This document shows, in pieces, positions 1 through 64,000 of a stretch of 64,000 bases of DNA. Made by a program: the position numbers and the translations under genes. The notes below the pieces were generated by a model, which did no database searches, was not told the DNA's origin, and saw only the letters and a program-made list of their open reading frames with translations. Source of the DNA: Aphrocallistes beatrix (Eukaryota; Porifera; Hexactinellida; Sceptrulophora; Aphrocallistidae); contig OY725488.1 in assembly GCA_963281255.1 (NCBI GenBank), positions 11,133,524 through 11,197,523 of the forward strand, in the 5' to 3' direction. Numbering within the stretch: the first letter of the stretch is position 1; every line of letters begins with the position of its first letter.

Positions 1-79
1 TCTCTGTTTTGAGACTTTAATGCTTAATTAACTAAATAAATACGTGGGATTAGTGAGGATGTGCTGAACATATTAAATG

Positions 80-222
80 TAGTGTTGTGAATCAAATTTT
101 GCAACAGCAAAAATATTCCGAATCAATTCTGCAACAGCAAAAATGCTGTGAATCAAATTCTGCAACAGCAAAAATGTTGTGAATCAAATTTTGCAATAGC
201 AAAAATGTTGTGAATCAAATTG
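80..222. repeat. tandem repeat, about 31-bp unit, 4-5 copies
   Basis: The core gcaacagcaaaaat, with a flanking tgtgaatcaaatt, recurs at about 101, 131, 162 and 193. Copies differ by a few substitutions. There are no spacers of differing sequence, so this is an ordinary minisatellite. Confidence 0.85.
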
Positions 223-643
223 GCTATAAATCTCCCTGAGTTGTTTGATTTTATGCACAAACAGACTTTAGTTTGAAGGCATCCTCCCACAATGTGGTGT
301 GAGCTATCTTGTGTGCACAATGCCTTTCACTTCATGTTTTCATTCACTATACACCAGCTATCTCCATTTTCGGTACATGCAGGTGTTCGCTAGTTCTTTT
401 GATCATTTCTATACATTGGGTATGTATTATCGCCTTACAATATCCTCTCTCGCACAACCAGTGTGTAATTATTACTCAAACCCTTCCATGCTTACAATAA
501 ATATACCCCTCTTCAATAATTTCTCTTCTCTTCTCTGAGACTTGCAGTTGTTTGGTCTGAATGAGTGAGAAGTAGATTCGGCCATTATCAACAATTATGA
601 GTGAAGTCGGATTAACAAATGGCTGTAACAAAAAATATATTTA

Positions 644-827
644 CAGTCAGGGTTGCTTATTGTGAACCACCAGGGGACCAAAAAATATGTTCATAATAGA
701 GATACTTCATATTAAGCGAACTTGATTCAATACAAATCCTATCTAAAAATGAAATTGGGACCAGGAGGTTAGTTCATAATAAACGAATGTTCATATTAAG
801 CGGGTTCATAATAGGCGACCATGACTG
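644..827. mobile_element. pogo/Tigger-type MITE, 184 bp
   Basis: Imperfect terminal inverted repeats begin CAGTCAGGGTTGCTTATT on the left and CAGTCATGGTCGCCTATT on the right (reverse complement). TA lies on both sides (642-643, 828-829). The left end matches the right end of the decayed pogo-like element at 20955-22184, including the following ggggacca motif, so this is probably a non-autonomous derivative of that family. Confidence 0.7.
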
Positions 828-1258
828 TATATGGTTACTCAAAAAATGTTTGGACAATTGTCTTGTTACTAATTGTCGTTGTCACGAGTTTTCGGACTTC
901 TATTCGGATTAGCGTGGTCGTACATATTCAATTGTAATTATGAATCAAATCTGCAACATCAACCATAAATTTTGCTGAGTTGTTCAATTCTATGTGCATA
1001 CGCATGGTATCAAATAGAGATTAGTAAGTTACTTTGATTCATTCCAAGCTAATTAGGTTCGTGAAAATAGTATAAATAGTTTTCATTATATGATTATGTA
1101 TGTTGTTTCTTAAACAACTATAAGTTGTATACTAATCTGTTTGGTAAGTATTGGAATCCCAGAATTAGAAGAGTTTTTTTAATCAGACTTGAAACGATTA
1201 ATGATTTTTTGAATTTTTATTTACTTTATTCTTAGCTTTGTTTGCAACATCATTAAAC

Positions 1259-3273
1259 ATGGTGGGTATTACTCGTGCAAAAATTGCGAGCGTTTTCCTA
1301 TTACTCCTCCAACTACAGTACTCCCTCGCTCAAATTCCCACTGTGTGCACCGACACACAGAGTTTAGAGACCCTAGAGTGCTGTCCCACCACTTCAGATG
1401 GGATATGTGGAACCAATGCTAACCGCGGGACTTGCGAAACGCTTGATCTTCCGAATTACAGCCGACTGACGACCAATGTCCGTGAGAATTGGCCACATTA
1501 CTACACTCGTGTTTGTCAGTGTAGTGGGAACTATGGCGGCTATGACTGTAGCAGATGTAAGATAGGATACTTTGGCTCTGATTGCAGTCAGATGCAGGTT
1601 ATACCACGCAGGGAAATCTCCACATTTACAGCACAAGATTGGATTGGCTTTAACGCCATTCTGAGAATGTCGAGAGAATTTGATTCAGGCTACCAAGTCG
1701 TGCTGGAGGAATCTGTGCCAGGAAATTCAAGCATTGTAACTTCGAATGTTACTCTCTATGGTTTGTATGTGTGGATGCACCATTATGCAGCGAAGGATTC
1801 TGCTACGATAGGTAAGCTAACTGCTATTTATAGAAACTAATTAATACGAATCAATTTGTATTTTAAGTTCATTTTTTGTATGAACCGTCTTGTTATATTG
1901 GAGTTTAATAGTAAGTCCAATTTTCTCGAATTTGTTTCGATATGTCGTTTCTTCTGGAGAACAAAATTACTGTTATAAGCATGAGCTAATGGTAATAGTG
2001 TGTCTTAAAAATATTTTAGCAATTGATACATTTCTATCACGCAGGTCCAAATCCCCCACTTGATTATGCACATTCTGCTCCTGGTTTCACAACGTGGCAT
2101 CGCTACCACACCTTGTGGTTTGAGTGGGAGATTCAGAGAATGCTGAAAAGCACGGGACATCTGGACTATGCCTCATTTAGGTTTCCATTTTGGGATTGGC
2201 GCGCAGAAATACAGAATAGCACAGGAACTCGATCTGATGAACTGTTTACAGAAGGCAGGCTTGGCGCCACGAGGAATGTCAGTGGATTTCCTGTGGTATA
2301 CGGTTCATTGATTGGAAGCGGTTGGGATACGACATGTTGGCTTACTCTCAACCAAATCTGTAATCCTAACCTCAGTACTGGTCCCTTACAACGCTGCCCT
2401 TTCACAGGGACTGATCCTTGCAATAGCAACAACCCAGACTGGCCTACAATAGAAGATGTCAATCAAGCATTAGCACTTGACCTTTATGACACAGCACCAT
2501 ACAACATTGTGAGTGTTGGAAGTTACAGGAGTTTTGTTGATTTTAGGATAGGAATGCTGACAGTAGAAGAATGTCTTAATGACAGAATGTGTCTGTGTCT
2601 TCCCAGTACATTTCCACCCTGCTCTGCCAATGGTTCTATAACTGCAGTTGCAAACATGCACTCTAAGGTAAATATATTGTGTTGTCAATTATATTCATGT
2701 GTTTCAACATTCAATATATAATATTTAGTCAAATTTTGTGTGCGAAAATACGGACAAGTAATCCTGATAAATTTAAACATATCAGGTCTTGTGATAGATA
2801 CTAAAAAGTGTTGACAGGGATATGATTATTATACTGTTAAATGGAATATTTTATTTCTATGTCTATCTCCTTTCTAGGCACACTTTATCTTGGGGATAGG
2901 AGATATAGCATCCTCTCTCACACTCCCATTACGAATGAAAGGCACTTTTGAGGATGTAGCTGCTTCTCCTAATGAACCAATGTTCATTTTGCATCATTTA
3001 ATGATAGACTGTATGTTCGAAGAATGGATGCAGCTACATCCAGATGGGGAATATCCATCCTCTTCACCACAGAATCCTGGACATGAGCGGGATGATTTCA
3101 TGGTACCATTCCTCCCACTCTACAGGCAAGGTGATATGTTCCGATCTGGATCAGCATTTGGAATATCATGCAATCTTCCAAACTTAGCCATACCTAGTCA
3201 TGCTTCTACTTTATCACATAACATGTGGCTCTTAATGTTCCTTGTGAGCATTATAACTGCTATTATATTGTGA
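1259..3273 (+). CDS. tyrosinase, membrane-anchored, three exons
   Basis: Type-3 copper monooxygenase (tyrosinase family), which oxidises phenols to quinones. Exons by GT-AG: 1259-1811, 2045-2667, 2878-3273, giving 523 residues with consistent phases. The ATG at 1259 is chosen because it opens a clear signal peptide (KIASVFLLLLQLQYSLAQ). A Cys-rich EGF-like stretch follows (VCQCSGNYGGYDCSRCKIGY). CuA histidines are in HHYAAKDSAT, the HSAPGF motif and WHRY, and the exon 1/2 junction joins them correctly. CuB is MHSKAHF plus FILHHLMID, in the usual SPNEPMF context. The C-terminus has one hydrophobic segment (MWLLMFLVSIITAIIL), so a luminal or extracellular enzyme with a membrane anchor is likely. 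Family membership is certain; the pathway (pigment, cuticle, defence) cannot be read from sequence. Confidence 0.93.
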
Positions 3274-3428
3274 TTTCTTACCCAGATCTTGTCTTGCACA
3301 ATACAGCTCATTATAGTTACCCGGGCAATTGGAAATTCAAGACCATTTTATACATCATATTTACTCATACCATATATTCTCATTTTGATATCCTTTTTGT
3401 ATTAAAAGTCTTTTGCAATTGTCTCCGC

Positions 3429-3434
3429 AATAAA
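3429..3434 (+). promoter_or_regulatory. poly(A) signal of tyrosinase gene
   Basis: AATAAA lies about 155 bp downstream of the tyrosinase stop codon. Confidence 0.55.
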
Positions 3435-4296
3435 TTTGACATAAATTATAGTTAATAATGTTAAAGTGGGCTCTGTTGTTGAGTTGCCATGCAATTACTT
3501 AAAATATGTGGTGAACTAATTCCACGAAATGAAGAAACAGAGCAATATGATAGGTTCGAGTAGTCTGTGAACAATTATTAAGTGTAAAAAATATCCGGTA
3601 ATAGCAAAACATATTCCTGATAAAATGACTAAAGAATTTTCCCTATTAAATTACTCTTTCATATAATTTAGACATGAATCTAGTTATATTACATAGTAAT
3701 ACTAAGTATAATGCATTTACTCATTACGAAGAATGTGGAATCCAAATTTTGTTGTTATACAACTCTAACTTTAGTATGTATGTATATTTTTCATTGGAAA
3801 TTCCATTTCATTTTACCCGTCCTATACATAATTAGATATTAATTTATCATCTGGAAATAGTATATATTATACTTGATTTCACGGTGCAGTTCAAACCATA
3901 GTTGAGAAGTTCCACTTCCCTGACTTGCAATACTTAGTATATCAGATTACTCTATAATGAAACTTGGATAGGCTCGAGAATAATGATCTGGTCTAATCCA
4001 CTTTATATTGTTTATCCTTATTATTACATTGGAAATAAAGTTCAATAATAAGCATCAAAACAGGAAACAGAGGAAATATAATTGTCTAATAGGCTGTAGC
4101 CTTAGATATAAAATTTCCTATTTTGCTGTAGACAACTTGGGGAACTAATTATTTGCTAATAATTATATCATATAATTCTTACACAATGCTTACTTCGTAG
4201 CAGGGTTCTGTCTATGAGACGGGAAATATTGTACTTTTGATCAACCAGTAATGACCAATCAATAATATACATATGCAGATTACTCGCAATAGATTG
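3435..4296. other. intergenic, AT-rich
   Basis: No open frame, repeat structure or known element was recognised. It probably includes the promoter of the NHL gene that starts at 4393. Confidence 0.5.
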
Positions 4297-4304
4297 TATA
4301 TAAG
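4297..4304 (+). promoter_or_regulatory. TATA box of NHL gene at 4393
   Basis: TATATAAG, 96 bp upstream of the ATG. Comparable TATA-like motifs lie 40-95 bp upstream of the other NHL genes here. Confidence 0.5.
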
Positions 4305-4392
4305 GTTACAATGTTAAATTAACATACTCAAGTTTACTGACTATATTTATATGCTTTCTTTGTCAAATAATAATTATAGAGAAATCTAAAAA

Positions 4393-5592
4393 ATGGCGAT
4401 GAGATCACCGAAAAGGCAATGTTCACTGAATGCTTTGAGCGCGCTAGAGAGTGTAGAGAAGGAGGTTCACTCTTTCTTTGAGACTATCCTCGTTAAAGTG
4501 AAGGAGAGGAGAGACCATCTCCTGAAACAGCTTGACAACATAAGGGTGGAATATTTCAAAAAGGAAGAATCGAGGAAGAGTCACGTTGAAGAGTTAGAGA
4601 AGATGATCAGGAGGATAAGCGGAATTACTATTCATGAAAATCTCGTCGCGAGTTTGAAACTGGATCAACAGAACAAAATCAGAGATGAACTAGAGAATTT
4701 CCAGCAAGAAACTTCAATCCCTTTCCCACTGTTCAGAGCAGAAAATCTTAAACCTTGTCTAGAACAGTTGAGTCAGATAGGCAAGATTGAATTGAGCTCC
4801 ATTTATAGCGTTAAAGAAAAGCCTGTCACTAGCGTTGGGAAGGGAGGATTAGATCGACCGTTTGGCATCTGCCTTGACCAAGATGAAACGATTTATGTTT
4901 GTGATTGTGGCAACAGTAAGATCCAAGTTTTCTCGAAAGGAGGCGAGTTCATATCAGAATTCGGTAAAGGACATCTGGATAGACCTCACGGCATTGCGGT
5001 TACCGGTGAATGGGTGTTTGTAGCTGATTGGGAACTTAATACTGTCTCTCAATTTCAAAAGTCTGACAGCAAACTCGTGAAAAGAAGCGTTGGTGCAGGC
5101 CTTCAGAGACCCAAAGCTTTGGCATTAGACAGGGACAATGATGTGATGGTAGCGGACTCTGGTAACCATAGGATTGCAGTTTTGAATTCAAACTTAGAAT
5201 TCAAGAGGGAAATCGGGAAAGGGAAGCTGAAATACCCTTGTGATGTCCAAGTAAGAATGAATAAAATATTCGTCATCGATTACAGTAAGCCTAATAACGT
5301 CCACGTGTTTTCACAAGATGGCGAAGTGCTAATTAGTATGATAAATCTGAAACTAAGTCCGAGCTTGATTTTATCAAAGAACTTTGGACGCCATCATATA
5401 TTTCTATGCTTCGACAAGTTCGCGAATATTTTGATCAGTGCTACAGATGATAAGTCGATTCAGATCTACACGGTGGAAGGAAATCTCCTGCACTCCATAA
5501 AGTGTGAAGGTAGCCCTACTGGGATAGCAGTCACTGACGATGATACGATTGTGTGTGCCATGTACGACCCTTCTTGTATCAGATTCTACTAA
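4393..5592 (+). CDS. coiled-coil/NHL-repeat protein (TRIM-like, no RING or B-box)
   Basis: Single-exon, 399 residues. Residues about 20-110 form a charged helical region (ESVEKEVHSFFETIL, then KKEESRKSHVEELEKM) resembling the B-box C-terminal coiled coil of TRIM proteins. From about residue 144 to the end are NHL repeats forming a beta-propeller, for example RPFGICLDQDETIYVCD, RPHGIAV...VFVADW and RPKALALDRDNDVMVADSGNHRI. There is no RING, B-box, signal peptide or TM segment, so it is probably cytosolic. In TRIM proteins such propellers bind RNA or protein, and which ligand applies here is unknown. It is one of at least five related genes within 20 kb. Bases 4800-5002 are almost identical to part of the inverted paralogue at 13769-14959, suggesting gene conversion. 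The frame is intact. Confidence 0.88.
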   Translation: MAMRSPKRQCSLNALSALESVEKEVHSFFETILVKVKERRDHLLKQLDNIRVEYFKKEESRKSHVEELEKMIRRISGITIHENLVASLKLDQQNKIRDELENFQQETSIPFPLFRAENLKPCLEQLSQIGKIELSSIYSVKEKPVTSVGKGGLDRPFGICLDQDETIYVCDCGNSKIQVFSKGGEFISEFGKGHLDRPHGIAVTGEWVFVADWELNTVSQFQKSDSKLVKRSVGAGLQRPKALALDRDNDVMVADSGNHRIAVLNSNLEFKREIGKGKLKYPCDVQVRMNKIFVIDYSKPNNVHVFSQDGEVLISMINLKLSPSLILSKNFGRHHIFLCFDKFANILISATDDKSIQIYTVEGNLLHSIKCEGSPTGIAVTDDDTIVCAMYDPSCIRFY

Positions 5593-7185
5593 CGTTTACT
5601 AACTGTATGTCTTATCCCACTAATTTACAAGTTGTATGTTCTTGTATCTTCGATAGGAAGTGTTTAGATTTCAGAGAATTTTGTTACTGAATTATTGCTT
5701 AATTATATACATTTCAACTGTGTGGTATAGACTGTGAAATCCATCTAGCTATTGTGTATATACTAATACTTGTATTATTGTGAGAAAAAAGATTGACTCT
5801 CTGCGAAATATTTGACATCTTCTAAATAAAAATGCACTGGATTTTCCTATAAATCCAGATTCATTTGTTGCGTTGCTTTCAAAACTTTGTGTCTGCATTA
5901 AGCATTGACTAAGAGCCATTGCATCAATATAGTCACTGTATCTCAAATTGCTTCAATTATTGTTCACGCACTATTTACTTAATAAATTGCTATATATATG
6001 GGCATGCCTAATTTTCGGGACGGGACGAGTTAAGATACCTAATTTCCGGGACTGGATCCCATCCCGTCCGAGAAATTAGCATGCCCATACATCTATCAAC
6101 TATACATATATCCATGTCAAGTTATTTGTTAACTCTATTTGTAATTCTAGGAGATGCCTTTATTGGAATTGAAGTCATACGGCGCCAGTATATTCAGACG
6201 TCCATTCGGACGTTCTTGAAAGTCTCCTGGGTACATTTTATCAAACTAGGTATGAACATTCTATTTACACGTAATATATTCTAATTTTCTATGCTATTCT
6301 TCCAGCACTAAAAGACTGCTACATCTTCTGATAGCTGGGCTTTATAGGCATTTCGATTTTTAGTTCCGATACAAATCATACATCAAGTAACAAAAAAGAT
6401 CGGCAAAGTAATCAGAATCGCAATCTTCTTTTTCAAGATCGACTATTGCCCTATTAATCTGTGACTAACAGACACTAGATGAGTTTTAGGAAGTATTCGC
6501 CATTCACATATATCCAGATCCAGGATAATCTTTTAGCCAGGTATCCGGTTATCCATTTATTCATTCTATTTGAATTTTGTTCAATTTGTTATTTGACCCA
6601 ATTATACATGTATTATTGATCATTTAATAAACATTTTTATCGATGATCTGAATAGTAATATATACAAGAGCTAAGGTATTGTAATTAGATCTTTGGTTTT
6701 TGAACTAACTTCTTAGAAAACATAAGTGATCTAATGTATCGTCACCCAACTTACTTCTTATTTAGTTACAAATAATCCTGTCTGCCGTATTTTCAAAGTA
6801 TCCTAAATGATATCATTCTTATATAATATCCCTACAGTTAGGCTTCCACAAAAAGCATTTTACGTAAATTATGGATTCTAAGGTGAGCAAACATAAACAA
6901 ATATCTCTGACAATTGAGGCACATCAATATCAGTGAAGTAAATAATATAATGACACTGACTCTATGAATCATTGACTAATTATAAATTGCAGCCAATATA
7001 TCTAAGCCTTCTTAAATATATCCGACGGAAATAATCATAACTATTGGCAGCAGGGTAATTCAAAAGTTGGATATTATCCCATATTATAGTCAGAAGGAAA
7101 AAGATCAAAAATTCTAAAACAAAGCCAATCTAACATACAAAATTGATTAGTGAATAACACTCATGCTGAAGACATATTTAGGACA
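5593..7185. other. intergenic between convergent NHL genes
   Basis: AT-rich spacer between the 3' ends of the NHL genes at 4393 (+) and 7186 (-). It contains one small palindromic MITE (6000-6086). No other gene is supported; short open frames at 5749-5946 and 6081-6284 look random. Confidence 0.5.
6000..6086. mobile_element. palindromic MITE, GGGCATGC ends
   Basis: Ends read gggcatgcctaattttcggg and (inverse) gggcatgctaatttctcgg, with a GC-rich gacggga core. A longer member of the family is nested in another repeat at 18923-19134. Size and palindromy suggest a non-autonomous DNA element; the superfamily is unclear. Confidence 0.6.
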
Positions 7186-8385
7186 TTAGTAGAATTTGAT
7201 ATAAGAAGGTTCGTACATGGCACACACAATCGTATCATCATCAGTGACTGCTATCCCAGTAGGACTACCTTCACACTTTATGGAGTGCAGGAAGTTTCCT
7301 TCTACCGTGTAGATCTGAATCGACTTATCTTCTGTAGCACTGATTATAATATTTCCAAACTTATCGAAGCATAGAAAGACACTATGACGAACAGAGTTCT
7401 TTGGAGCTGTACTGTTCTCTAGCTTCAGATCTATCATGCTATTCAGCAGCTCACCTCTTAGTGAAAACACGTGTACGTTATGATGCTTGCTGTAATCGAC
7501 CACGAATATTTTGTTCATGCTCATTTGAACGCCACAAGGGTGTTTTAGTTTTTCTTTCCCTATTTCTCTTTTGAATTCCAAGTCTGAATTCAAAACTGCT
7601 ATTCTATGGTTGCCACAGTCCGCAACAAACACATCATTATTCCTATCTAATGCCAGTGCTTTTGGTTTCAAAAATCCTATCTCTACACTTCTATTCAGAA
7701 GTATATGATCGGACTTTTGGAATTTAGAGACAGCGTTGATTCCCCAATCAACCACAAATACCCATTCATCTGTGACTGCAATGCTATGAGGTCTATCTAG
7801 CTGTCCCTTCCCTAATTCTGATAGGAACTCACCTTCTTTTGAGAAAATCTGAATTCTTCTGTTTCCACTATCGCAGACATATATCGTTTCATCCTGGTCA
7901 AGACAAATACCATAAGGTCGATCCAATTCTTTGTTCCCAATATTCCTCGCTGGAATCCTTTTAGTTCTATAAATAGAACTTGATTCGATCTCTCCTATCC
8001 TTCCTAGCTGTTCTAAGTGATGTTTTAGATCTTCTGTTCTAAACACTGGAAAAGGGATAGAAGTTGATTGCTGGAACTTTTCCATTTCAACTGAAATATG
8101 ATGAAGATGGTGTTGTTTTACAGTCATAATTGGATTTTCCCGTATACTGATATTTCCAGTTTCCCTGTACATCTTTTCCAATTCTTCTACTTGCTTCTTT
8201 CTCGTATCCTCTTTTTTGAGGTATTCTAGTTCCATATTGTAGAGTTGGGAGAGTAGACAATTCCTTCTCTCTTCTACTCTTCCGAGGAGAACATCGAAGA
8301 ACGAGTGAATATGGTCTTCTACTTTTCTAAAGCTTACACTTTGTGTACAATATTCTCGAGATTTTGATGCCATCAAATTGCTCAT
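7186..8385 (-). CDS. coiled-coil/NHL-repeat protein
   Basis: Single exon, 399 residues from the ATG at 8385 (a second ATG at 8373 is also possible). Same architecture and length as the gene at 4393. The helical region carries VSFRKVEDHIHSFFDVLL and KKEDTRKKQVEELEKM; NHL repeats begin around RPYGICLDQDETIYVCDSG and continue through GIAVTDEWVFVVDWG to IQIYTVEGNFLHSIK. It is convergent with the 4393 gene. A TATA motif lies at 8438-8431. No RING, B-box or membrane segment was found. Function is inferred only at family level (protein- or RNA-binding propeller). Confidence 0.87.
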   Translation of the reverse strand: MSNLMASKSREYCTQSVSFRKVEDHIHSFFDVLLGRVEERRNCLLSQLYNMELEYLKKEDTRKKQVEELEKMYRETGNISIRENPIMTVKQHHLHHISVEMEKFQQSTSIPFPVFRTEDLKHHLEQLGRIGEIESSSIYRTKRIPARNIGNKELDRPYGICLDQDETIYVCDSGNRRIQIFSKEGEFLSELGKGQLDRPHSIAVTDEWVFVVDWGINAVSKFQKSDHILLNRSVEIGFLKPKALALDRNNDVFVADCGNHRIAVLNSDLEFKREIGKEKLKHPCGVQMSMNKIFVVDYSKHHNVHVFSLRGELLNSMIDLKLENSTAPKNSVRHSVFLCFDKFGNIIISATEDKSIQIYTVEGNFLHSIKCEGSPTGIAVTDDDTIVCAMYEPSYIKFY

Positions 8386-8430
8386 ACGTACAATTATATA
8401 AATCAAATATTAATTAATGAATTGAATATA

Positions 8431-8438
8431 CTTTTATA
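8431..8438 (-). promoter_or_regulatory. TATA box of NHL gene 7186-8385
   Basis: TATAAAAG on the minus strand, about 50 bp upstream of the chosen ATG at 8385. It supports that start. Confidence 0.5.
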
Positions 8439-11155
8439 GTATATTTGGCTTGCTAATTCTGTCTTGATGAGGATTTCCATATTGAATTACAAGTATGAAT
8501 TTGCATAAATATGAGTTACTGAGAAATTCAGTGAGAATGGATGTACCAAGACATACTCAATTAGCTTTATCCCCATTTTGAGGGACACAATCTATTGTGC
8601 AATATAAGAATGCTCTAAATAATATTAGGATATTACTGACAAGTCATAACATAGTATGGACACATGGTGTTTATCCAAATATATCCATTATATCGACTAC
8701 GTTGTGCACGTTATCAATTACATGTATTATACATTTTTTAGAATGCAAAGGGTGCCAGAATTTACTGTTTTTGCATTTACAGCTTGTAAGCACTGCATTA
8801 GAACTAATTTTATCAGAAAATATGCATACTCTAGCACATTTTACAAGAACAGAAATAAGCAGGAAATATACATGTACGTAGTAGTATGTATCAACATTAT
8901 TGATAGATTATTTTTTAATTTTTTGAAGTAGTAAACAGTTCATTGTAGTATATATATCATCATCTTCTGTCACTACACTTCAAGCAAGAGATGCTGGAGT
9001 AGGTGTGGCTGATGTGGTAAACATTGTGCATAGCATTGTGCATAGTGTCCAGGGGCGTCGCCAGGATTCATCCTCTATAGGGCCAAAGCGAATCTCAGGA
9101 GGGATAAAACATAAAGTAGATATTCTATTGGGGGGAAGCTTAGGTTTACAAGCTGTGAGGTTGAGAATTTGGGATATTTTCTGGTTCAATTAACTTATGA
9201 AAATATTGGGAAAGTATGGAGGTGATGTGTTGTGACAGTAACTTTGGAAATGAAATAAATCTATTTTTGGGAAAAACGCGATGATTCCTAATGGGTTCCA
9301 AATAATGTTCAAAACATGCCATTTTACAGTCTAATGTGAATATGTAGAACTAATGCGAACGGTTATTTATCCCATACGAAGGAAAATGATTTAAATAATT
9401 CCGGTTAATACGAATTCTAGATAATACGGCCGTCCCTGGTGTTCATATTTGCAAGGTATAACTGCAGTAATTTAAATGTACTTCACCATACATAACATTT
9501 TCAGCTCAGTAATTTGATATTAAGCTAATGCATACCCACATATTACTACGCGTATATGGTTATTAGTTCTACTATATTTATTATTCTATCCAGGAATTAC
9601 ACATTCCCAATTTAGTTACGTTTTTTATACTTTGAATTAAATATCGGATTCCTTTTAAAGATTTATCAATACTTCAAATACAAACACAAGGGCCAGTTAA
9701 AGTAAATACTTAATTAAAATAACTTTGGTCTTATTTTGTCCCGATTAAAAAAACCCCGGATGGCTTGGGGTTTTCTATTTATAGTAAATACCACGAATTT
9801 TTATGGCTTTCCCGCCAAAAATAGCTTAAACCGGAAATAACGAGACAAATTCCAAGGGCAACGGAGGGATTATTAAGCATTATTTCCCAATTAACCGATG
9901 AAATTTAATCTTAGTTTCTATGTATGAGAACCATTCCGTTACAGGAGACTTGTCTCAATTAAGCGGAGTTGACTGCATATACAGTCAACTCAAGACTAAT
10001 CACATCAATGTCCCGCGGGTCTAGGTTCCTGTCCACCCCTCACTCCCTCCTCTCTCCCTTACATATCGGTGGATTTGTGACAGAAGCGCGAAGAGTGTCG
10101 GATTGTGCTCGTTTTCTAAAGCATGTGTCGAGTTCCCTAAACCCTTGTGACTCTGCAGACGGAGCTGACTAAAGAAGAGAAACTCAATAGTATTGGATTG
10201 CTTCTATTGTTAATGTTGTTGTGAAGTAATCCAGTTTTCTGGTCAAAAATGTGTTATTTCCGCAATTGACCATACTTTTCGTCACTTGAAGAATAATATC
10301 ATTCTAAATGGCACAATGTATGTTTATCTCAATTTATTCCTTAACATCATGATGCTGTTGCGCGATCGAAATATCCAAGACTCTGTCCCAATCGAACAGG
10401 GAGTGTCTAATTATACCAATTACAAAGAAATGCTAATTGAGATCTATAAACTAGCACTAACAAATAAGGCAAATAAACCGGACCACTTTTGACCAATTTA
10501 CCCCCAAAAAGGACAATTTTGTAGGGTCGAACCGGTTTCAACCTGGCCACCTCTTAGTCTCAATCGGACCACTTCACACCTGGTGCATACTGCCTTGCAT
10601 CACCTTATTAGTTTAAACAAGCCTAAGCATCAGTCTTTTGAGATTATTGAAAGCCTCCACAACAGTTTCCCTTATTGGCGGCACGCAAACGACACCAATG
10701 TATTGACAGCTGTACCCCTGAGTTCAAATACTTCTATGCAATAAAGCCATTCCTAGTATAAACACAGACCATTTAACGGTTGCTAAATTTTCGTTTCTCT
10801 AATCGACAACATGATTAAATGCAATTTGTGTATCGACATTGAAATTTTAGCTAATGCCGCGTCTCCCTCTACACCTACCACGTGTGAGGTATGTACCTAG
10901 CATGCTATAATACTTTTGTTCAAAAGATTTGCTTGAAAAAGTTAAAATTACTTTTCTATTACATACTGTGTGAGTTTATTAATGGATCTTTGAAAGAGAT
11001 TCAAATACTACTACGTAAATAGTATACTCCATTCTGGACTCGATGTATAATTATATCGAGTGTGGTAGCCAATTAAAATGAAACTTGATCGGTTCACTAA
11101 TCTATAGTCTGTAGCAGAATATTATTTATAGCCAAATCAATATACTATATCTGAG
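8439..11155. other. repeat-rich intergenic region
   Basis: No gene is supported. Fragments of dispersed repeats are visible: a ggggcgtcgccaggat motif near 9052 seen in similar form elsewhere, pogo-like end fragments near 9395-9440 and 9940-9975, a roughly 165-bp repeat at 10010-10175, and a ggaccactttt...gaccaattta segment near 10480-10590 that recurs near 29980-30085. Confidence 0.45.
10010..10175 (+). repeat. dispersed 165-bp repeat, copy 1
   Basis: Starts ccgcgggtctaggttcctgt and ends gcagacggagctgact. It is closely matched by 12940-13107. In one frame both copies encode TEARRVSDC and LKHVSSSLNPCD, so it may descend from a coding exon, but flanking frames differ and no family is recognised. 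Confidence 0.7.
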
Positions 11156-11163
11156 TATATAGC
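11156..11163 (+). promoter_or_regulatory. TATA box of NHL gene at 11216
   Basis: TATATAGC, 60 bp upstream of the ATG at 11216. Confidence 0.4.
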
Positions 11164-11215
11164 TTTGTCTCTATTAATAATTATCTCAAATTGATTGTAA
11201 ATCGAACATTAGGAA

Positions 11216-12450
11216 ATGGCTGATGTTAACGTGTTGAGAACTGATTCATTCCTCTCTCAAGTAGAGAGAGTGAAGAAGGAAATAACCACAAAGTTCAAAA
11301 GATCTCATCAGGTGTTAGAGGAGAGGGAAGCCACTCTATTGTCAGAGCTGGATGAGCTGATGGTTAGGTATAAAGGGGAAGATGTCAACCAACAGATTGA
11401 GGAACTGAATCGTTTAAAAGAGGTGCAACTATCCTCTGTGAGGAAAAATGAAAACAGAGAAATCGTGAAGAGGAGTATGTATGTGGTAGAAGCAAGTATG
11501 AGGGAGATAACAACTAACTTTGAAAGAAATATCGCTAGCATGCGGAGAGTAGTGTTGAAATGGGATGAGTATGCGTTTGATAAACTGAGCGAATTAGGAT
11601 CGATCGAAGTGAGTGATGTCCCTCCTTATGAAGATAAAGGAAACCCCCTCATGGTAGCTTGTAAACACAGTTCTAGTAAATCTACATCACCCGGAGTGTT
11701 CTACTTTCCTAGATCAATTGCAATAGATACCGAAACTGAAAATATTTACATTTGTGATTCATTCTGCCATTATGTACAAGTGTTTACCACTAACAGGAAT
11801 TCCTATTTGATTTCAAAGTGAAAATGCATTGGCCAGATGGTATCTGTATCAACCATAGCAAAGTCTATGTTACGCAGTTATGGAGCCATTCCCTAACTGT
11901 GTATAGTAGTGAAGGCAAATTTCTAAACTCTGTTGGAAAGAAAGGGAAAGGAAAACTAAAATTTCATTGGCCAAGAGCAGTTGCTGTATCAACTGAGAAC
12001 AAAATAATCTACATTTGTGATTGTAGTAACGCTAGAATTCAATGTTTAAACTTGGACCTTACATTCCATTCATTCATTCAGGATATTCCCTCCCCCAGAG
12101 ATGTTAAGCTGACTTCTGATGAGGTTGTGGTCTTAACAACAGAAGATCCGTGTATTCGTTACTACAATTATTCTCACCAGCTCATCAGACAGATAATACC
12201 TCGTGGAGAAGGAAACCTAGCGATAGATCCATGGTATTTCTGTGTCGATAGAGCTAGCAACATTATAATGACGGATGAAGCTACTAATAGTGTGTTAATC
12301 TTCTCCAAAATAGGTGAATTCATACACACATTCGGCCAGACAGGAGAAGATAGAGGAGAGTTCATTAAAGTTCGAGGAATAGCGATAGACTCTGAGGATC
12401 GAATAATTGTAGTTTCTAGGAATCCCAATCATTGCATCCAACTATTCTGA
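11216..12450 (+). CDS. coiled-coil/NHL-repeat protein, second subfamily, one frameshift
   Basis: Two overlapping frames together cover a full coiled-coil + NHL protein. The first (11216-11821) gives the helical region (SFLSQVERVKKEITTKFKR, LLSELDELMVRYKGEDVNQQ) and the first NHL strand (RSIAIDTETENIYICDS). The second frame is open from 11794 and continues with FDFKVKMHWPDGICI, RAVAVSTENKIIYICDCS and later repeats to the stop at 12448-12450. Homology runs straight through, so one base has been lost or gained at about 11788-11800 (near aacaggaattcc). The rest is undamaged, so either a recent pseudogene or a sequencing error. Its N-terminus differs from the 4393-type genes and matches the pseudogene at 20102-20583. 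Confidence 0.8.
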
Positions 12451-12939
12451 TTTAGTATTGGTTTAATCCTAGTATTGTTGTGCTATATTCCTTAGAAGTG
12501 TTGATTCTGTATAAACTGTTATTTCTACTTTTATTCATTAGTTGTATTCTATTAATATTACTATATTTATTTTTGTTATTTCAAAGGATCATCCCCATTT
12601 TATTGATTGGAAGTGTCAAATACAAATTAAATATTTTCGTATATTCGCTTATCTTTTGAATAATTTACTTCATATACTCGAATAATTCCTTGATCTCAAA
12701 AAAATTCTCCCTGAAAGAGTGTGCTAATTTTCCCCGCTTCAATAAAGTTTTACAGAAATTATTCTCTTTTCTGTTAAATTACTCTTTATAGTAGTTATAT
12801 TTATTGAAACGATACATGGAATATTTTTTCTTACCTGGAGATAAATGGCACTACAAATTACTAATTTCCTTGACTAACATTTGAAATTATACGATAATTT
12901 TTTGACAGTTTAAGAACTCATGAGTATTTCACTCTAAAG
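12451..12939. other. intergenic, AT-rich
   Basis: 3' flank of the NHL gene. No gene, inverted repeat or recognised element was seen. Confidence 0.45.
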
Positions 12940-13107
12940 TTCCGCGGGTCAAGGTTCCTGTCCACTCCTCACTCTCTCTCCTCTCTCCCCACAGAGCGGT
13001 GGATATGTCATTGGTGACGGAAGCACGAAGAGTGTCGGATTGTACTCATCTTCTGAAGCATGTGTCGAGTTCCCTAAACCCCTGTGACTGCAGACGGAGC
13101 TGACTGA
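12940..13107 (+). repeat. dispersed 165-bp repeat, copy 2
   Basis: About 85-90 percent identical by eye to 10010-10175 (ccgcgggtcaaggttcctgt ... gcagacggagctgact). It contains small indels relative to copy 1. Both copies lie beside NHL genes. Confidence 0.7.
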
Positions 13108-13768
13108 CAGAAAAATGAGATATTCGATCAGAGGTGAGTGGACTATTTCAGTGAAGAGACGAGAAAATGACACATTCACAATTCTACAGAATTTCTTCGA
13201 GCTAACTATACCTAATTTAACTGTGTACATTAACGGGAATAACGGATTTAGAGGAAAGGAACTGAAGCAAATGTTCTAAGAAGATGAATAGACTGAAAAC
13301 TTTGAAAGAAATCTCCCTCAAATACGACGTAGAATACCATTTCAACCCAGAGCTTAATCTTCTAGGATACATTGGAAAATAAACTTAGAGGAAGATGTTA
13401 CCAATGCGTTAGTGAAATTGAGTTAGATCACAGCTAGTTTCCTAGGTACCTACCTACACTACCCGGACAAAAGTATGCGTCCACCACGAAAAAATCCATA
13501 CGAATAGTTTTAAAAGCGGGTCTATTTATAAAAGCATATGTACTCTAACTGTAAGAAATACTCTATTTTCGTTTTAAATTCGTAATCTACACATTCTAAT
13601 TATGTACTCATATTTGACAGCCTCTTGTCAATTACTTCTGTCCTGTGGATTGGATAACTAGATTTTCTGGGACAATTCCCACCCGAAATTAAGCATTTCC
13701 TCTAATATTCCTAGTTAATTAGCAATAAAACAAACATGCTAAGTACATATACTCTAGCATACAGAACA
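13108..13768. other. intergenic with a transposon-end fragment
   Basis: Contains acactacccggacaaaagta near 13456, matching the ends of the MITE at 53171-53609 and related copies near 36766, 58570 and 62292. No gene was seen. Confidence 0.45.
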
Positions 13769-14959
13769 TTAGTAGAATTTGATGCAAGAAAGATCATACA
13801 TGGCACACACAATCGTATCATCATTCTTCACTGCTATCCCAGTAGGGCAAACCTCACACTTAATGGAATGCAGGAGATCTCCTTCTACCGTGTAGATCTG
13901 TATCGACTTATCTTCTGTAGCACTGATTATGATATTTCCAAACTTATCGAAACATAGAAATATATGATGGCGTCCAAAGTTCTTTGCTATTATGCTGATA
14001 CTTATTTTTAGATTTATCATACTATGTAGCAGCTCACCAGCTTGTGAGAACACGTGGACATTATTAGGCTTGCTGTATCCCACCACGAATATTTTGGTCA
14101 GGTTTATTCGAATGCCACAAGGGTATTTTAGTTTCCCATTCCCTATTTCTCTCTCGAATTCTAACTCTGAATTATGAACTGCTATCCTATGGTTACCACA
14201 GTCTGCTACTAATACGACTTTATTTCTAAATAATGCCAGATCTTTCGGGTTTTGAAGCCCTGCAGCCGTATTTCTCTTCACAAGTTCAAAGTTGGATTTT
14301 TGAAATTTAAACACAGCGTTAGACCCCCAATCAGCTACAAACACCCACTCATCGTTAACCGCAATGCCGTGAGGTCTATCCAGATGTCCTTTACCGAATT
14401 CTGATATGAACTCGCCTCCTTTCGAGAAAACTTGGATCTTACTGTTGCCACAATCACAAACATAAATCGTTTCATCTTGGTCAAGGCAGATGCCAAAAGG
14501 TCGATCCAATCCTCCCTTCCCAACGCTAGTGACAGGCTTTTCTTTAACGCTATAAATATAACTCAATTCAATCCTTCCTATCTGACTCAGCTGTTCTAGA
14601 TAAGGTTTGATATTTTCTATATTGAACACTGGGAAAGGGGCTGGAGTTGGCTGCTGAAACTTTTCTATATCATCTAGAATTGCGTTCATTTGATGCAATT
14701 TCACATTCATCACTTGATTCTCCTGTATGTTAATTTTACTCGTCCGTTCAAGCATCTTTTCCAAGTCTTCCACCTGTTTCTTCCTCGCATTCTCTTTTTT
14801 ATCGTATTCTGTTTCCATATGCAAGAGTTCAATGAGTAACTGATCTCTTCTCTCCGCCACTGCCTTGAGGAGAATCTCAAAGGACGAGTAAATGTGTTCT
14901 CTCATTTCTTTAAAACCCGCACAGTGTGCAGAGTGGTTTTCTGATAATGTTTCTGCCAT
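13769..14959 (-). CDS. coiled-coil/NHL-repeat protein
   Basis: Single exon, 396 residues from the ATG at 14959 (MAETLSENHS). Helical region: FKEMREHIYSSFEILLKAV and KKENARKKQVEDLEKML. NHL repeats start near RPFGICLDQDETIYVCD and run through RPHGIAVNDEWVFVADWG and CGNHRIAVHNSELEF to IQIYTVEGDLLHSIK. The frame is intact. Bases 14356-14558 are nearly identical at DNA level to 4800-5002 of the plus-strand paralogue, while the flanks are clearly diverged. Same family-level function as its neighbours: a cytosolic propeller protein with unknown ligand. Confidence 0.87.
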   Translation of the reverse strand: MAETLSENHSAHCAGFKEMREHIYSSFEILLKAVAERRDQLLIELLHMETEYDKKENARKKQVEDLEKMLERTSKINIQENQVMNVKLHQMNAILDDIEKFQQPTPAPFPVFNIENIKPYLEQLSQIGRIELSYIYSVKEKPVTSVGKGGLDRPFGICLDQDETIYVCDCGNSKIQVFSKGGEFISEFGKGHLDRPHGIAVNDEWVFVADWGSNAVFKFQKSNFELVKRNTAAGLQNPKDLALFRNKVVLVADCGNHRIAVHNSELEFEREIGNGKLKYPCGIRINLTKIFVVGYSKPNNVHVFSQAGELLHSMINLKISISIIAKNFGRHHIFLCFDKFGNIIISATEDKSIQIYTVEGDLLHSIKCEVCPTGIAVKNDDTIVCAMYDLSCIKFY

Positions 14960-14995
14960 CTTTATAAAGTGGAGAACCAAAAAGAATTAACTATA

Positions 14996-15001
14996 CTTAT
15001 A
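14996..15001 (-). promoter_or_regulatory. TATA-like box of NHL gene 13769-14959
   Basis: TATAAG on the minus strand, about 40 bp upstream of the ATG at 14959. Confidence 0.35.
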
Positions 15002-15735
15002 GAATATTCAAGGTATAATCAGTGAACTAATTTAGTTTTGAAACAAGATATGAATGTGAACTGGTGATAGCTATGCAAATACATAGTCGTATCTTACTCT
15101 ATGTGGTTATAATAAGCCTACATTTGCATGCTTTTAAACTATTAAAATGAGATATTAGACATAGTGTTCGTGTAGCATTGTTCTCAAAGATATTCATTTC
15201 ATCTCCAAAGTTACAGTCCCAGACCTTTTCTGTACCTGCCAATTTCTATCCATCTTATAAATGATCCATAATGGGGTTTAAAGAAATAAGAGAACAGATT
15301 AAAATTCTTGTCAGCTTCGTCAGTTGTTGATGGAGCTGATGGTAGGGTCTGTGCTCGGATCACATGAGTTTTATTTATGATTAGTTAACCGGACACTGAA
15401 ATTTGTGATTTTTTATTATTGATTTTTCAAAATTGAGAACACTTAGCTTATAACACAAAATATGTTTGAAATAGGAATTCAAAAGAGTACTCTAATTACC
15501 ACCCAGAAGTAGTCCGTTAGATGGTGCACTCGAGATTAATAGTGTACATCTTCTCTAAATTTTTTAAATTTTATCTTTGTAATAATATCTTGCTTGTCAC
15601 ATCTCACTTATACCACAACTCATCCAATTCTATAAATCGAGAAACACAGGATTGCATTGACAAGCAAATCTCATTCTTGTACATAAAACTTGCCAAACCC
15701 ATCTACAGTGGTCTACTAGGAGATATATTAGCTGG
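15002..15735. other. intergenic, AT-rich
   Basis: Left flank of the Tc1-type element. No gene or clear repeat was recognised. Confidence 0.4.
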
Positions 15736-15737
15736 TA

Positions 15738-17073
15738 CAGTCTGTCCCATAAAAAACTGGAATTCTTTTAAAAATCAACCAATCCAATTTTCTTAGTTAA
15801 AAGATAAGCCTAGAGATTATGTAATACAATGAATTTACTATTGATATTATAACCCTTTGTGAATTTGCTGAATCTTAATTCTAAGTTAATGATAATGCTT
15901 GTAAATAATGATGACGTCATGCTGACGCAATCATATTTGTAGTCTTTGTTATAATCTATGATTTATTCATTAATCCTAGCTCGAATTGCTTGATCATGTC
16001 TCAGATCGAGAAGATAAGGCATGCAATGTTACTTTTGGAGGGCAAGAAACATTCACCTAAAGAAATATGTCGCATTGTCGGTGTTTCTGTATCCACTGTG
16101 TATACTCTAATTTCAAAGCTGAAACACAATTGTTCCTACAATCGTAAAATAGGAAGCGGAAGACCACCTAAAACACTCCCGTTGATTGCAAATAGCGTTG
16201 CACAGCAAATTAGAAGGAAACCTTGGATTTCCCTCCGCGCTATTGCTCAGAAGTGTCCAGTTACAACCTCGAAAAACACTGTAGCACGATGCCTGAAGAA
16301 ATTGGACTATACGAAACCATACCCCATCAGCGTGCCATTGTTATCAGAAACGAATCGCCTCAAACGAATCCAATGGGCTCAGGAACACATCGACAAAGAT
16401 TGGCAACATGCAATATTTGCCGATGAAGCCTCGATCTGGGTATCGCGGGGTAGAATTAGGATGTGGACCAAAGGGGATTCGGTCAGACACACTACAACGG
16501 TCAAACACACTCAGAAGATTAATATCTGGACAGGGTTTTCTTCTATGGGAACGTTCCCACTGTGTATTTTCGATGAGAATTTAACTGCTGTATTGTTTGT
16601 CAAGATCCTAGAGGAGCATTTGTTAGAGCAGGCCAAGGTTTTTCACCAGGATGAATGGTTTATTGTGCAAGACAACGATCCGAAACACACTGCGAAGCAC
16701 ACTAAGGCTTGGATGGAACAATTTATGGACAAAAATAGGATTGACTGGCCAAGTCAAAGTCCAGACTTGAACCCTATAGAGAACTTATTCGCCTGGATCA
16801 AGTTAGAGCTAATCAAACGCAAACCAAAAACTAAAAAGGAGCTAATAGTTGAATTGACCAATGTCTGGGCCGGGATAGATGGATTTTTCTTACATTCCTA
16901 TTGGAACTCAATGCCCAAAAGGTGCAATCTAGTGTTAGAAAACAATGATTATAAAATAAAATATTGATAATGAATGGTTTTACTACACTAGTTTCGTAAC
17001 CAACTTTCTTAATAATAACTAACCTTTGAATGCCATACACTTTATTGATTCCAGTTTTTTATGGGACAGACTG
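15738..17073 (+). mobile_element. full-length Tc1-type transposon
   Basis: Terminal inverted repeats of at least 26 bp begin CAGTCTGTCCCATAAAAAAC on both ends. TA target duplications lie at 15736-15737 and 17074-17075. The element is 1336 bp and encodes one uninterrupted transposase (15996-16967). The ends share the CAGTNTGTCCC pattern with the element at 45817-47151 and the foldback element at 50277-51202. All structural parts needed for mobility are present. Confidence 0.93.
15996..16967 (+). CDS. Tc1/mariner transposase, apparently intact
   Basis: 323 residues from the ATG at 15996. The N-terminal helix-turn-helix region (KEICRIVGVSVSTVYTLISK) is followed by a GRPP AT-hook-like motif and a second HTH. 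The catalytic triad is visible: first Asp in IFADEASIW, second in VQDNDPKHT, Glu in SPDLNPIENLF. By my count 35 residues separate the second Asp and the Glu, one more than canonical Tc1 (DD34E). No stop or frameshift occurs. It should cut and paste the surrounding element; activity is inferred from integrity. Confidence 0.93.
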   Translation: MSQIEKIRHAMLLLEGKKHSPKEICRIVGVSVSTVYTLISKLKHNCSYNRKIGSGRPPKTLPLIANSVAQQIRRKPWISLRAIAQKCPVTTSKNTVARCLKKLDYTKPYPISVPLLSETNRLKRIQWAQEHIDKDWQHAIFADEASIWVSRGRIRMWTKGDSVRHTTTVKHTQKINIWTGFSSMGTFPLCIFDENLTAVLFVKILEEHLLEQAKVFHQDEWFIVQDNDPKHTAKHTKAWMEQFMDKNRIDWPSQSPDLNPIENLFAWIKLELIKRKPKTKKELIVELTNVWAGIDGFFLHSYWNSMPKRCNLVLENNDYKIKY

Positions 17074-17075
17074 TA

Positions 17076-17465
17076 TCTCCGGTAATCGGACACTTCGTAT
17101 ACGGACATTTCGTATATGGACATTTCGTATACGGATATTTCGTATAATGCTGCCAAAAGAGCGGAAATGTAGGCATTTTGTGTAAGAAACGTTGTAAGAG
17201 CAAAGTGAAAGTGAGCATTTTCAGTTGTGAACACTGTGAAATGGGCAGTGAATTTGGGCATTTTGTCTGGCGTGTGGGGGGGTCGAGTGACATTCGATTC
17301 TATTTAGACTAATTGTCCACTGTACGAAATTTCCGTATACGAAATGTCCATTATACGAAATGTCCATTATACGAAATGTCCGTTATGCGAAATGTCCGTT
17401 ATTCGAAATGTCCGTATACGAATTGTCCGTATACGAAATGTCCATATACGAAATGTCCGCCAATC
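17076..17465. mobile_element. MITE with arrays of CGAAATGTCCGTATA at both ends
   Basis: The left arm (17090-17145) has tandem 15-16-bp units of ggacatttcgtatac; the right arm (17328-17460) has the inverse units cgaaatgtccgtatac. The unique centre includes gtgagcatttt and gtgtaagaaacg motifs. Related copies are at 18470-18740 and 40743-40968, sharing ggtaat(c)cgacactt starts and cgaa(a/g)tgtccgcc ends. It abuts the right TA of the Tc1 element. Confidence 0.7.
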
Positions 17466-17511
17466 ATATTAGCTACTTAGTCCAGTGGCCTAGCCAGAAC
17501 CGTACTTACCA

Positions 17512-17620
17512 CGGTTGCCGTGGGAGTGGAATTTCAGTTCCCATCCCAACCCATTCCCATAGGAATCCTGTGGGGATCCCCATGGGAATATTCAATGGAA
17601 TCCTGTGGGGAAGTGGTCCA
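17512..17620. repeat. CCCAT/TGGGG-rich repeat with GGTTGCCG end
   Basis: Starts acggttgccgtgggagtgga and has palindromic ttcccatcccaacccattcc / ggaatcctgtgggg segments. The inverse end (ttcccccggcaaccctgag) terminates the related repeat at 18823-19257. Probably a hAT-like MITE fragment. Confidence 0.5.
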
Positions 17621-17881
17621 TGCCAGAAGTATGCACGAAAAAGTTATTATCATTTATATACCCCGAAATCAATATGCATTTGTTCAAGGGGCTTTAACAA
17701 TCAAGTAACACAAAGGTAGGGGTTGTCAACTTTAAATCTCTTTAGAGCCCCACATAGATTTATATTAACAAAATTTTAAAGAGTATTTCAATAATCAGTC
17801 AGTTTTGATAGATAATTTTTATGGATTATAAAACTGCAGGAAATCTTAATACTAATATTCCTACTTTTAAAATAGATAAGG
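17621..17881. other. intergenic
   Basis: 3' flank of the minus-strand exon at 17882. No feature was recognised. Confidence 0.4.
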
Positions 17882-18459
17882 TTAAAAATCCATACCAAAC
17901 TCTTCTGATACATTTCCATCTAGGGATTCTTCACAACAAGGTGATCCGTGAGAAGGCTGTGGTTTTATTACACTAGATGATGCAATTTCCTCGATTTCAA
18001 ATGATATGGGTTTTAAAATTTTTATTTGATCATCTGGTTCTTGTGGAAATGCTTTCCCATGAGGTGGAAGAATTTTCGTTTTGAAGAATGAATCCTTAGA
18101 ACCATATGATTCTTTACCGTAAAACTCTTCTAATTTTATAGGTTTCATTTTACTTTTAAAATAATCACTTCCTGAAGATTCATCATCAAGAGAGTTAAAC
18201 GAACGAATCAGATCCTGAACCGTTTGTCTCTCTTGTTCACCGGGCAGATCGTCGTAAAAGTCGTCAAATGCATTGCTGTATTTCTGTTTGTATCCTCCAT
18301 CGGGAAGAGAAATATTTCCCCACAAGTTAGGTTTCGCAATTCGCCTTTTCTCTAAATAATAATTAAATTCTCTCTCTCGAAGTAAACGGATGTGTTCGTC
18401 GCCAGATGCTTCGTCCCCTGGATGTTTCTGTCGCTGATATTTTAGAATGGAATTACAAA
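17882..18459 (-). CDS. hypothetical charged protein, probable 3' exon
   Basis: Open on the minus strand from about 18459, just after a candidate splice acceptor (ttccccaacag), to a stop at 17882. There is no ATG near the 5' end, so it is read as a last exon. The first third is strongly charged and helical (DEHIRLLREREFNYYLEKRR) and reminiscent of centrosomal coiled-coil proteins such as CSPP1. The rest is acidic, serine-rich and probably disordered (NAFDDFYDDLPGEQERQTV). Upstream exons were not found; repeats flank it on both sides. It could be a real gene end or a stranded fragment. The CSPP1 comparison is weak. Confidence 0.45.
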
Positions 18460-18469
18460 CTGTTGGGGA

Positions 18470-18740
18470 ACATGAATTTGTTCTAAAGCTGAATAGAATT
18501 GATACTTAGGATAGTGAGAGTGAGCATTTTGGAGAATATTATGTGTAAGAGCAAAGAGGAAGGGGCATTTTGAGTTTGAAATATTATCAAATGGCACGCG
18601 AGGATGGTATTTTAATTTCGCGAGGGGGTGGGTGATCGTCATTTATTTTTTTTTAGAATGAATGGGAGAATTAAAGTGATGATTCAATAATTTCATTCAA
18701 AGAAATATCAGCGACGAAACATCCGCCATTCGTAAATAGA
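18470..18740. repeat. degenerate copy of the CGAAATGTCCG MITE family
   Basis: Shares gtgagcatttt, gtgtaagagcaaag and a gacgaaacatccgcc end with the elements at 17076-17465 and 40743-40968. The ends are eroded. Confidence 0.45.
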
Positions 18741-18822
18741 TTAATGTAAACAGTCCTGGTTTTATAGTGTCAACTGTCCTTACCTACCTATGGGCATAAA
18801 CAAATAGGCTTCTGGCCATTTG

Positions 18823-19257
18823 ACCCCCACAGGATTTCTGTGGGAATACCCACAAAAACCCACAGAACCCACAGGAAACCTCACAAAAACACAGAAACCC
18901 ACAGAAAAACCCACAAGAAAACGGGCTTGCCTAATTTCAGGGACCGTCCCGAAAATCTAGATACCTAATTTCCGGGACGGGACGGCATCCCGTCCGGGGA
19001 ATTAGGTATCTTCACCCATCCCGTTCCGGAAATTAGGCATCTTAACCCGTCCCGTCTCGAAATTAGGTACCTTTTCTGTCTCGTCCTGGAGATTAGGCAT
19101 TTTGACTCTTCCCTTCTAGGAAATTAGGCATGCCCCAAGAAAACCCACAGAACCCACATGTGGGAATACCCATAGGCTTAAAGTCATTCCCATTCCCATC
19201 CCATATGGGTATACCCATGGGAAAACCCACAGATTCCCATTCCCCCGGCAACCCTGA
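18823..19257. repeat. CCCACAG-rich repeat interrupted by a nested MITE
   Basis: Runs of cccacaga / tgtgggaatac on both sides (18823-18922 and 19135-19257) are split by the GGGCATGC-type MITE at 18923-19134. The right end reads cggcaaccctga, like the inverse of 17512-17530. Confidence 0.55.
18923..19134. mobile_element. nested MITE, GGGCTTGC/GGGCATGC ends
   Basis: Internally repetitive: the unit attaggcat(c/t)tt...gtcccg recurs about five times with gacggga cores. Same family as 6000-6086. Inserted into the CCCACAG-rich repeat. Confidence 0.6.
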
Positions 19258-20101
19258 GGGGAACAGTTCAGGACATGTGACAGTCCCAAATTGGATGATT
19301 AGAACATTGGTAGTTTTGCATCGATTTACACTTCCTACTCACCCCTTGCCGAAAAACTTAATAATCAGAGTTAGCATTTGCCCTTAAATATAATCAATAA
19401 AAAATCATTCCTACCTTTCAGAACCATTGATCTAGAACTCTATAGTAGTATATGTGTCAATATATCTAACCTTTTGTTCCATATTTATCTCTCTTGTAAC
19501 TTTTTCTTTCAGCAAGTGGAGTGTAATACGAGGGCCTTCCTTCCTGGGATTTCTCCGGTAATCCCCACGAGTGTTTATCTTGAAAAAAAGGAAATTCTTC
19601 TTTTTATTAAACTGGAAATCACCCAGAGACAAGTGTTCATCAAATCTGGGTTGGAAAAGGTAGTCATGGGGAGAGGTATTAAGATTTGAGTACGATAATT
19701 TATTTATATGTTCATTTTGTTCCGACTCTTGTTTCTTTGGGTGTTTTTCATCAAAACCCTGTGCCTCATCTGAAGAATCATCGGAATCTTTCTTTAATTT
19801 ATCTATAATAAATTAAAAATTGTTTAGGATTTTTATATCATTTTGAAAATCGGTACCATGATTTGCTATCTCCTAGGTTAAGTATACCAAGAGATGTGGT
19901 ACTAGGACAAACTGTCTAAATTCCTACATTTAAATTTATATAAATTCCCTCTCTCTGATTTTTAACCACTGAACATTATGTGGAATCCTATTTTGAATTA
20001 TTGATTTATCATGGGAACCAGTAGGATTAGTAGGAGCATGGTTTACTAATACTCTACGCTCTTGTTTATTAATTTACCAATTTTATAGTAAAGGAACTGT
20101 T
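19258..20101. other. intergenic
   Basis: No convincing gene. Open frames at 19378-19689 and opposite look random. AT-rich. Confidence 0.4.
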
Positions 20102-20583
20102 TTAGATTATTAAGTTGAACCGAAACATCCCAGAATGGAAGTACTTGAACGAACCTAAAAACCTTGGTGGGGTAATTTTCTCTTTAACATTCATCTTAAT
20201 CCTTCCGATTCTACCAAGCATACGCTCGAGTTTTCTATCCCACTCGAGTTCTACACTCCGCATACCAGCTTGAGTTGCTTTCAAACGAATTTCTAGCTTT
20301 CTAATGCGGGCATTCATCAGTGCTATACTCCCCATCACAGTTTCTTGGTTTTCGTTACGTTGTACAGTTGATTTTAACGATTCTTTCATCCGATCCAAAT
20401 CTTGAATTTGTGCTGTAACCTCCTCACCCCTGTATGTAGCCACCAGCTGATCCAGCTCTGAGAACATTGTTCTCTAGCCCGGAGGATTCTATGGCATCTT
20501 GAAAAATTATTCCCCAATTTCCTCCTCACTTTATCAACCTGAGAAAGAAATGAACTCCCCTCTAATACGTCAAAACTAGCCAT
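20102..20583 (-). pseudogene. truncated coiled-coil/NHL gene (coiled coil only)
   Basis: Starts MASFDVLEGSSFLSQVDKV, close to the gene at 11216 (MADVNVLRTDSFLSQVERV). It shifts frame near 20465 and continues with ELDQLVATYRGEEVTAQIQD through the coiled coil to ITPPRFLGSFKYFHSGMF, then stops. The whole NHL propeller is missing. A TATA-like motif lies about 31 bp upstream. A decayed member of the second NHL subfamily. Confidence 0.75.
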
Positions 20584-20654
20584 CGGGGCTAATTTGACTG
20601 GATAAGAATCCGCTATAAATAGAAATCGATTAGTTCATGCTATATAAGTGTTCT

Positions 20655-20745
20655 TCAACTAGATAAGAACTAAGATCTTCAATCCTAAGCACTAGGAAAG
20701 GGACTGTGGTTAGTTGCTGGCACTTTTTCATTTGGTAAGTTTCTT
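20655..20745 (-). pseudogene. fragment of a 4393-type NHL gene (coiled-coil end)
   Basis: The plus-strand text gatcttcaatcctaagcact and gttgctggcactttttcat resembles 8026-8090 of the gene at 7186-8385 (gatcttctgttctaaacact; ttgctggaacttttccat). Only this short stretch remains. Confidence 0.5.
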
Positions 20746-20954
20746 TAGATACCAAGTGAGGGTGCTGATTATTAAATTCAGCAGTTGAAGGGATAATAGC
20801 GATCATGCTTTTATAGTATCAATGACAAATTTATAAAACATGAAGTCGACAATTTTGAAATATCGAAAAAGTTTAGCTATACCCCAAATAACCAAGGATC
20901 TACTATTGAACTACACTGGTAAGTGAGAACACTAAGGTTCTCTAAAAACTACTT

Positions 20955-22184
20955 AAACGTAACAAGGGTTACTTATTATAAAAATGGCTAGTGAAAAAGG
21001 TGATGTCACAGATGAAATGACTAACGAATGATATAGTACTTTTTACCAATATTTTAGAACGATTTCATGAAATAATATCTTTAATATAGATGAAGCAGGT
21101 TTATTTGGGTAATTACTCCCTGATACAACCCACACCTTTAAAGACAGAAAATGTGTCGGTGGTAAGGAAATAATTACTATTCTGATCATAAGTAATATGT
21201 CTGGTCATGATAAATTACCCATTCTTGTTTTTGGGAAGTTTGCAAGGCGCTTTAAGAATGTTCGATCACTACTAGACAACATTATTTACCTAAATTCAAA
21301 ACACGCATGGATGACTACAGAACTTTTTGAAGAATACATCAATGATTTGGATCTGAATTTTTTTCAAAATAAAAGGATAGTTGGAATTGACAATTGTCCC
21401 GCACATCTTGTCTTACCAAACTAAAAATCCATTGAATTGTTACGATTACTAAAGAATACTAAGTACTTATAAAACACAGCCAATTGATGCAGGTGTGATT
21501 AATCAATTCAAAGCTAATTATCGTCGTCTCCTCACCAAAAAAGAATCCATTCTTTTTATACTAAATTGAATCTTCGCAATTTATTAGATGCGATAAACTT
21601 CATACATACCGTTTGGTATCATACAACATCTTCACTTATTTCTAATTGTTTTTTTAAGGAATGTTTAAATTGTAATAAACCCGCTATTTTTTTCACTGCA
21701 CTGAAAAAGGAGGATTAAATTGCTCTAATATGCTATTTCAGGAAATTCAGAGTATTTAAGATGCCATCCATTTAGTAAAGTCCAATAATATTCATCAGAC
21801 ATATTTGGAAACTTACTTCAAAGCTATTTAGTATGTGTATGTAGTTCGAATAACTATCCACTATCTTCATACATGTATTTACATCTCTCTTATTATTTTT
21901 TCATATTTAGACACTACCTTATACTACGCATTATTTTGTGAGTTTATACGTACATGGATTATTATTGATTCGTATGCGTACATTATTGATGATATATTTA
22001 TTTTTTAATTTATTATGTATATTTCAAGATTTATTTACGTAATTAATATGGTCCGCCTAATATGAGCATCATAAAATATAATTCACAATAAGAGAACTGA
22101 GGAAAGTTTAAATAATATAAAGTCCTTTAATTATAAACATAATATCGTGGTCCCCTGCGTATGCATAATAAGCGACCCTGACTG
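20955..22184 (+). mobile_element. decayed pogo/Tigger-like transposon
   Basis: Contains a broken DDE transposase (about 21070-21424) with NIDEAGLFG, SGHDKLPILVFGKFARRF and VGIDNCPAH, as in pogo/Tigger/CENP-B-type transposases. A stop follows LFG, and other stops and shifts are present. The right end (ataagcgaccctgactg, to 22184) is the inverse of the MITE end at 644. The left end is degraded (about 20957, aagggttacttattat). Not mobile by itself. Confidence 0.7.
21070..21424 (+). pseudogene. pogo-type transposase remnant (DDE domain)
   Basis: The first catalytic Asp lies in NIDEAGLFG, followed by a stop; the second lies in VGIDNCPAHLVLPN. The 75-residue frame 21197-21424 holds FGKFARRFKNVRSLLDN. 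The N-terminal DNA-binding half and the C-terminus are absent or scrambled. Confidence 0.7.
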
Positions 22185-22600
22185 CATATAGTACAAGTAA
22201 GCATTCATTTTAGCAAATCAATTTTAAATCATTTGTACATCTTCAAAGTAATTAGACAAATCAAAAATGATATAATCTGCTTTGTCTAGTATCGTAACCT
22301 GCGTAAGCCACGTTTTCATTATCTGATTAATTTTTAAAAAATAAATAATGGGAGCTAGAAATATATGACTATACAAGGCTAGAATTGAGAAAGATTCTAG
22401 AGAAGGCAGACAATAAAAAATGAACTTCAAAATGTCTGTCTGATATCTTAAGTTGTGATGTACTAAAGTTTAAAATTGTAGCTCGTATCAAATCGCTTTT
22501 CTAATAAATCATAAAATGGTATTACTAGCTACATCTCAAACCAGTTAGTGAAATATAATACCCGACAGTGCCAGCACATCATTTCAGAGGTCAGTACATT
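22185..22600. other. promoter-side flank of the NHL gene at 22691
   Basis: AT-rich, with no recognised gene or repeat. Confidence 0.4.
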
Positions 22601-22608
22601 GATATAAG
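22601..22608 (+). promoter_or_regulatory. TATA-like box of NHL gene at 22691
   Basis: gaTATAAG, about 88 bp upstream of the ATG at 22691. Confidence 0.4.
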
Positions 22609-22690
22609 TATAGAGCATATTCCATTTCAAATCAAATTAATTTGCTCTAAAATACTAAAATCCGTTACTAGAAAGGAAATACGTAATTCA

Positions 22691-23878
22691 ATGGCGAGGA
22701 GAGTAACACAAGTAGACTGCATACAGAGTGTAAGCTTTGAGAGAGTGAAAGAACACATTCGCGCTTTCTTCGATATTCTCCTCAGACGAGTAGCTGAGAG
22801 AAGGGATCAATTACTCACGCAGCTCTGCAACATAGAGTTTAAATACAACAGAAAAGAGGAATCGAGGAAGAAACAGGTGAAAGAATTGGAAATGATGCTT
22901 AAACAAATGATTCAAATTAGTGTGAAGGAGAATCCAGTCATGGATGTGAAACTGAATCAGATGAACATGATTATGGAAGAAAAGGAAAAGTGCCAGCAAC
23001 CAACTCCAGTACCTCTCATACAGTTCAAAGCAGATCTCAGCACTCATCTGGATGAACTGAATAAGATAGGCGTGGTGGATTCCAGTTCTATTTATAGCAT
23101 TAAAGGGAATCCTGTCTCGAGTTTTGGGAAGGGAGAATTGAATAGACCTTTTGGCATCTACCTTGACCAAGATGAGAAGGTCTATGTCTGCGATTTCGGA
23201 AATGGAAAGATTCAAGTTTTCTCGAAAGAAGGCGATTTCATATCAGAATTTGGTAAGGGGCAACTAGATAAGCCTCATGGCATTGCGGTTAATGATGAAT
23301 GGGTGTTCGTAGCTGATTGGGGAATGAATGCTGTCTCTAAGTTCCAAAAGTCCGACTATAAATTTGTGAATAGGAGTAAAGGGGCAGGACTTCAAAATCC
23401 AAAGGATTTGGCTTTGGACAAAGATAGTAATGTGCTTGTAGCGGACTATGGGAATAATAGGATAGCAGTTTTAGATTCTGAGTTGAAATTTAAAAGGAAA
23501 ATAGGTAAGGGGATGCTAAAACGTCCTTGCGGCATCCACATAAACCTGAACAAAATATTCGTAGTCGATTACAAAAGAAGTCATAACGTCCACGTGTTTT
23601 CACTAGCTGGAGATCTGGTACATAGCATCATAAACCTGAAAATAGGTAAATGCTTGATTTCAAAGAACTTTGGACGCCATCATATATTTCTATGCTTCGA
23701 TCAGTTTGGGAATTTTATAATCAGTGCCACAGAAGACAAGTCGATACAGATCTATACAATAGAAGGAAACCTCCTGCATTCCATTAAGTGTGAAGGTTAC
23801 CCTACTGGGATAGCAGCAAAGAAAGATGATACGATTGTGTGTGCTATGTATGATCCTTCTTGTATCAAATTCTGCTAA
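22691..23878 (+). CDS. coiled-coil/NHL-repeat protein
   Basis: Single exon, 395 residues. The ATG at 22691 (MARRVTQVDC) aligns with the starts of its paralogues; the frame extends upstream but without an ATG. Helical region: VSFERVKEHIRAFFDILLRR and KKQVKELEMMLKQM. NHL repeats include RPFGIYLDQDEKVYVCDFG, KPHGIAVNDEWVFVADWG and YGNNRIAVLDSELKF. The stretch encoding GRHHIFLCFD is identical in DNA to the gene at 4393, a sign of recent shared ancestry or exchange. The frame is intact. Same role as its relatives: a propeller scaffold with unknown ligand. Confidence 0.88.
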   Translation: MARRVTQVDCIQSVSFERVKEHIRAFFDILLRRVAERRDQLLTQLCNIEFKYNRKEESRKKQVKELEMMLKQMIQISVKENPVMDVKLNQMNMIMEEKEKCQQPTPVPLIQFKADLSTHLDELNKIGVVDSSSIYSIKGNPVSSFGKGELNRPFGIYLDQDEKVYVCDFGNGKIQVFSKEGDFISEFGKGQLDKPHGIAVNDEWVFVADWGMNAVSKFQKSDYKFVNRSKGAGLQNPKDLALDKDSNVLVADYGNNRIAVLDSELKFKRKIGKGMLKRPCGIHINLNKIFVVDYKRSHNVHVFSLAGDLVHSIINLKIGKCLISKNFGRHHIFLCFDQFGNFIISATEDKSIQIYTIEGNLLHSIKCEGYPTGIAAKKDDTIVCAMYDPSCIKFC

Positions 23879-24365
23879 GGTTATGAATTTGCCTATGTTT
23901 GTTTATGGTACCAATTAGCAGTAGTTATAAGTAGTCAATTGTTTGTAACATACAAATAGCATTGTATTTCCATTTTCCAAATTTAAGAAAGATATCAGTT
24001 GACAGACTGTGTGTACAGCTTCATTAAGTGACTCTTAGGACACGAAATGTGATATTTGAAATCTACATAATAAATGTAATAAAGTAATCATAAGCAAATT
24101 TGCCAAGAAGTGTGAAAATGACAAGGAGTGAAATTATGAATAATTCTTAATTAGGCTAGAGAAGTGGCGGGCAACCTTAAATCTTAAGTGGGCTCCAAAT
24201 CTGTCAGTTATTGTTATGGTCACATCACCATAGCCATAGCAAGAACTGACATTAGAAACCTACATATATGGAAGCAATGTAACAACTAAAAGTATGCTTA
24301 AAAGCAAAAATAACAAGTAAAATAAATTGAATAATTATATAATGATTATAGAAAATATATTGCTA
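23879..24365. other. intergenic
   Basis: 3' flank of the NHL gene. No gene or recognised repeat was seen. Confidence 0.4.
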
Positions 24366-24930
24366 TTCAGCATCAATATGAATTTAAACAAAATATCCGT
24401 AGTCGATTACAAAAGACGTTATAACTAGGGTTTTTAATCCCGGGATTCCCGATCCCGGGATCCCGGGATCCCGGCTTGTTTTTGCCCGGGATTGAATCCG
24501 GGATTCATTTTTCAATCCCGGAATACTGATCCTCAGGATATTTATGCAACAAGTTAAGAACAAGGCTGAATGATAGCACTTTAGACTTGTATTTATTAAG
24601 AACAATCTGAAAAAAGAAAAGAAATAGAGATGTTAATTCTATATTCATTATTCATTACTCATATTATTTCCGTAATTCATAAATAGTCACGTTATATTAA
24701 ACTATATACAAATACTAGCATACCAATTCTTGAAAATTACTAATCCCGGGATTCAGAATTTGTCAATCCCGAAATCCCGGGATTGGAATTTCTGACCGGG
24801 ATTAAAAACTCTAGTTATAACGTCTACGTGTTTTCACTAGCTGGCGATCTGCTACATACTTGTAGCATCATAAATCTGAAACTCAGTAACAGCATGATGC
24901 CAACGAATTTTAGACGCCACCACAAAGAAT
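24366..24930 (+). pseudogene. NHL-gene fragment split by a hAT MITE
   Basis: Left part 24366-24425 (aaaatatccgtagtcgatta) and right part 24816-24930 (cgtctacgtgttttcacta) are one continuous homologue of 23530-23690 once the 390-bp insert is removed. They encode an NHL strand like VVDYKR...NVYVFSLAGDLL. No start and no further repeats are present; this is a relic of a gene closest to 22691. Confidence 0.8.
24426..24815. mobile_element. hAT-type MITE, 390 bp
   Basis: Terminal inverted repeats TAGGGTTTTTAATCCCGG / TAGAGTTTTTAATCCCGG (17 of 18 match). A perfect 8-bp target duplication gttataac lies at 24418-24425 and 24816-24823. No coding capacity; several cccgggat repeats lie inside each end. 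Confidence 0.88.
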
Positions 24931-24939
24931 CATGAGCGA

Positions 24940-25155
24940 TACCACAAAGCGACATTTGTGAATGAGTAACAACAATTTGTCCCACAATTTGGACAGATCT
25001 TCTAATTTTGAGGTTCTAGAAATACAAATTACCTTCGATAACACTCCATTCTTATCAGTTATTGTATAATTCAATAAATAAATATTCAGATTTTTTCCAG
25101 CCAGGGGGGATAGTTGCCCCCATCTGACCTCCCCTCCCTATGCCCTTGCCCTTGT
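24940..25155. repeat. dispersed repeat ending in a purine/CCCC tract
   Basis: Matches 45400-45605: ttttgaggttctagaaat, then a stretch ending near gcccccatctgacc / gccctt. Probably a short non-autonomous element. Confidence 0.5.
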
Positions 25156-26472
25156 TAATCCAAATGCCAAAGAATATCAATTCATATTTACCTCTACGTT
25201 TTGAATCGAGGTTTATAATAATTTACCTTTCAATAAGATGTGAGAAACCTCGTTATAAAGTTAATTATAGCGAAATAATACCCTAAATATTCTAATACGT
25301 ATTATAATTTCATTATGTTTAGCCTCTATTGAATTAATGCTACTTCACTAAACGGATAAATTCACTAATTCAGACGATATTTTCGATCTTTGGTACAGAG
25401 CTTTTCTGATTAGTCAAGGTATACACCTGGCCAGGATTTTATACAGGATTTTTGTCCTGGGGGGAGAAGGGGAGAATCATTGGTGGCTGTTTTGCTGTTT
25501 ACTAATAGTGGGAGTTCAGTGTGAGGGATTTGAAGTGCGTAAGCAGAATAATTATTCTTTCAAGAATCTTCTTCGACGTTCCAATTTAATTATGATATTT
25601 CTAAAAGATCATTTCAAAAGGGTTGAAAATAGTAATATTTGAATATTACAGTAAAAGATATGTAGTTGACTATCTTAATACATATCTATTCATTATTAGC
25701 GACAATTTTATTTATCTGTAGAGTAGTTAATAAATCATGTGATACTCAAATTAATACTACAAGTAAAACAGGTAAAATTGTGATAGACCTCAGAAAAATT
25801 ATTGCTGCAATCGCAATGTCAGGATTACCTGACATTACACGGGTATCCGGGTATTGTGTCACAAGAGAACCGAGAACTGGGTCTTAGAGTTGAAGAATCA
25901 TTGACAGCACTATTATGCATGTGCATATTCCAGAATCAGTTTGCGGAATAAATTTGGCATGAGTATTGATAATACGTATGATCATTAAAAATTTGCTGAT
26001 ATAACATTACTACATCTATTACATTGTGGAGTTTAACTTTATATTTTCCTCTTATTTTCTGTAGTAAAATGATGTAAGTAAAATGATGTAATTATAATGA
26101 ACATTTTTGTGTATTACAAGTTTTAAAATTGTGAATTTTTACCAACCTACGCTTACTGATATCATGTAGGGATAAGCTATGAAGTAAAAATTCAGATACT
26201 TTTTGCATTAGCCAAGATAAAACGAAACCCTTTTCATTATATGATCATTGATAATTCATTTTGCTTTGTTGGATTTTGTTTCATCTTGTATCAGGCTTAC
26301 CATTAATCTCTTCTGTGATGAAAAACTTTTTGTTTGAGTTGCCAAAGTAATGTATTTAAATTCATAGGATAATTTATAATAATAATACAATAGCATACTT
26401 GTACTCTGATGATCAAAGCATTTACATTATGCTGATCTGAGCAGTAGATATGCTTGTTAGCTAATGGATGTA
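25156..26472. other. intergenic, AT-rich
   Basis: No gene is supported. A tcctggggggagaagggg motif near 25457 resembles the 24940/45400 repeat family. Confidence 0.4.
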
Positions 26473-26572
26473 CAGTGGAGTCTCCGAATAATGGACATAT
26501 TAGGGGCATGGTTGATGTCCGTTGTAGAGAGATCTCCGCTTTACGGAGTGTCCCTTTTGGGAGACTCCACTG
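26473..26572. mobile_element. pogo-like MITE, 100 bp
   Basis: Ends CAGTGGAGTCTCC and its inverse GGAGACTCCACTG, flanked by TA at 26471-26472 and 26573-26574. The tccgaataatggacat interior is typical of pogo/Tigger derivatives. Confidence 0.75.
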
Positions 26573-26983
26573 TATATAAATGCCATTTTTCAATCACTTG
26601 GCACAGAGCAATTACATACAGTAAGCACTGTATCATTCATTATGCATGAAATATTTCAACAGGAATTTATTATTTTGAACATAATTGGCAATTCAACACT
26701 GAGATAATTGTACTTAGTATATTATCTAGGCTTTTAGCAATTATCATCTTACTTTAAATTTGGAACAAACTAATTTATCCGGGATTTTACATCAGTATAA
26801 TGTCCAAAGGTAATGCTATGAAGTAATAGAGTAGAGCATTTCAAAAAACAGCATAATGCGTGGTAGGATATCAAAAGTACTAAGTTGGATTAGCACATAA
26901 GAATATACAAAAGCTAGCATATATCAGCGTTGGTTTTATGCACACTGGGGGAATTCAAGAAGATATCTATTTTATTTGAAAGG

Positions 26984-26991
26984 TATATAAG
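26984..26991 (+). promoter_or_regulatory. TATA box of seven-TM gene
   Basis: TATATAAG, 58 bp upstream of the ATG at 27042; a start site near 27015 would leave a short leader. Confidence 0.55.
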
Positions 26992-27041
26992 CAACTACAG
27001 TATAGACTTTTTCAATTATAAAACAACTTCGAGAAGTCACT

Positions 27042-28163
27042 ATGATAAAGATGAATACTCTGGAAAATGTTAGTAGTGATTTTCTTTACTTTTATTTATT
27101 TTACTCATTCTTGTTTGCTGGATTGACAATACTTTGGAATGTCTACTTTGTAAAGAAGATTCTGTACTTCGTTACTTTGTACAGAAAGTCCGTAGAGACA
27201 GATAAGAATGACATACTCAATAACTACACAGAGCTAGCACTACACTACAAAGCTGAAATTGTTAAGTATGCATTCCTCTTAACAATAAATATCACCGAAA
27301 TTATTTCAGTCCTATTATTTCTACTCGGAGTAGGATTAACTGGTGTAAACCCAACCAATGCCACAATTAGCAATTGTTATAGTGAGATATACAACATTGA
27401 CTTGCATATCATTACTGGAACTCCAATAGAAGCAGTGTTCACCAGTGTTGGGCATGCCGGTTTTGTATTATCATTAGCACTTGTGATATGTCTATTGAAA
27501 TATCTTGATGCTACATATCGTAACATTAATAATCAGTCTTTGAAGTCTGCTAAAATCATCCTCTTGATCTCATGTGTAGTTGGAGTTCTACTGATTATCA
27601 CAGGATCCATCCATCAATCATTTATCCTTGAAAGGCTGATCTATCCTATTATATTGTTGGTATGTCTTAGTTTTTGGATCAGACAAACTCTTATATTCTA
27701 TAAAAGATTGAAGTGGCAGTCCATAGAGTTTAAAGTTAGAGGAAACAGCAGTAAGATAGTAAATAAAGCAGTCAAAAGCAGTTACCATTTTGCTATCATA
27801 GTGTGTCTGATGGGATTTGGAGAACTATGCATAACTTTAGCACAACTCATCAATGATTACTTTTTCATATTCACCATATTTGCTTACTGTCCCAAACTCC
27901 TCAAACAACTCTATGGAATTCCAGACTACGAACCTCTGTTTACTACAACATCACAAACTAATGCTTTCGCACTTTTCAATGAAATTTCCACAGGAATATC
28001 GGGAATTCTAACTCTGGTTGCTAACCTATCCATTACTATTCAATACGTGGTAGTCACATTTGTATTCTTCGGTAGAATGCTCGTAAAGAAACTCAAATAT
28101 CGTTTCGGAAGAGTCCGCACGAGGTTTACTCCTAGCCTTACTGACCCACTTCTCATCTCCTGA
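27042..28163 (+). CDS. seven-pass membrane protein, family not recognised
   Basis: Single exon, 373 residues from the ATG at 27042. Seven hydrophobic segments are visible at roughly residues 12-37, 75-98, 130-152, 168-188, 198-222, 246-268 and 315-350. There is an extracellular-type loop with NAT and cysteine between TM2 and TM3, and a basic tail (VKKLKYRFGRVRTRF). There is no signal peptide, DRY or NPxxY motif, so assignment to a named GPCR class is not supported; a lineage-specific multi-pass receptor or transporter-like protein is as much as can be said. A TATA box and AATAAA frame the gene, and the reading frame is clean. Confidence 0.8.
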   Translation: MIKMNTLENVSSDFLYFYLFYSFLFAGLTILWNVYFVKKILYFVTLYRKSVETDKNDILNNYTELALHYKAEIVKYAFLLTINITEIISVLLFLLGVGLTGVNPTNATISNCYSEIYNIDLHIITGTPIEAVFTSVGHAGFVLSLALVICLLKYLDATYRNINNQSLKSAKIILLISCVVGVLLIITGSIHQSFILERLIYPIILLVCLSFWIRQTLIFYKRLKWQSIEFKVRGNSSKIVNKAVKSSYHFAIIVCLMGFGELCITLAQLINDYFFIFTIFAYCPKLLKQLYGIPDYEPLFTTTSQTNAFALFNEISTGISGILTLVANLSITIQYVVVTFVFFGRMLVKKLKYRFGRVRTRFTPSLTDPLLIS

Positions 28164-28266
28164 TTAAGTCTGTAAAGTTTCAATATAGTACTGGTATTCC
28201 ATTTAAGTTGTTGCTGTTTATTCTGTAATTTCCATAGTTAATTGAGTAACATGTTTTTAATTAATT

Positions 28267-28272
28267 AATAAA
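28267..28272 (+). promoter_or_regulatory. poly(A) signal of seven-TM gene
   Basis: AATAAA, 104 bp after the stop codon. Confidence 0.55.
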
Positions 28273-29009
28273 CATTTTGAAAGCAAACAAACTACTTTGA
28301 AAGAATCGAAAAGCCATAAGCGATGCCGAGGAACGAGTAATGCAAACGAAATTTCACAAAAGCAGTACGCAATTACAAAGTTGGAATCGATGCACAAGAT
28401 TTGATAACCATATTCTATTTTACTAGATTTGCAAGTGTAATATATGGTTCAGGTACATTACTTACATTTTTTTTAACTATTATACAAGTAAGACTTCGTC
28501 TTTATCACGTTTAGAATTTGTCTCGTAAACTATCTACATTAACTACCTGTATAATACAACGTTTTTAGACTCTTATTTCATATTCTTATTCCTTTATGGA
28601 TAGATCCACATTAGCACTATTTGTGGGGAAGTTTTCGTGGTGGTTGAATATTTTTTCCGGATAGTGTATGCCCTTCTCCACCTATTTTCAATCAAATAAT
28701 CAAACAAAATGAATTGAGAAAGCTATGATAAACCATGCACAAGCGAATAGAAGTCACACTCTTCTACCTATCTCAGTATTCTTATAACTAACTTGTTGGT
28801 TGTAATTGTTCTTTCGAGATTTATCTCATTTTTGGTGCCCCTGCTATTATACGGCATATCAGGGTAGAAAATTTACGAGTAAGGTGAGTCTATATATTTA
28901 ATAGCAGTTAATAAAACTAAACCGTTTTTATACCATATCAAGAAATAGTGACAATCTTGGCTTTTTAGAATACGCGTATACCACCATATTTCTTCGAATT
29001 TGCGTGCAG
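28273..29009. other. region upstream of sirtuin fragment
   Basis: AT-rich, in sharp contrast to the GC-rich sirtuin exon. No upstream sirtuin exons (NAD-binding GAGxS motif) were found. A possible splice acceptor (cttcgaatttgcgtgcag) ends at 29009. Confidence 0.45.
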
Positions 29010-29742
29010 TATCTGAGGGATTTCGAGACGAGAGAAGCGTTTGGCGTGTTCAGCCATGAGACGACGCGTCGCTGTGACGATCCCAACTGTCGCAACGTGT
29101 TGCTGGACTCCATCGTTAACTTCGGAGAGCAGCTGCCGGAGCGTGAGATCAGGGCGGCGTACGAGCACGCGGGAAAGGTGGACGTGTGCGTGGTGCTAGG
29201 TTCCAGTCTCACTGTCAGTCCCGCGGCTGACATCCCAGCGACCGTAGGATCGCGAGGCGGGAAACTCGCCATCTTCAACCTGCAGAAGACAGTTCTGCAC
29301 AAGCTAGCCACTGTCAACGTGCACAGCATGTGTGACGCGTTCATGGAGAAAGTCATGGCGCAGCTGAGCATCCCGATACCCAGCTTCAAGCTGAAACGCA
29401 GAGCTAGTTTCTCTCTCCAGCAAGCGTCCATGCTGGGAGACTGGGAGTTCAAGATGCAAGGACTGGACGTGTTCGAGGACACGCCGTACTCATTCATACA
29501 CGCACTCTACGCCAAACTGCCCAGCCAAGAAACGGAAACGCGGATTGAAAAGGAACCATTCTCTTTCAAGTTTAAATCCGCGCCATCTTCAGTGCTGAAG
29601 ATAATCATCGTCTTCCGGGCATTACCATGAACCTGACTACGAGCTGGGAGTGGACGTGAGTGCAGGCGTGAAACAGTTGAGGCTGGACTATGACGTCAGA
29701 GAGGGAGAGTGGAGCCATGCAGTGAGTGAGATGGATTCATAG
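29010..29742 (+). pseudogene. class IV sirtuin, 3' part, one frameshift
   Basis: NAD-dependent protein deacylase of the SIRT6/7-like class. Visible are the start of the zinc-ribbon half (YLRDFETR, RRCDDPNC), DSIVNFGEQLP, the NAD-binding LGSSLTVSPAADIPATV, LAIFNLQKT and HSMCDAFMEKV, all in the expected order. The N-terminal Rossmann part and the catalytic His region are missing. The frame breaks at about 29617 (ttccgggcat); the next frame continues as HYHEPDYELGVDVSAG to a stop at 29742, a plausible C-terminal tail. Strongly GC-rich compared with its surroundings. Either a terminal exon of a gene whose other exons are lost or elsewhere, or a pseudogene fragment. Confidence 0.65.
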
Positions 29743-31257
29743 CTGTTCTGTCTGGTGGAGAGTTGTGGGTTGGTAGAGTTTGTTTGTGAATATTTTAGTT
29801 TATATTTTATTTAAGAGTGTTTATTTCTATTAGATTCCTTATGTCTTTTCTAAATATCTGCTAGCTTAGGATGGGTTTTATTTTGCAGAGTTTGGGATTC
29901 CAATCGGCTTCCGTTTCTGACGAATTTTTTTCCTGATTTGCCGACCATTTTAGATTAATATTTGCAGATTTGGCAGGGCCGTAGCCACCGGTCCGGTTAG
30001 TCCGATTTCAATCTGACCACTTTTAACAATTTTACCTTAAAAAAGACCATTATGTATTATTATGTACTAATTCACACCTGATGTCTACGGCCTTGTTTGG
30101 GGGAGAATATCTTTGTTGAGATGGAATATTCTTCTTTATCTACGCTTCTGAATTCTATATGAAATCCTGGATAGAATTTCAAAGCTTTTACTTACATGTA
30201 ATTTGCATATAAAATACTGTTGTGTTATGATATAAGGTGATAGACACTAAAAACGAATTCAGTTTCCAGACCCCAGATCTTAATTCCTCGCTCATGAACC
30301 CAGTCCAAATCCCTGACTTTGCATTAACGCTGGTCTTCTAATTCTAATATATAATTTAAGTTGGGGCTCTAAATTAAAATATCTGGATCCGCAACTGCCC
30401 ATAATGTACTACTAAAAGTTACAAAGATAAGTATAATTCCTTAGGATTGCTCGTGTAATTCTACGATTATAATTATCAAATCCACTGACCGCATTAATAC
30501 TTTGTTAAGGAACCAAGATTGTATTTTCATTCTAAATCAAAATTCATAATTTAGAAGCATTGGCAGGTTGTAGCACTTCCACTTTGCACATAGGTTTTTA
30601 TGCAAGGTGTGAAAATATGATTAATCGTACCCCATTGGACATCTTCTATAATACTAGAAGCTACACTAGATCAGATATTTATTTCCCTACTAAGTGTTTG
30701 GAACAAAATTAGACTCACAAAATTGTTTAATTCAAAAGTAAATAACAACACAACAAAAAATGTTCAAGTCAAGTTCTATAGAGATGAAATGGGGAAATAG
30801 GAATGTGTGAGACAAGAAGATCAGTACAGCTAGTCGTCTAAGATGTTATCTAGAACAAGAAAGAATAAATAATTATTCAATCAAAAATAAAATAATAAAC
30901 AAGAAGTAAAGAGTAGGATTGTCTCCAGAAACAGGAACGACTCCACACATTATAAACTCAAATATTTGCTTACAACACAATAATATTTTAGTAAATCATC
31001 AGTACTAATGCAATTATGCTAACCAAGGTTTAGACAATCAGAATTGATTTCGGAGAAAAACAGAATGGAATTTCAAACGCGACAATTTCAATGAAAATCA
31101 AAGTTACAAATCTATTGGTCAATCCAAATGTGAAATCACATTAATTAACCCTGCAATGCCTTTGGGGTCAAAGGTATAAATAGAAATGACCCCATTTTCA
31201 TTTTCACTTTCAGTTCGCTTTCAATTTACTTTCACTTTCGCTATGGGCATGCAAGTG
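29743..31257. other. intergenic with a dispersed repeat at 29970-30090
   Basis: 29970-30090 (gggccgtagccaccggtcc ... gtctacggcctt) matches part of 10480-10620. The remainder is AT-rich and shows no gene. Confidence 0.45.
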
Positions 31258-33980
31258 TTAAAGCCATTTTCAGAATTTTCAAAATCATTTGTCGCTTCCT
31301 TCAATCAATAATTTGGCGTCGCTAGCACTGCCACTAACTCACATTTATAGTTCCATATTATAACACCTCTGTAACGTTTATCTATTCAGTGTCGCTCTAT
31401 TAGAACGAATGCAAAGTACAGTTAGGGAGAGGTGTGAAGTGGTGAGTGTCTCAGAAGTGGAAGCAGAAACTCAGTTTAGTGTACAGTTGATTGTGAAACT
31501 GAAACGAATGATTAAGCTAGTCAATAGTTAGCAGTTCTAAATTCAGATTAGCAACTGACAGCAATGACACATTCTAAATTTAACTTATTATTACCTAATA
31601 GAGGCTATGCTCTATAGCATACTGATCAGCTGTTAGTTCGAGGAGTTTGATAGGTTCAGATTCTGGTTCGGAGAGTTCATTCACATTCAGGTACTTCAGC
31701 TGTGTGAGGGTAGGAATCAGATTTCTGAGAGGTAGACAGGAATTGGAACTCAGTTCACAGTCGTATACGCACAGATGTTTAATGGTAGGATGGAAGAGCA
31801 GACCTCTACACAGACTCAACATTCCTGAGTCAGATAGGGAGACATCTTCAAAGTTCAAATATAGTAAAGAGGTGAGACTGTGAAGTGTCGAGCACCAGAG
31901 AGTGACGTCATCACAACTTATACGAGCATATCGTAGTTTTAACTTTACTAAGTTAGTACAGAACTGCAAACAACGGAGAAATCCATCTAAACTGCTTAAT
32001 CCAATATTCTCTAAATGCCTTAATTCTAATACTCTGATTGAGGCTCTGTTTGAGTCTAGCAGCTGTAGCAGACTGTCTGAGAGGTTGACACGAGTATTCT
32101 GATAATATCCTATATCTAGGTAGGACAGAGTAGAGAGGTGTGTTATGTGAGGTAGAATAGAGTAGTACTCCCATTCTATTTCTCTGAGGTTAGAGAATGT
32201 AGGCAGCAGAGAGAACAGCTGTTGATGGTATTCAGTGGGAATGAAATAGAGGTGTAATCCATTGATGTGTGTGGCAGAGGAAAGAGCTGAAAATAGAACT
32301 TCAAATTCAGAGGTTTTACTGTGACTATACATTAAGTTCTGACAAGTCGAAATCTGATTGGCTAGCAGACTGTAAGTGTCAGGAGGAAATTTATTATTAC
32401 ATAAACGCAGGCCTGATAGAATCTGATTGGCTGAGGAGGAGAATAAGGCTTTAACTGTTTCAGTTTCAGTTAGATTACTACGGAACAAGTTTAAACTTAG
32501 CTTAGTGTTAGACAGCTGAGTGCGTTGGATTGCATTCGCATAAGGGAGAACTTCTGTGTTAGATTTCGAGGATAAATTCAATGCTACACAATCCACAGTG
32601 CATTGTTCAACGGACTCTAATAGATGGAAGAGTTGTTCCGGAGTGACGTATCTTGAATCCACATAAATGAGGTGGATGTGGCTAAGAAGTGGCAGGGATT
32701 CGAGGAAACAGATCCACTCGTTGGGAGTCACAGCACTCAGAATGTACAAACAGATTGATTCAGGCAGGAAACGTCTGCACGCGTTGAAATATATCGAAAT
32801 GGATTCAGAGTTGGATTCACGTAACATGGCGTTCAATTGGAGAAACTTTTCTGTGAATTCACTCCAGCCTGTGTATCCGAATAAATTACCACTTTGAAAC
32901 CTGATTTGGACACATTCAGGAAGTTGGGCGATGGGAACAGGGCGGTGTCACGTGTTTATAAAGGAGATAAAACACATTCATTGACTCGTCGGACAACAGT
33001 CCACACAGGAACCTCACCACCATGCGGAACTGGGAGAACACGTCGTTCGTGTGCACAATGAACCTCACGGACAGACACTGGTCGTGCCATTTCGTGCTAC
33101 GAAGCCAGATGGCGCCAATGAACTCTTGGATGGTCAAATGAGCGAATGACCAAACCTTCGTGAAGTGACCCATCTTTTCCTCCCTCACATATTCATGCAC
33201 CAGACCCAGACAGTGGCTAGTCATTTTCACACTTCCAATTTGCAGTGACACCTTTTTGTCGGAGATCATCTCCCTCATGGCCACGCCCTGGAACGCGATA
33301 CAACCGATCTCGTGCAGACATTCCACAACGCCGCTATCCAGCTCACAGATTTCATTCACTTGGGTCAGCTCATCGAATCCCATTCGGTCCAGCTGTCTCC
33401 GTATCAGGTACAGAGTCAGCTCGTAGTAGAGTTGAGTCAGTGTGTGGATGCGAGCTCCGTCTTCACTTTTGAGCAGGGCAGCGAACAGGGACGCGTTCAC
33501 TGGAATCAGAGACAGCTGTTTCATCTCGTCGTAACGATCGAGGAGACCAGTGCACCGATCGAATAGGGAAGTGTCCTCAAATTGCTTCTCGAAGTACAGG
33601 TCCCTCTGTGCAGGAGAGAACCCCAACACCTGGAAGAAGGTGGAGATGTGGAGGTGGTGCGAAGTCGACACATCTGTCCAGGCGCCAGGCCTGCTGGTCA
33701 GTAGGATGAAGGACCGTGTCAGAGTCTGTCTGGTCAGGAGGAGGAAGAGAAGAGTTTTGTCGAAGGGGACATCTTTCGTGAATTCGTCCAGACTGTCTAC
33801 GATGAGTAGCAGTCCTTCTCCGTCCGTCTCCGTGATGTGTTTCGCCAGTTGTGTCGTCCAACTGGGACCGACTGGTAGACCGAGGCAAAGCCATTGGCAA
33901 ATGAATTCGGTGGTGATTGGGAAACCTGCGTCCACACGCGAAGACTCCATCTCGTGCCACTCTTTCTTCCTGCAGGGGAT
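31258..33980. repeat. segmental duplication, copy 1 (of 54914-57016)
   Basis: Homologous, in the same orientation, to 54914-57016. It begins at ttaaagccattttcagaatt and ends at cctgcaggggat. Copy 2 is shorter by 622 bp because of a deletion at its position 56349-56352. The NACHT part and the 3' flank are nearly identical between copies; the LRR part carries clustered differences. Confidence 0.9.
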
Positions 33981-33981
33981 A
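31595..33981 (-). pseudogene. NLR (NACHT-LRR receptor), 5'-truncated and frameshifted
   Basis: Minus-strand copy of the NLR at 55252-57972. 32916-33981 encodes the NACHT domain from IPCRKKEW onward: Walker B LLLIVDSLDEF, sensor ILLTSRPGAW, then a helical region to LLYKHVTPPC. A one-base shift near 32930-32945 breaks the frame; the next frame continues as LPECVQIRFQ into the LRR domain (31595-32836). The P-loop and N-terminal domain are missing: homology stops at 33981. The LRR part has about 11 units with LxLxx strands (LNLFRSNL, LRLCNNKF, LDIGYY). It keeps the about 207 residues between NACHT and LRR that copy 2 has lost. As it stands it cannot bind nucleotide. Confidence 0.85.
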
Positions 33982-34091
33982 CAAAAATGAGCCAAAATAG
34001 GTCGATATGAAAAGGTTCTACACTGACCTAGCTCTATTGTATCTAGACTAGTAAATAAGAAAATAGCAATAAAGTAAACCGGGGTGGAAAG

Positions 34092-34476
34092 CATCTATGA
34101 TCAGTGCCAATGGCCAGTGGCTATTGTCAGTTTATATCGTCGGTTCCTATGGGTAGCTTCTATGATCAGTGCCAATGTTCAGTGTCTATTGTCAGTTTAT
34201 ATCGTCGGTTCCTATGGGTAGCTTCTATGATCAGTGCCAATGGCCAGTGTCTATTGACAGTTTATATCGTCGGTCCCTATGGGTAGCTTCTATGATCAGT
34301 GCCAATGGCCAGTGGCTATTGTCAGTTTATATCGTCGGTTCCTATGGGTAGCTTCTATGATCAGTGCCAATGGCCAGTGTCTATTGACAGTTTATATCGT
34401 CGGTCCCTATGGATAGCTTCTATGATCAGTGCCAATGGCCAGTGTCTATTGTCAGTTTATATTGTTGGTTCAATAA
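34092..34476. repeat. 65-bp tandem repeat, six copies
   Basis: Unit ctatgatcagtgccaatggc ... tatgggtagctt; starts at about 34095, 34160, 34225, 34290, 34355 and 34420. Copies differ at only a few sites (ggctattg/tctattga). It lies immediately beyond the truncated 5' end of the NLR copy. Confidence 0.92.
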
Positions 34477-35150
34477 TCGAATAAAAGCTGAAAATTCAAA
34501 TTTGATTATATTTACTCATAAAATATTTTTATAATAGTGTTTTTAAAAATAAAACTCTTGTTCAGTTTTCGCTTCACGTTGAAACAAAACAGGGGTTCAA
34601 TTAGCTATTATTTTCAAGCAACAATTTGGTTGATTCTTCGTCGAATTCAGAAGTATACAATTCCATTTTGTTCTAATTAATGGAAGACACATTCCTTTCA
34701 ATGAAGTGAACAGAGACACTTAATACGTGAGATTACAAGTCAGAGCTTTTAGGAATTATTAGTTGGATAATCCAACATGCGGAAATGCACCAAAAAGTCG
34801 ATTTGAAATAATTTTAAAACAAGTGCGCAGCGCAAGCAAGCAAAGCGCGCTTGTTAAAATTATGATTTAACAGCTAATTTTGAAACGATATGATGAGCAT
34901 AGCAATATATTGTGAAATTGAAACAGTTTAAATATTATATTTATAGAATTCAGTCTATAACTCACTTGAAATGTAAAGCTTGAAGTAGTTCTATCTTCAA
35001 ATTAGCGTTTGTTTAGTTTATATTTGAGTTCTGCTGATTAGAGTATTTTGTTCTGGATCCAACTCATTTACAGCTATTTATATACTCTCTCCCTATGCTA
35101 CACACCATCCACTCGAGTGGATTGAACCTTGTTAAGTTGAATGTTAATGT
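34477..35150. other. intergenic
   Basis: AT-rich. 34803-34858 carries a gcgcagcgcaagcaagc / gcgcgcttg segment that recurs at 41920-41945 and 58838-58862 (caagcgcgcttcgcttgctt), a dispersed repeat end. No gene was seen. Confidence 0.4.
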
Positions 35151-35230
35151 GGTTATTCTCGTGCCACCTCTTCTACGAAGCAATTGATGATAACGTGGAG
35201 ATGGCACTAGTTGTGTCGTGTGGTTGTTTA

Positions 35231-36564
35231 CTAGGACGTTCAATAAGTCTTGCGGGTCATGGTATATTTCGCAGACTATAATAGTAAACTAATCAGTTTT
35301 CATCTATAACACAACCTTATATCTTAGCTTGATTTACTGAAAATCTTAGCTTGATTGAATGAAAATTACAAATTTCTGATCAATTTATTCACACATCATT
35401 TCAACATACTGGTAAAATTATGGCTTCCAAGGATGACAATTTTAATCTGAAATGGAGAGCTTACATTGAGTTTCGCACAAAACTCCGCATCCAGCCGGTA
35501 CTCATCTACAACGAGTTGCAGGAGGTATTGTGCATGGACTGCCCTTTCAGATCAACGGTTGAGCGATGGGCTGCACGATTTCAGTCTGGAAATACAGACG
35601 TGTCAGATCTACCTCGATCTGGGAGACCGGTGTCCGTCAGCACCCCAGAGAATGTTGCTCTAATCGAGAGCAAAGTCAGGGAAGATAAGTGTATAACAAT
35701 CGAGCAGTTAGAGCAGAGTATGGAGATTTCATCGGGGGCCATTCATTCCATTCTGACTACTCAGCTTGGTTTCCGATCCATTCGCGGTAAGTGGGTCCCA
35801 CATAACCTCGGCGATCAACAAAAGCTCGCACGTGTAAAGACTGCCAAGAAACTCCTGGAAACCTATGACGGTTGTGATCCTAGACGCCTAGCTGAAGTTA
35901 TAACCGGGGATGAGACTTGGGTCTATTATTCAACCCCTTACAGCAAGTATAAAATGCGATCATGGGTGAGAGGGGACGAAAGACCGGCCCAAATGCCTAG
36001 GCCCGACTTCAGAAAACCGAAGGTCATGTACCCGATTTTCTTCAATAGTAGTGGAATAGTCTTGCAAATACCTTCTGAAAGTGGTAAAACAGTAAACGCA
36101 ACGTTTTTTACAAAGAAAGTACTTCCAAACCTAATCAAAAACGCGGAAGAGCTCCGAGCCAAGGCTAAAACGAGGGGAATAAAATTATTGATAGATAATG
36201 CTAGCTCCCATACAGCCAAGCTCACTAAAAATTTATTGGAATCAGAGGGGTTAAATTTACTTCCCCACCCACCCTACTCACCAGACCTAGCTCCCTGTTA
36301 TTTTTGGCTATTCCCCAAGCTCAAAATCTACCTTCGGGCAGGGAACTTGAGCCGAAACAAACCCTCGGGTCGGCCCTGTACCACTGCTTCAAATCCATCC
36401 CCGAAGAAGAGTACAGAAATGCATTCATAAAGTAGGTGGAAAGATTGAAACGCTGTGTAGAATTAGGAGGGGGGTATTTCGAATATATAATACATTGAAA
36501 CATATTCTATGACATTTATTTATTATTTTATGGTATGACCCGCAAGACTTTTTGAATGCCCTAG
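35231..36564 (+). mobile_element. mariner-type transposon, inactive
   Basis: Ends CTAGGACGTTCAATAAGTC and (inverse) CTAGGGCATTCAAAAAGTC, both followed by ttgcgggtcat. TA duplications at 35229-35230 and 36565-36566 were fixed by comparison with the empty site in the duplicate near 38205. It is 1334 bp and contains a defective transposase. Confidence 0.9.
35420..36490 (+). pseudogene. mariner transposase with dead catalytic site
   Basis: From the ATG at 35420 (MASKDDNFNLKWRAYIEFRT) the N-terminal HTH region, GDETWVYYS and LLIDNASSHTA are intact. The third catalytic Asp, expected in SPDLAPCDFWLFP, is Tyr (APCYFWLFP). After about 36330 the frame shifts; the other frame keeps LYHCFKSIPEEEYRNAFI, then has an internal TAG, then VERLKRCVELGGGYFE. 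It therefore has three independent lesions. Confidence 0.9.
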
Positions 36565-36758
36565 TACTAGCATCCACAAGATCAACTCATCCAAACGCTA
36601 CTAATCTTACATCATATGATTTGTAAGTAAAACTGTCTTACAGCACAATATTGAACTAAAGAACAGTAAACAACAACATGTTATTGATAAGTTCAGAGGG
36701 ATTTGTCTAAGAGTCATTTAGTAACCAAGTTTGGAAGATAATTAACCAATCAAATTAT

Positions 36759-37372
36759 ACACCAACCGGACAGTATTTCAACACTTGATTCTTTCCCATA
36801 TAAATAATACCAAAATGGGTCTATTCATGAAGAGAGTTACTTCTAAACGTTATGGGATACAGCTAATCGGATTCCAGATTCGAATAATATACATTCGAAT
36901 TAGTCAGAGTGGAAATTTTCTAATTACTCATTCCTTTCTAACTTTTTGTAATTATCAATCAGTGCCACCTTGTGTCACATACATCCATTTTGACCACTAT
37001 ACATGATGGCAATGAATTAACTATGGTGGCTCAGGCTGATAAGATTGTTCATTGAGTTTATTAATTTATTAGTTATGTTCAACTATGACTAAATCGAATG
37101 TGTAGATTACGAATCTGAAATCAGATTTTCAATATCTCTTAGGCGACAAAAAGACGAGCAGAACTACCGCAATGGAGTTACTAAATTAAGTTTTTCGTTT
37201 CATGGAACAAGCATCAATCAAAACAAACATGGAGTAGTGTCTGTCAAGTCCAGAAACCTCACAACACTGTCTCCAGACCAAACTACACGTGTCCTGAACT
37301 CATTGGCAGCTTACTTAATAAATTTAAATTTCTAATAATGATAAACTAATCATAAATAGAATCTCCAGCAAG
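36759..37372. other. intergenic with a MITE fragment
   Basis: 36766-36990 (ccggacagtatttcaacact; gggtctattcatgaagagag) matches, in inverse, 58425-58585 and the ends of 53171-53609. No gene was seen. Confidence 0.45.
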
Positions 37373-37380
37373 TTCTATAC

Positions 37381-37500
37381 CAGTTGCTGGGTCCATGGAC
37401 CCTTAGTGGTCCACGGAAGATATCAGGTGTCTACAGGATCCGAAATTTACATTGTGGTCAATAGGAGGGATCCACAGCCAAAAAAGGTTGAAAACCGCTG
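37381..37500. mobile_element. hAT-like MITE, 120 bp
   Basis: 8-bp target duplication ttctatac at 37373-37380 and 37501-37508. The left end is CAGTTGCTGGG; the right end (inverse) is CAGCGGTTTTCAACC, a hAT-style terminus. Confidence 0.8.
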
Positions 37501-37695
37501 TTCTATACACTTCCTAATCCTATCAGGAATCAAATAATAGCTAGCACCGAGGCTCAATGGAATAATAGGAAGGTAGAAGGATATACAGTATGGCGATACT
37601 AAATATAGCAAGTCAAGAATAACATCATAAGGTGCCAATAATTTCTGGACACCCTGTAAGTATGACAGCCACTGAGAATCAACATCGGTTCCACA

Positions 37696-37882
37696 CAGGC
37701 TTTCACCCAGCTTTCCAAAGTCATACGTCTAAATGGATGTCACCATTTTTCTACGCGCATAGACTCATTTTTATAAATGTTTTACGCTGCGCGCCTAGCC
37801 CCAAAAATCATACGCCTAATTATGATCCATGGGATCAAATACGCGCTTCTAGGTGCGCCCAGTACGCCTGGATGAAAGCCTG
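37696..37882. mobile_element. hAT-like MITE, copy A
   Basis: Ends CAGGCTTTCACCCAG / CAGGCTTTCATCCAG (inverse). A perfect 8-bp duplication gttccaca lies on both sides. Inverted relative to the copy at 39656-39854. Confidence 0.88.
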
Positions 37883-38125
37883 GTTCCACATATAAAATCA
37901 AATAAGAATAAAATGTAATTAAGAGATGATGAGCGACTGATTTCTATTTTTAGGTCAGTGAATTATTTTAGAACAGAAAAGAGGACACAACTATTTTCAG
38001 TGAAAAAAGAATGACGTAATATTTTTGTTTTCAAATAACTTTGCTTGAAATAAAAGAGAAACTCACTCATACGTGAATATATCCACTCCAACTAATCGAG
38101 TGGTGGAGATTGGAACTCGTAAGTT

Positions 38126-38401
38126 GGTTATTCTCGTGCCACCTCTTCTACGAAGCAATTGATGATAACGTGGAGATGGCACTAGTTGTGTCGTGTGGTT
38201 GTTTACTAGCATCCACAAGATCAACTCATCCAAACGCTACTAATCTTACATCATATGATTTGTAAGTAAAACTGTCTTACAGCACAATATTGAACTAAAG
38301 AGCAGTGCACAACAACATGTTATTGATAAGTTCAGAGGGATTTGTCTAAGAGTCATGCGTATCAGTGACAAGGTTTGGAGATAATTAACTAATCAAATTG
38401 T
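38126..38401. repeat. local duplication, empty copy
   Basis: Matches 35151-35230 joined to 36565-36758, without the mariner. It reads gtttactagcatcc at the insertion point. Confidence 0.9.
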
Positions 38402-38735
38402 GTCGGTTGACATTAAGTAAAAGAATCAAGATAACCAAGTTGGTAGATGAGAAACTTTCTAGATGGAAGTTAGTGTCGACTCACCATTGACAGCTAATAT
38501 TGGCTTGGTAAATTCCATTGGGATTAGACCAATTCTAGCTATGGTCCCCGCATGAGAAGTTACGATTAGCACAATATCAACCCAAACTTTACTCTATATG
38601 TGGTAAGAAATTAAAAGTCTATCTAATTTCAAACATTTTGTATGATGTGACACTTATTATTTAGAGTTTGCCTAAATGAATTAAGAGTCCTCCTTCCTGA
38701 AATTGATCATATTTTCCTGATCCCTTTGCCTAAAT

Positions 38736-38925
38736 GAATGAAAATGGCCCCCAGGACCAAAATTCCATAGAAAATTGGTCCATAGTAGGACCCAATTTTC
38801 CTTGAAAAAAATGGTCCCCCGGACCAAAATTCCATGGAAAATTGATCCATAGTAGGACCAAAATTTTCAGGGGAGGACCAATTTTCCATGAAAAAATTGG
38901 TCCCCCGGACCAAGATTTTCCTGAC
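38736..38925. repeat. internally repeated, self-complementary GGACCAAAATT block
   Basis: Units such as ggaccaaaattccatggaaaattgatcc and aattttccatgaaaaaattggtcc alternate, giving several hairpin-forming inverted repeats separated by ccccagga / tcccccgga. Confidence 0.65.
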
Positions 38926-38939
38926 TCCACTAAGTTCTG

Positions 38940-39070
38940 ACCTCAGACGAAGATGTCGTCTCATCATCGAATTATGACGTCATTGTCACCTTTTAAAATA
39001 GACATTTCAGTTTTTGGATTATAACTAAGCCATTTTAGGTGATAGATGGCTGAAATTTTAATAGAATGTT
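38940..39070. repeat. dispersed repeat, matches 42410-42527
   Basis: The segment tcatcatcgaattatgacgt ... ttttaatagaatgt is shared with 42440-42524. In the second copy a long-TIR element follows at TA. Confidence 0.6.
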
Positions 39071-39314
39071 TATATTATCAAATATCGATATACAGCTATT
39101 GTTGTTACCTAGGGAAAAGAAAATCTCGGATTATAGTGGATGATAAATGTAATTGGGATATATATTTATACTCAATTAACATAATTTTGGGTTTAGTTGT
39201 AACCTATAAGTTTGTGTGGAGTCCTGCCATACCTCAGCTTCCTCCACTGCTCCACTGCCCAGCACCACAGCCCCACAGACTCCAAACCTGGGGGGTTGGC
39301 CATGTGTGCAAATG

Positions 39315-39495
39315 CATACATGCCAACCGTCCCGTTTTTTCACCCTTTTCTTGAGCTAATTTTCACGAGTTTCCCGTTTTCATATGAAATTTCTCCTATG
39401 TCACGCTTTTTAAAAAAAATTCCAGACAATACTTTTCTATTGCTGCCGCCATGCGCGAATTCAACACTACTTTTTTCATGCCTCAAATTGGCATG
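39315..39495. mobile_element. CATACATGCCAAC-type MITE
   Basis: Ends catacatgccaac and (inverse) gtcatgccaat; interior cccgttttttcaccc and gaattcaacact. Other copies: 40168-40236 (partial), 45157-45301, 47705-47894, 59901-60071. Confidence 0.65.
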
Positions 39496-39655
39496 ACAGT
39501 CACCATTTTTTTCTCACCCGGGTTTTTCTTATTTTCACAGTATTTCTGGTGTAAATAATCCAAATATGCGTATACGTTGCTTTCCATCGTTTTTGTATCT
39601 GTAAAGAAGTAAGAAAAAACCGGTTTCGACTTTATGCAATGGCTTGCATTTACAG

Positions 39656-39854
39656 CAGGCTTTCATCCAGGCGTACTGGGGGCGCCTAGTGGCGCGTATT
39701 TGATCCCATGGATCATAATTAGGCATATGATTTTGGGGATAGGCGCGCGACATAAAACATATATAAAATTGCTATATAAAAATGAGTCTAGGCGCGTTGA
39801 AAAATGGTGACGTCCATTTAGGCGTATGACTTTGGAAAGCTGGATGAAACCCTG
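39656..39854. mobile_element. hAT-like MITE, copy B
   Basis: Same family as 37696-37882 but in opposite orientation; ends CAGGCTTTCATCCAGG / CAGGGTTTCATCCAG. Perfect 8-bp duplication atttacag (39648-39655, 39855-39862). Confidence 0.88.
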
Positions 39855-39940
39855 ATTTACAGTATACACCAGCTAGGTAGGTAGGTAGAGTATATGGCTG
39901 AGGTAGGAGGAGAAGAGAGTAAGTTCTCTCTTCGGAGCAG

Positions 39941-42900
39941 AGAGAGATTCTAGCCAAGCAAGGGAGAGAGTTTGTCTCCAGACGCAGACAGAAACAGCTG
40001 AGAGGTGTGAAGGAGTCAGCTGACTGGACCGCTGCTGTCCAATCAGAAGTGGAGAAGAGGTTAGGAGAACTGAACGAGAGTCACGCGAGAGAAATTGAAG
40101 ATATCAGAGCTAAAGGTGAGTTCAAGTATCATATTAGTCCCATTGTTAAACGTTGTTAATTTCTTCTAGTGTCCCGTTTTTACATGAAATTTTACGATTA
40201 TGTCCCACTTTCATCATGGCTCAAGTTGGCATGTATGAAACTTGTTCTTGTGTCTAGTGTAGTGATGTTTCTTAGATAATCTAACCAGATTCCATTCCTG
40301 TTTAAACCATTCTTCTCCGAATAATTAACTTCTATTAATTCAGTTTCTAATGAAATCATTTATTTGCGTCTTGATATATAAGATTATGAAGATGAATATA
40401 TGTGTGCATACTGTAGCATAGATTTATCTGCTAGGCTTTAGGAGAGGAAGAGAAGTCGAGAGAGCTGTCCCTCTTATCAGAAGAGCTGACCAAGCAGTAC
40501 AAGTACCACGTAGAGCAGCTGGAAGCGAGGCTACAGCTGTCCAATGAGAGTGGCGGGAGTGACGAGGTGGTGGGAGGGTTTGCGGCGTACAAGGCCAGAG
40601 TGGAGCAGCAGGCGAGTGAGCAGGTGCAGCAGTACTACCAGCAGTACAGAGCTGAGCTGCAGCAGCTGCAGTGCGAAGTGGATAGGACCAGCGAGGAGAG
40701 AGATGTGGTGAGTTCAGCACAGGACAGCCTCCGTAGGCTTGATGGTAATCCGACACTTCCTCCCCGAACTTTTGTCTCGTTAGAGACTAAAATGAACGGC
40801 ACTAATTTGTAAGGAACGGAAAGTGAGACTTTTGGAGTGGACTATGTTTGAAAAAAAGGTGAAAATGAAGCATTTTGATTGAGAAATCACTAGGTGCGAA
40901 AAGGGCATCTTAGAGAACGAAAATTCCATGACGAAATGTCCGAGCGACGAAGTGTCCGCCGTTAAGGCTTGATTGGGCCAAGGCTCTATCGAAGGATATT
41001 ATCTTGGGATCGCGGAATTTGACCAACGCTTAATTAGGAATTAAACCAACAAGTATGATGTTAGGAATCAGACCATCCGTTTTTGCCGAGTAGGAATTTG
41101 ACCAACGGTTGTTTTTATTTCAAAAGGGGCAGCGGAATAAGATCAACGTTTAGGTAGGAATTTGGCCAACTAGCGTGATGCTAGGAGTTATACCAACGTT
41201 TTTTTAATTTGGTAATTAGACCAACGCAGAGGTAGGAATTAGGAATTTTTATAAAATTCTCGTGCCTGGAGTTTTTGAGTTTTTTCTCTGTAAGTGTCGA
41301 AGAGTTTTGAATTCGAAATGATAGAAGAGGAAGATATCCTATTTTAAGGTTCTACTTTTTCTGTGAACACTTTTAGGGGGTTGGGACTATTTAATTCCTA
41401 TTTTGACCTGACTATATATATATAAAGATTCCTATGTAATATCAACTCGGTTAGTAGGTACTTTTTTCCGCTTCCCGGAGGTGTACTCTTATCCGAGTTC
41501 TACTGTGTACATAATTCAATTAGTGTACTTCTTGTTAGGCGTTGGAGAGTGAGAGACAGCTGACATCTCGAGTAGAGGGACTGGAGGCTAGGTCTGCTGC
41601 GGGAGGAAGGAGTGGGGACTGGGAGCGAGAGAGAGTGTCTCTGTTGCAGAGACTGCAGGAGGCAGAGACTAAGGTGTCAGGGCTGGAGAGAATGCTGGCT
41701 GAGAGGGGAAGAGAGGTGGATGCTCTGGCAGAGGAGAGAGAGGAGAACAGAGAGATTCTGGCGAGTAGAGAGAAAGAAAAACTGGTGCGTTCATGATAGA
41801 AATATACAAATAATTTATCTCCCATGAAATACAGTAGAACTCGGTTAGTACTCGGATAATACGTTCTTCGGTTTAGTACGTACTCATTTCTTTGAACCAA
41901 AATCCATCTATGATTTAGACAAGCGCGCTTCGCTTGCTTTCGCGGCTTATGGACACTGTGTGTCTGCAGAGTCGCCCTGCGGGCGCCTGAAGTTACTCAA
42001 TCTAACCTATTTCGGGATTAATTTTATTAATTTTATATAATTATTGTAACAAAGGGTAACAAATAATTTCTCATATGGATCCGAATATATAATATTCGAA
42101 ATCTACAGCACTAAAAACCCCATGTCACCCGTTTAAAGCAAGTTTCTAGCATATTTTTGAAATTTGTTTACTTTATTAGTGTTTAGGAGCGTGAAAATCC
42201 TAATACCTAATTTACCCGATATTATAATGTTATTTATCGATTTAGGCGTATGAAAATTTAGGAATTTTGGATTAGGAGCGTATCTCTGGCTGGCTGTATA
42301 ATACCCTGGTGTATATATACGTATATATCTGTAACGAATTGATTGAAGAAACTGTCAGGCGTAGAAAGTTGATTTTTGGCATGTGGGAGTCTTTTGGCTA
42401 TGGCTCCACTAATTTCTGACTTCAGACCAAAATGTCGACTCATCATTGAATTATAACGTCATTTTCAATTTTTCGATTATAACTCCATTTTAGGTGATAG
42501 AAGGCTCAAATTTTAATAGAATGTGTACAGGGTGTCAATTAAGTTCGGTTACAAGCTTCATTTGGTATAAAATTTCTTATACTCAAGCGATCTTAGTTAT
42601 TATGGTCCTTATAGATTGTAATTCGAATATTTTCAATGATTTTAAAAGCTTTTTAGATTCTATGACTTAGAAATGTGTTTTGTATGGCGAGTTTTGAGAA
42701 AAAAAATGTGTCCTGGCACGCAGCGAAAATCGTGAATCAGGGCCCACTGCTTTTCAAGTTATCTTCCCAGAGTCTTCTAATTCTAGGAAAAATTAGCTCA
42801 CACATTTTCCTCGAACACTCTAAATTTGTAGAAATATAGGATGTTCAGATCAGTGCATTTTGAAGACCAATTGAATCAGATTTTTATGTGATGTGAAAAA

Positions 42901-44726
42901 AAGTGCCATTTTGGGGAATTTGCAAAATGTACCTAATTTGAACTGCGACCGAATAACTTTTTCTCGTTTCTGATAACGAATTCAGTGGATTTATAAAATA
43001 TTTCTATGGCGAATGAAAGGTACCTGGTGCTAAATCGTCATGGGACATCGATTATGAAGACATTTTTGACAGAAGCAGTGGACCCTGATTCACGATTTTC
43101 GCTGCGTGCCAAGACACATTTTTTTTCTCAAAACTCACCATACAAAACACATTTCTAAGTCATACAATCGAAAAATCTTTTAAAATCATTGAAAATATTC
43201 GAATTACAACCTCTAAGGACCATAATAACTAAAATAGTTTGAGTATAAGAAATTTTATACCTAATGAGCTTGTAACAGAACTTAATTGACACCCTGTATA
43301 TTGATATATCTCACATATGATGCAACTATCATAAAAAAAGATGACTCATCACTCTGTTATGACGTCATCATTACGCATCAAAATTTGGAAAATTGACAAA
43401 TTTTGTAGACTTGAAGATGACAAAAATTGATTTGAATTTTCTATAAATGGATTTATTCAAATCGTTTTGGCTAATTATATTGTGATTATTTACACAATTC
43501 AAAGTGGTGTGCTGGGAAGTTATGGAGGTTCTACTGTACTTGTCTTAGCTCTGTCCTATCCAAAGTTCTGTTGCAATATGATTATACTCAGCAACTACGT
43601 ATAGAGTTTGTTAATTTGAATGCTCCACTATTCGAGTTTCTACCGAATCAGTATCAACTTATTTTTGTATATTTACTTTGTTTTTGAGATTATTTATTTA
43701 TATTTCTTTATTTTTATTTATTAGTGAATTTTACCTTTCATAAATGAGATTTCCGAAATTATTAATTGAATCGAATAACTTATTTCTCAAACGTTAAATT
43801 CAAATAACTGTGTAGGGTCTCTCTCGACACTTCACACATCAAGTGGAGCAGCTTGAACAAGAGAGAGAACGCTAGAGTGTTGGAGAATGAGCTGAGGAAT
43901 AATCACACGGAGATATCCGAGATGAAGGAACTGCTGGCGAGGAAGGAAAGCGAGAAGAGGCAACTCACAGAGCAATTCCAGCAGAATCTAACTGCTAGCA
44001 ACCAGCTGTCAGCTGTAGAGAGAGAGAAACAGAAGTTAGCAGCCCAGCTAGTCAGCTCTGGAGGAACCAGAGACAGACTAGAATCAGACCTGAGTAGAGT
44101 GAGTGCAGAGTTGGATGAGATTAGACCGGAGTTGTCCGCTCTTAAGAGAGACTGTGCTGAGTCGCGAGAGCAGAGAGCGGCGCTGTTGCGAGAGAACTCT
44201 GTGCTCCAGGGTAGAGTAGGAGAGTTGGAGAGTCAGCTGACCGCTTTGAGAGGTGAGAAATCAGCTGTGGAGCAGCAAGTGTCTGTCATGACGTCACAAC
44301 TCCAGTCCGTGCGGGAGAGATCTGAGAGTGAGGCGAGTGGGATGGATGAGAGGCTGAGAGAGGTAGAGCGAGGCAGATAGTGTTATTATCTCGCTGAGAG
44401 AAGAGGTGGAAGGGAAGCGTGTTGAGGTAGATAGGGTTAGAGCGGAGTTGGATTTGAGAGTGAGAGATGTGGAGAATTTGAGGGAAGATATGAGAGGTTT
44501 GGAGACTGAAAGGGAGCAGAGTCGGACTGATCTTACTCGGGCCCAGGAGAGAATTCTTCTTCTTCAGACCGAACTGGAAAGAGAAGTGGCAGAGAGTGAA
44601 TCGAACCTATCTGAGATTGTCCAGATATTGCGGAGATTCAACCTAGTGAAGATGAGTATAAGATGGGAGATATCTGTGTATTTGATTCTGTATGTGTATA
44701 TTGATTGTTGTAATTATCCTTCATTG
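39941..44726 (+). CDS. long coiled-coil protein, multi-exon, frame-damaged
   Basis: GC-rich exons joined by GT-AG: about 39941-40115, 40442-40707, 41539-41784, 43816-about 44690. Phases of the first three junctions agree. The product is almost entirely coiled coil (QYYQQYRAELQQLQCEVDR, ALESERQLTSRVEGLEARS, ELRNNHTEISEMKELLAR, ELDLRVRDVENLREDMRG). Frame breaks: in a GA run at about 43850-43860 and at about 44370, possibly a third near 44640. In another frame the end reads EDEYKMGDICVFDS before a gtatgt donor, faintly like the start of the ATG11/FIP200 claw domain; this is only a suggestion. No start codon exon or final exon was found. Either a decaying gene or real with assembly errors. Introns hold several MITEs. 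Confidence 0.6.
40743..40968. mobile_element. CGAAATGTCCG-type MITE in intron
   Basis: Starts ggtaatccgacacttcc and ends cgacgaagtgtccgccgtt, like 17076-17465 but with far fewer end repeats. It lies in the second intron of the coiled-coil gene. Confidence 0.55.
40985..41240. repeat. degenerate taggaatt(a/t)gaccaacg repeats
   Basis: About seven imperfect units (taggaattaaaccaac, taggaatttgaccaacg, taggaatttggccaac). Intronic. Confidence 0.6.
42185..42310. repeat. dispersed repeat related to 49957-50091
   Basis: Shares taggagcgtgaaaatcc, tttaggcgtatg and agcgtatctctgg with 49957-50091. Intronic. Confidence 0.6.
42528..43296. mobile_element. long-inverted-repeat element, CAGGGTGTCAATTAAG ends
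   Basis: About 223-bp inverted repeats (42528-42751 and 43074-43296) with minor mismatches. TA lies at 42526-42527 and 43297-43298. No coding capacity. The ends resemble Tc1/mariner-derived MITEs. It lies in the third intron of the coiled-coil gene. Confidence 0.85.
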
Positions 44727-44739
44727 AGTTACTGATCTG

Positions 44740-45156
44740 ATTCGGTGAGTATTCTCCTTTTAACGCGATTACGATTTAGGTCTCTTTTATAAATTTAATA
44801 TTTAGTCGTATTGTATTGTGTGAGTATAGCATAATCCATGGTATAACACAGTATAATCTACCATTGTCCTCATCCTGGTTACTATATTGAGTTATTCTGT
44901 TGATCCGTAGTAGGAATTGAGTGTTATTCTCAAATGTGCTACTTATTATCCTACCACTCTTATAATATAGCAGATTTTTCTGGAACTTATTTTTGTTACT
45001 CATCCCTCCATCTAAATTTAGATATTACCGTAGACATAATAAATTACATTCTTTGCTGACCGAAACTTAGTGTCAGAAATGATATTATTTTTGGTCTCTT
45101 GGAAACAAGTTATTTTGTTCAGTTAGATTACATTGAATCATATTTACGAATTCTTG
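44740..45156. other. intergenic or 3' intron of coiled-coil gene
   Basis: AT-rich with no GC-rich exon resembling the preceding gene. Nothing recognised. Confidence 0.4.
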
Positions 45157-45301
45157 CATATCGACCGTCCCTTTTTTAACAGACATCTCCATATTTTCAC
45201 TGTCCAGTTTTATAGTTACATGTCTAACCTTTCCATTGCCTTGTGGAATCCCCCGGGAATTCAACGCCTCGCTTTTATCAAGACTCAAGTTGGCATGTAT
45301 G
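45157..45301. mobile_element. CATACATGCCAAC-type MITE
   Basis: Left gcatatcgaccgtccc, right aagttggcatgtatgc; same family as 39315-39495. Confidence 0.55.
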
Positions 45302-45319
45302 CCAGTTTTCTGGATCCAC

Positions 45320-45605
45320 TGGCATGGACGTAGTCAGGAAGTTTGTAGAGGCATATCAACAACTGGGGTCTGGGGTGCTGTAATCCCCCCAGTGGGGTCC
45401 AGCGACAAAGTCCCTGGAAGCTAACAACGATTTGTCTCACTATTTAGACAGAATCGTCTAATTTTGAGGTTCTAGAAATGAAAATTAACTCCGATGACAC
45501 TCCCCTCTCATGAATTATTTGTAATTTAGAAAATAAATAATCAGACTTTGTCCATCCAAGGGGGAGCTACCCCCTGACCCCCCTACCCACGCCCTTGTCC
45601 ACTGG
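45320..45605. repeat. dispersed repeat, matches 24940-25155
   Basis: Begins ggcatggacgtagtcagga, contains ttttgaggttctagaaat and ends ccctgacccccctaccc ... gcccttg. Its shape suggests a short non-autonomous element. Confidence 0.55.
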
Positions 45606-45645
45606 GTCCAATACTCCAAAGAATGGAATTTGGACATTAGAGTAC

Positions 45646-45790
45646 AGTAGAATTCGCTTATTAGCAACTCGAGTTTTGCTCATAAAATGGTTGCTAATAA
45701 ACAAAGTTGCTAATGTGGGGACAGCATTAATATAGATTCTATACTTGGGACTTAAAATTGTTTGCTAATAAGCGAACTCCTCTGTAAGAG
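45646..45790. repeat. pogo-like MITE fragment
   Basis: Left end CAGTAGAATTCGCTTATTAGC with later attgtttgctaataagcgaact; the terminal CAGT at the right is lost. Confidence 0.5.
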
Positions 45791-45816
45791 GAAGAAAAGG
45801 TTTCATTCCAAATGTA

Positions 45817-47151
45817 CAGTATGTCCCATAATTATTTAGAATTTTAATAATGACTCAGAATTTTTTTTGTTAATTAGTAACATTGTTCGCCTGCTTTTAT
45901 AAGATAACTGATATTGTGTAGTTTAATATTTTATTTTAGAGCCATTGTTATCTATCAATAGTTGGCACCTCTTTGGCATCGAACTCCAATATGGCTCGAG
46001 AAAAAATACATCTATACTTTCCCATATAGCAACAACATCATCCTTGAGAGCTTTTAGAGTAGCTGGACCTCTTTTAATCAATTCCTGTTTCAACAACGCA
46101 AACAAGTTCTCGATGGGGTTGACATCTGGACTCTGACTGGGCCAGTCTATGGTATTTTGTGGCATATTCTCTTCCATCCAAGCCTTGGTTATCTTAGCAG
46201 TATGTTTCGGGTCATTATCTTGGACGAGAAACCACTTCTCTCCATGTAAAACACGTGCCTGTTGTAACAAATGTCCATTTAAAATCTCGCAAAATATCTG
46301 GGCAGTTAGATTCTCCCTAAAAATATATAGTGGGAATGTCCCAGCTGACGAAAATGCGGCCCAAATATGGATTTTCTGGGTATGTTTAACTGTTGGTGTA
46401 GTTCTGCTGGTGCCATTTTTGGTCCACATGCGAACACGACCTCTATTTGTCCAGATGGATGCTTCATCAGCGAAGATTGCGTCTTGCCAGAAGTTTCTGA
46501 TATTCCTGTAAGCCCATTCAACCCTACTAGAACGATTTTTTCAGATAACATCGGAACTGGGGTGGGGTACGGCTTAGTGTAGTTTAATTTTATTAAACAT
46601 CGAGCTACGGTATTTTTTGACACATCAACTGGACATTTGCTTGCCATAGATCTTAAAGAAATATATGGCGTCCTTCGTATTTGTTGTGCAATGCTGTTTC
46701 GTAGAAGTGGAGCCAATTTAGAGGGTCTGCCACCTCCCTTGCGATGTTTCATTGAGATATTCGCCTGAATCCTGGATTTAACGTTGTAGACTGTAGCAAG
46801 AGAAACACCAATAAGATCAGAAATTTCTCTAGGTGTATGTTTTTTAGCGTCTAATAGCACTCTAATCCGAGCTCTCTTCTCAGTTTGAGTCATTACAATT
46901 ATATGGACCTAATATATGAATAGTTAAATACAGATTAAGAAACTATGCAATTTTGGTCGCATCATCATGACGTCATCATTATATAAAAATTGGAAAAATC
47001 CATTTTAGAATAGGTTTTAGTGTATTACTACATTATCAACGATTATTGACATAAGGTTGATTAATAAAAGTACCAGTATTAGAGCTTAATCTAGTCAGAT
47101 ATCGAAAAAGATTGAATCAAGCAAAATTCTAAATAATTATGGGACATACTG
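45817..47151 (-). mobile_element. Tc1-type transposon, second copy type
   Basis: Perfect inverted repeats of about 29 bp beginning CAGTATGTCCCATAATTA. TA duplications at 45815-45816 and 47152-47153. It is 1335 bp, one base shorter than 15738-17073. Carries a transposase with one frameshift. Confidence 0.93.
45923..46893 (-). pseudogene. Tc1-type transposase with a single frameshift
   Basis: Starts MTQTEKRARIRVLLDAKKHT at 46893; HTH ISDLIGVSLATVYNVKSR, GRPSKL, second HTH, then LSEK. The frame is lost at a run of six A (minus strand, 46541-46536) and regained in the next frame with FADEASIW, VQDNDPKHT and SPDVNPIENLF. By my count 35 residues lie between the second Asp and Glu, as in 15996-16967. 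Everything else is intact, so the break is recent or a sequencing error. Confidence 0.9.
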
Positions 47152-47304
47152 TATACCTCTACACCTCGTGTGTAAGCACAGCAATTGATTGGTTAGTTAA
47201 CATTCCCAGTTAGTTAAGCGCATAAGAACGAACACAGTTTAATCAGAAGCAATCTCATTCCTAAGAATCTAAGTGAGACAATCCGTAGACTAGAGTCAGG
47301 AGTG

Positions 47305-47629
47305 TCACATGGCGATCCCGGCCAGCTGCAGGTAGCCCTGTAGACGCTGCTTGTTCTTTTCGTCCCAGTCCGCTCCCCCGAGCAGTTTCTTCGCGGCGTC
47401 CGGGGACTTCTGCACGAGTTCGTTCAGACAGGTGGCCACGTACTGCCTCAGGTCAGGGGCCAGCTGCAGCAGCTGGTCCGTCGGCTCTCTCTCTGCGTTC
47501 ACGAGTCTGGAGTTTGCCGCCTGGTACCCGACCTCTTCCAGACTCTCCGCCGTGCTCCCTGCCTCCGGGAGTCTCCCCTTCGCCAGCTCGATCAGCTGGA
47601 TGAGCGCTTGCAGCAGTGGGCACCAGAGC
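47305..47629 (-). CDS. CSE1L: exportin-2 (CSE1L/CAS) homologue, last exon
   Basis: The minus-strand exon opens after acceptor gtctctag and ends at a TGA at 47305. It reads LWCPLLQALIQLIELAKG, then EEVGYQAANSRLV, then QRLQGYLQLAGIAM. This fits the C-terminus of exportin-2 (importin-alpha re-exporter; HEAT-repeat karyopherin), where WTPLLQALIGLFEL, the PGYQ.AFS.L motif and a final LQGYLQ motif are typical. GC-rich. No preceding exon was found in the next several kb, which are full of MITEs, so it may be a stranded exon fragment or the preceding intron may be long. Confidence 0.6.
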
Positions 47630-47704
47630 CTAGAGACATTGAGTCGTAGTCCTCGTTCTCACATCTGACATTCTATTTCTCACACACAACACACTAAACC
47701 AAAT

Positions 47705-47894
47705 CATACAGCCAACCGTATCGCTTTTTCACTCTTCTACTTTCTACTGAGCTAATTTTCTCGAGTGTCCCGCTTTACAGGAAATTTCCCCATTATGTTC
47801 CGCTTTTTTACTTTAGATTCCAAGTATAATACTTTTCTATTATGTCTCCCCGAAATTCAACGCTGCGCCAGCTTTTATCATGGCTCGAGTATGA
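47705..47894. mobile_element. CATACATGCCAAC-type MITE
   Basis: catacagccaaccgtatcgc at left; catggctcgagtatgatgc at right, with cccgaaattcaacgct inside. Same family as 39315-39495. Confidence 0.55.
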
Positions 47895-47974
47895 TGCAAA
47901 ATATTTCAGAAATTGGTCTAATTTCTAAAAGATCATCCCTGTTATTAAACTTTACGATTCCCATTTAATATGTT

Positions 47975-48420
47975 CAGTTAAGTCGACTCCGGCAGGGATT
48001 TACTTGCTACTTTTTTTTTACTTGCTACTTACTACCTTTTTATTTTTTTGGAGGAAAATAAATGGTAGTAAGTAAATATTCTGGATGCCGAGCAAAAAAA
48101 AAGTAGCAAGTAAATTTCCCGGACACCTTGATGAAATGGACATGGTTAAATTAAGAAAATTCTGATTCTGAAATGCTCAAATATGTCTGCAAATCGTTCG
48201 ATGCACGCTCGACCTCGATCTTATACTACACGATCAAAAATTTCTTCCCCTCACGCCAACTAAATGCCGGTCAGAAAATAAGTAGCAAGTAAAAAAAAAG
48301 TAGTGAGTGAGTAAACTAAATCTAAAATGGAGGAAAAAATAAAGTAGCAAGTAAATGGTTGGCAAAAAAAATCCGTACAACTTTTTTTTTGCCAGTTCTG
48401 GAATCCCTGAAGTCGAGTTA
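47975..48420. mobile_element. MITE with internal tttacttgctac repeats
   Basis: Inverted ends taagtcgactccggcaggga / taactcgacttcagggatt. Inside, tttacttgctac and its inverse gtagcaagtaaa occur several times with A/T tracts. Confidence 0.6.
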
Positions 48421-48672
48421 TATCTAAGTCCTTATATGGACATCGGATATATTTTGGTAGGAGTATTTGTATTCCAAACTTTGATATAATGGAAGTAAGC
48501 TAATATTCATACATCCCAAGTGATCTGTATTTCCAATCAAAACCAGCATAATCAGAGTAAGTAACTACAAAATAATTGTAGTGTATCAGGAGAATGGCAG
48601 ACTGACTGATGAGCCTTAGCCGAGGCGAAACACTGAGATTAAAATGTAAAAATATCTTGATTGCATACTATA

Positions 48673-49443
48673 CTACTTAGGGCATTCAAAAAGTTCTCAT
48701 CTCATATCTGTATCTCAAATGATAGTGAAAATAGGATATTTCCGATTTGTCCATTGTATTCCTTAGGGGATCAGCTTCCAATTTATATATTGGTTTATTT
48801 TAAAAGGACAATTATTGTGGTTCCTACATTAGATTTTTTGTGCATCGGTTTAGGGTAGTGTCGAAAAGTTGGAATCTCCCCATTGAAAATGGCTTAAAAC
48901 TAAATTTGGAGAATAAAAGTTGTGAAAATCGTAGAATAAGGTCATTAAAAGGTTAAATAATTAAGAACCAATGTGAAAAAGTAAACGGGAGGTGTTCAAT
49001 AGTATTGCTCGTGTTGAAAAAATATCATGCTACTTTTAGTGGATTTTTTGTCAATTTTCGCCACTCAAAAAGTGGGACAAAAATGGTAGTAAACCACTTC
49101 AAAACATAGTATTCCCTCAGCCTCAAACTATAATACTTCAGAAAATTCAATCTATATGTTAGTTGATGCGTAGAATTCGATGGAGGGATCAGTTTTAATC
49201 TAAATTTGCTCAGAACTGAAATATATCAAAGGGAACCCGAAAAATCACGTTCAAAGGGACTACCTTAAACCGATGTACAAAATATAATGTAGGAACCACA
49301 ACAATTGTCCTTGTAAAATAAACCAATATACAAATTGGAAGCTGATCCCCTAAGGAATACAATAGACAAATAGAAAATATCCTATTTTCACTATTATTTG
49401 AGATACAGATTTGGGATGAGAACTTTTTGAATGCCCTAAGTAG
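48673..49443. mobile_element. long-inverted-repeat MITE with mariner-like ends
   Basis: Ends CTACTTAGGGCATTCAAAAA in inverted orientation, with about 180-bp arms (48673-48858; 49262-49443) showing a few mismatches. TA at 48671-48672 and 49444-49445. The GGGCATTCAAAAAGT core matches the right end of the mariner at 35231-36564. Confidence 0.85.
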
Positions 49444-49895
49444 TACATATATCTCAAATAGTTGGTATATATATGTAATTGAGTGTCCTTCTGAGATAGT
49501 ATTGGATACAAATGATCGTTTTTAATAATCGAAAATTAGTCAGTTGATGAGCTTGTTCTTAGACAGACCATCCAGGAAGATACTGGTAGACCTTGCTCTT
49601 AATTACTTTAAAAATAGAAATGAATATGACTGCTGAAAAATAAGTGCCCGTCTTGCGATATGTGTGGCTTGTTACCATCCACTTTTGCTTCCTTCAGATT
49701 CTGAAGTTGATCAGTCATGGCTTTCAGGAGTGGAGGTAACTTACTCAAATCAGCAAGCTTTCTCTGTGCATGGATGTATTCATTCTTGCGAGAAAATCCA
49801 CACAACTGACAATGAAACGACGCTATCCACTCCAGTGTGATAGCAATGAGAATATGCTTCATCATCACCTGAGGAGGCCTCATACACCTGCTGTA

Positions 49896-50091
49896 CCAGG
49901 GATCATCTAGGAGTGTGAGACGCTCCTTCAGACTATGATTTTAAGCCAGAAAGTGTCTAGGAGCGTGAAAATCCAGAATAGTACCCAATTTACTCTATTA
50001 TGATGTTATCGGTTTAGGCGTATGTATATTTAGGGGTTTGAGATTAGAAGCGTATCTCTGGAGGGCTGTAGCATACCCTGACGTGCAAGAT
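49896..50091. mobile_element. MITE, CAGGG(T/A) ends
   Basis: Left cagggatcatctaggagtg, right ggctgtagcataccctg (inverse starts CAGGGTATGC). The interior is shared with 42185-42310. Target duplication not clear. Confidence 0.5.
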
Positions 50092-50208
50092 TCCTACCCG
50101 ATGAATTGCAGAAACTGCTCGAATATATTTTGCTTCATCTGTCGATGTAGTAAGTATGACATGTCCACTACCCATAAGAATATTACATGTTCCCCAGTTC
50201 CAGTGCAG

Positions 50209-50276
50209 ATCAAATACATACATACATACATACATACATACATACATACATACATACATACATACATACATACATA
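50209..50276. repeat. (CATA)n microsatellite
   Basis: About 17 perfect tetranucleotide units, continuing as tacatacatacatac after the inserted element at 51203-51217. Confidence 0.95.
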
Positions 50277-51202
50277 CAGTGTGTCCCGAAATTATTGGCA
50301 GTAAACTTTAACTTAATGTAGTATCAAACTAGTACTTAGAAAGAGTATTATAATTTCAGGATAACTTCATTTATGTATTTTCTTACTATATTTACATCGT
50401 TTTGAGTCACACTATCATACCATGTGATTACCCAGCATCTTTTCTGAAATGCAAACTCATTCTATGTCTCAGTTTTTGTCAAAATCCCAATCACTATTTG
50501 CTATGGTATAGTAATGTTTTCTTCTATACCGCTTAATTTAGTTATAGAAATATCTAAGTATGTACATATCTTGTAGTTATGCAATTCTTAAGTGTTTGTT
50601 CAAAGGATTCGGCAAGATATAGGCTCTGGAAGTCAGAATTAGGGGTGTGTCAGTGATTATCCTACAAAAAAAAATTGAATTTGAGAAAACATAATTGTAT
50701 TTGTAGTCAATCCCCACAAATAGCACTAATTATTAGTTATTCCATTACTTTAAACAAGTTAAGTTCATAATTTTTAAGTTTATGGGCGAAATTCCACTTT
50801 TTACGTTGTTATCCTCTGCGAGCGTCAAACACACCCCTAATTCTGACTTCCAGAGCCTATATCTTGCCGAATCCTTTGAACAAACACTTAAGAATTGCAT
50901 AACTACAAGATATGTACATACTTAGATATTTCTATAACTAAATTAAGCGGTATAGAAGAAAACATTACTATACCATAGCAAATAGTGATTGGGATTTTGA
51001 CAAAAACTGAGACATAGAATGAGTTTGCATTTCAGAAAAGATGCTGGGTAATCACATGGTATGATAGTGTGACTCAAAACGATGTAAATATAGTAAGAAA
51101 ATACATAAATGAAGTTATCCTGAAATTATAATACTCTTTCTAAGTACTAGTTTGATACTACATTAAGTTAAAGTTTACTGCCAATAATTTCGGGACACAC
51201 TG
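50277..51202. mobile_element. giant foldback element, 374-bp near-perfect arms
   Basis: Arms 50277-50650 and 50829-51202 are inverse copies; I found no mismatch on reading. The loop is 178 bp. Ends CAGTGTGTCCCGAAATTATT match the CAGTNTGTCCC pattern of the two Tc1-type elements here. TA at 50275-50276 and 51203-51204, within a CATA microsatellite. No coding capacity. Confidence 0.93.
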
Positions 51203-51325
51203 TACATACATACATACGGATATACGGACGAGATATTCCGTACATATCATAAGAGCATCATCATCATGTCATAAGAGCAAAAATAAATTATATAAGCTGC
51301 AGTAAAAACAACAACAACAGTAATA

Positions 51326-51657
51326 CAGTACACCCTCGCTAATCCGAACAGCTCTGTTCCAATGTTCGAAAAAATCGTTCGGATTAGTGAATTTGTTCCG
51401 ATTAGTGAAATAACACTAATTCAATAGGGCATTAATTATAATAAATTTGTATTGTTAGAATATTAAGGATATTATTTCGCTATTATTGCTTATTTAACGA
51501 GGTTTCTCAATCTTAATGATAAATCTAAGTTTATAAACTTTTATTCTAATCATAGAGGCGAATAAAATTATATTTTGGGTGTTCGGATTTTAAGAATGAA
51601 GTGTTCGGATTAGCGAGGGTTCGGATTGGCGAGGTTCGGACTAGCGAGGGTGTACTG
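51326..51657. mobile_element. pogo-like MITE, 332 bp
   Basis: Ends CAGTACACCCTCGCTAATCC / CAGTACACCCTCGCTAGTCC (inverse), TA at 51324-51325 and 51658-51659. Multiple ttcggattag subterminal motifs. Confidence 0.85.
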
Positions 51658-51726
51658 TATCGATAACAAAGAAAAAACACTATAGATTGTCATTTTTAAG
51701 AGAAAATTTGGAAGTGAAAAAAGAAA

Positions 51727-52671
51727 TTATTTTGGTTCATAAACTATTAATTTCTGTCCATGTGTGCATCTGAACATTTGAAAATCTTCAGTCATAGCAA
51801 TCCGATGTGGATATGATTCAATATTTGGACGATAATATCGAACTCTTCCTCCTGAATACCAAACTGCAAGTTTGTTTGGTGTATTGTTGCTGATGATCAC
51901 ATTGTCTAGAAGATCTAAACAGAGATACCTGGGATCAAACATAAAGCTACGGTTAAACTTAACAGTTTGGAGAATCATCTTTTTAGATAAATCATAACGT
52001 TGGATCGTGAAGATTTTTTTCGTGTAGATTTTATCGTGAAAATTTTTTGTATGTCTTTGTCGATTATCTCGAACGTAGTGAGCTGACAAAATAACCATTG
52101 TATCTTTCCTAATACAAAGTGAAAGGCCTTCTCCAAACTCAGAATTGTAAGCGTCAAATGGTTTCAAATATTCCAAATCGTGAGAGTAAATTGCGATTTC
52201 ATTTGTTTTGAAAATAGGTGCATAGATAAATCCATCTTTATCACAGTCGAAACCGAGAGAAATTTTCGATTTATTTTGTTTAACATTGTAATCGTTATAG
52301 CGTGTTGTTTGTGAATTAGATCCAGACAGGACGATCATATCTTCTGTGAAGTGGATATTGGTCCCAGAGGACCAATGATGGGTGAAGTCACTACAGAGAC
52401 TTTTAGATGTCACAAAGAATCCATCCAATGTGTAGATTTCAAGTAAACTATTATCACGGAACGACGGTGAGTACAGAGCTACAAGTCTTCTTGTTGGATG
52501 AAGAGAAATTGAAATAACAGTCTCTTCATTTCCAAATTCTCTAAAACTATTGTGATCAAAATGATATATTTCCTTTTCTCTCCGCGCACTCGCGGCTGTT
52601 GTATTTGCTTTAGACTTTTTGCAAGAATCTTCATCCAATTTGACTCCGCAACGCTTCTTTGATCGCTTCAT
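51727..52671 (-). CDS. propeller-like protein with basic N-terminus
   Basis: 314 residues from the ATG at 52671. The frame extends further upstream without an ATG in good context. The N-terminus MKRSKKRCGVK is basic, as in a nuclear localisation signal. The rest is repeated beta-strand units resembling a divergent NHL/WD-like propeller: VISISLHPTRRLVALYSPS, KISLGFDCDKDGFIYAP, DPRYLCLDLLDNVIISNN, IAVWYSGGRVRYY-like strand near the end, YPHRIAMTEDFQMF. No coiled coil is present, unlike the 4393-type genes. A perfect hairpin lies about 180 bp upstream. Function unknown. Confidence 0.65.
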   Translation of the reverse strand: MKRSKKRCGVKLDEDSCKKSKANTTAASARREKEIYHFDHNSFREFGNEETVISISLHPTRRLVALYSPSFRDNSLLEIYTLDGFFVTSKSLCSDFTHHWSSGTNIHFTEDMIVLSGSNSQTTRYNDYNVKQNKSKISLGFDCDKDGFIYAPIFKTNEIAIYSHDLEYLKPFDAYNSEFGEGLSLCIRKDTMVILSAHYVRDNRQRHTKNFHDKIYTKKIFTIQRYDLSKKMILQTVKFNRSFMFDPRYLCLDLLDNVIISNNTPNKLAVWYSGGRVRYYRPNIESYPHRIAMTEDFQMFRCTHGQKLIVYEPK

Positions 52672-52851
52672 TGCTATGAAAATAGTGAAATTGATTATAT
52701 TCCTTACAACAAGTATTTTCCTACTCACTGATCTAAATACGCACTTAAGGCAGGATTCTGCAAGCGGCGGCCAGCGGAAGCGATTTTCGTGGTCCACCGA
52801 AAAATGGCTACAACCTGATTATTTTACCAAAATATCTTACTCAGTAAGTAT

Positions 52852-52903
52852 ACATTCATAAATAGCTTTAGAATGAGCACATTCTAAAGCTATTTATGAA
52901 TGT
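52852..52903. repeat. perfect 24-bp hairpin with 4-nt loop
   Basis: Arms 52852-52875 and 52880-52903 (acattcataaatagctttag... and inverse), loop agca. No mismatch. Lies just upstream of the minus-strand gene at 51727-52671. Confidence 0.9.
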
Positions 52904-53170
52904 CTTTAAATATTATTTCTGTTCGATACCTCATTTGATGTGTTAAACAAATAATTTCTCATTTGACTTTAGTAGAATTGTGATATTCACCATATATCTG
53001 CAATTCAGCTGTGTTTACCACAATAATATTATTGCTTATGATCTGAGGAAATAAATAATTTCCGCACTTCCATGTGACAAAAATTACGAAGATTATGATC
53101 TTAAGTTATGTAGATCATGATCGTTAGTTTTCTGGACGGATATGGACTGACTCTAGCAGAGGGCATTGTA

Positions 53171-53609
53171 CCCTAACCGGACAAAAGTATTTGAAATCCT
53201 TACTATTTTCCATCATAATTATTCATAAAGTGGGTCTATTCATGGAGAGAAGCGTAATCAAACTGTGACAGATACTGGAATTTCGATTTCAAATTCATAT
53301 TCTACACATTTAAATTACTCAGGTTTGAAGCCTTCTATTGCCTTATTCATTCATAAGTTGAATTATTATCAATCTATGTCACTTTGTGCCACTTTTCACT
53401 CCAGCTACCATTATACATGATGACGAGGAGTGGCACAAAGTGGCACAGTGCGATGAATCTTAGTCTTGGGAATGAATACATCAATAGAAGGCATCAGAAA
53501 TTACAATATCTGTAACAGTTTGATTACATTTCACTCATGAATAGACCCACTTTATCACTAATTATGATGGAAAATAGTAAGAATTTCAAATACTTTTGTC
53601 CGATTAGGG
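53171..53609. mobile_element. long-inverted-repeat MITE, CCCTAACCGGACAAAAG ends
   Basis: Imperfect arms of about 200 bp reach almost to the centre. TA at 53169-53170 and 53610-53611. The ccggacaaaagtatt core recurs near 13456, 36766, 58570 and, as ggccaaaagtatt, 62300. Probably Tc1/mariner-derived. Confidence 0.8.
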
Positions 53610-53879
53610 TATTATGATGTGCTTGAGGTGTTTAATAATGGAGCAACAAAACTTCACTGAATTTCACATTGAGAAAAAGTCACCTGGTCATAGGCGTCAT
53701 CTTCAATGGGCGGAAGGGGTATACCCCATTAATATTCAGAATTAAATTAGGCTCATAATGTAATCATATAATAATCTGGAAAAAGAATACACAAGTGATT
53801 ATGTCTCTCCTGCTCCGTCCATGTACATGTTCCTTCTGACCGAGGTTTTGCAAATGAAGTCACTTCCACAGTCAAGATT

Positions 53880-54830
53880 TCTATGGCGATATCTGTGAAA
53901 TTGCTAGAGCACTCATTCTCTCCTGGCCTTGGGTGACGCACAAGTATGTTAGCAGCCGCCTCAACATGCTGAATGATGGCTCGACTTCACACATGTTTTT
54001 CATTACATCATATACAGCACGAAGGACGTGTGTGTATCCTTGAAGCATTCGTCAAAGCCGGTTCCACCAGCAAGACTCTCGTAGATGCTAGAGAGTTGAC
54101 TTCATATTTTGGTCTTCACACCTAGCGAACCTTGCTACCTCTCAAACTGAATTGATCGAGTTGGAAGATCTCATCGTAGAACTCGCAGAACTCAAGATTT
54201 CTGTCCTCAGGAATCCACACAGCAGCTAAGCAACGTGCTGACAAGATCCATGGATTGGATTCGTGATAGACAAGAGTTTCTGGAAGATGGAATATGCGAG
54301 TAGGTGCTGAATTCTTCAGTCTACGGACATAGGCTCTAGCTTCAGCACAATTGTCGGCCTTCAAACTTCCATCGTTCTCTGACATTTCCAGGTTATCCAA
54401 TACTGTGGAGTAATGGATCAAAGAACTGTCCACACTTGGGAGCTCATCACTCACCTTGTGACACATGGGACGCAGTTCGTGGAGATCGGTGGTGTGCTCC
54501 TGAATGGTGACCTTGTCCTTGAATCCTCGAATTCATTCTTGGGAGATGAATAGGAAATTGGGATTATCGATCATTTCTTTTAAGGATGATCGGTTTTACC
54601 GCCCCTCACATTGTAAAGTTAGGAGGTATAGCTGATACTACAGGAAAAGGTCAGTTGTATCGTGGATCTATCATGGCAAGTAAGATCTGTCAGCTTTGCT
54701 TTGGCATCGTTACGCAGAAAGACCTGATCGCTGTCCTTAACATCAGTAGCCTCATGGCCTCTACCATACGTTAGCTTCGATAGAACCGAGTCAGCGTCTG
54801 GTCCCGCATTTTGATCCGATTTCGATCCGT
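53880..54830 (-). pseudogene. decayed coding-like region, unidentified
   Basis: The best frame (54122-54466, extended upstream to about 54530) reads KDKVTIQEHTTDLHELRP, then DNLEMSENDGSLKADN and ILSARCLAAVWIPEDRNLEF. Balanced composition and lower AT content suggest former coding DNA; further pieces continue in other frames to 53880 and, upstream, to 54830 (KSDQNAGPDADSVLSKLTYG). Frames are broken by stops and shifts. I do not recognise the family. Confidence 0.35.
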
Positions 54831-54913
54831 TTAGAGAATAGGTCTGTCATTAGTAAGAAATACTTGTGTCGCTCACTACCACATGACAAGGTCGCCACGT
54901 CAAAGACAATCTC

Positions 54914-57016
54914 ATTAAAGCCATTTTCAGAATTTTCAAAATCATTTGTCGCTTCCTTCAATCAATAATTTGGTGTCGCTAGCTCTGCCACTAACTCACA
55001 TTTATAGTTCCATATTATAACACCTCTGTGACGTTTATCTATTCAGTGTCGCTCTATTAGAACGAATGCAAAGTACAGTTAGGGAGAGGTGTGAAGTGGT
55101 GAGTGTCTCAGAAGTGGAAGCAGAAACTCAGTTTAGTGTACAGTTGATTGTGAAACTGAAACGAATGATTAAGCTAGTCAATAGTTAGCAGTTCTAAATT
55201 CAGATTAGCAACTGACAGCAGTGACACATTCTAAATCTAACTTATTATTACCTAATCGAGGTTATGCTTTATAGCATACTGATCAGCTGTTAGTTTGAGG
55301 AGTTTGATAGGTTCAGTTTCTGGTTCGGAGAGTTCATCCACACTCAGGTACTTCAGCTGTGTGAGGGTAGGAATCAGATTTCTGAGAGGTAGACAGGAAT
55401 TGGAACTCAGTTCACAGTCGCGTGCGTACAGATATTTAATGGTAGGATGGAAGAGCAGACCTCTACACAGACTCAACATTCCTGAGTCAGATAGGGAGAT
55501 ATGGTAGAAGTCCAAATATAGTAAAGAGGTGAGACTGTGAAGTGTCGAGCACCAGAGAGTGACGTCATCACAACTTATACGAGCATTTCGTAGTTCCAAC
55601 TCTACTAAGTTAGTACAGAACTGCAAACAACGGAGAAATCCATCTAAACTGCTGAATCCAATCTCCTCTAAATACCATAATTCCAATACTCTGATTGAGT
55701 GTCTGTTTGAGTCTAGCAGCTGTAGCAGACTGTCTGAGAGGTTGACACGAGTATCCTGATAATATCCTATACGTAGGTAGGACAGAGTAGAGAGGTGTGT
55801 TATGTGAGGTAGAATAGAGTAGTCATCCCATCTTATTTCTCTGAGGTTAGAGAGTGTAGGCAGCAGAGAGAACAGCTGTTGATGGTATTCAGTGGGAATG
55901 TCATAGAGGTGTAATCCATTGAAGTGTGTGGCAGAGGAAAGAGCTGAAAATAGAACTTCACTTTCAGAGGTTTCAGTGTGCATATATTGTAAGTTCTGAC
56001 AAGTCGATATCTGATTGGTCAGCAGACTGTAAGTGTCAGGAGGAAATTCACTATAATATAAACTCAGGCCTGATAGAATCTGATTGGCTGAGGAGGAGAA
56101 TAAGGCTTTAACTGTTTCAGTTTCAGTTAGCTTACTAAAGATCAGGTCTAAACTTAGCTTAGTGTTAGACAGCTGAGTGCGTTGGATTGCATTCGCATAA
56201 GGAAGAACTTTTGTGCTAGATTTTGAGTATAAATTCAATGCTACACAATCTACAGAGCATTGTTCAACGGACTCTAATAGATGGAAGAGTTGTTCCGGAG
56301 TGACGTAATCAGAATTCACATAAATGAGGTGGATGTGGCTAAGAAGTGGCAGACATTCCACAACGCCGCTATCCAGCTCACAGATTTCGTTCACTTGCGT
56401 GAGCTCATCGAATCCCATTCGGTCCAGCTGTCGCCGTATCAGGTACAGAGTTAGCTCGTAGTAGAGTTGTGTCAGTGTGTGGATGCGAGCTCCGTCTTCA
56501 CTTTTGAGCAGGGCAGCGAACAGGGACGCGTTCACTGGAATCAGAGACAGCTGTTTCATCTCGTCGTAACGATCGAGGAGACCAGTGCACCGATCGAACA
56601 GGGAAGTGTCCTCAAATTGCTTCTCGAAGTACAGGTCCCTCTGTGCAGGAGAGAACCCCAACACCTGGAAGAAGGTGGAGATGTGGAGGTGGTGCGAAGT
56701 CGACACATCTGTCCAGGCGCCAGGCCTGCTGGTCAGTAGGATGAAGGACCGTGTCAGAGTCTGTCTGGTCAGGAGGAGGAAGAGAAGAGTTTTGTCGAAG
56801 GGGACATCTTTCGTGAATTCGTCCAGACTGTCTACGATGAGTAGCAGTCCTTCTCCGTCCGTCTCCGTGATGTGTTTCGCCAGTTGTGTCGTCCAACTGG
56901 GACCGACTGGTAGACCGAGGCAAAGCCATTGACAAACGAATTCGGTGGTGATTGGGAAACCTGCGTCCACACGCGAAGACTCCATCTCGTGCCACTCTTT
57001 CTTCCTGCAGGGGATG
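54914..57016. repeat. segmental duplication, copy 2 (of 31258-33980)
   Basis: Begins ttaaagccattttcagaatt and ends cctgcaggggat, matching 31258-33980 with a 622-bp gap at 56349-56352. Beyond 57016 this copy continues into the rest of the NLR gene, whereas copy 1 does not. Confidence 0.9.
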
Positions 57017-57972
57017 CACAGAGAGTAGGAGAATCTGGACACTTCGTTATTCCCGAATCTCAGTGCTGTGCGGTTGCACAGGAATGTTTTCCCGCAACCG
57101 GGGTTTCCGATGAAACACCAAATTTCTGGTTTAGACGGGTCGCAGGATTTCAGTTCTTTAGTGAAGTTTATCGGTTCAACTTCCACTTCTTTATTCGCAA
57201 TTTTCCGTAAATACGCAATTTCGTTATATGTCGTCTCATCTTCCAGTTTAACACTTCTCGGTTTCTGCTTGAGTATTGTCAGATCGACGTACACCTTCTC
57301 TAGGCTGACAGCTTTATCATTCCCTAACATCTGTTTCACGTCCCTGAACTGGGTTTCTAGATGGATTTTTACGGATTTTTCCCATTCGATTATTCGCTTT
57401 CCGAAGCGAATCAATTCTTTCTTGAATTTGGAAGTGAATTCTTGATCTTCCATATTCTGAAAAGCTGTCTTGTACGGTTGGAGTCTTTGAACCATTTCGT
57501 TCAGTTTGAGGCTGTTCAGGAGTTGAGATAAACTGGACATGTCTCTTTGAATCAGATTGTTTGTGGCTATTAGTTGCATCGTAGTTTCGAAGCGAATATC
57601 TTCACTGCTTTTTCTTTTCGAATATCGCATGTGTAATAGTTTCAAGTTGTTGGATGATATTCCATTCTTTAGCATTTCAATGAAGCTTTTGATGGTTAAT
57701 GGTTCTATGGTTAGAGTCACAGGGGAGTCAGTGCACAGCCATTTGATAGTGAGAGCGATAGGGATTAAATCTGGTCGTATGGTGTTAAGGGATTGGTAGA
57801 AACTGAATGGGTTGAATTGTGTCCATTCTTTCAATGCGTATAGAAAGTTTGTTGCATCAGATTCCCAATGGCAGACACCTTCTGGTACAGACAGAGCATT
57901 GAGCAGTTTCTTGATGTCATCTCTGCTAAGTCTCTCTGTGAGTTCTTTCAGGTTGAAAAGATCTTCATCCAT
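55252..57972 (-). CDS. NLR (NACHT-LRR) receptor, open, internally deleted
   Basis: 906 residues from the ATG at 57972 (MDEDLFNLKELTERLSRDD), which follows a strong splice acceptor (gtctttctacag), so a 5' untranslated exon is likely. Residues 1-95 look like a helical death-fold domain (DDIKKLLNALSVPEGVCHW). A helical linker follows. NACHT: P-loop GNPGCGKT near residues 289-296, Walker B LLLIVDSLDEF, sensor ILLTSRPGAW. The C-terminus is about 11 LRR units (LSLYYSEF, LRIGYY, LELWYLEEI, LDFYHISL). Compared with 31595-33981, about 207 residues between NACHT and LRR are missing: ELDSGVVECL joins directly to PLLSHIHLIY in frame. NLRs are cytosolic sensors that oligomerise on ligand binding; this deletion removes the helical region that normally couples the two domains, so signalling competence is uncertain. 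Confidence 0.88.
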   Translation of the reverse strand: MDEDLFNLKELTERLSRDDIKKLLNALSVPEGVCHWESDATNFLYALKEWTQFNPFSFYQSLNTIRPDLIPIALTIKWLCTDSPVTLTIEPLTIKSFIEMLKNGISSNNLKLLHMRYSKRKSSEDIRFETTMQLIATNNLIQRDMSSLSQLLNSLKLNEMVQRLQPYKTAFQNMEDQEFTSKFKKELIRFGKRIIEWEKSVKIHLETQFRDVKQMLGNDKAVSLEKVYVDLTILKQKPRSVKLEDETTYNEIAYLRKIANKEVEVEPINFTKELKSCDPSKPEIWCFIGNPGCGKTFLCNRTALRFGNNEVSRFSYSLCIPCRKKEWHEMESSRVDAGFPITTEFVCQWLCLGLPVGPSWTTQLAKHITETDGEGLLLIVDSLDEFTKDVPFDKTLLFLLLTRQTLTRSFILLTSRPGAWTDVSTSHHLHISTFFQVLGFSPAQRDLYFEKQFEDTSLFDRCTGLLDRYDEMKQLSLIPVNASLFAALLKSEDGARIHTLTQLYYELTLYLIRRQLDRMGFDELTQVNEICELDSGVVECLPLLSHIHLIYVNSDYVTPEQLFHLLESVEQCSVDCVALNLYSKSSTKVLPYANAIQRTQLSNTKLSLDLIFSKLTETETVKALFSSSANQILSGLSLYYSEFPPDTYSLLTNQISTCQNLQYMHTETSESEVLFSALSSATHFNGLHLYDIPTEYHQQLFSLLPTLSNLREIRWDDYSILPHITHLSTLSYLRIGYYQDTRVNLSDSLLQLLDSNRHSIRVLELWYLEEIGFSSLDGFLRCLQFCTNLVELELRNARISCDDVTLWCSTLHSLTSLLYLDFYHISLSDSGMLSLCRGLLFHPTIKYLYARDCELSSNSCLPLRNLIPTLTQLKYLSVDELSEPETEPIKLLKLTADQYAIKHNLD

Positions 57973-58345
57973 TATCTGTAGAAAGACAAGTGTTAAAGAT
58001 GAGAGTTTGCAAAACTCAAATAGAGTAGAACCTCCATAGGTGTGTGAACTCGCGACGGCGATAATATGCCTACAAGCCCATTCACACTTATGACTTTGTA
58101 CCGTCATCACGAGAAATAATAAGATGTTTTAAATAAATCCAAAGCTAGTAATTTCAAGTCATTTGGTTCTTTTCGATCAATAATGTAACATAGAAGATCC
58201 GAAATTTAAGTTCATGTCAGGTCAAGTCATGAACCGCGACCTCATGATAAGCTGAATATTGGGAACAGAAACCCGTTCTCTTAGTACTTCCCCAAAATAA
58301 AGAGTTTAATTATGATAAGAAAATAATTTTTGTTCATCATTAACT

Positions 58346-58390
58346 AATTCCTAACTTTTTGTAATTTATAATTACAAAAAGTTAGGAATT
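58346..58390. repeat. perfect 21-bp hairpin, 3-nt loop
   Basis: aattcctaactttttgtaat... and its inverse around loop tat. Adjoins a fragment (58425-58585) of the ccggacaaaagtatt MITE family, so it may be part of that element. Confidence 0.8.
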
Positions 58391-60789
58391 AATGATTAAT
58401 TATAAAGATTAATCTGTTACTAATTCATCTCTGACTAATTCGAATGTGTATTATTCGAATCTGGAATCCGATTAGCTGTATCCCATACCGTTTGGAAGTA
58501 ACCCTCTTCATGAATAGACCCATTTTAGTTTTGTATGTAAAATAATGAAGTGTTGAAATACTTTTGTCCGGTTGATGTATTTGTAAACTTTCGATAAAGA
58601 TACAGTAAGTATTGGATATAGTGATAGTGCCGAGGACAGGGAATTTTGGATCTATTACCACTATATCCAATACATTTAGTATGGAATGTCATCGACTGGG
58701 ATACCTCAAACGCAACAAAATTATGACTATATCCAATATCTACTGTATTCACATACATAATAAATAAAAAAGAAAATTGCTTCAAGTAAATTATAACTAT
58801 TTTTATCTATAAATTTGTTCGTATATTAATAATTACAAGCGCGCTTCGCTTGCTTGCGCTGCGTGTCTGCAGATTTACACAGTGGGCGCTTGCGGATATT
58901 AGAGAAACAATACGTCGTATTCTTGTTTTATACTAAGTACGCTGGATTGTCATTTATCTACGGTTATTAATGAAATCAGAACTGTAGCAGAAATTTTGTT
59001 TCGTGATAAATATAATGTACTTCGTATTAAGTCTTAAGTCAACTAATCCTGAATTTAAGCTCAATTTGAATACACAAAGTTCACATTGCTAAAGATTATC
59101 ATACTTAAATAATCAATTCCAGTCCATGTCGTTAAAAGTTATTTTATGATCGAATTGATTGATCGTAGCATATAACACACTTTAATTGTTGAATTATATC
59201 AAATTATAGACTCAAAATAGCAGTATTCAATCATTTATATGAAATAGAATCAAAATAAAATCGTGTGAATGGCATTATAAAAGGCTGATAATTGATTGGT
59301 TCACATAAACCAATGAATTTCAATCACAAATAGTTATTTTGATTGTATGCATAAGTCACTACGATTTTATTCCAATGTATTTGCATTATAAAATAATCGA
59401 ATTTGATTGGTCAGCACATTTTGTCACCTATCTCGGCGAGGTGTGAACATTTCGCTTAGATCTTCGAACTTAATCCTAGATTCACCATTTGACACGCACA
59501 TGCCAATTTTCGTATCTCTACGACTTGCCAATTCTTCAATCAATTCGGACAAACAAAAAAAACAAAAAACAAAAAATCCTAGCATTTTAATATAAAAGAT
59601 TTATTTAAAACTCACTTGAATATTGATTCAGTTGAAGCTGCTAATTCTTCAGTTTAGTTCGTAGTGTATTGAGATTGTTGTAGTGGAGTTAGATTAGTTA
59701 TATTCTCCAGCAATGCGCTTCTATTTATACAGTTTTGTGCCATGTAAATTGTGACCTCGTGAATCGATGTGGCTCGTAATGAGGCGCGTGACTCTGAGTG
59801 AGAATTTCTCACTTCAGTCTGTGTCATTCTATTGAATTGAAAACTAATATAATTAATATTAATGCGTTTATAGTAAGGTGTCAGAATACTGAGATTATGT
59901 CATACATGTCAACTGCCCAGTTTTAGATTACGTTCCCCCATTTATGTTCCACCTTTTTTTATTCCTGTGTAATACTTTTCTATCCCGTCATGACGTTACT
60001 ATTACTTCCCGCCATGTCCCGCGAATTTAACACTGCTTCCGTTTTAATCTTGGTTCAAGTTGGAATGTATGCTATGGATAGAACTCAAATGCAGTCTTCT
60101 CTTAATCAGGACACTTCGAGACTCAGTATTTTACTCCGATTAAACAGAGTTTCCAATTTACCAATGAGATTTAGTATTAGTGTCGAGCGACACATTTTTT
60201 CTTCACAGCATTTGTCCCTAAAATTATAGTTTAAGGTTCTAGATTGGATAAACTCACAAAATCGTTGAGAACATTCTATCTACAATATCTATGATAGCCA
60301 TTATAATAACTAAGATTGTGGGAATCGAGTAAAATATACTCAATTAAGCTGGAGTTTGAGATTCCATTATACAATAGAGCATGGGCTCCCAACCTTCTAT
60401 ACAGTCCAGGGCATCATCAGTAATAGGAATTCCGTTGAAGATAACGAAATAAAATGTATTATCTAACTATGGTTATCACTTATAGAACCTTGATTGGTCA
60501 CCAGATTTTTATGTATGGCTTCTCCACCCCGTCTAATGATGACTCAACAAAATCCCTCTCTGAATTCAATTTATATCAGCGTAATTTATACTATAAAACA
60601 CGTTCTGTTGCCATTAATGATAAATACAACATTGTTAAGTTCATTCAGATAATCATAACTAATAAATTAATGATGGAACTACAAAATTCCTGATATAGAA
60701 GTATAATATATGTGGTTATAGGAATTAATATGTTATGATCGCTGATTAGTGGGTTTTTATGATAAAATTAAACCATTAAATAGTTGTTC
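58391..60789. other. intergenic, repeat fragments
   Basis: Contains a MITE fragment (58425-58585), a caagcgcgcttcgcttgctt repeat end (58838-58862), and a CATACATG-type MITE (59901-60071). No gene is supported. Confidence 0.45.
59901..60071. mobile_element. CATACATGCCAAC-type MITE
   Basis: Ends catacatgtcaactgccc and (inverse) catacattccaacttga; interior cgcgaatttaacact. Same family as 39315-39495. Confidence 0.6.
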
Positions 60790-61730
60790 GTGTTGAGAAG
60801 TATCTTGAGAAGCTTTTTTCATTCTTTTGGTGCCAATAAGCTTTCTTTGAGAGAATGAAAAGTTATCAGATTGTGAAAGTAGACGAATAAAATAATCTTT
60901 GAGATTATCAAATGATGTTTTTCTTGCCAATTGTTCAGATAACGTCGTATATGCTTATGACAAGTCTCCAATCCTTCTTCTGAAAATGATTCCATACCCC
61001 AACCTCCGTTGTATTCTTCAATTAATTGTGCGGTGAGCTAATTCCTTGTGTAAAGTTGCAGTTATGCTTGCCCAAGGAAATATGTCTAATATAAACTTGC
61101 AGGTGTCCCGGCATAATGTGGTAAATATTTCGTTGTCGATTAATTCATCGCAATTAAGTATGCGTAATATAACTTAAAGATTGGTGTGAATAGATGTTAT
61201 AGGCAGGCGGTATTGAACAGGAATTAGTGTCGTTATCCAGTATAGGAAGTCCTTATCGTTGTCGTTCTTTCGTTCGGATAACGTTTCCTGTGGAGGTAGT
61301 GCCACCTTGACTAGTAGGGTAGTCGATTCGAGCGGTTATCTTTCCCAAATAAATGGCCGAACAAATTCCATTGAATGACGAATTTTTAATGAAGACGGAG
61401 TCCATTTCAATTCTCCTTTGCTTGTAATGATACACAGGCTGCATGAACCATCCGAATATTCTGAGGTAGCCATGTAAGGGAGAAGCGGAAAGAATATTTT
61501 CTTCTGATATTGGCTTATGTGTAATCATAAATCTTACATTCGTAGGGAGAGAAAGAAATTCATCTCCGTCAGCTTCTTCAAAAGTCTGGATTGCCGAATG
61601 AGTGAAACGGTTAATGGGAAATACAGTCTTAACAGATCAACATTCTTTAACTGCTCTCTGGTTGAGGTACACGAGTTCGGCTGTAGACTTAATTATCCTC
61701 AAAAGTGAGTCGAGTCTGTTTCGAAGTTGT
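60790..61730 (-). pseudogene. transposase-like remnant, family unassigned
   Basis: Minus-strand frames in order: NVRFMITHKPISEENILSAS..YLRIFGWFMQPVYHYKQRR (61253-61600), KDFLYWITTLIPVQYRLP, CKFILDIFPWASITATLHK, ELAHR, then YGGWG/MESFSEEGLETCHKHIRR and ARKTSFDNLKDYFIRLLSQSD. The EEGLE..HK..R....ARKTS..N..D.F.RL..SD pattern is familiar from DNA-transposon proteins, but I cannot name the superfamily. Stops and shifts interrupt it. Confidence 0.5.
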
Positions 61731-62291
61731 TTTAGCTGTCAGTTAACAAGTGAGGTCTGACTTCATTTCCGTCCGATGACTTACGTTTTCTGGATGGTTG
61801 AGCAAAAAACTCTGAGTTTCCCGATTATGTAGATCTCTATTCTCAAGAATTGTCTCCGGGTAGTTCTGAGGCTTTGAAACTTAGAGCGAAGGCTGGCAAA
61901 CTCAGAGTGAGACATTTTGTAATCTAATAACGTTCAGAGGCAAGAGGGCATTATCATGGCATTGTTCCAGGATACTGAATGCTTGCAGATTATCCATAAA
62001 ATAAAAATAGAATAAAGAAAAAGCTAATCATTTAAGATTAGTTGTAAAAGTAAGCAATGAATAGGAAATATTATTATTAATGAACCACTTTGAAAAAAAT
62101 ACTTTGTTCCAACCAGAATTAGGGGAATTTAGGGTGGAAGATTAATCTAAATCGAAAATTTTGATTGGTTCAACTTTCGTCACTTCAAAATTACCCCAAA
62201 GGGGATAGATAATTTGAAGATTTTCGAGGGGTAATGGAATCTGATCTTGTTAGAATGTATGGCCTTACTCCAAACTGTGAATTGTAAACTA
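61731..62291. other. intergenic
   Basis: No gene or repeat recognised. Confidence 0.4.
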
Positions 62292-62660
62292 CACTACCTG
62301 GCCAAAAGTATTGGAACACCATATTGCTTTGCATCATAAGTAATACTAAAATGGGTCTCTCTACGGACGCCAATCAATTAAAACCACCAAAGTTAAGAAA
62401 TCTAGCATCAATTTCGAATTATACACACTCGAATAAATCAATATAGAAGGTTCCTATAGATAATCCTTTCCAAAGCGCAATTACAGTACCTGTATCACCT
62501 TGTGCCACTTGCCACCATTATATAAGTATATTATGGAAACAAGTGGATCAAGGTGGCACAAATGATATTAATTCCCTTTAGGCATAATTGAAGAATAGAA
62601 AACCTCTAAACTGAGTAACTCGAGTGTGTGTATTTCGAACTTGATATCAGATATTCAATT
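62292..62660. mobile_element. Tc1-type MITE, degraded right end
   Basis: Left end cactacctggccaaaagtat after TA (62290-62291). The centre has an imperfect palindrome (cttgtgccacttgccacc / aagtggatcaaggtggcac) similar to the centre of 53171-53609. The right terminus was not found. Confidence 0.5.
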
Positions 62661-62908
62661 CCTAAATGTCAAGGATGAGGCTGTATAACGAAAGTTTCCT
62701 CAATTTGGTTTTTCGTTTCTAATAAAAAATGGTATTCTAATTCTACAGTGTTGGTGTCATCTGTTTGAACAAAATAAATGTATTTTCGGCCTAAAATGAA
62801 CTAAAATGATTTGAAATTGCTATTCTTGGATTTGTTTAAACCATCTTGCCTTAATCTTGTGATTCAGTACAAAATCATTAGTTGGAATGGGGAGTGGGGA
62901 CATTTTAG

Positions 62909-63445
62909 CAGGGTTACCATACGTCCTTTTTTAGAAAGGACAGTCCTTCTTTTTCGCTACCTGTCCTTTTTAAAATATGCTGTCCTTTTTGTCCTTATTG
63001 TCCTTTTTTTCGCTTTTTGTCCTTTTTGTTCTTATAAACTCATTCTTATCCTTTTACGTTTTACTTGTAGATTATATACTAGAATGGCTATCATGATGAT
63101 TTAGCATATTTTGGAAATCGAAACCCTAGGTGAGAATTTACATATATGTCCGCAGCTTCACAAAAAAATTCAAACCGATATCTCTTAAACTCAGGTCTGT
63201 ACACCACATACGGCCGGACACCAGCACTCATTTTAGAACTGTGCTACTATAACATTATATTGGATCAGAGATCCAATATAATGATATAGAAGCACACTAA
63301 AAACATTCAAAACAATTCCTTGGGGTGCTAGCACCCAGACAGCCATTATTGTCGTTCGCTACGCTCTCTCTTTACATCGTTTTTCTAAATCTTCGATCTA
63401 TCCCTGAGTGTCCTTTTTTTTATGACTGAGGAGATGGCAACCCTG
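62909..63445. mobile_element. hAT-like MITE, CAGGGTTRCCAT ends
   Basis: CAGGGTTACCAT on the left, CAGGGTTGCCAT inverse on the right; 8-bp flanks cattttag / catttttg match at 7 of 8. The interior has many tgtccttttt repeats and a 14-bp hairpin at 63253-63283. Confidence 0.7.
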
Positions 63446-64000
63446 CATTTTTGCTGTCCCAATCTCCCCCACTTATGAGGTTCTACTCTACAAGATTGGA
63501 TGAGTTTGTTAAGAACTTATCATATAGCAACTCAGAAGGTGAATAGTTATGTTATCTACGTCCATTTTAATTGAGAGTAGAATTTCTTTAGGAATGAATT
63601 CTCTAAAGCTGTGAAGAGAATTCTTTAGCTGTATATATCGAATGCACTACACAATCTATTTGATAGTTCTCCACGAATCTATCAGTGTTACATCTATCCA
63701 TGCCACTTGATGGTCAAGAGTGCTTAAGTTGTCCTTGTAACCTATCCTCCTTCACTTCACACTTCCTAGATCGTACACATTACACAATGACCGCTGGATT
63801 GTGTGGTATGACATAAATGTACATTTCTATCTTCGTGTCTGTTCATTTTCTCACTGACATGAATAGAGAGTCTCCGTTGTAGACAAACTCTCTCTACTGC
63901 TAGCTCTAGGCACTCTCTCTCATGGAGATTTGGACCAGAGGATTTCTCACAGGAGTGGACATAGGACGCGTTTAGTCCAGGAGTCAGGATCGACAGTTCA
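63446..64000. other. window end, nothing recognised
   Basis: Gradually less AT-rich after 63700. No frame or repeat that I can support. A gene could begin beyond the window. Confidence 0.35.

What the first reader, a model, noticed from the sequence alone, without database searches (positions are those of the whole stretch)
31595..32836. NLR paralogues differ mostly at LRR beta-strand positions, with a frozen framework
Comparing the LRR region here with 55252-56350, I count about 52 residue differences and only about 10 silent ones. They cluster in the LxLxx strand of successive repeats: LNLFRSNL/LDLIFSKL, LRLCNNKF/LSLYYSEF, IEWEYYS/IRWDDYS, LELRHLENI/LELWYLEEI, LKLRYARI/LELRNARI, LNFEDVSL/LDFYHISL, LCVYDCEL/LYARDCEL. 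Helical framework stretches between them are identical even at silent sites. The few silent changes sit inside the same clusters. LRR beta-strand residues form the ligand-facing surface, so this is either intense diversifying selection or a process that places variation specifically in these patches (patchwise conversion from a gene family, or targeted mutation). The absence of silent change in the framework favours a patchwise mechanism over long selection.
Basis: partly seen in the sequence, partly recalled or inferred. Interest (0 to 1): 0.88.

Follow-up and report, generated by a model that had tools for sequence, protein, structure and literature searches.

The report
Immune-receptor paralogues varying at contact surface
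Two neighbouring animal immune-receptor genes, and close relatives in the same genome, differ mostly at the residues that line the presumed binding surface; this looks like very strong natural selection for new binding specificities, as known from plant resistance genes, rather than a special mutation or copying machine.

Summary
The two minus-strand NACHT-LRR genes in the window differ by 52 residues and 10 silent codons in the LRR, clustered at LRR strand positions. The genome (100.5 Mb, unnamed animal) holds 24 near-full-length copies, these two included, and at least 94 NACHT loci; the three subfamilies sampled show the same pattern. In 11 disjoint pairs, exposed strand codons differ in amino acid at 266/713, buried strand codons at 61/562, framework at 139/2458, while silent change is similar (4.6%, 5.6%, 3.3%). 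Codon-model omega at exposed codons is 4.4-6.0.

The inferred patchwise mechanism is not supported. Silent changes cluster in strands for the window pair (p=0.024), only marginally in the other ten pairs (p=0.09). Variable codons inside a strand assort independently. Patches are mostly unique; of three gene-A patches searched genome-wide, two have no match within 3 mismatches and one has a single 2-mismatch match. A dead copy shows no clear strand bias (few changes). Best explanation: duplication and long-tract conversion keep copies similar while intense diversifying selection replaces single residues on the concave LRR face, as in plant NLRs. A modest excess of silent change in strands stays unexplained.

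The parts
31595..32947 (-). Gene A, LRR-encoding open frame (450 codons); 13 LRR strands
31670..32680 (-). Gene A: stretch from first to last of the 13 LRR strands that carry the variable positions
   Evidence: motif set, strands; coordinates reckoned by hand from A1 residues 56-392
32916..34094 (-). Gene A, upstream open frame with part of NACHT and an HD2-like stretch (HD2 below Pfam's cut-off); in another frame than the LRR, 5' end of the gene missing
   Evidence: PF05729 2.6e-11
31258..31594 (-). 3' flank of gene A, 98.5% identical to that of gene B over 337 bp
34090..34471 (.). 65-bp tandem repeat (5.9 copies) where the 5' half of gene A would be; matches to it lie in the fetched stretch of 7 of 19 other copies
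55252..58128 (-). Gene B, single open frame of 958 codons (N-terminal part, NACHT, LRR) lacking about 620 bp that gene A has (HD2 and first LRR part)
   Evidence: PF05729 2.6e-16
54915..55251 (-). 3' flank of gene B, nearly identical to that of gene A

Best explanation
This is a multigene family of germline animal NLR (NACHT-LRR) receptors. Tandem and segmental duplication, and gene conversion over hundreds to more than a thousand bases, keep the NACHT-HD part, the LRR framework and the 3' flank similar between copies (similarity and sharp breakpoints shown; conversion inferred from them). On that background the outward-facing residues of the LRR strands are replaced again and again, one codon at a time, by strong diversifying selection for new binding specificities (selection shown statistically; binding of microbial or non-self ligands inferred from the family). 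Framework and core leucines change little; that purifying selection holds them is inferred and only partly supported by the rates. The two window genes are one broken and one truncated member that preserve this record.
For: Amino-acid change at exposed codons 266/713 against 139/2458 in framework over 11 disjoint pairs; pN/pS 3.4 exposed, 0.98 buried, 0.67 framework; exposed N versus S Fisher 4.8e-18. If silent sites in exposed codons were hit as often as replacement sites, 115 silent changes would be expected, 34 counted. Codon ML omega at exposed codons 6.0, 4.4, 4.4 in three sets; lnL gain over omega=1, kappa=2: 15.1, 10.3, 10.7. L011/L012, a 7.1-kb duplicated block at 97.1% identity, have 19/64 exposed codons changed but 1/50 buried, 2/223 framework. 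Entropy peaks at LRR positions 5, 7, 8 and is near zero at 4. Changes at exposed codons fall on codon positions 1, 2, 3 as 180, 136, 88; in framework 83, 61, 97. Same in two further subfamilies. L037/L038 identical for 487 codons, then 123 differing codon columns. No linkage between variable codons of one strand. Model resembles ribonuclease inhibitor and NLRC4 LRRs.
Against: Silent change is somewhat higher in strands than framework (OR 1.55, p=0.025 with the window pair; 1.41, p=0.09 without). L024/L025, similarly close at silent sites, show only 3/65 exposed changes, so the process is not clock-like. Omega is about 1.2 in the g1 framework and 2.0 at g1 buried codons, so purifying selection there is not shown for that set. 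Pooled private replacements in six broken or truncated copies show the same exposed excess (15/414 sites, framework 43/3060) as the intact ones (43/1217, framework 90/8806): breakage has not erased the pattern, perhaps because it is recent. Only one assembly was available; no population data, expression or ligand.
Confidence: 0.86

Rival explanations
1. Patchwise gene conversion: short strand-sized segments are copied in from a pool of donor paralogues, while the framework stays as it is.
For: Long tracts of identity with sharp ends exist in the family. In the window pair silent changes sit with the replacements. L012 strand 4 shares three codons with L024/L025 of another group, gene A strand 3 has a 2-mismatch match at L020, and a few whole patches are shared inside g1 (for example strand 9 in L012, L014, L019; strand 6 in L009, L012, L014).
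Against: Codons within a strand assort independently: pairs sharing at least 2 variable codons 189 observed, 190.4 expected between groups; 33 and 33.1; 15 and 13.8 within g1. At least 22 of 23 patches are distinct at 9 of 13 strands, and most sharing is L024/L025. Two of three tested gene-A patches have no match with up to 3 mismatches elsewhere in the genome. The codons L012 shares with L024 are flanked at once by silent differences, so a tract would be about 20 nt.
Confidence: 0.06
2. Targeted mutation of the strand codons (hypermutation, deaminase or template-switching), with or without selection afterwards.
For: Silent excess in strands pooled (OR 1.55, p=0.025); 100 of 286 differing exposed codons differ at two or three nucleotides; at 37 hypervariable columns some pairs are at the random-mismatch level (0.72 and 0.76 against 0.75; L011/L012 0.44). 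Broken copies keep the exposed excess.
Against: Silent change at exposed codons is at most about twice the framework (OR 1.39, hand-reckoned 95% interval 0.8-2.3 from the counts) while amino-acid change is 6.6 times higher; buried codons between variable residues change much less. In the broken copy L028 private changes fall evenly on codon positions in framework (6/135, 6/158, 4/114) and are not clearly commoner in strands (7/114 against 16/407; small counts).
Confidence: 0.06
3. Assembly or haplotype artefact: some close pairs are alleles or misassembled duplicates, not paralogues.
For: L011/L012 upstream flanks are about 98% identical, and a further upstream block of 5.9 kb is 99.75% identical.
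Against: Long similarity ends about 1.3 kb past the stop codon and a 2.85-kb stretch is present in one only; near-full-length copies lie on six contigs and most fetched ones have a long open frame. Even if some pairs were alleles, the strand bias would stand.
Confidence: 0.02

Closest known systems
Plant NBS-LRR clusters such as coffee SH3-CNL (PMC3113787) and Arabidopsis RPP8 (PMC6771003)
   Same: Coffee: positive selection found only for x residues of xxLxLxx, gene conversion between paralogues. RPP8: amino-acid diversity highest at the X sites, intergenic conversion (passages, some from the abstracts, seen)
   Different: Plant NBS-LRR proteins; here animal NACHT-LRR genes with the whole protein in one open frame
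Plant highly variable NLRs, hvNLRs (PMC8226289)
   Same: Exposed residues of the LxxLxLxx array on the concave LRR beta-sheet carry the predicted binding sites (passages seen)
   Different: Defined by allelic diversity within a species; here only paralogues of one assembly were seen
Zebrafish NLR-B30.2 family (PMC4852459)
   Same: Large animal NLR family, gene conversion acting differently on NACHT and recognition domain, shuffled N-termini (passages seen)
   Different: There the B30.2 domain is under positive selection and the LRRs are said not to be particularly variable; here it is the LRR
Sponge NLR repertoires (Dysidea avara, PMC12909245)
   Same: 126 NACHT+LRR genes in an early-branching animal (passages seen)
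   Different: No selection analysis: the word 'selection' has 0 occurrences in the main text
Fungal NLRs with WD, ANK, TPR repeats (PMC4986451)
   Same: Positively selected sites on the concave repeat face, with one exception in ANK (passages seen)
   Different: Other repeat types, no LRR; repeats are shuffled within and between genes

Membership tests
Animal NLR (NACHT-LRR) | NACHT domain | tested here: met
   PF05729 in the gene A piece 2.6e-11 and gene B 2.6e-16; 94 of 94 scored matches over the cut-off in the genome, 176 candidates
Animal NLR (NACHT-LRR) | C-terminal LRR domain | tested here: met
   No Pfam LRR hit for the gene A LRR frame, but 13 motif repeats and an AF2 model (pLDDT 76.9, 7 sequences) matching NLRC4 and ribonuclease inhibitor
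Animal NLR (NACHT-LRR) | N-terminal death-fold domain (optional) | tested here: inconclusive
   None reported for gene B; 2 of 120 listed homologues carry PF01335
NLRs under diversifying selection at the concave LRR face | Replacement excess at exposed strand residues, not in framework | tested here: met
   exceptions: pair L024/L025, and g1 buried and framework omega not below 1
NLRs under diversifying selection at the concave LRR face | Allelic diversity within the species | not testable with these tools
   one assembly only
Donor-templated patch diversification (conversion cassettes; VLR-like, recalled) | Donor copies of the patches in the genome | tested here: not met
   3 of 13 gene-A patches searched genome-wide: two unmatched within 3 mismatches, one with a 2-mismatch match at L020; 22 of 23 patches distinct at 8 of 13 strands, 23 of 23 at one, fewer at four
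Donor-templated patch diversification (conversion cassettes; VLR-like, recalled) | Linked codons within a patch | tested here: not met
Targeted hypermutation | Silent sites in the target mutate as fast as replacement sites | tested here: not met
   34 silent changes counted, 115 expected in exposed codons
Targeted hypermutation | Differences between tissues of one animal | not testable with these tools
   no reads available

The most novel reading that the evidence does not exclude
On top of selection, the strand codons of these animal NLR genes have a raised input of variation (locally higher mutation, multi-nucleotide changes or conversion tracts of about 20 nt), giving a semi-targeted germline generator of binding sites.
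Probability: 0.09. Interest if true: 0.88.

Novelty: new member of a known kind. Interest (0 to 1): 0.5.

Why it matters
It points to an animal genome with a large germline NLR repertoire whose LRR concave face evolves like that of plant resistance proteins. That marks the likely ligand-binding surface residue by residue, supports use of animal LRRs as direct recognition modules (unlike the zebrafish family), and supplies many young gene pairs on which the open question of how invertebrates create receptor diversity can be tested.

Tried and rejected
Patchwise conversion and targeted mutation were tested and disfavoured (see rivals). An adenine-directed retroelement mechanism (recalled, no call) was set aside because framework adenines stay put in the alignment and all three codon positions change at exposed codons; no reverse transcriptase was looked for. 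The organism was not identified: mitochondrial COX1 has 11 in-frame TGA and AGR codons where I recall conserved serines, which I recall for glass sponges and many bilaterians; Xenoturbella was considered and dropped (paper: 43% GC, NLRs not found; window 37% GC). The homologue search returned 359 unnamed proteins, 120 listed, which I take to be largely the same assembly; this was not tested. The private-change comparison of broken and intact copies has little power at exposed sites, since few of them are uniform, and its pooled result does not separate the two classes.

Counts and omissions: of 50 matches, 24 are near full length (two are the window genes); 20 were fetched with flanks, 4 as LRR only, the rest not. 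L028 was left out of the 23-copy alignment because it is broken in several places. The 11 pairs use 12 of 23 copies of the main family, 6 of 6 and 4 of 4 fetched of the other two; I chose the pairs by closeness, and they include broken or truncated copies (L009, L019, L022). L025 was left out of the linkage test. The group called g1 has 7 copies in LRR counts and 5 in whole-gene counts.

Full report
WHAT IS THERE. The window holds two minus-strand NACHT-LRR genes. Gene A consists of an LRR frame (31595-32947) and a NACHT/HD frame (32916-34094) in different phase, with its 5' part missing and a 65-bp tandem repeat in its place.

THE FAMILY. The window lies in an unnamed 100.5-Mb, 28-contig genome. 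A DNA search with the A LRR gave 50 matches; 24, the window genes included, are near full length, on six contigs. A NACHT profile search gave 94 matches, all over the cut-off; 94 of 176 candidates were scored, so this is a lower bound. Of 20 family members fetched with flanks, 14 have one open frame of 1061-1182 codons, stop to stop. Two further subfamilies were sampled with 6 and 4 copies.

WHERE THE VARIATION IS. Strand positions were set from the canonical motif (3, 5, 7, 8, 10 exposed; 4, 6, 9, 11 buried; recalled; the LxxLxLxx layout is described in passages of PMC8226289). In seven close copies 42/65 exposed, 11/50 buried and 12/223 framework columns are aa-variable (exposed versus framework Fisher 4e-23). 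Mean entropy in 12 copies is 1.5-1.6 bits at positions 5, 7 and 8, 0.03 at position 4 and 0.11 in framework. An AlphaFold model of the A LRR (7-sequence alignment, mean pLDDT 76.9) gives strands at the same places; strand-plus-turn residues are variable in 52/128 against 6/128 for helices. Foldseek finds NLRC4 and ribonuclease-inhibitor LRRs.

SELECTION OR PATCHES. Over 11 disjoint pairs of close copies from three subfamilies, aa-differences are 266/713 exposed, 61/562 buried, 139/2458 framework; silent differences among codons with unchanged residue are 20/437, 27/486 and 76/2273. Replacement is thus raised 6.6-fold at exposed codons, silent change at most modestly (exposed OR 1.39, p=0.20; whole strands OR 1.55, p=0.025; without the window pair OR 1.41, p=0.09). 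Per site, 115 silent changes would be expected at exposed codons if silent and replacement sites were hit alike; 34 were counted. Codon models give omega 6.0, 4.4 and 4.4 at exposed codons, with lnL gains of 15.1, 10.3 and 10.7 over omega 1 and kappa 2; buried omega was 2.0, 0.50 and 1.3, framework 1.2, 0.19 and 0.80. Codon states inside strands are unlinked. At least 22 of 23 patches are distinct at 9 of 13 strands; sharing is mainly L024/L025, with some inside g1 and at strand 1. Of three silent-bearing patches of gene A, two have no other match in the genome within 3 mismatches; the third has one with 2 mismatches, at L020. In the dead copy L028 private changes do not follow codon position, and strands carry 7/114 against 16/407 in framework. 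Against a simple reading, six broken or truncated copies pooled keep the exposed excess of private replacements (15/414 sites against 43/3060 in framework) seen in intact ones (43/1217 against 90/8806).

A CLEAN PAIR. L011 and L012 lie in a duplicated block of 7.1 kb, 97.1% identical. NACHT has 2/163 silent codons, HD 4/208, LRR framework 1/219, while 19 of 64 exposed codons changed residue, with 1/50 buried and 2/223 framework changes. Against this, L024/L025, also close, changed only 3/65 exposed codons, so replacement is episodic.

HOMOGENISATION. Within g1 (5 whole genes) the first 215 alignment columns are far diverged (pS 0.49), the pre-NACHT part less (0.14), NACHT 0.05, the next part 0.065, the first LRRs 0.05 and the last LRRs 0.02. 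The 3' flank is 97.6-98.5% identical over 337-459 bp in four pairs and similar for longer in others. L037 and L038 are identical over 487 codons from the start of the fetched stretch and then differ at 123 codon columns, gaps included. Long-tract conversion or recombination is the likely cause and explains a quiet framework without any patchwise device. Why LRR framework silent divergence is lower than in NACHT and HD in g1 (46/4538 in 21 pairs against 59/1624 and 100/2062 in 10 pairs) is not settled; frequent or selected conversion at the 3' end is my guess. A 65-bp tandem repeat like the one in gene A matches the fetched stretches of 7 of 19 other copies (L011-L014, L017, L018, L020), as arrays in four of the seven scanned for tandem repeats, and might promote exchange.

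LITERATURE. Plant NLR clusters show x-residue selection together with conversion (PMC3113787, PMC6771003; passages), and hvNLRs the concave array (PMC8226289). In zebrafish the B30.2 domain, not the LRR, is selected (PMC4852459). A sponge NLR survey does not treat selection (PMC12909245); a review mentions polymorphic LRRs of invertebrate NLRs (PMC7308585). Searches, limited to open-licence papers and seen as listings, showed no title on concave-face hypervariability in an expanded animal NACHT-LRR family; a Carnivora receptor-selection study (PMC9739989) was listed and not read, and the Amphimedon NLR paper (recalled) was not read.

VERDICT. A real and strong pattern, best read as diversifying selection on direct-recognition LRRs. 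The case for a patchwise mechanism rests on the window pair and does not generalise well; a modest rise of silent change in strands keeps a small probability for raised input of variation.

Noticed in passing
window 4390-5592 (+), 7186-8409 (-), 13769-14986 (-), 22559-23878 (+): Four related ORFs, 75-82% identical at DNA level; Pfam NHL repeats in the three that were scanned.
   Followed up: no
window 50275-50650 and 50829-51204: Perfect 376-bp inverted repeat with a short spacer, next to an ATAC microsatellite at 50214-50278.
   Followed up: no
window 15915-16967 (+) and 35363-36430 (+): ORFs with DDE transposase domains, Tc1/mariner-like by recall.
   Followed up: no
window 34090-34471; L011, L012, L013, L014, L017, L018, L020: The 65-bp tandem repeat that takes the place of gene A's 5' half matches 7 of 19 other fetched copies; tandem arrays upstream of L011, L012, L013, L020. 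It may promote unequal exchange.
   Followed up: partly
L013, L014, L020, L029, C-terminal end of the LRR: Variable number of K/EPETEP-type repeats in the protein tail.
   Followed up: no
L010-L014, L017, L018, L020, first 215 alignment columns: N-terminal part is far diverged between copies with near-identical NACHT; among these eight, L010 is closest there to L020 on another contig, which suggests N-terminal shuffling.
   Followed up: partly
L044/L045 (C1:11585500-11593499 and 11628800-11636799): A block of at least 5.9 kb upstream of L012/L011 is 99.75% identical although the adjacent gene blocks are 97.1%; no ORF of 150 codons or more in L044.
   Followed up: partly
L016, L018 before strand 8: Extra strand-like insertion of about 9 residues in L016 and 6 in L018, an apparent partial repeat duplication.
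   Followed up: no
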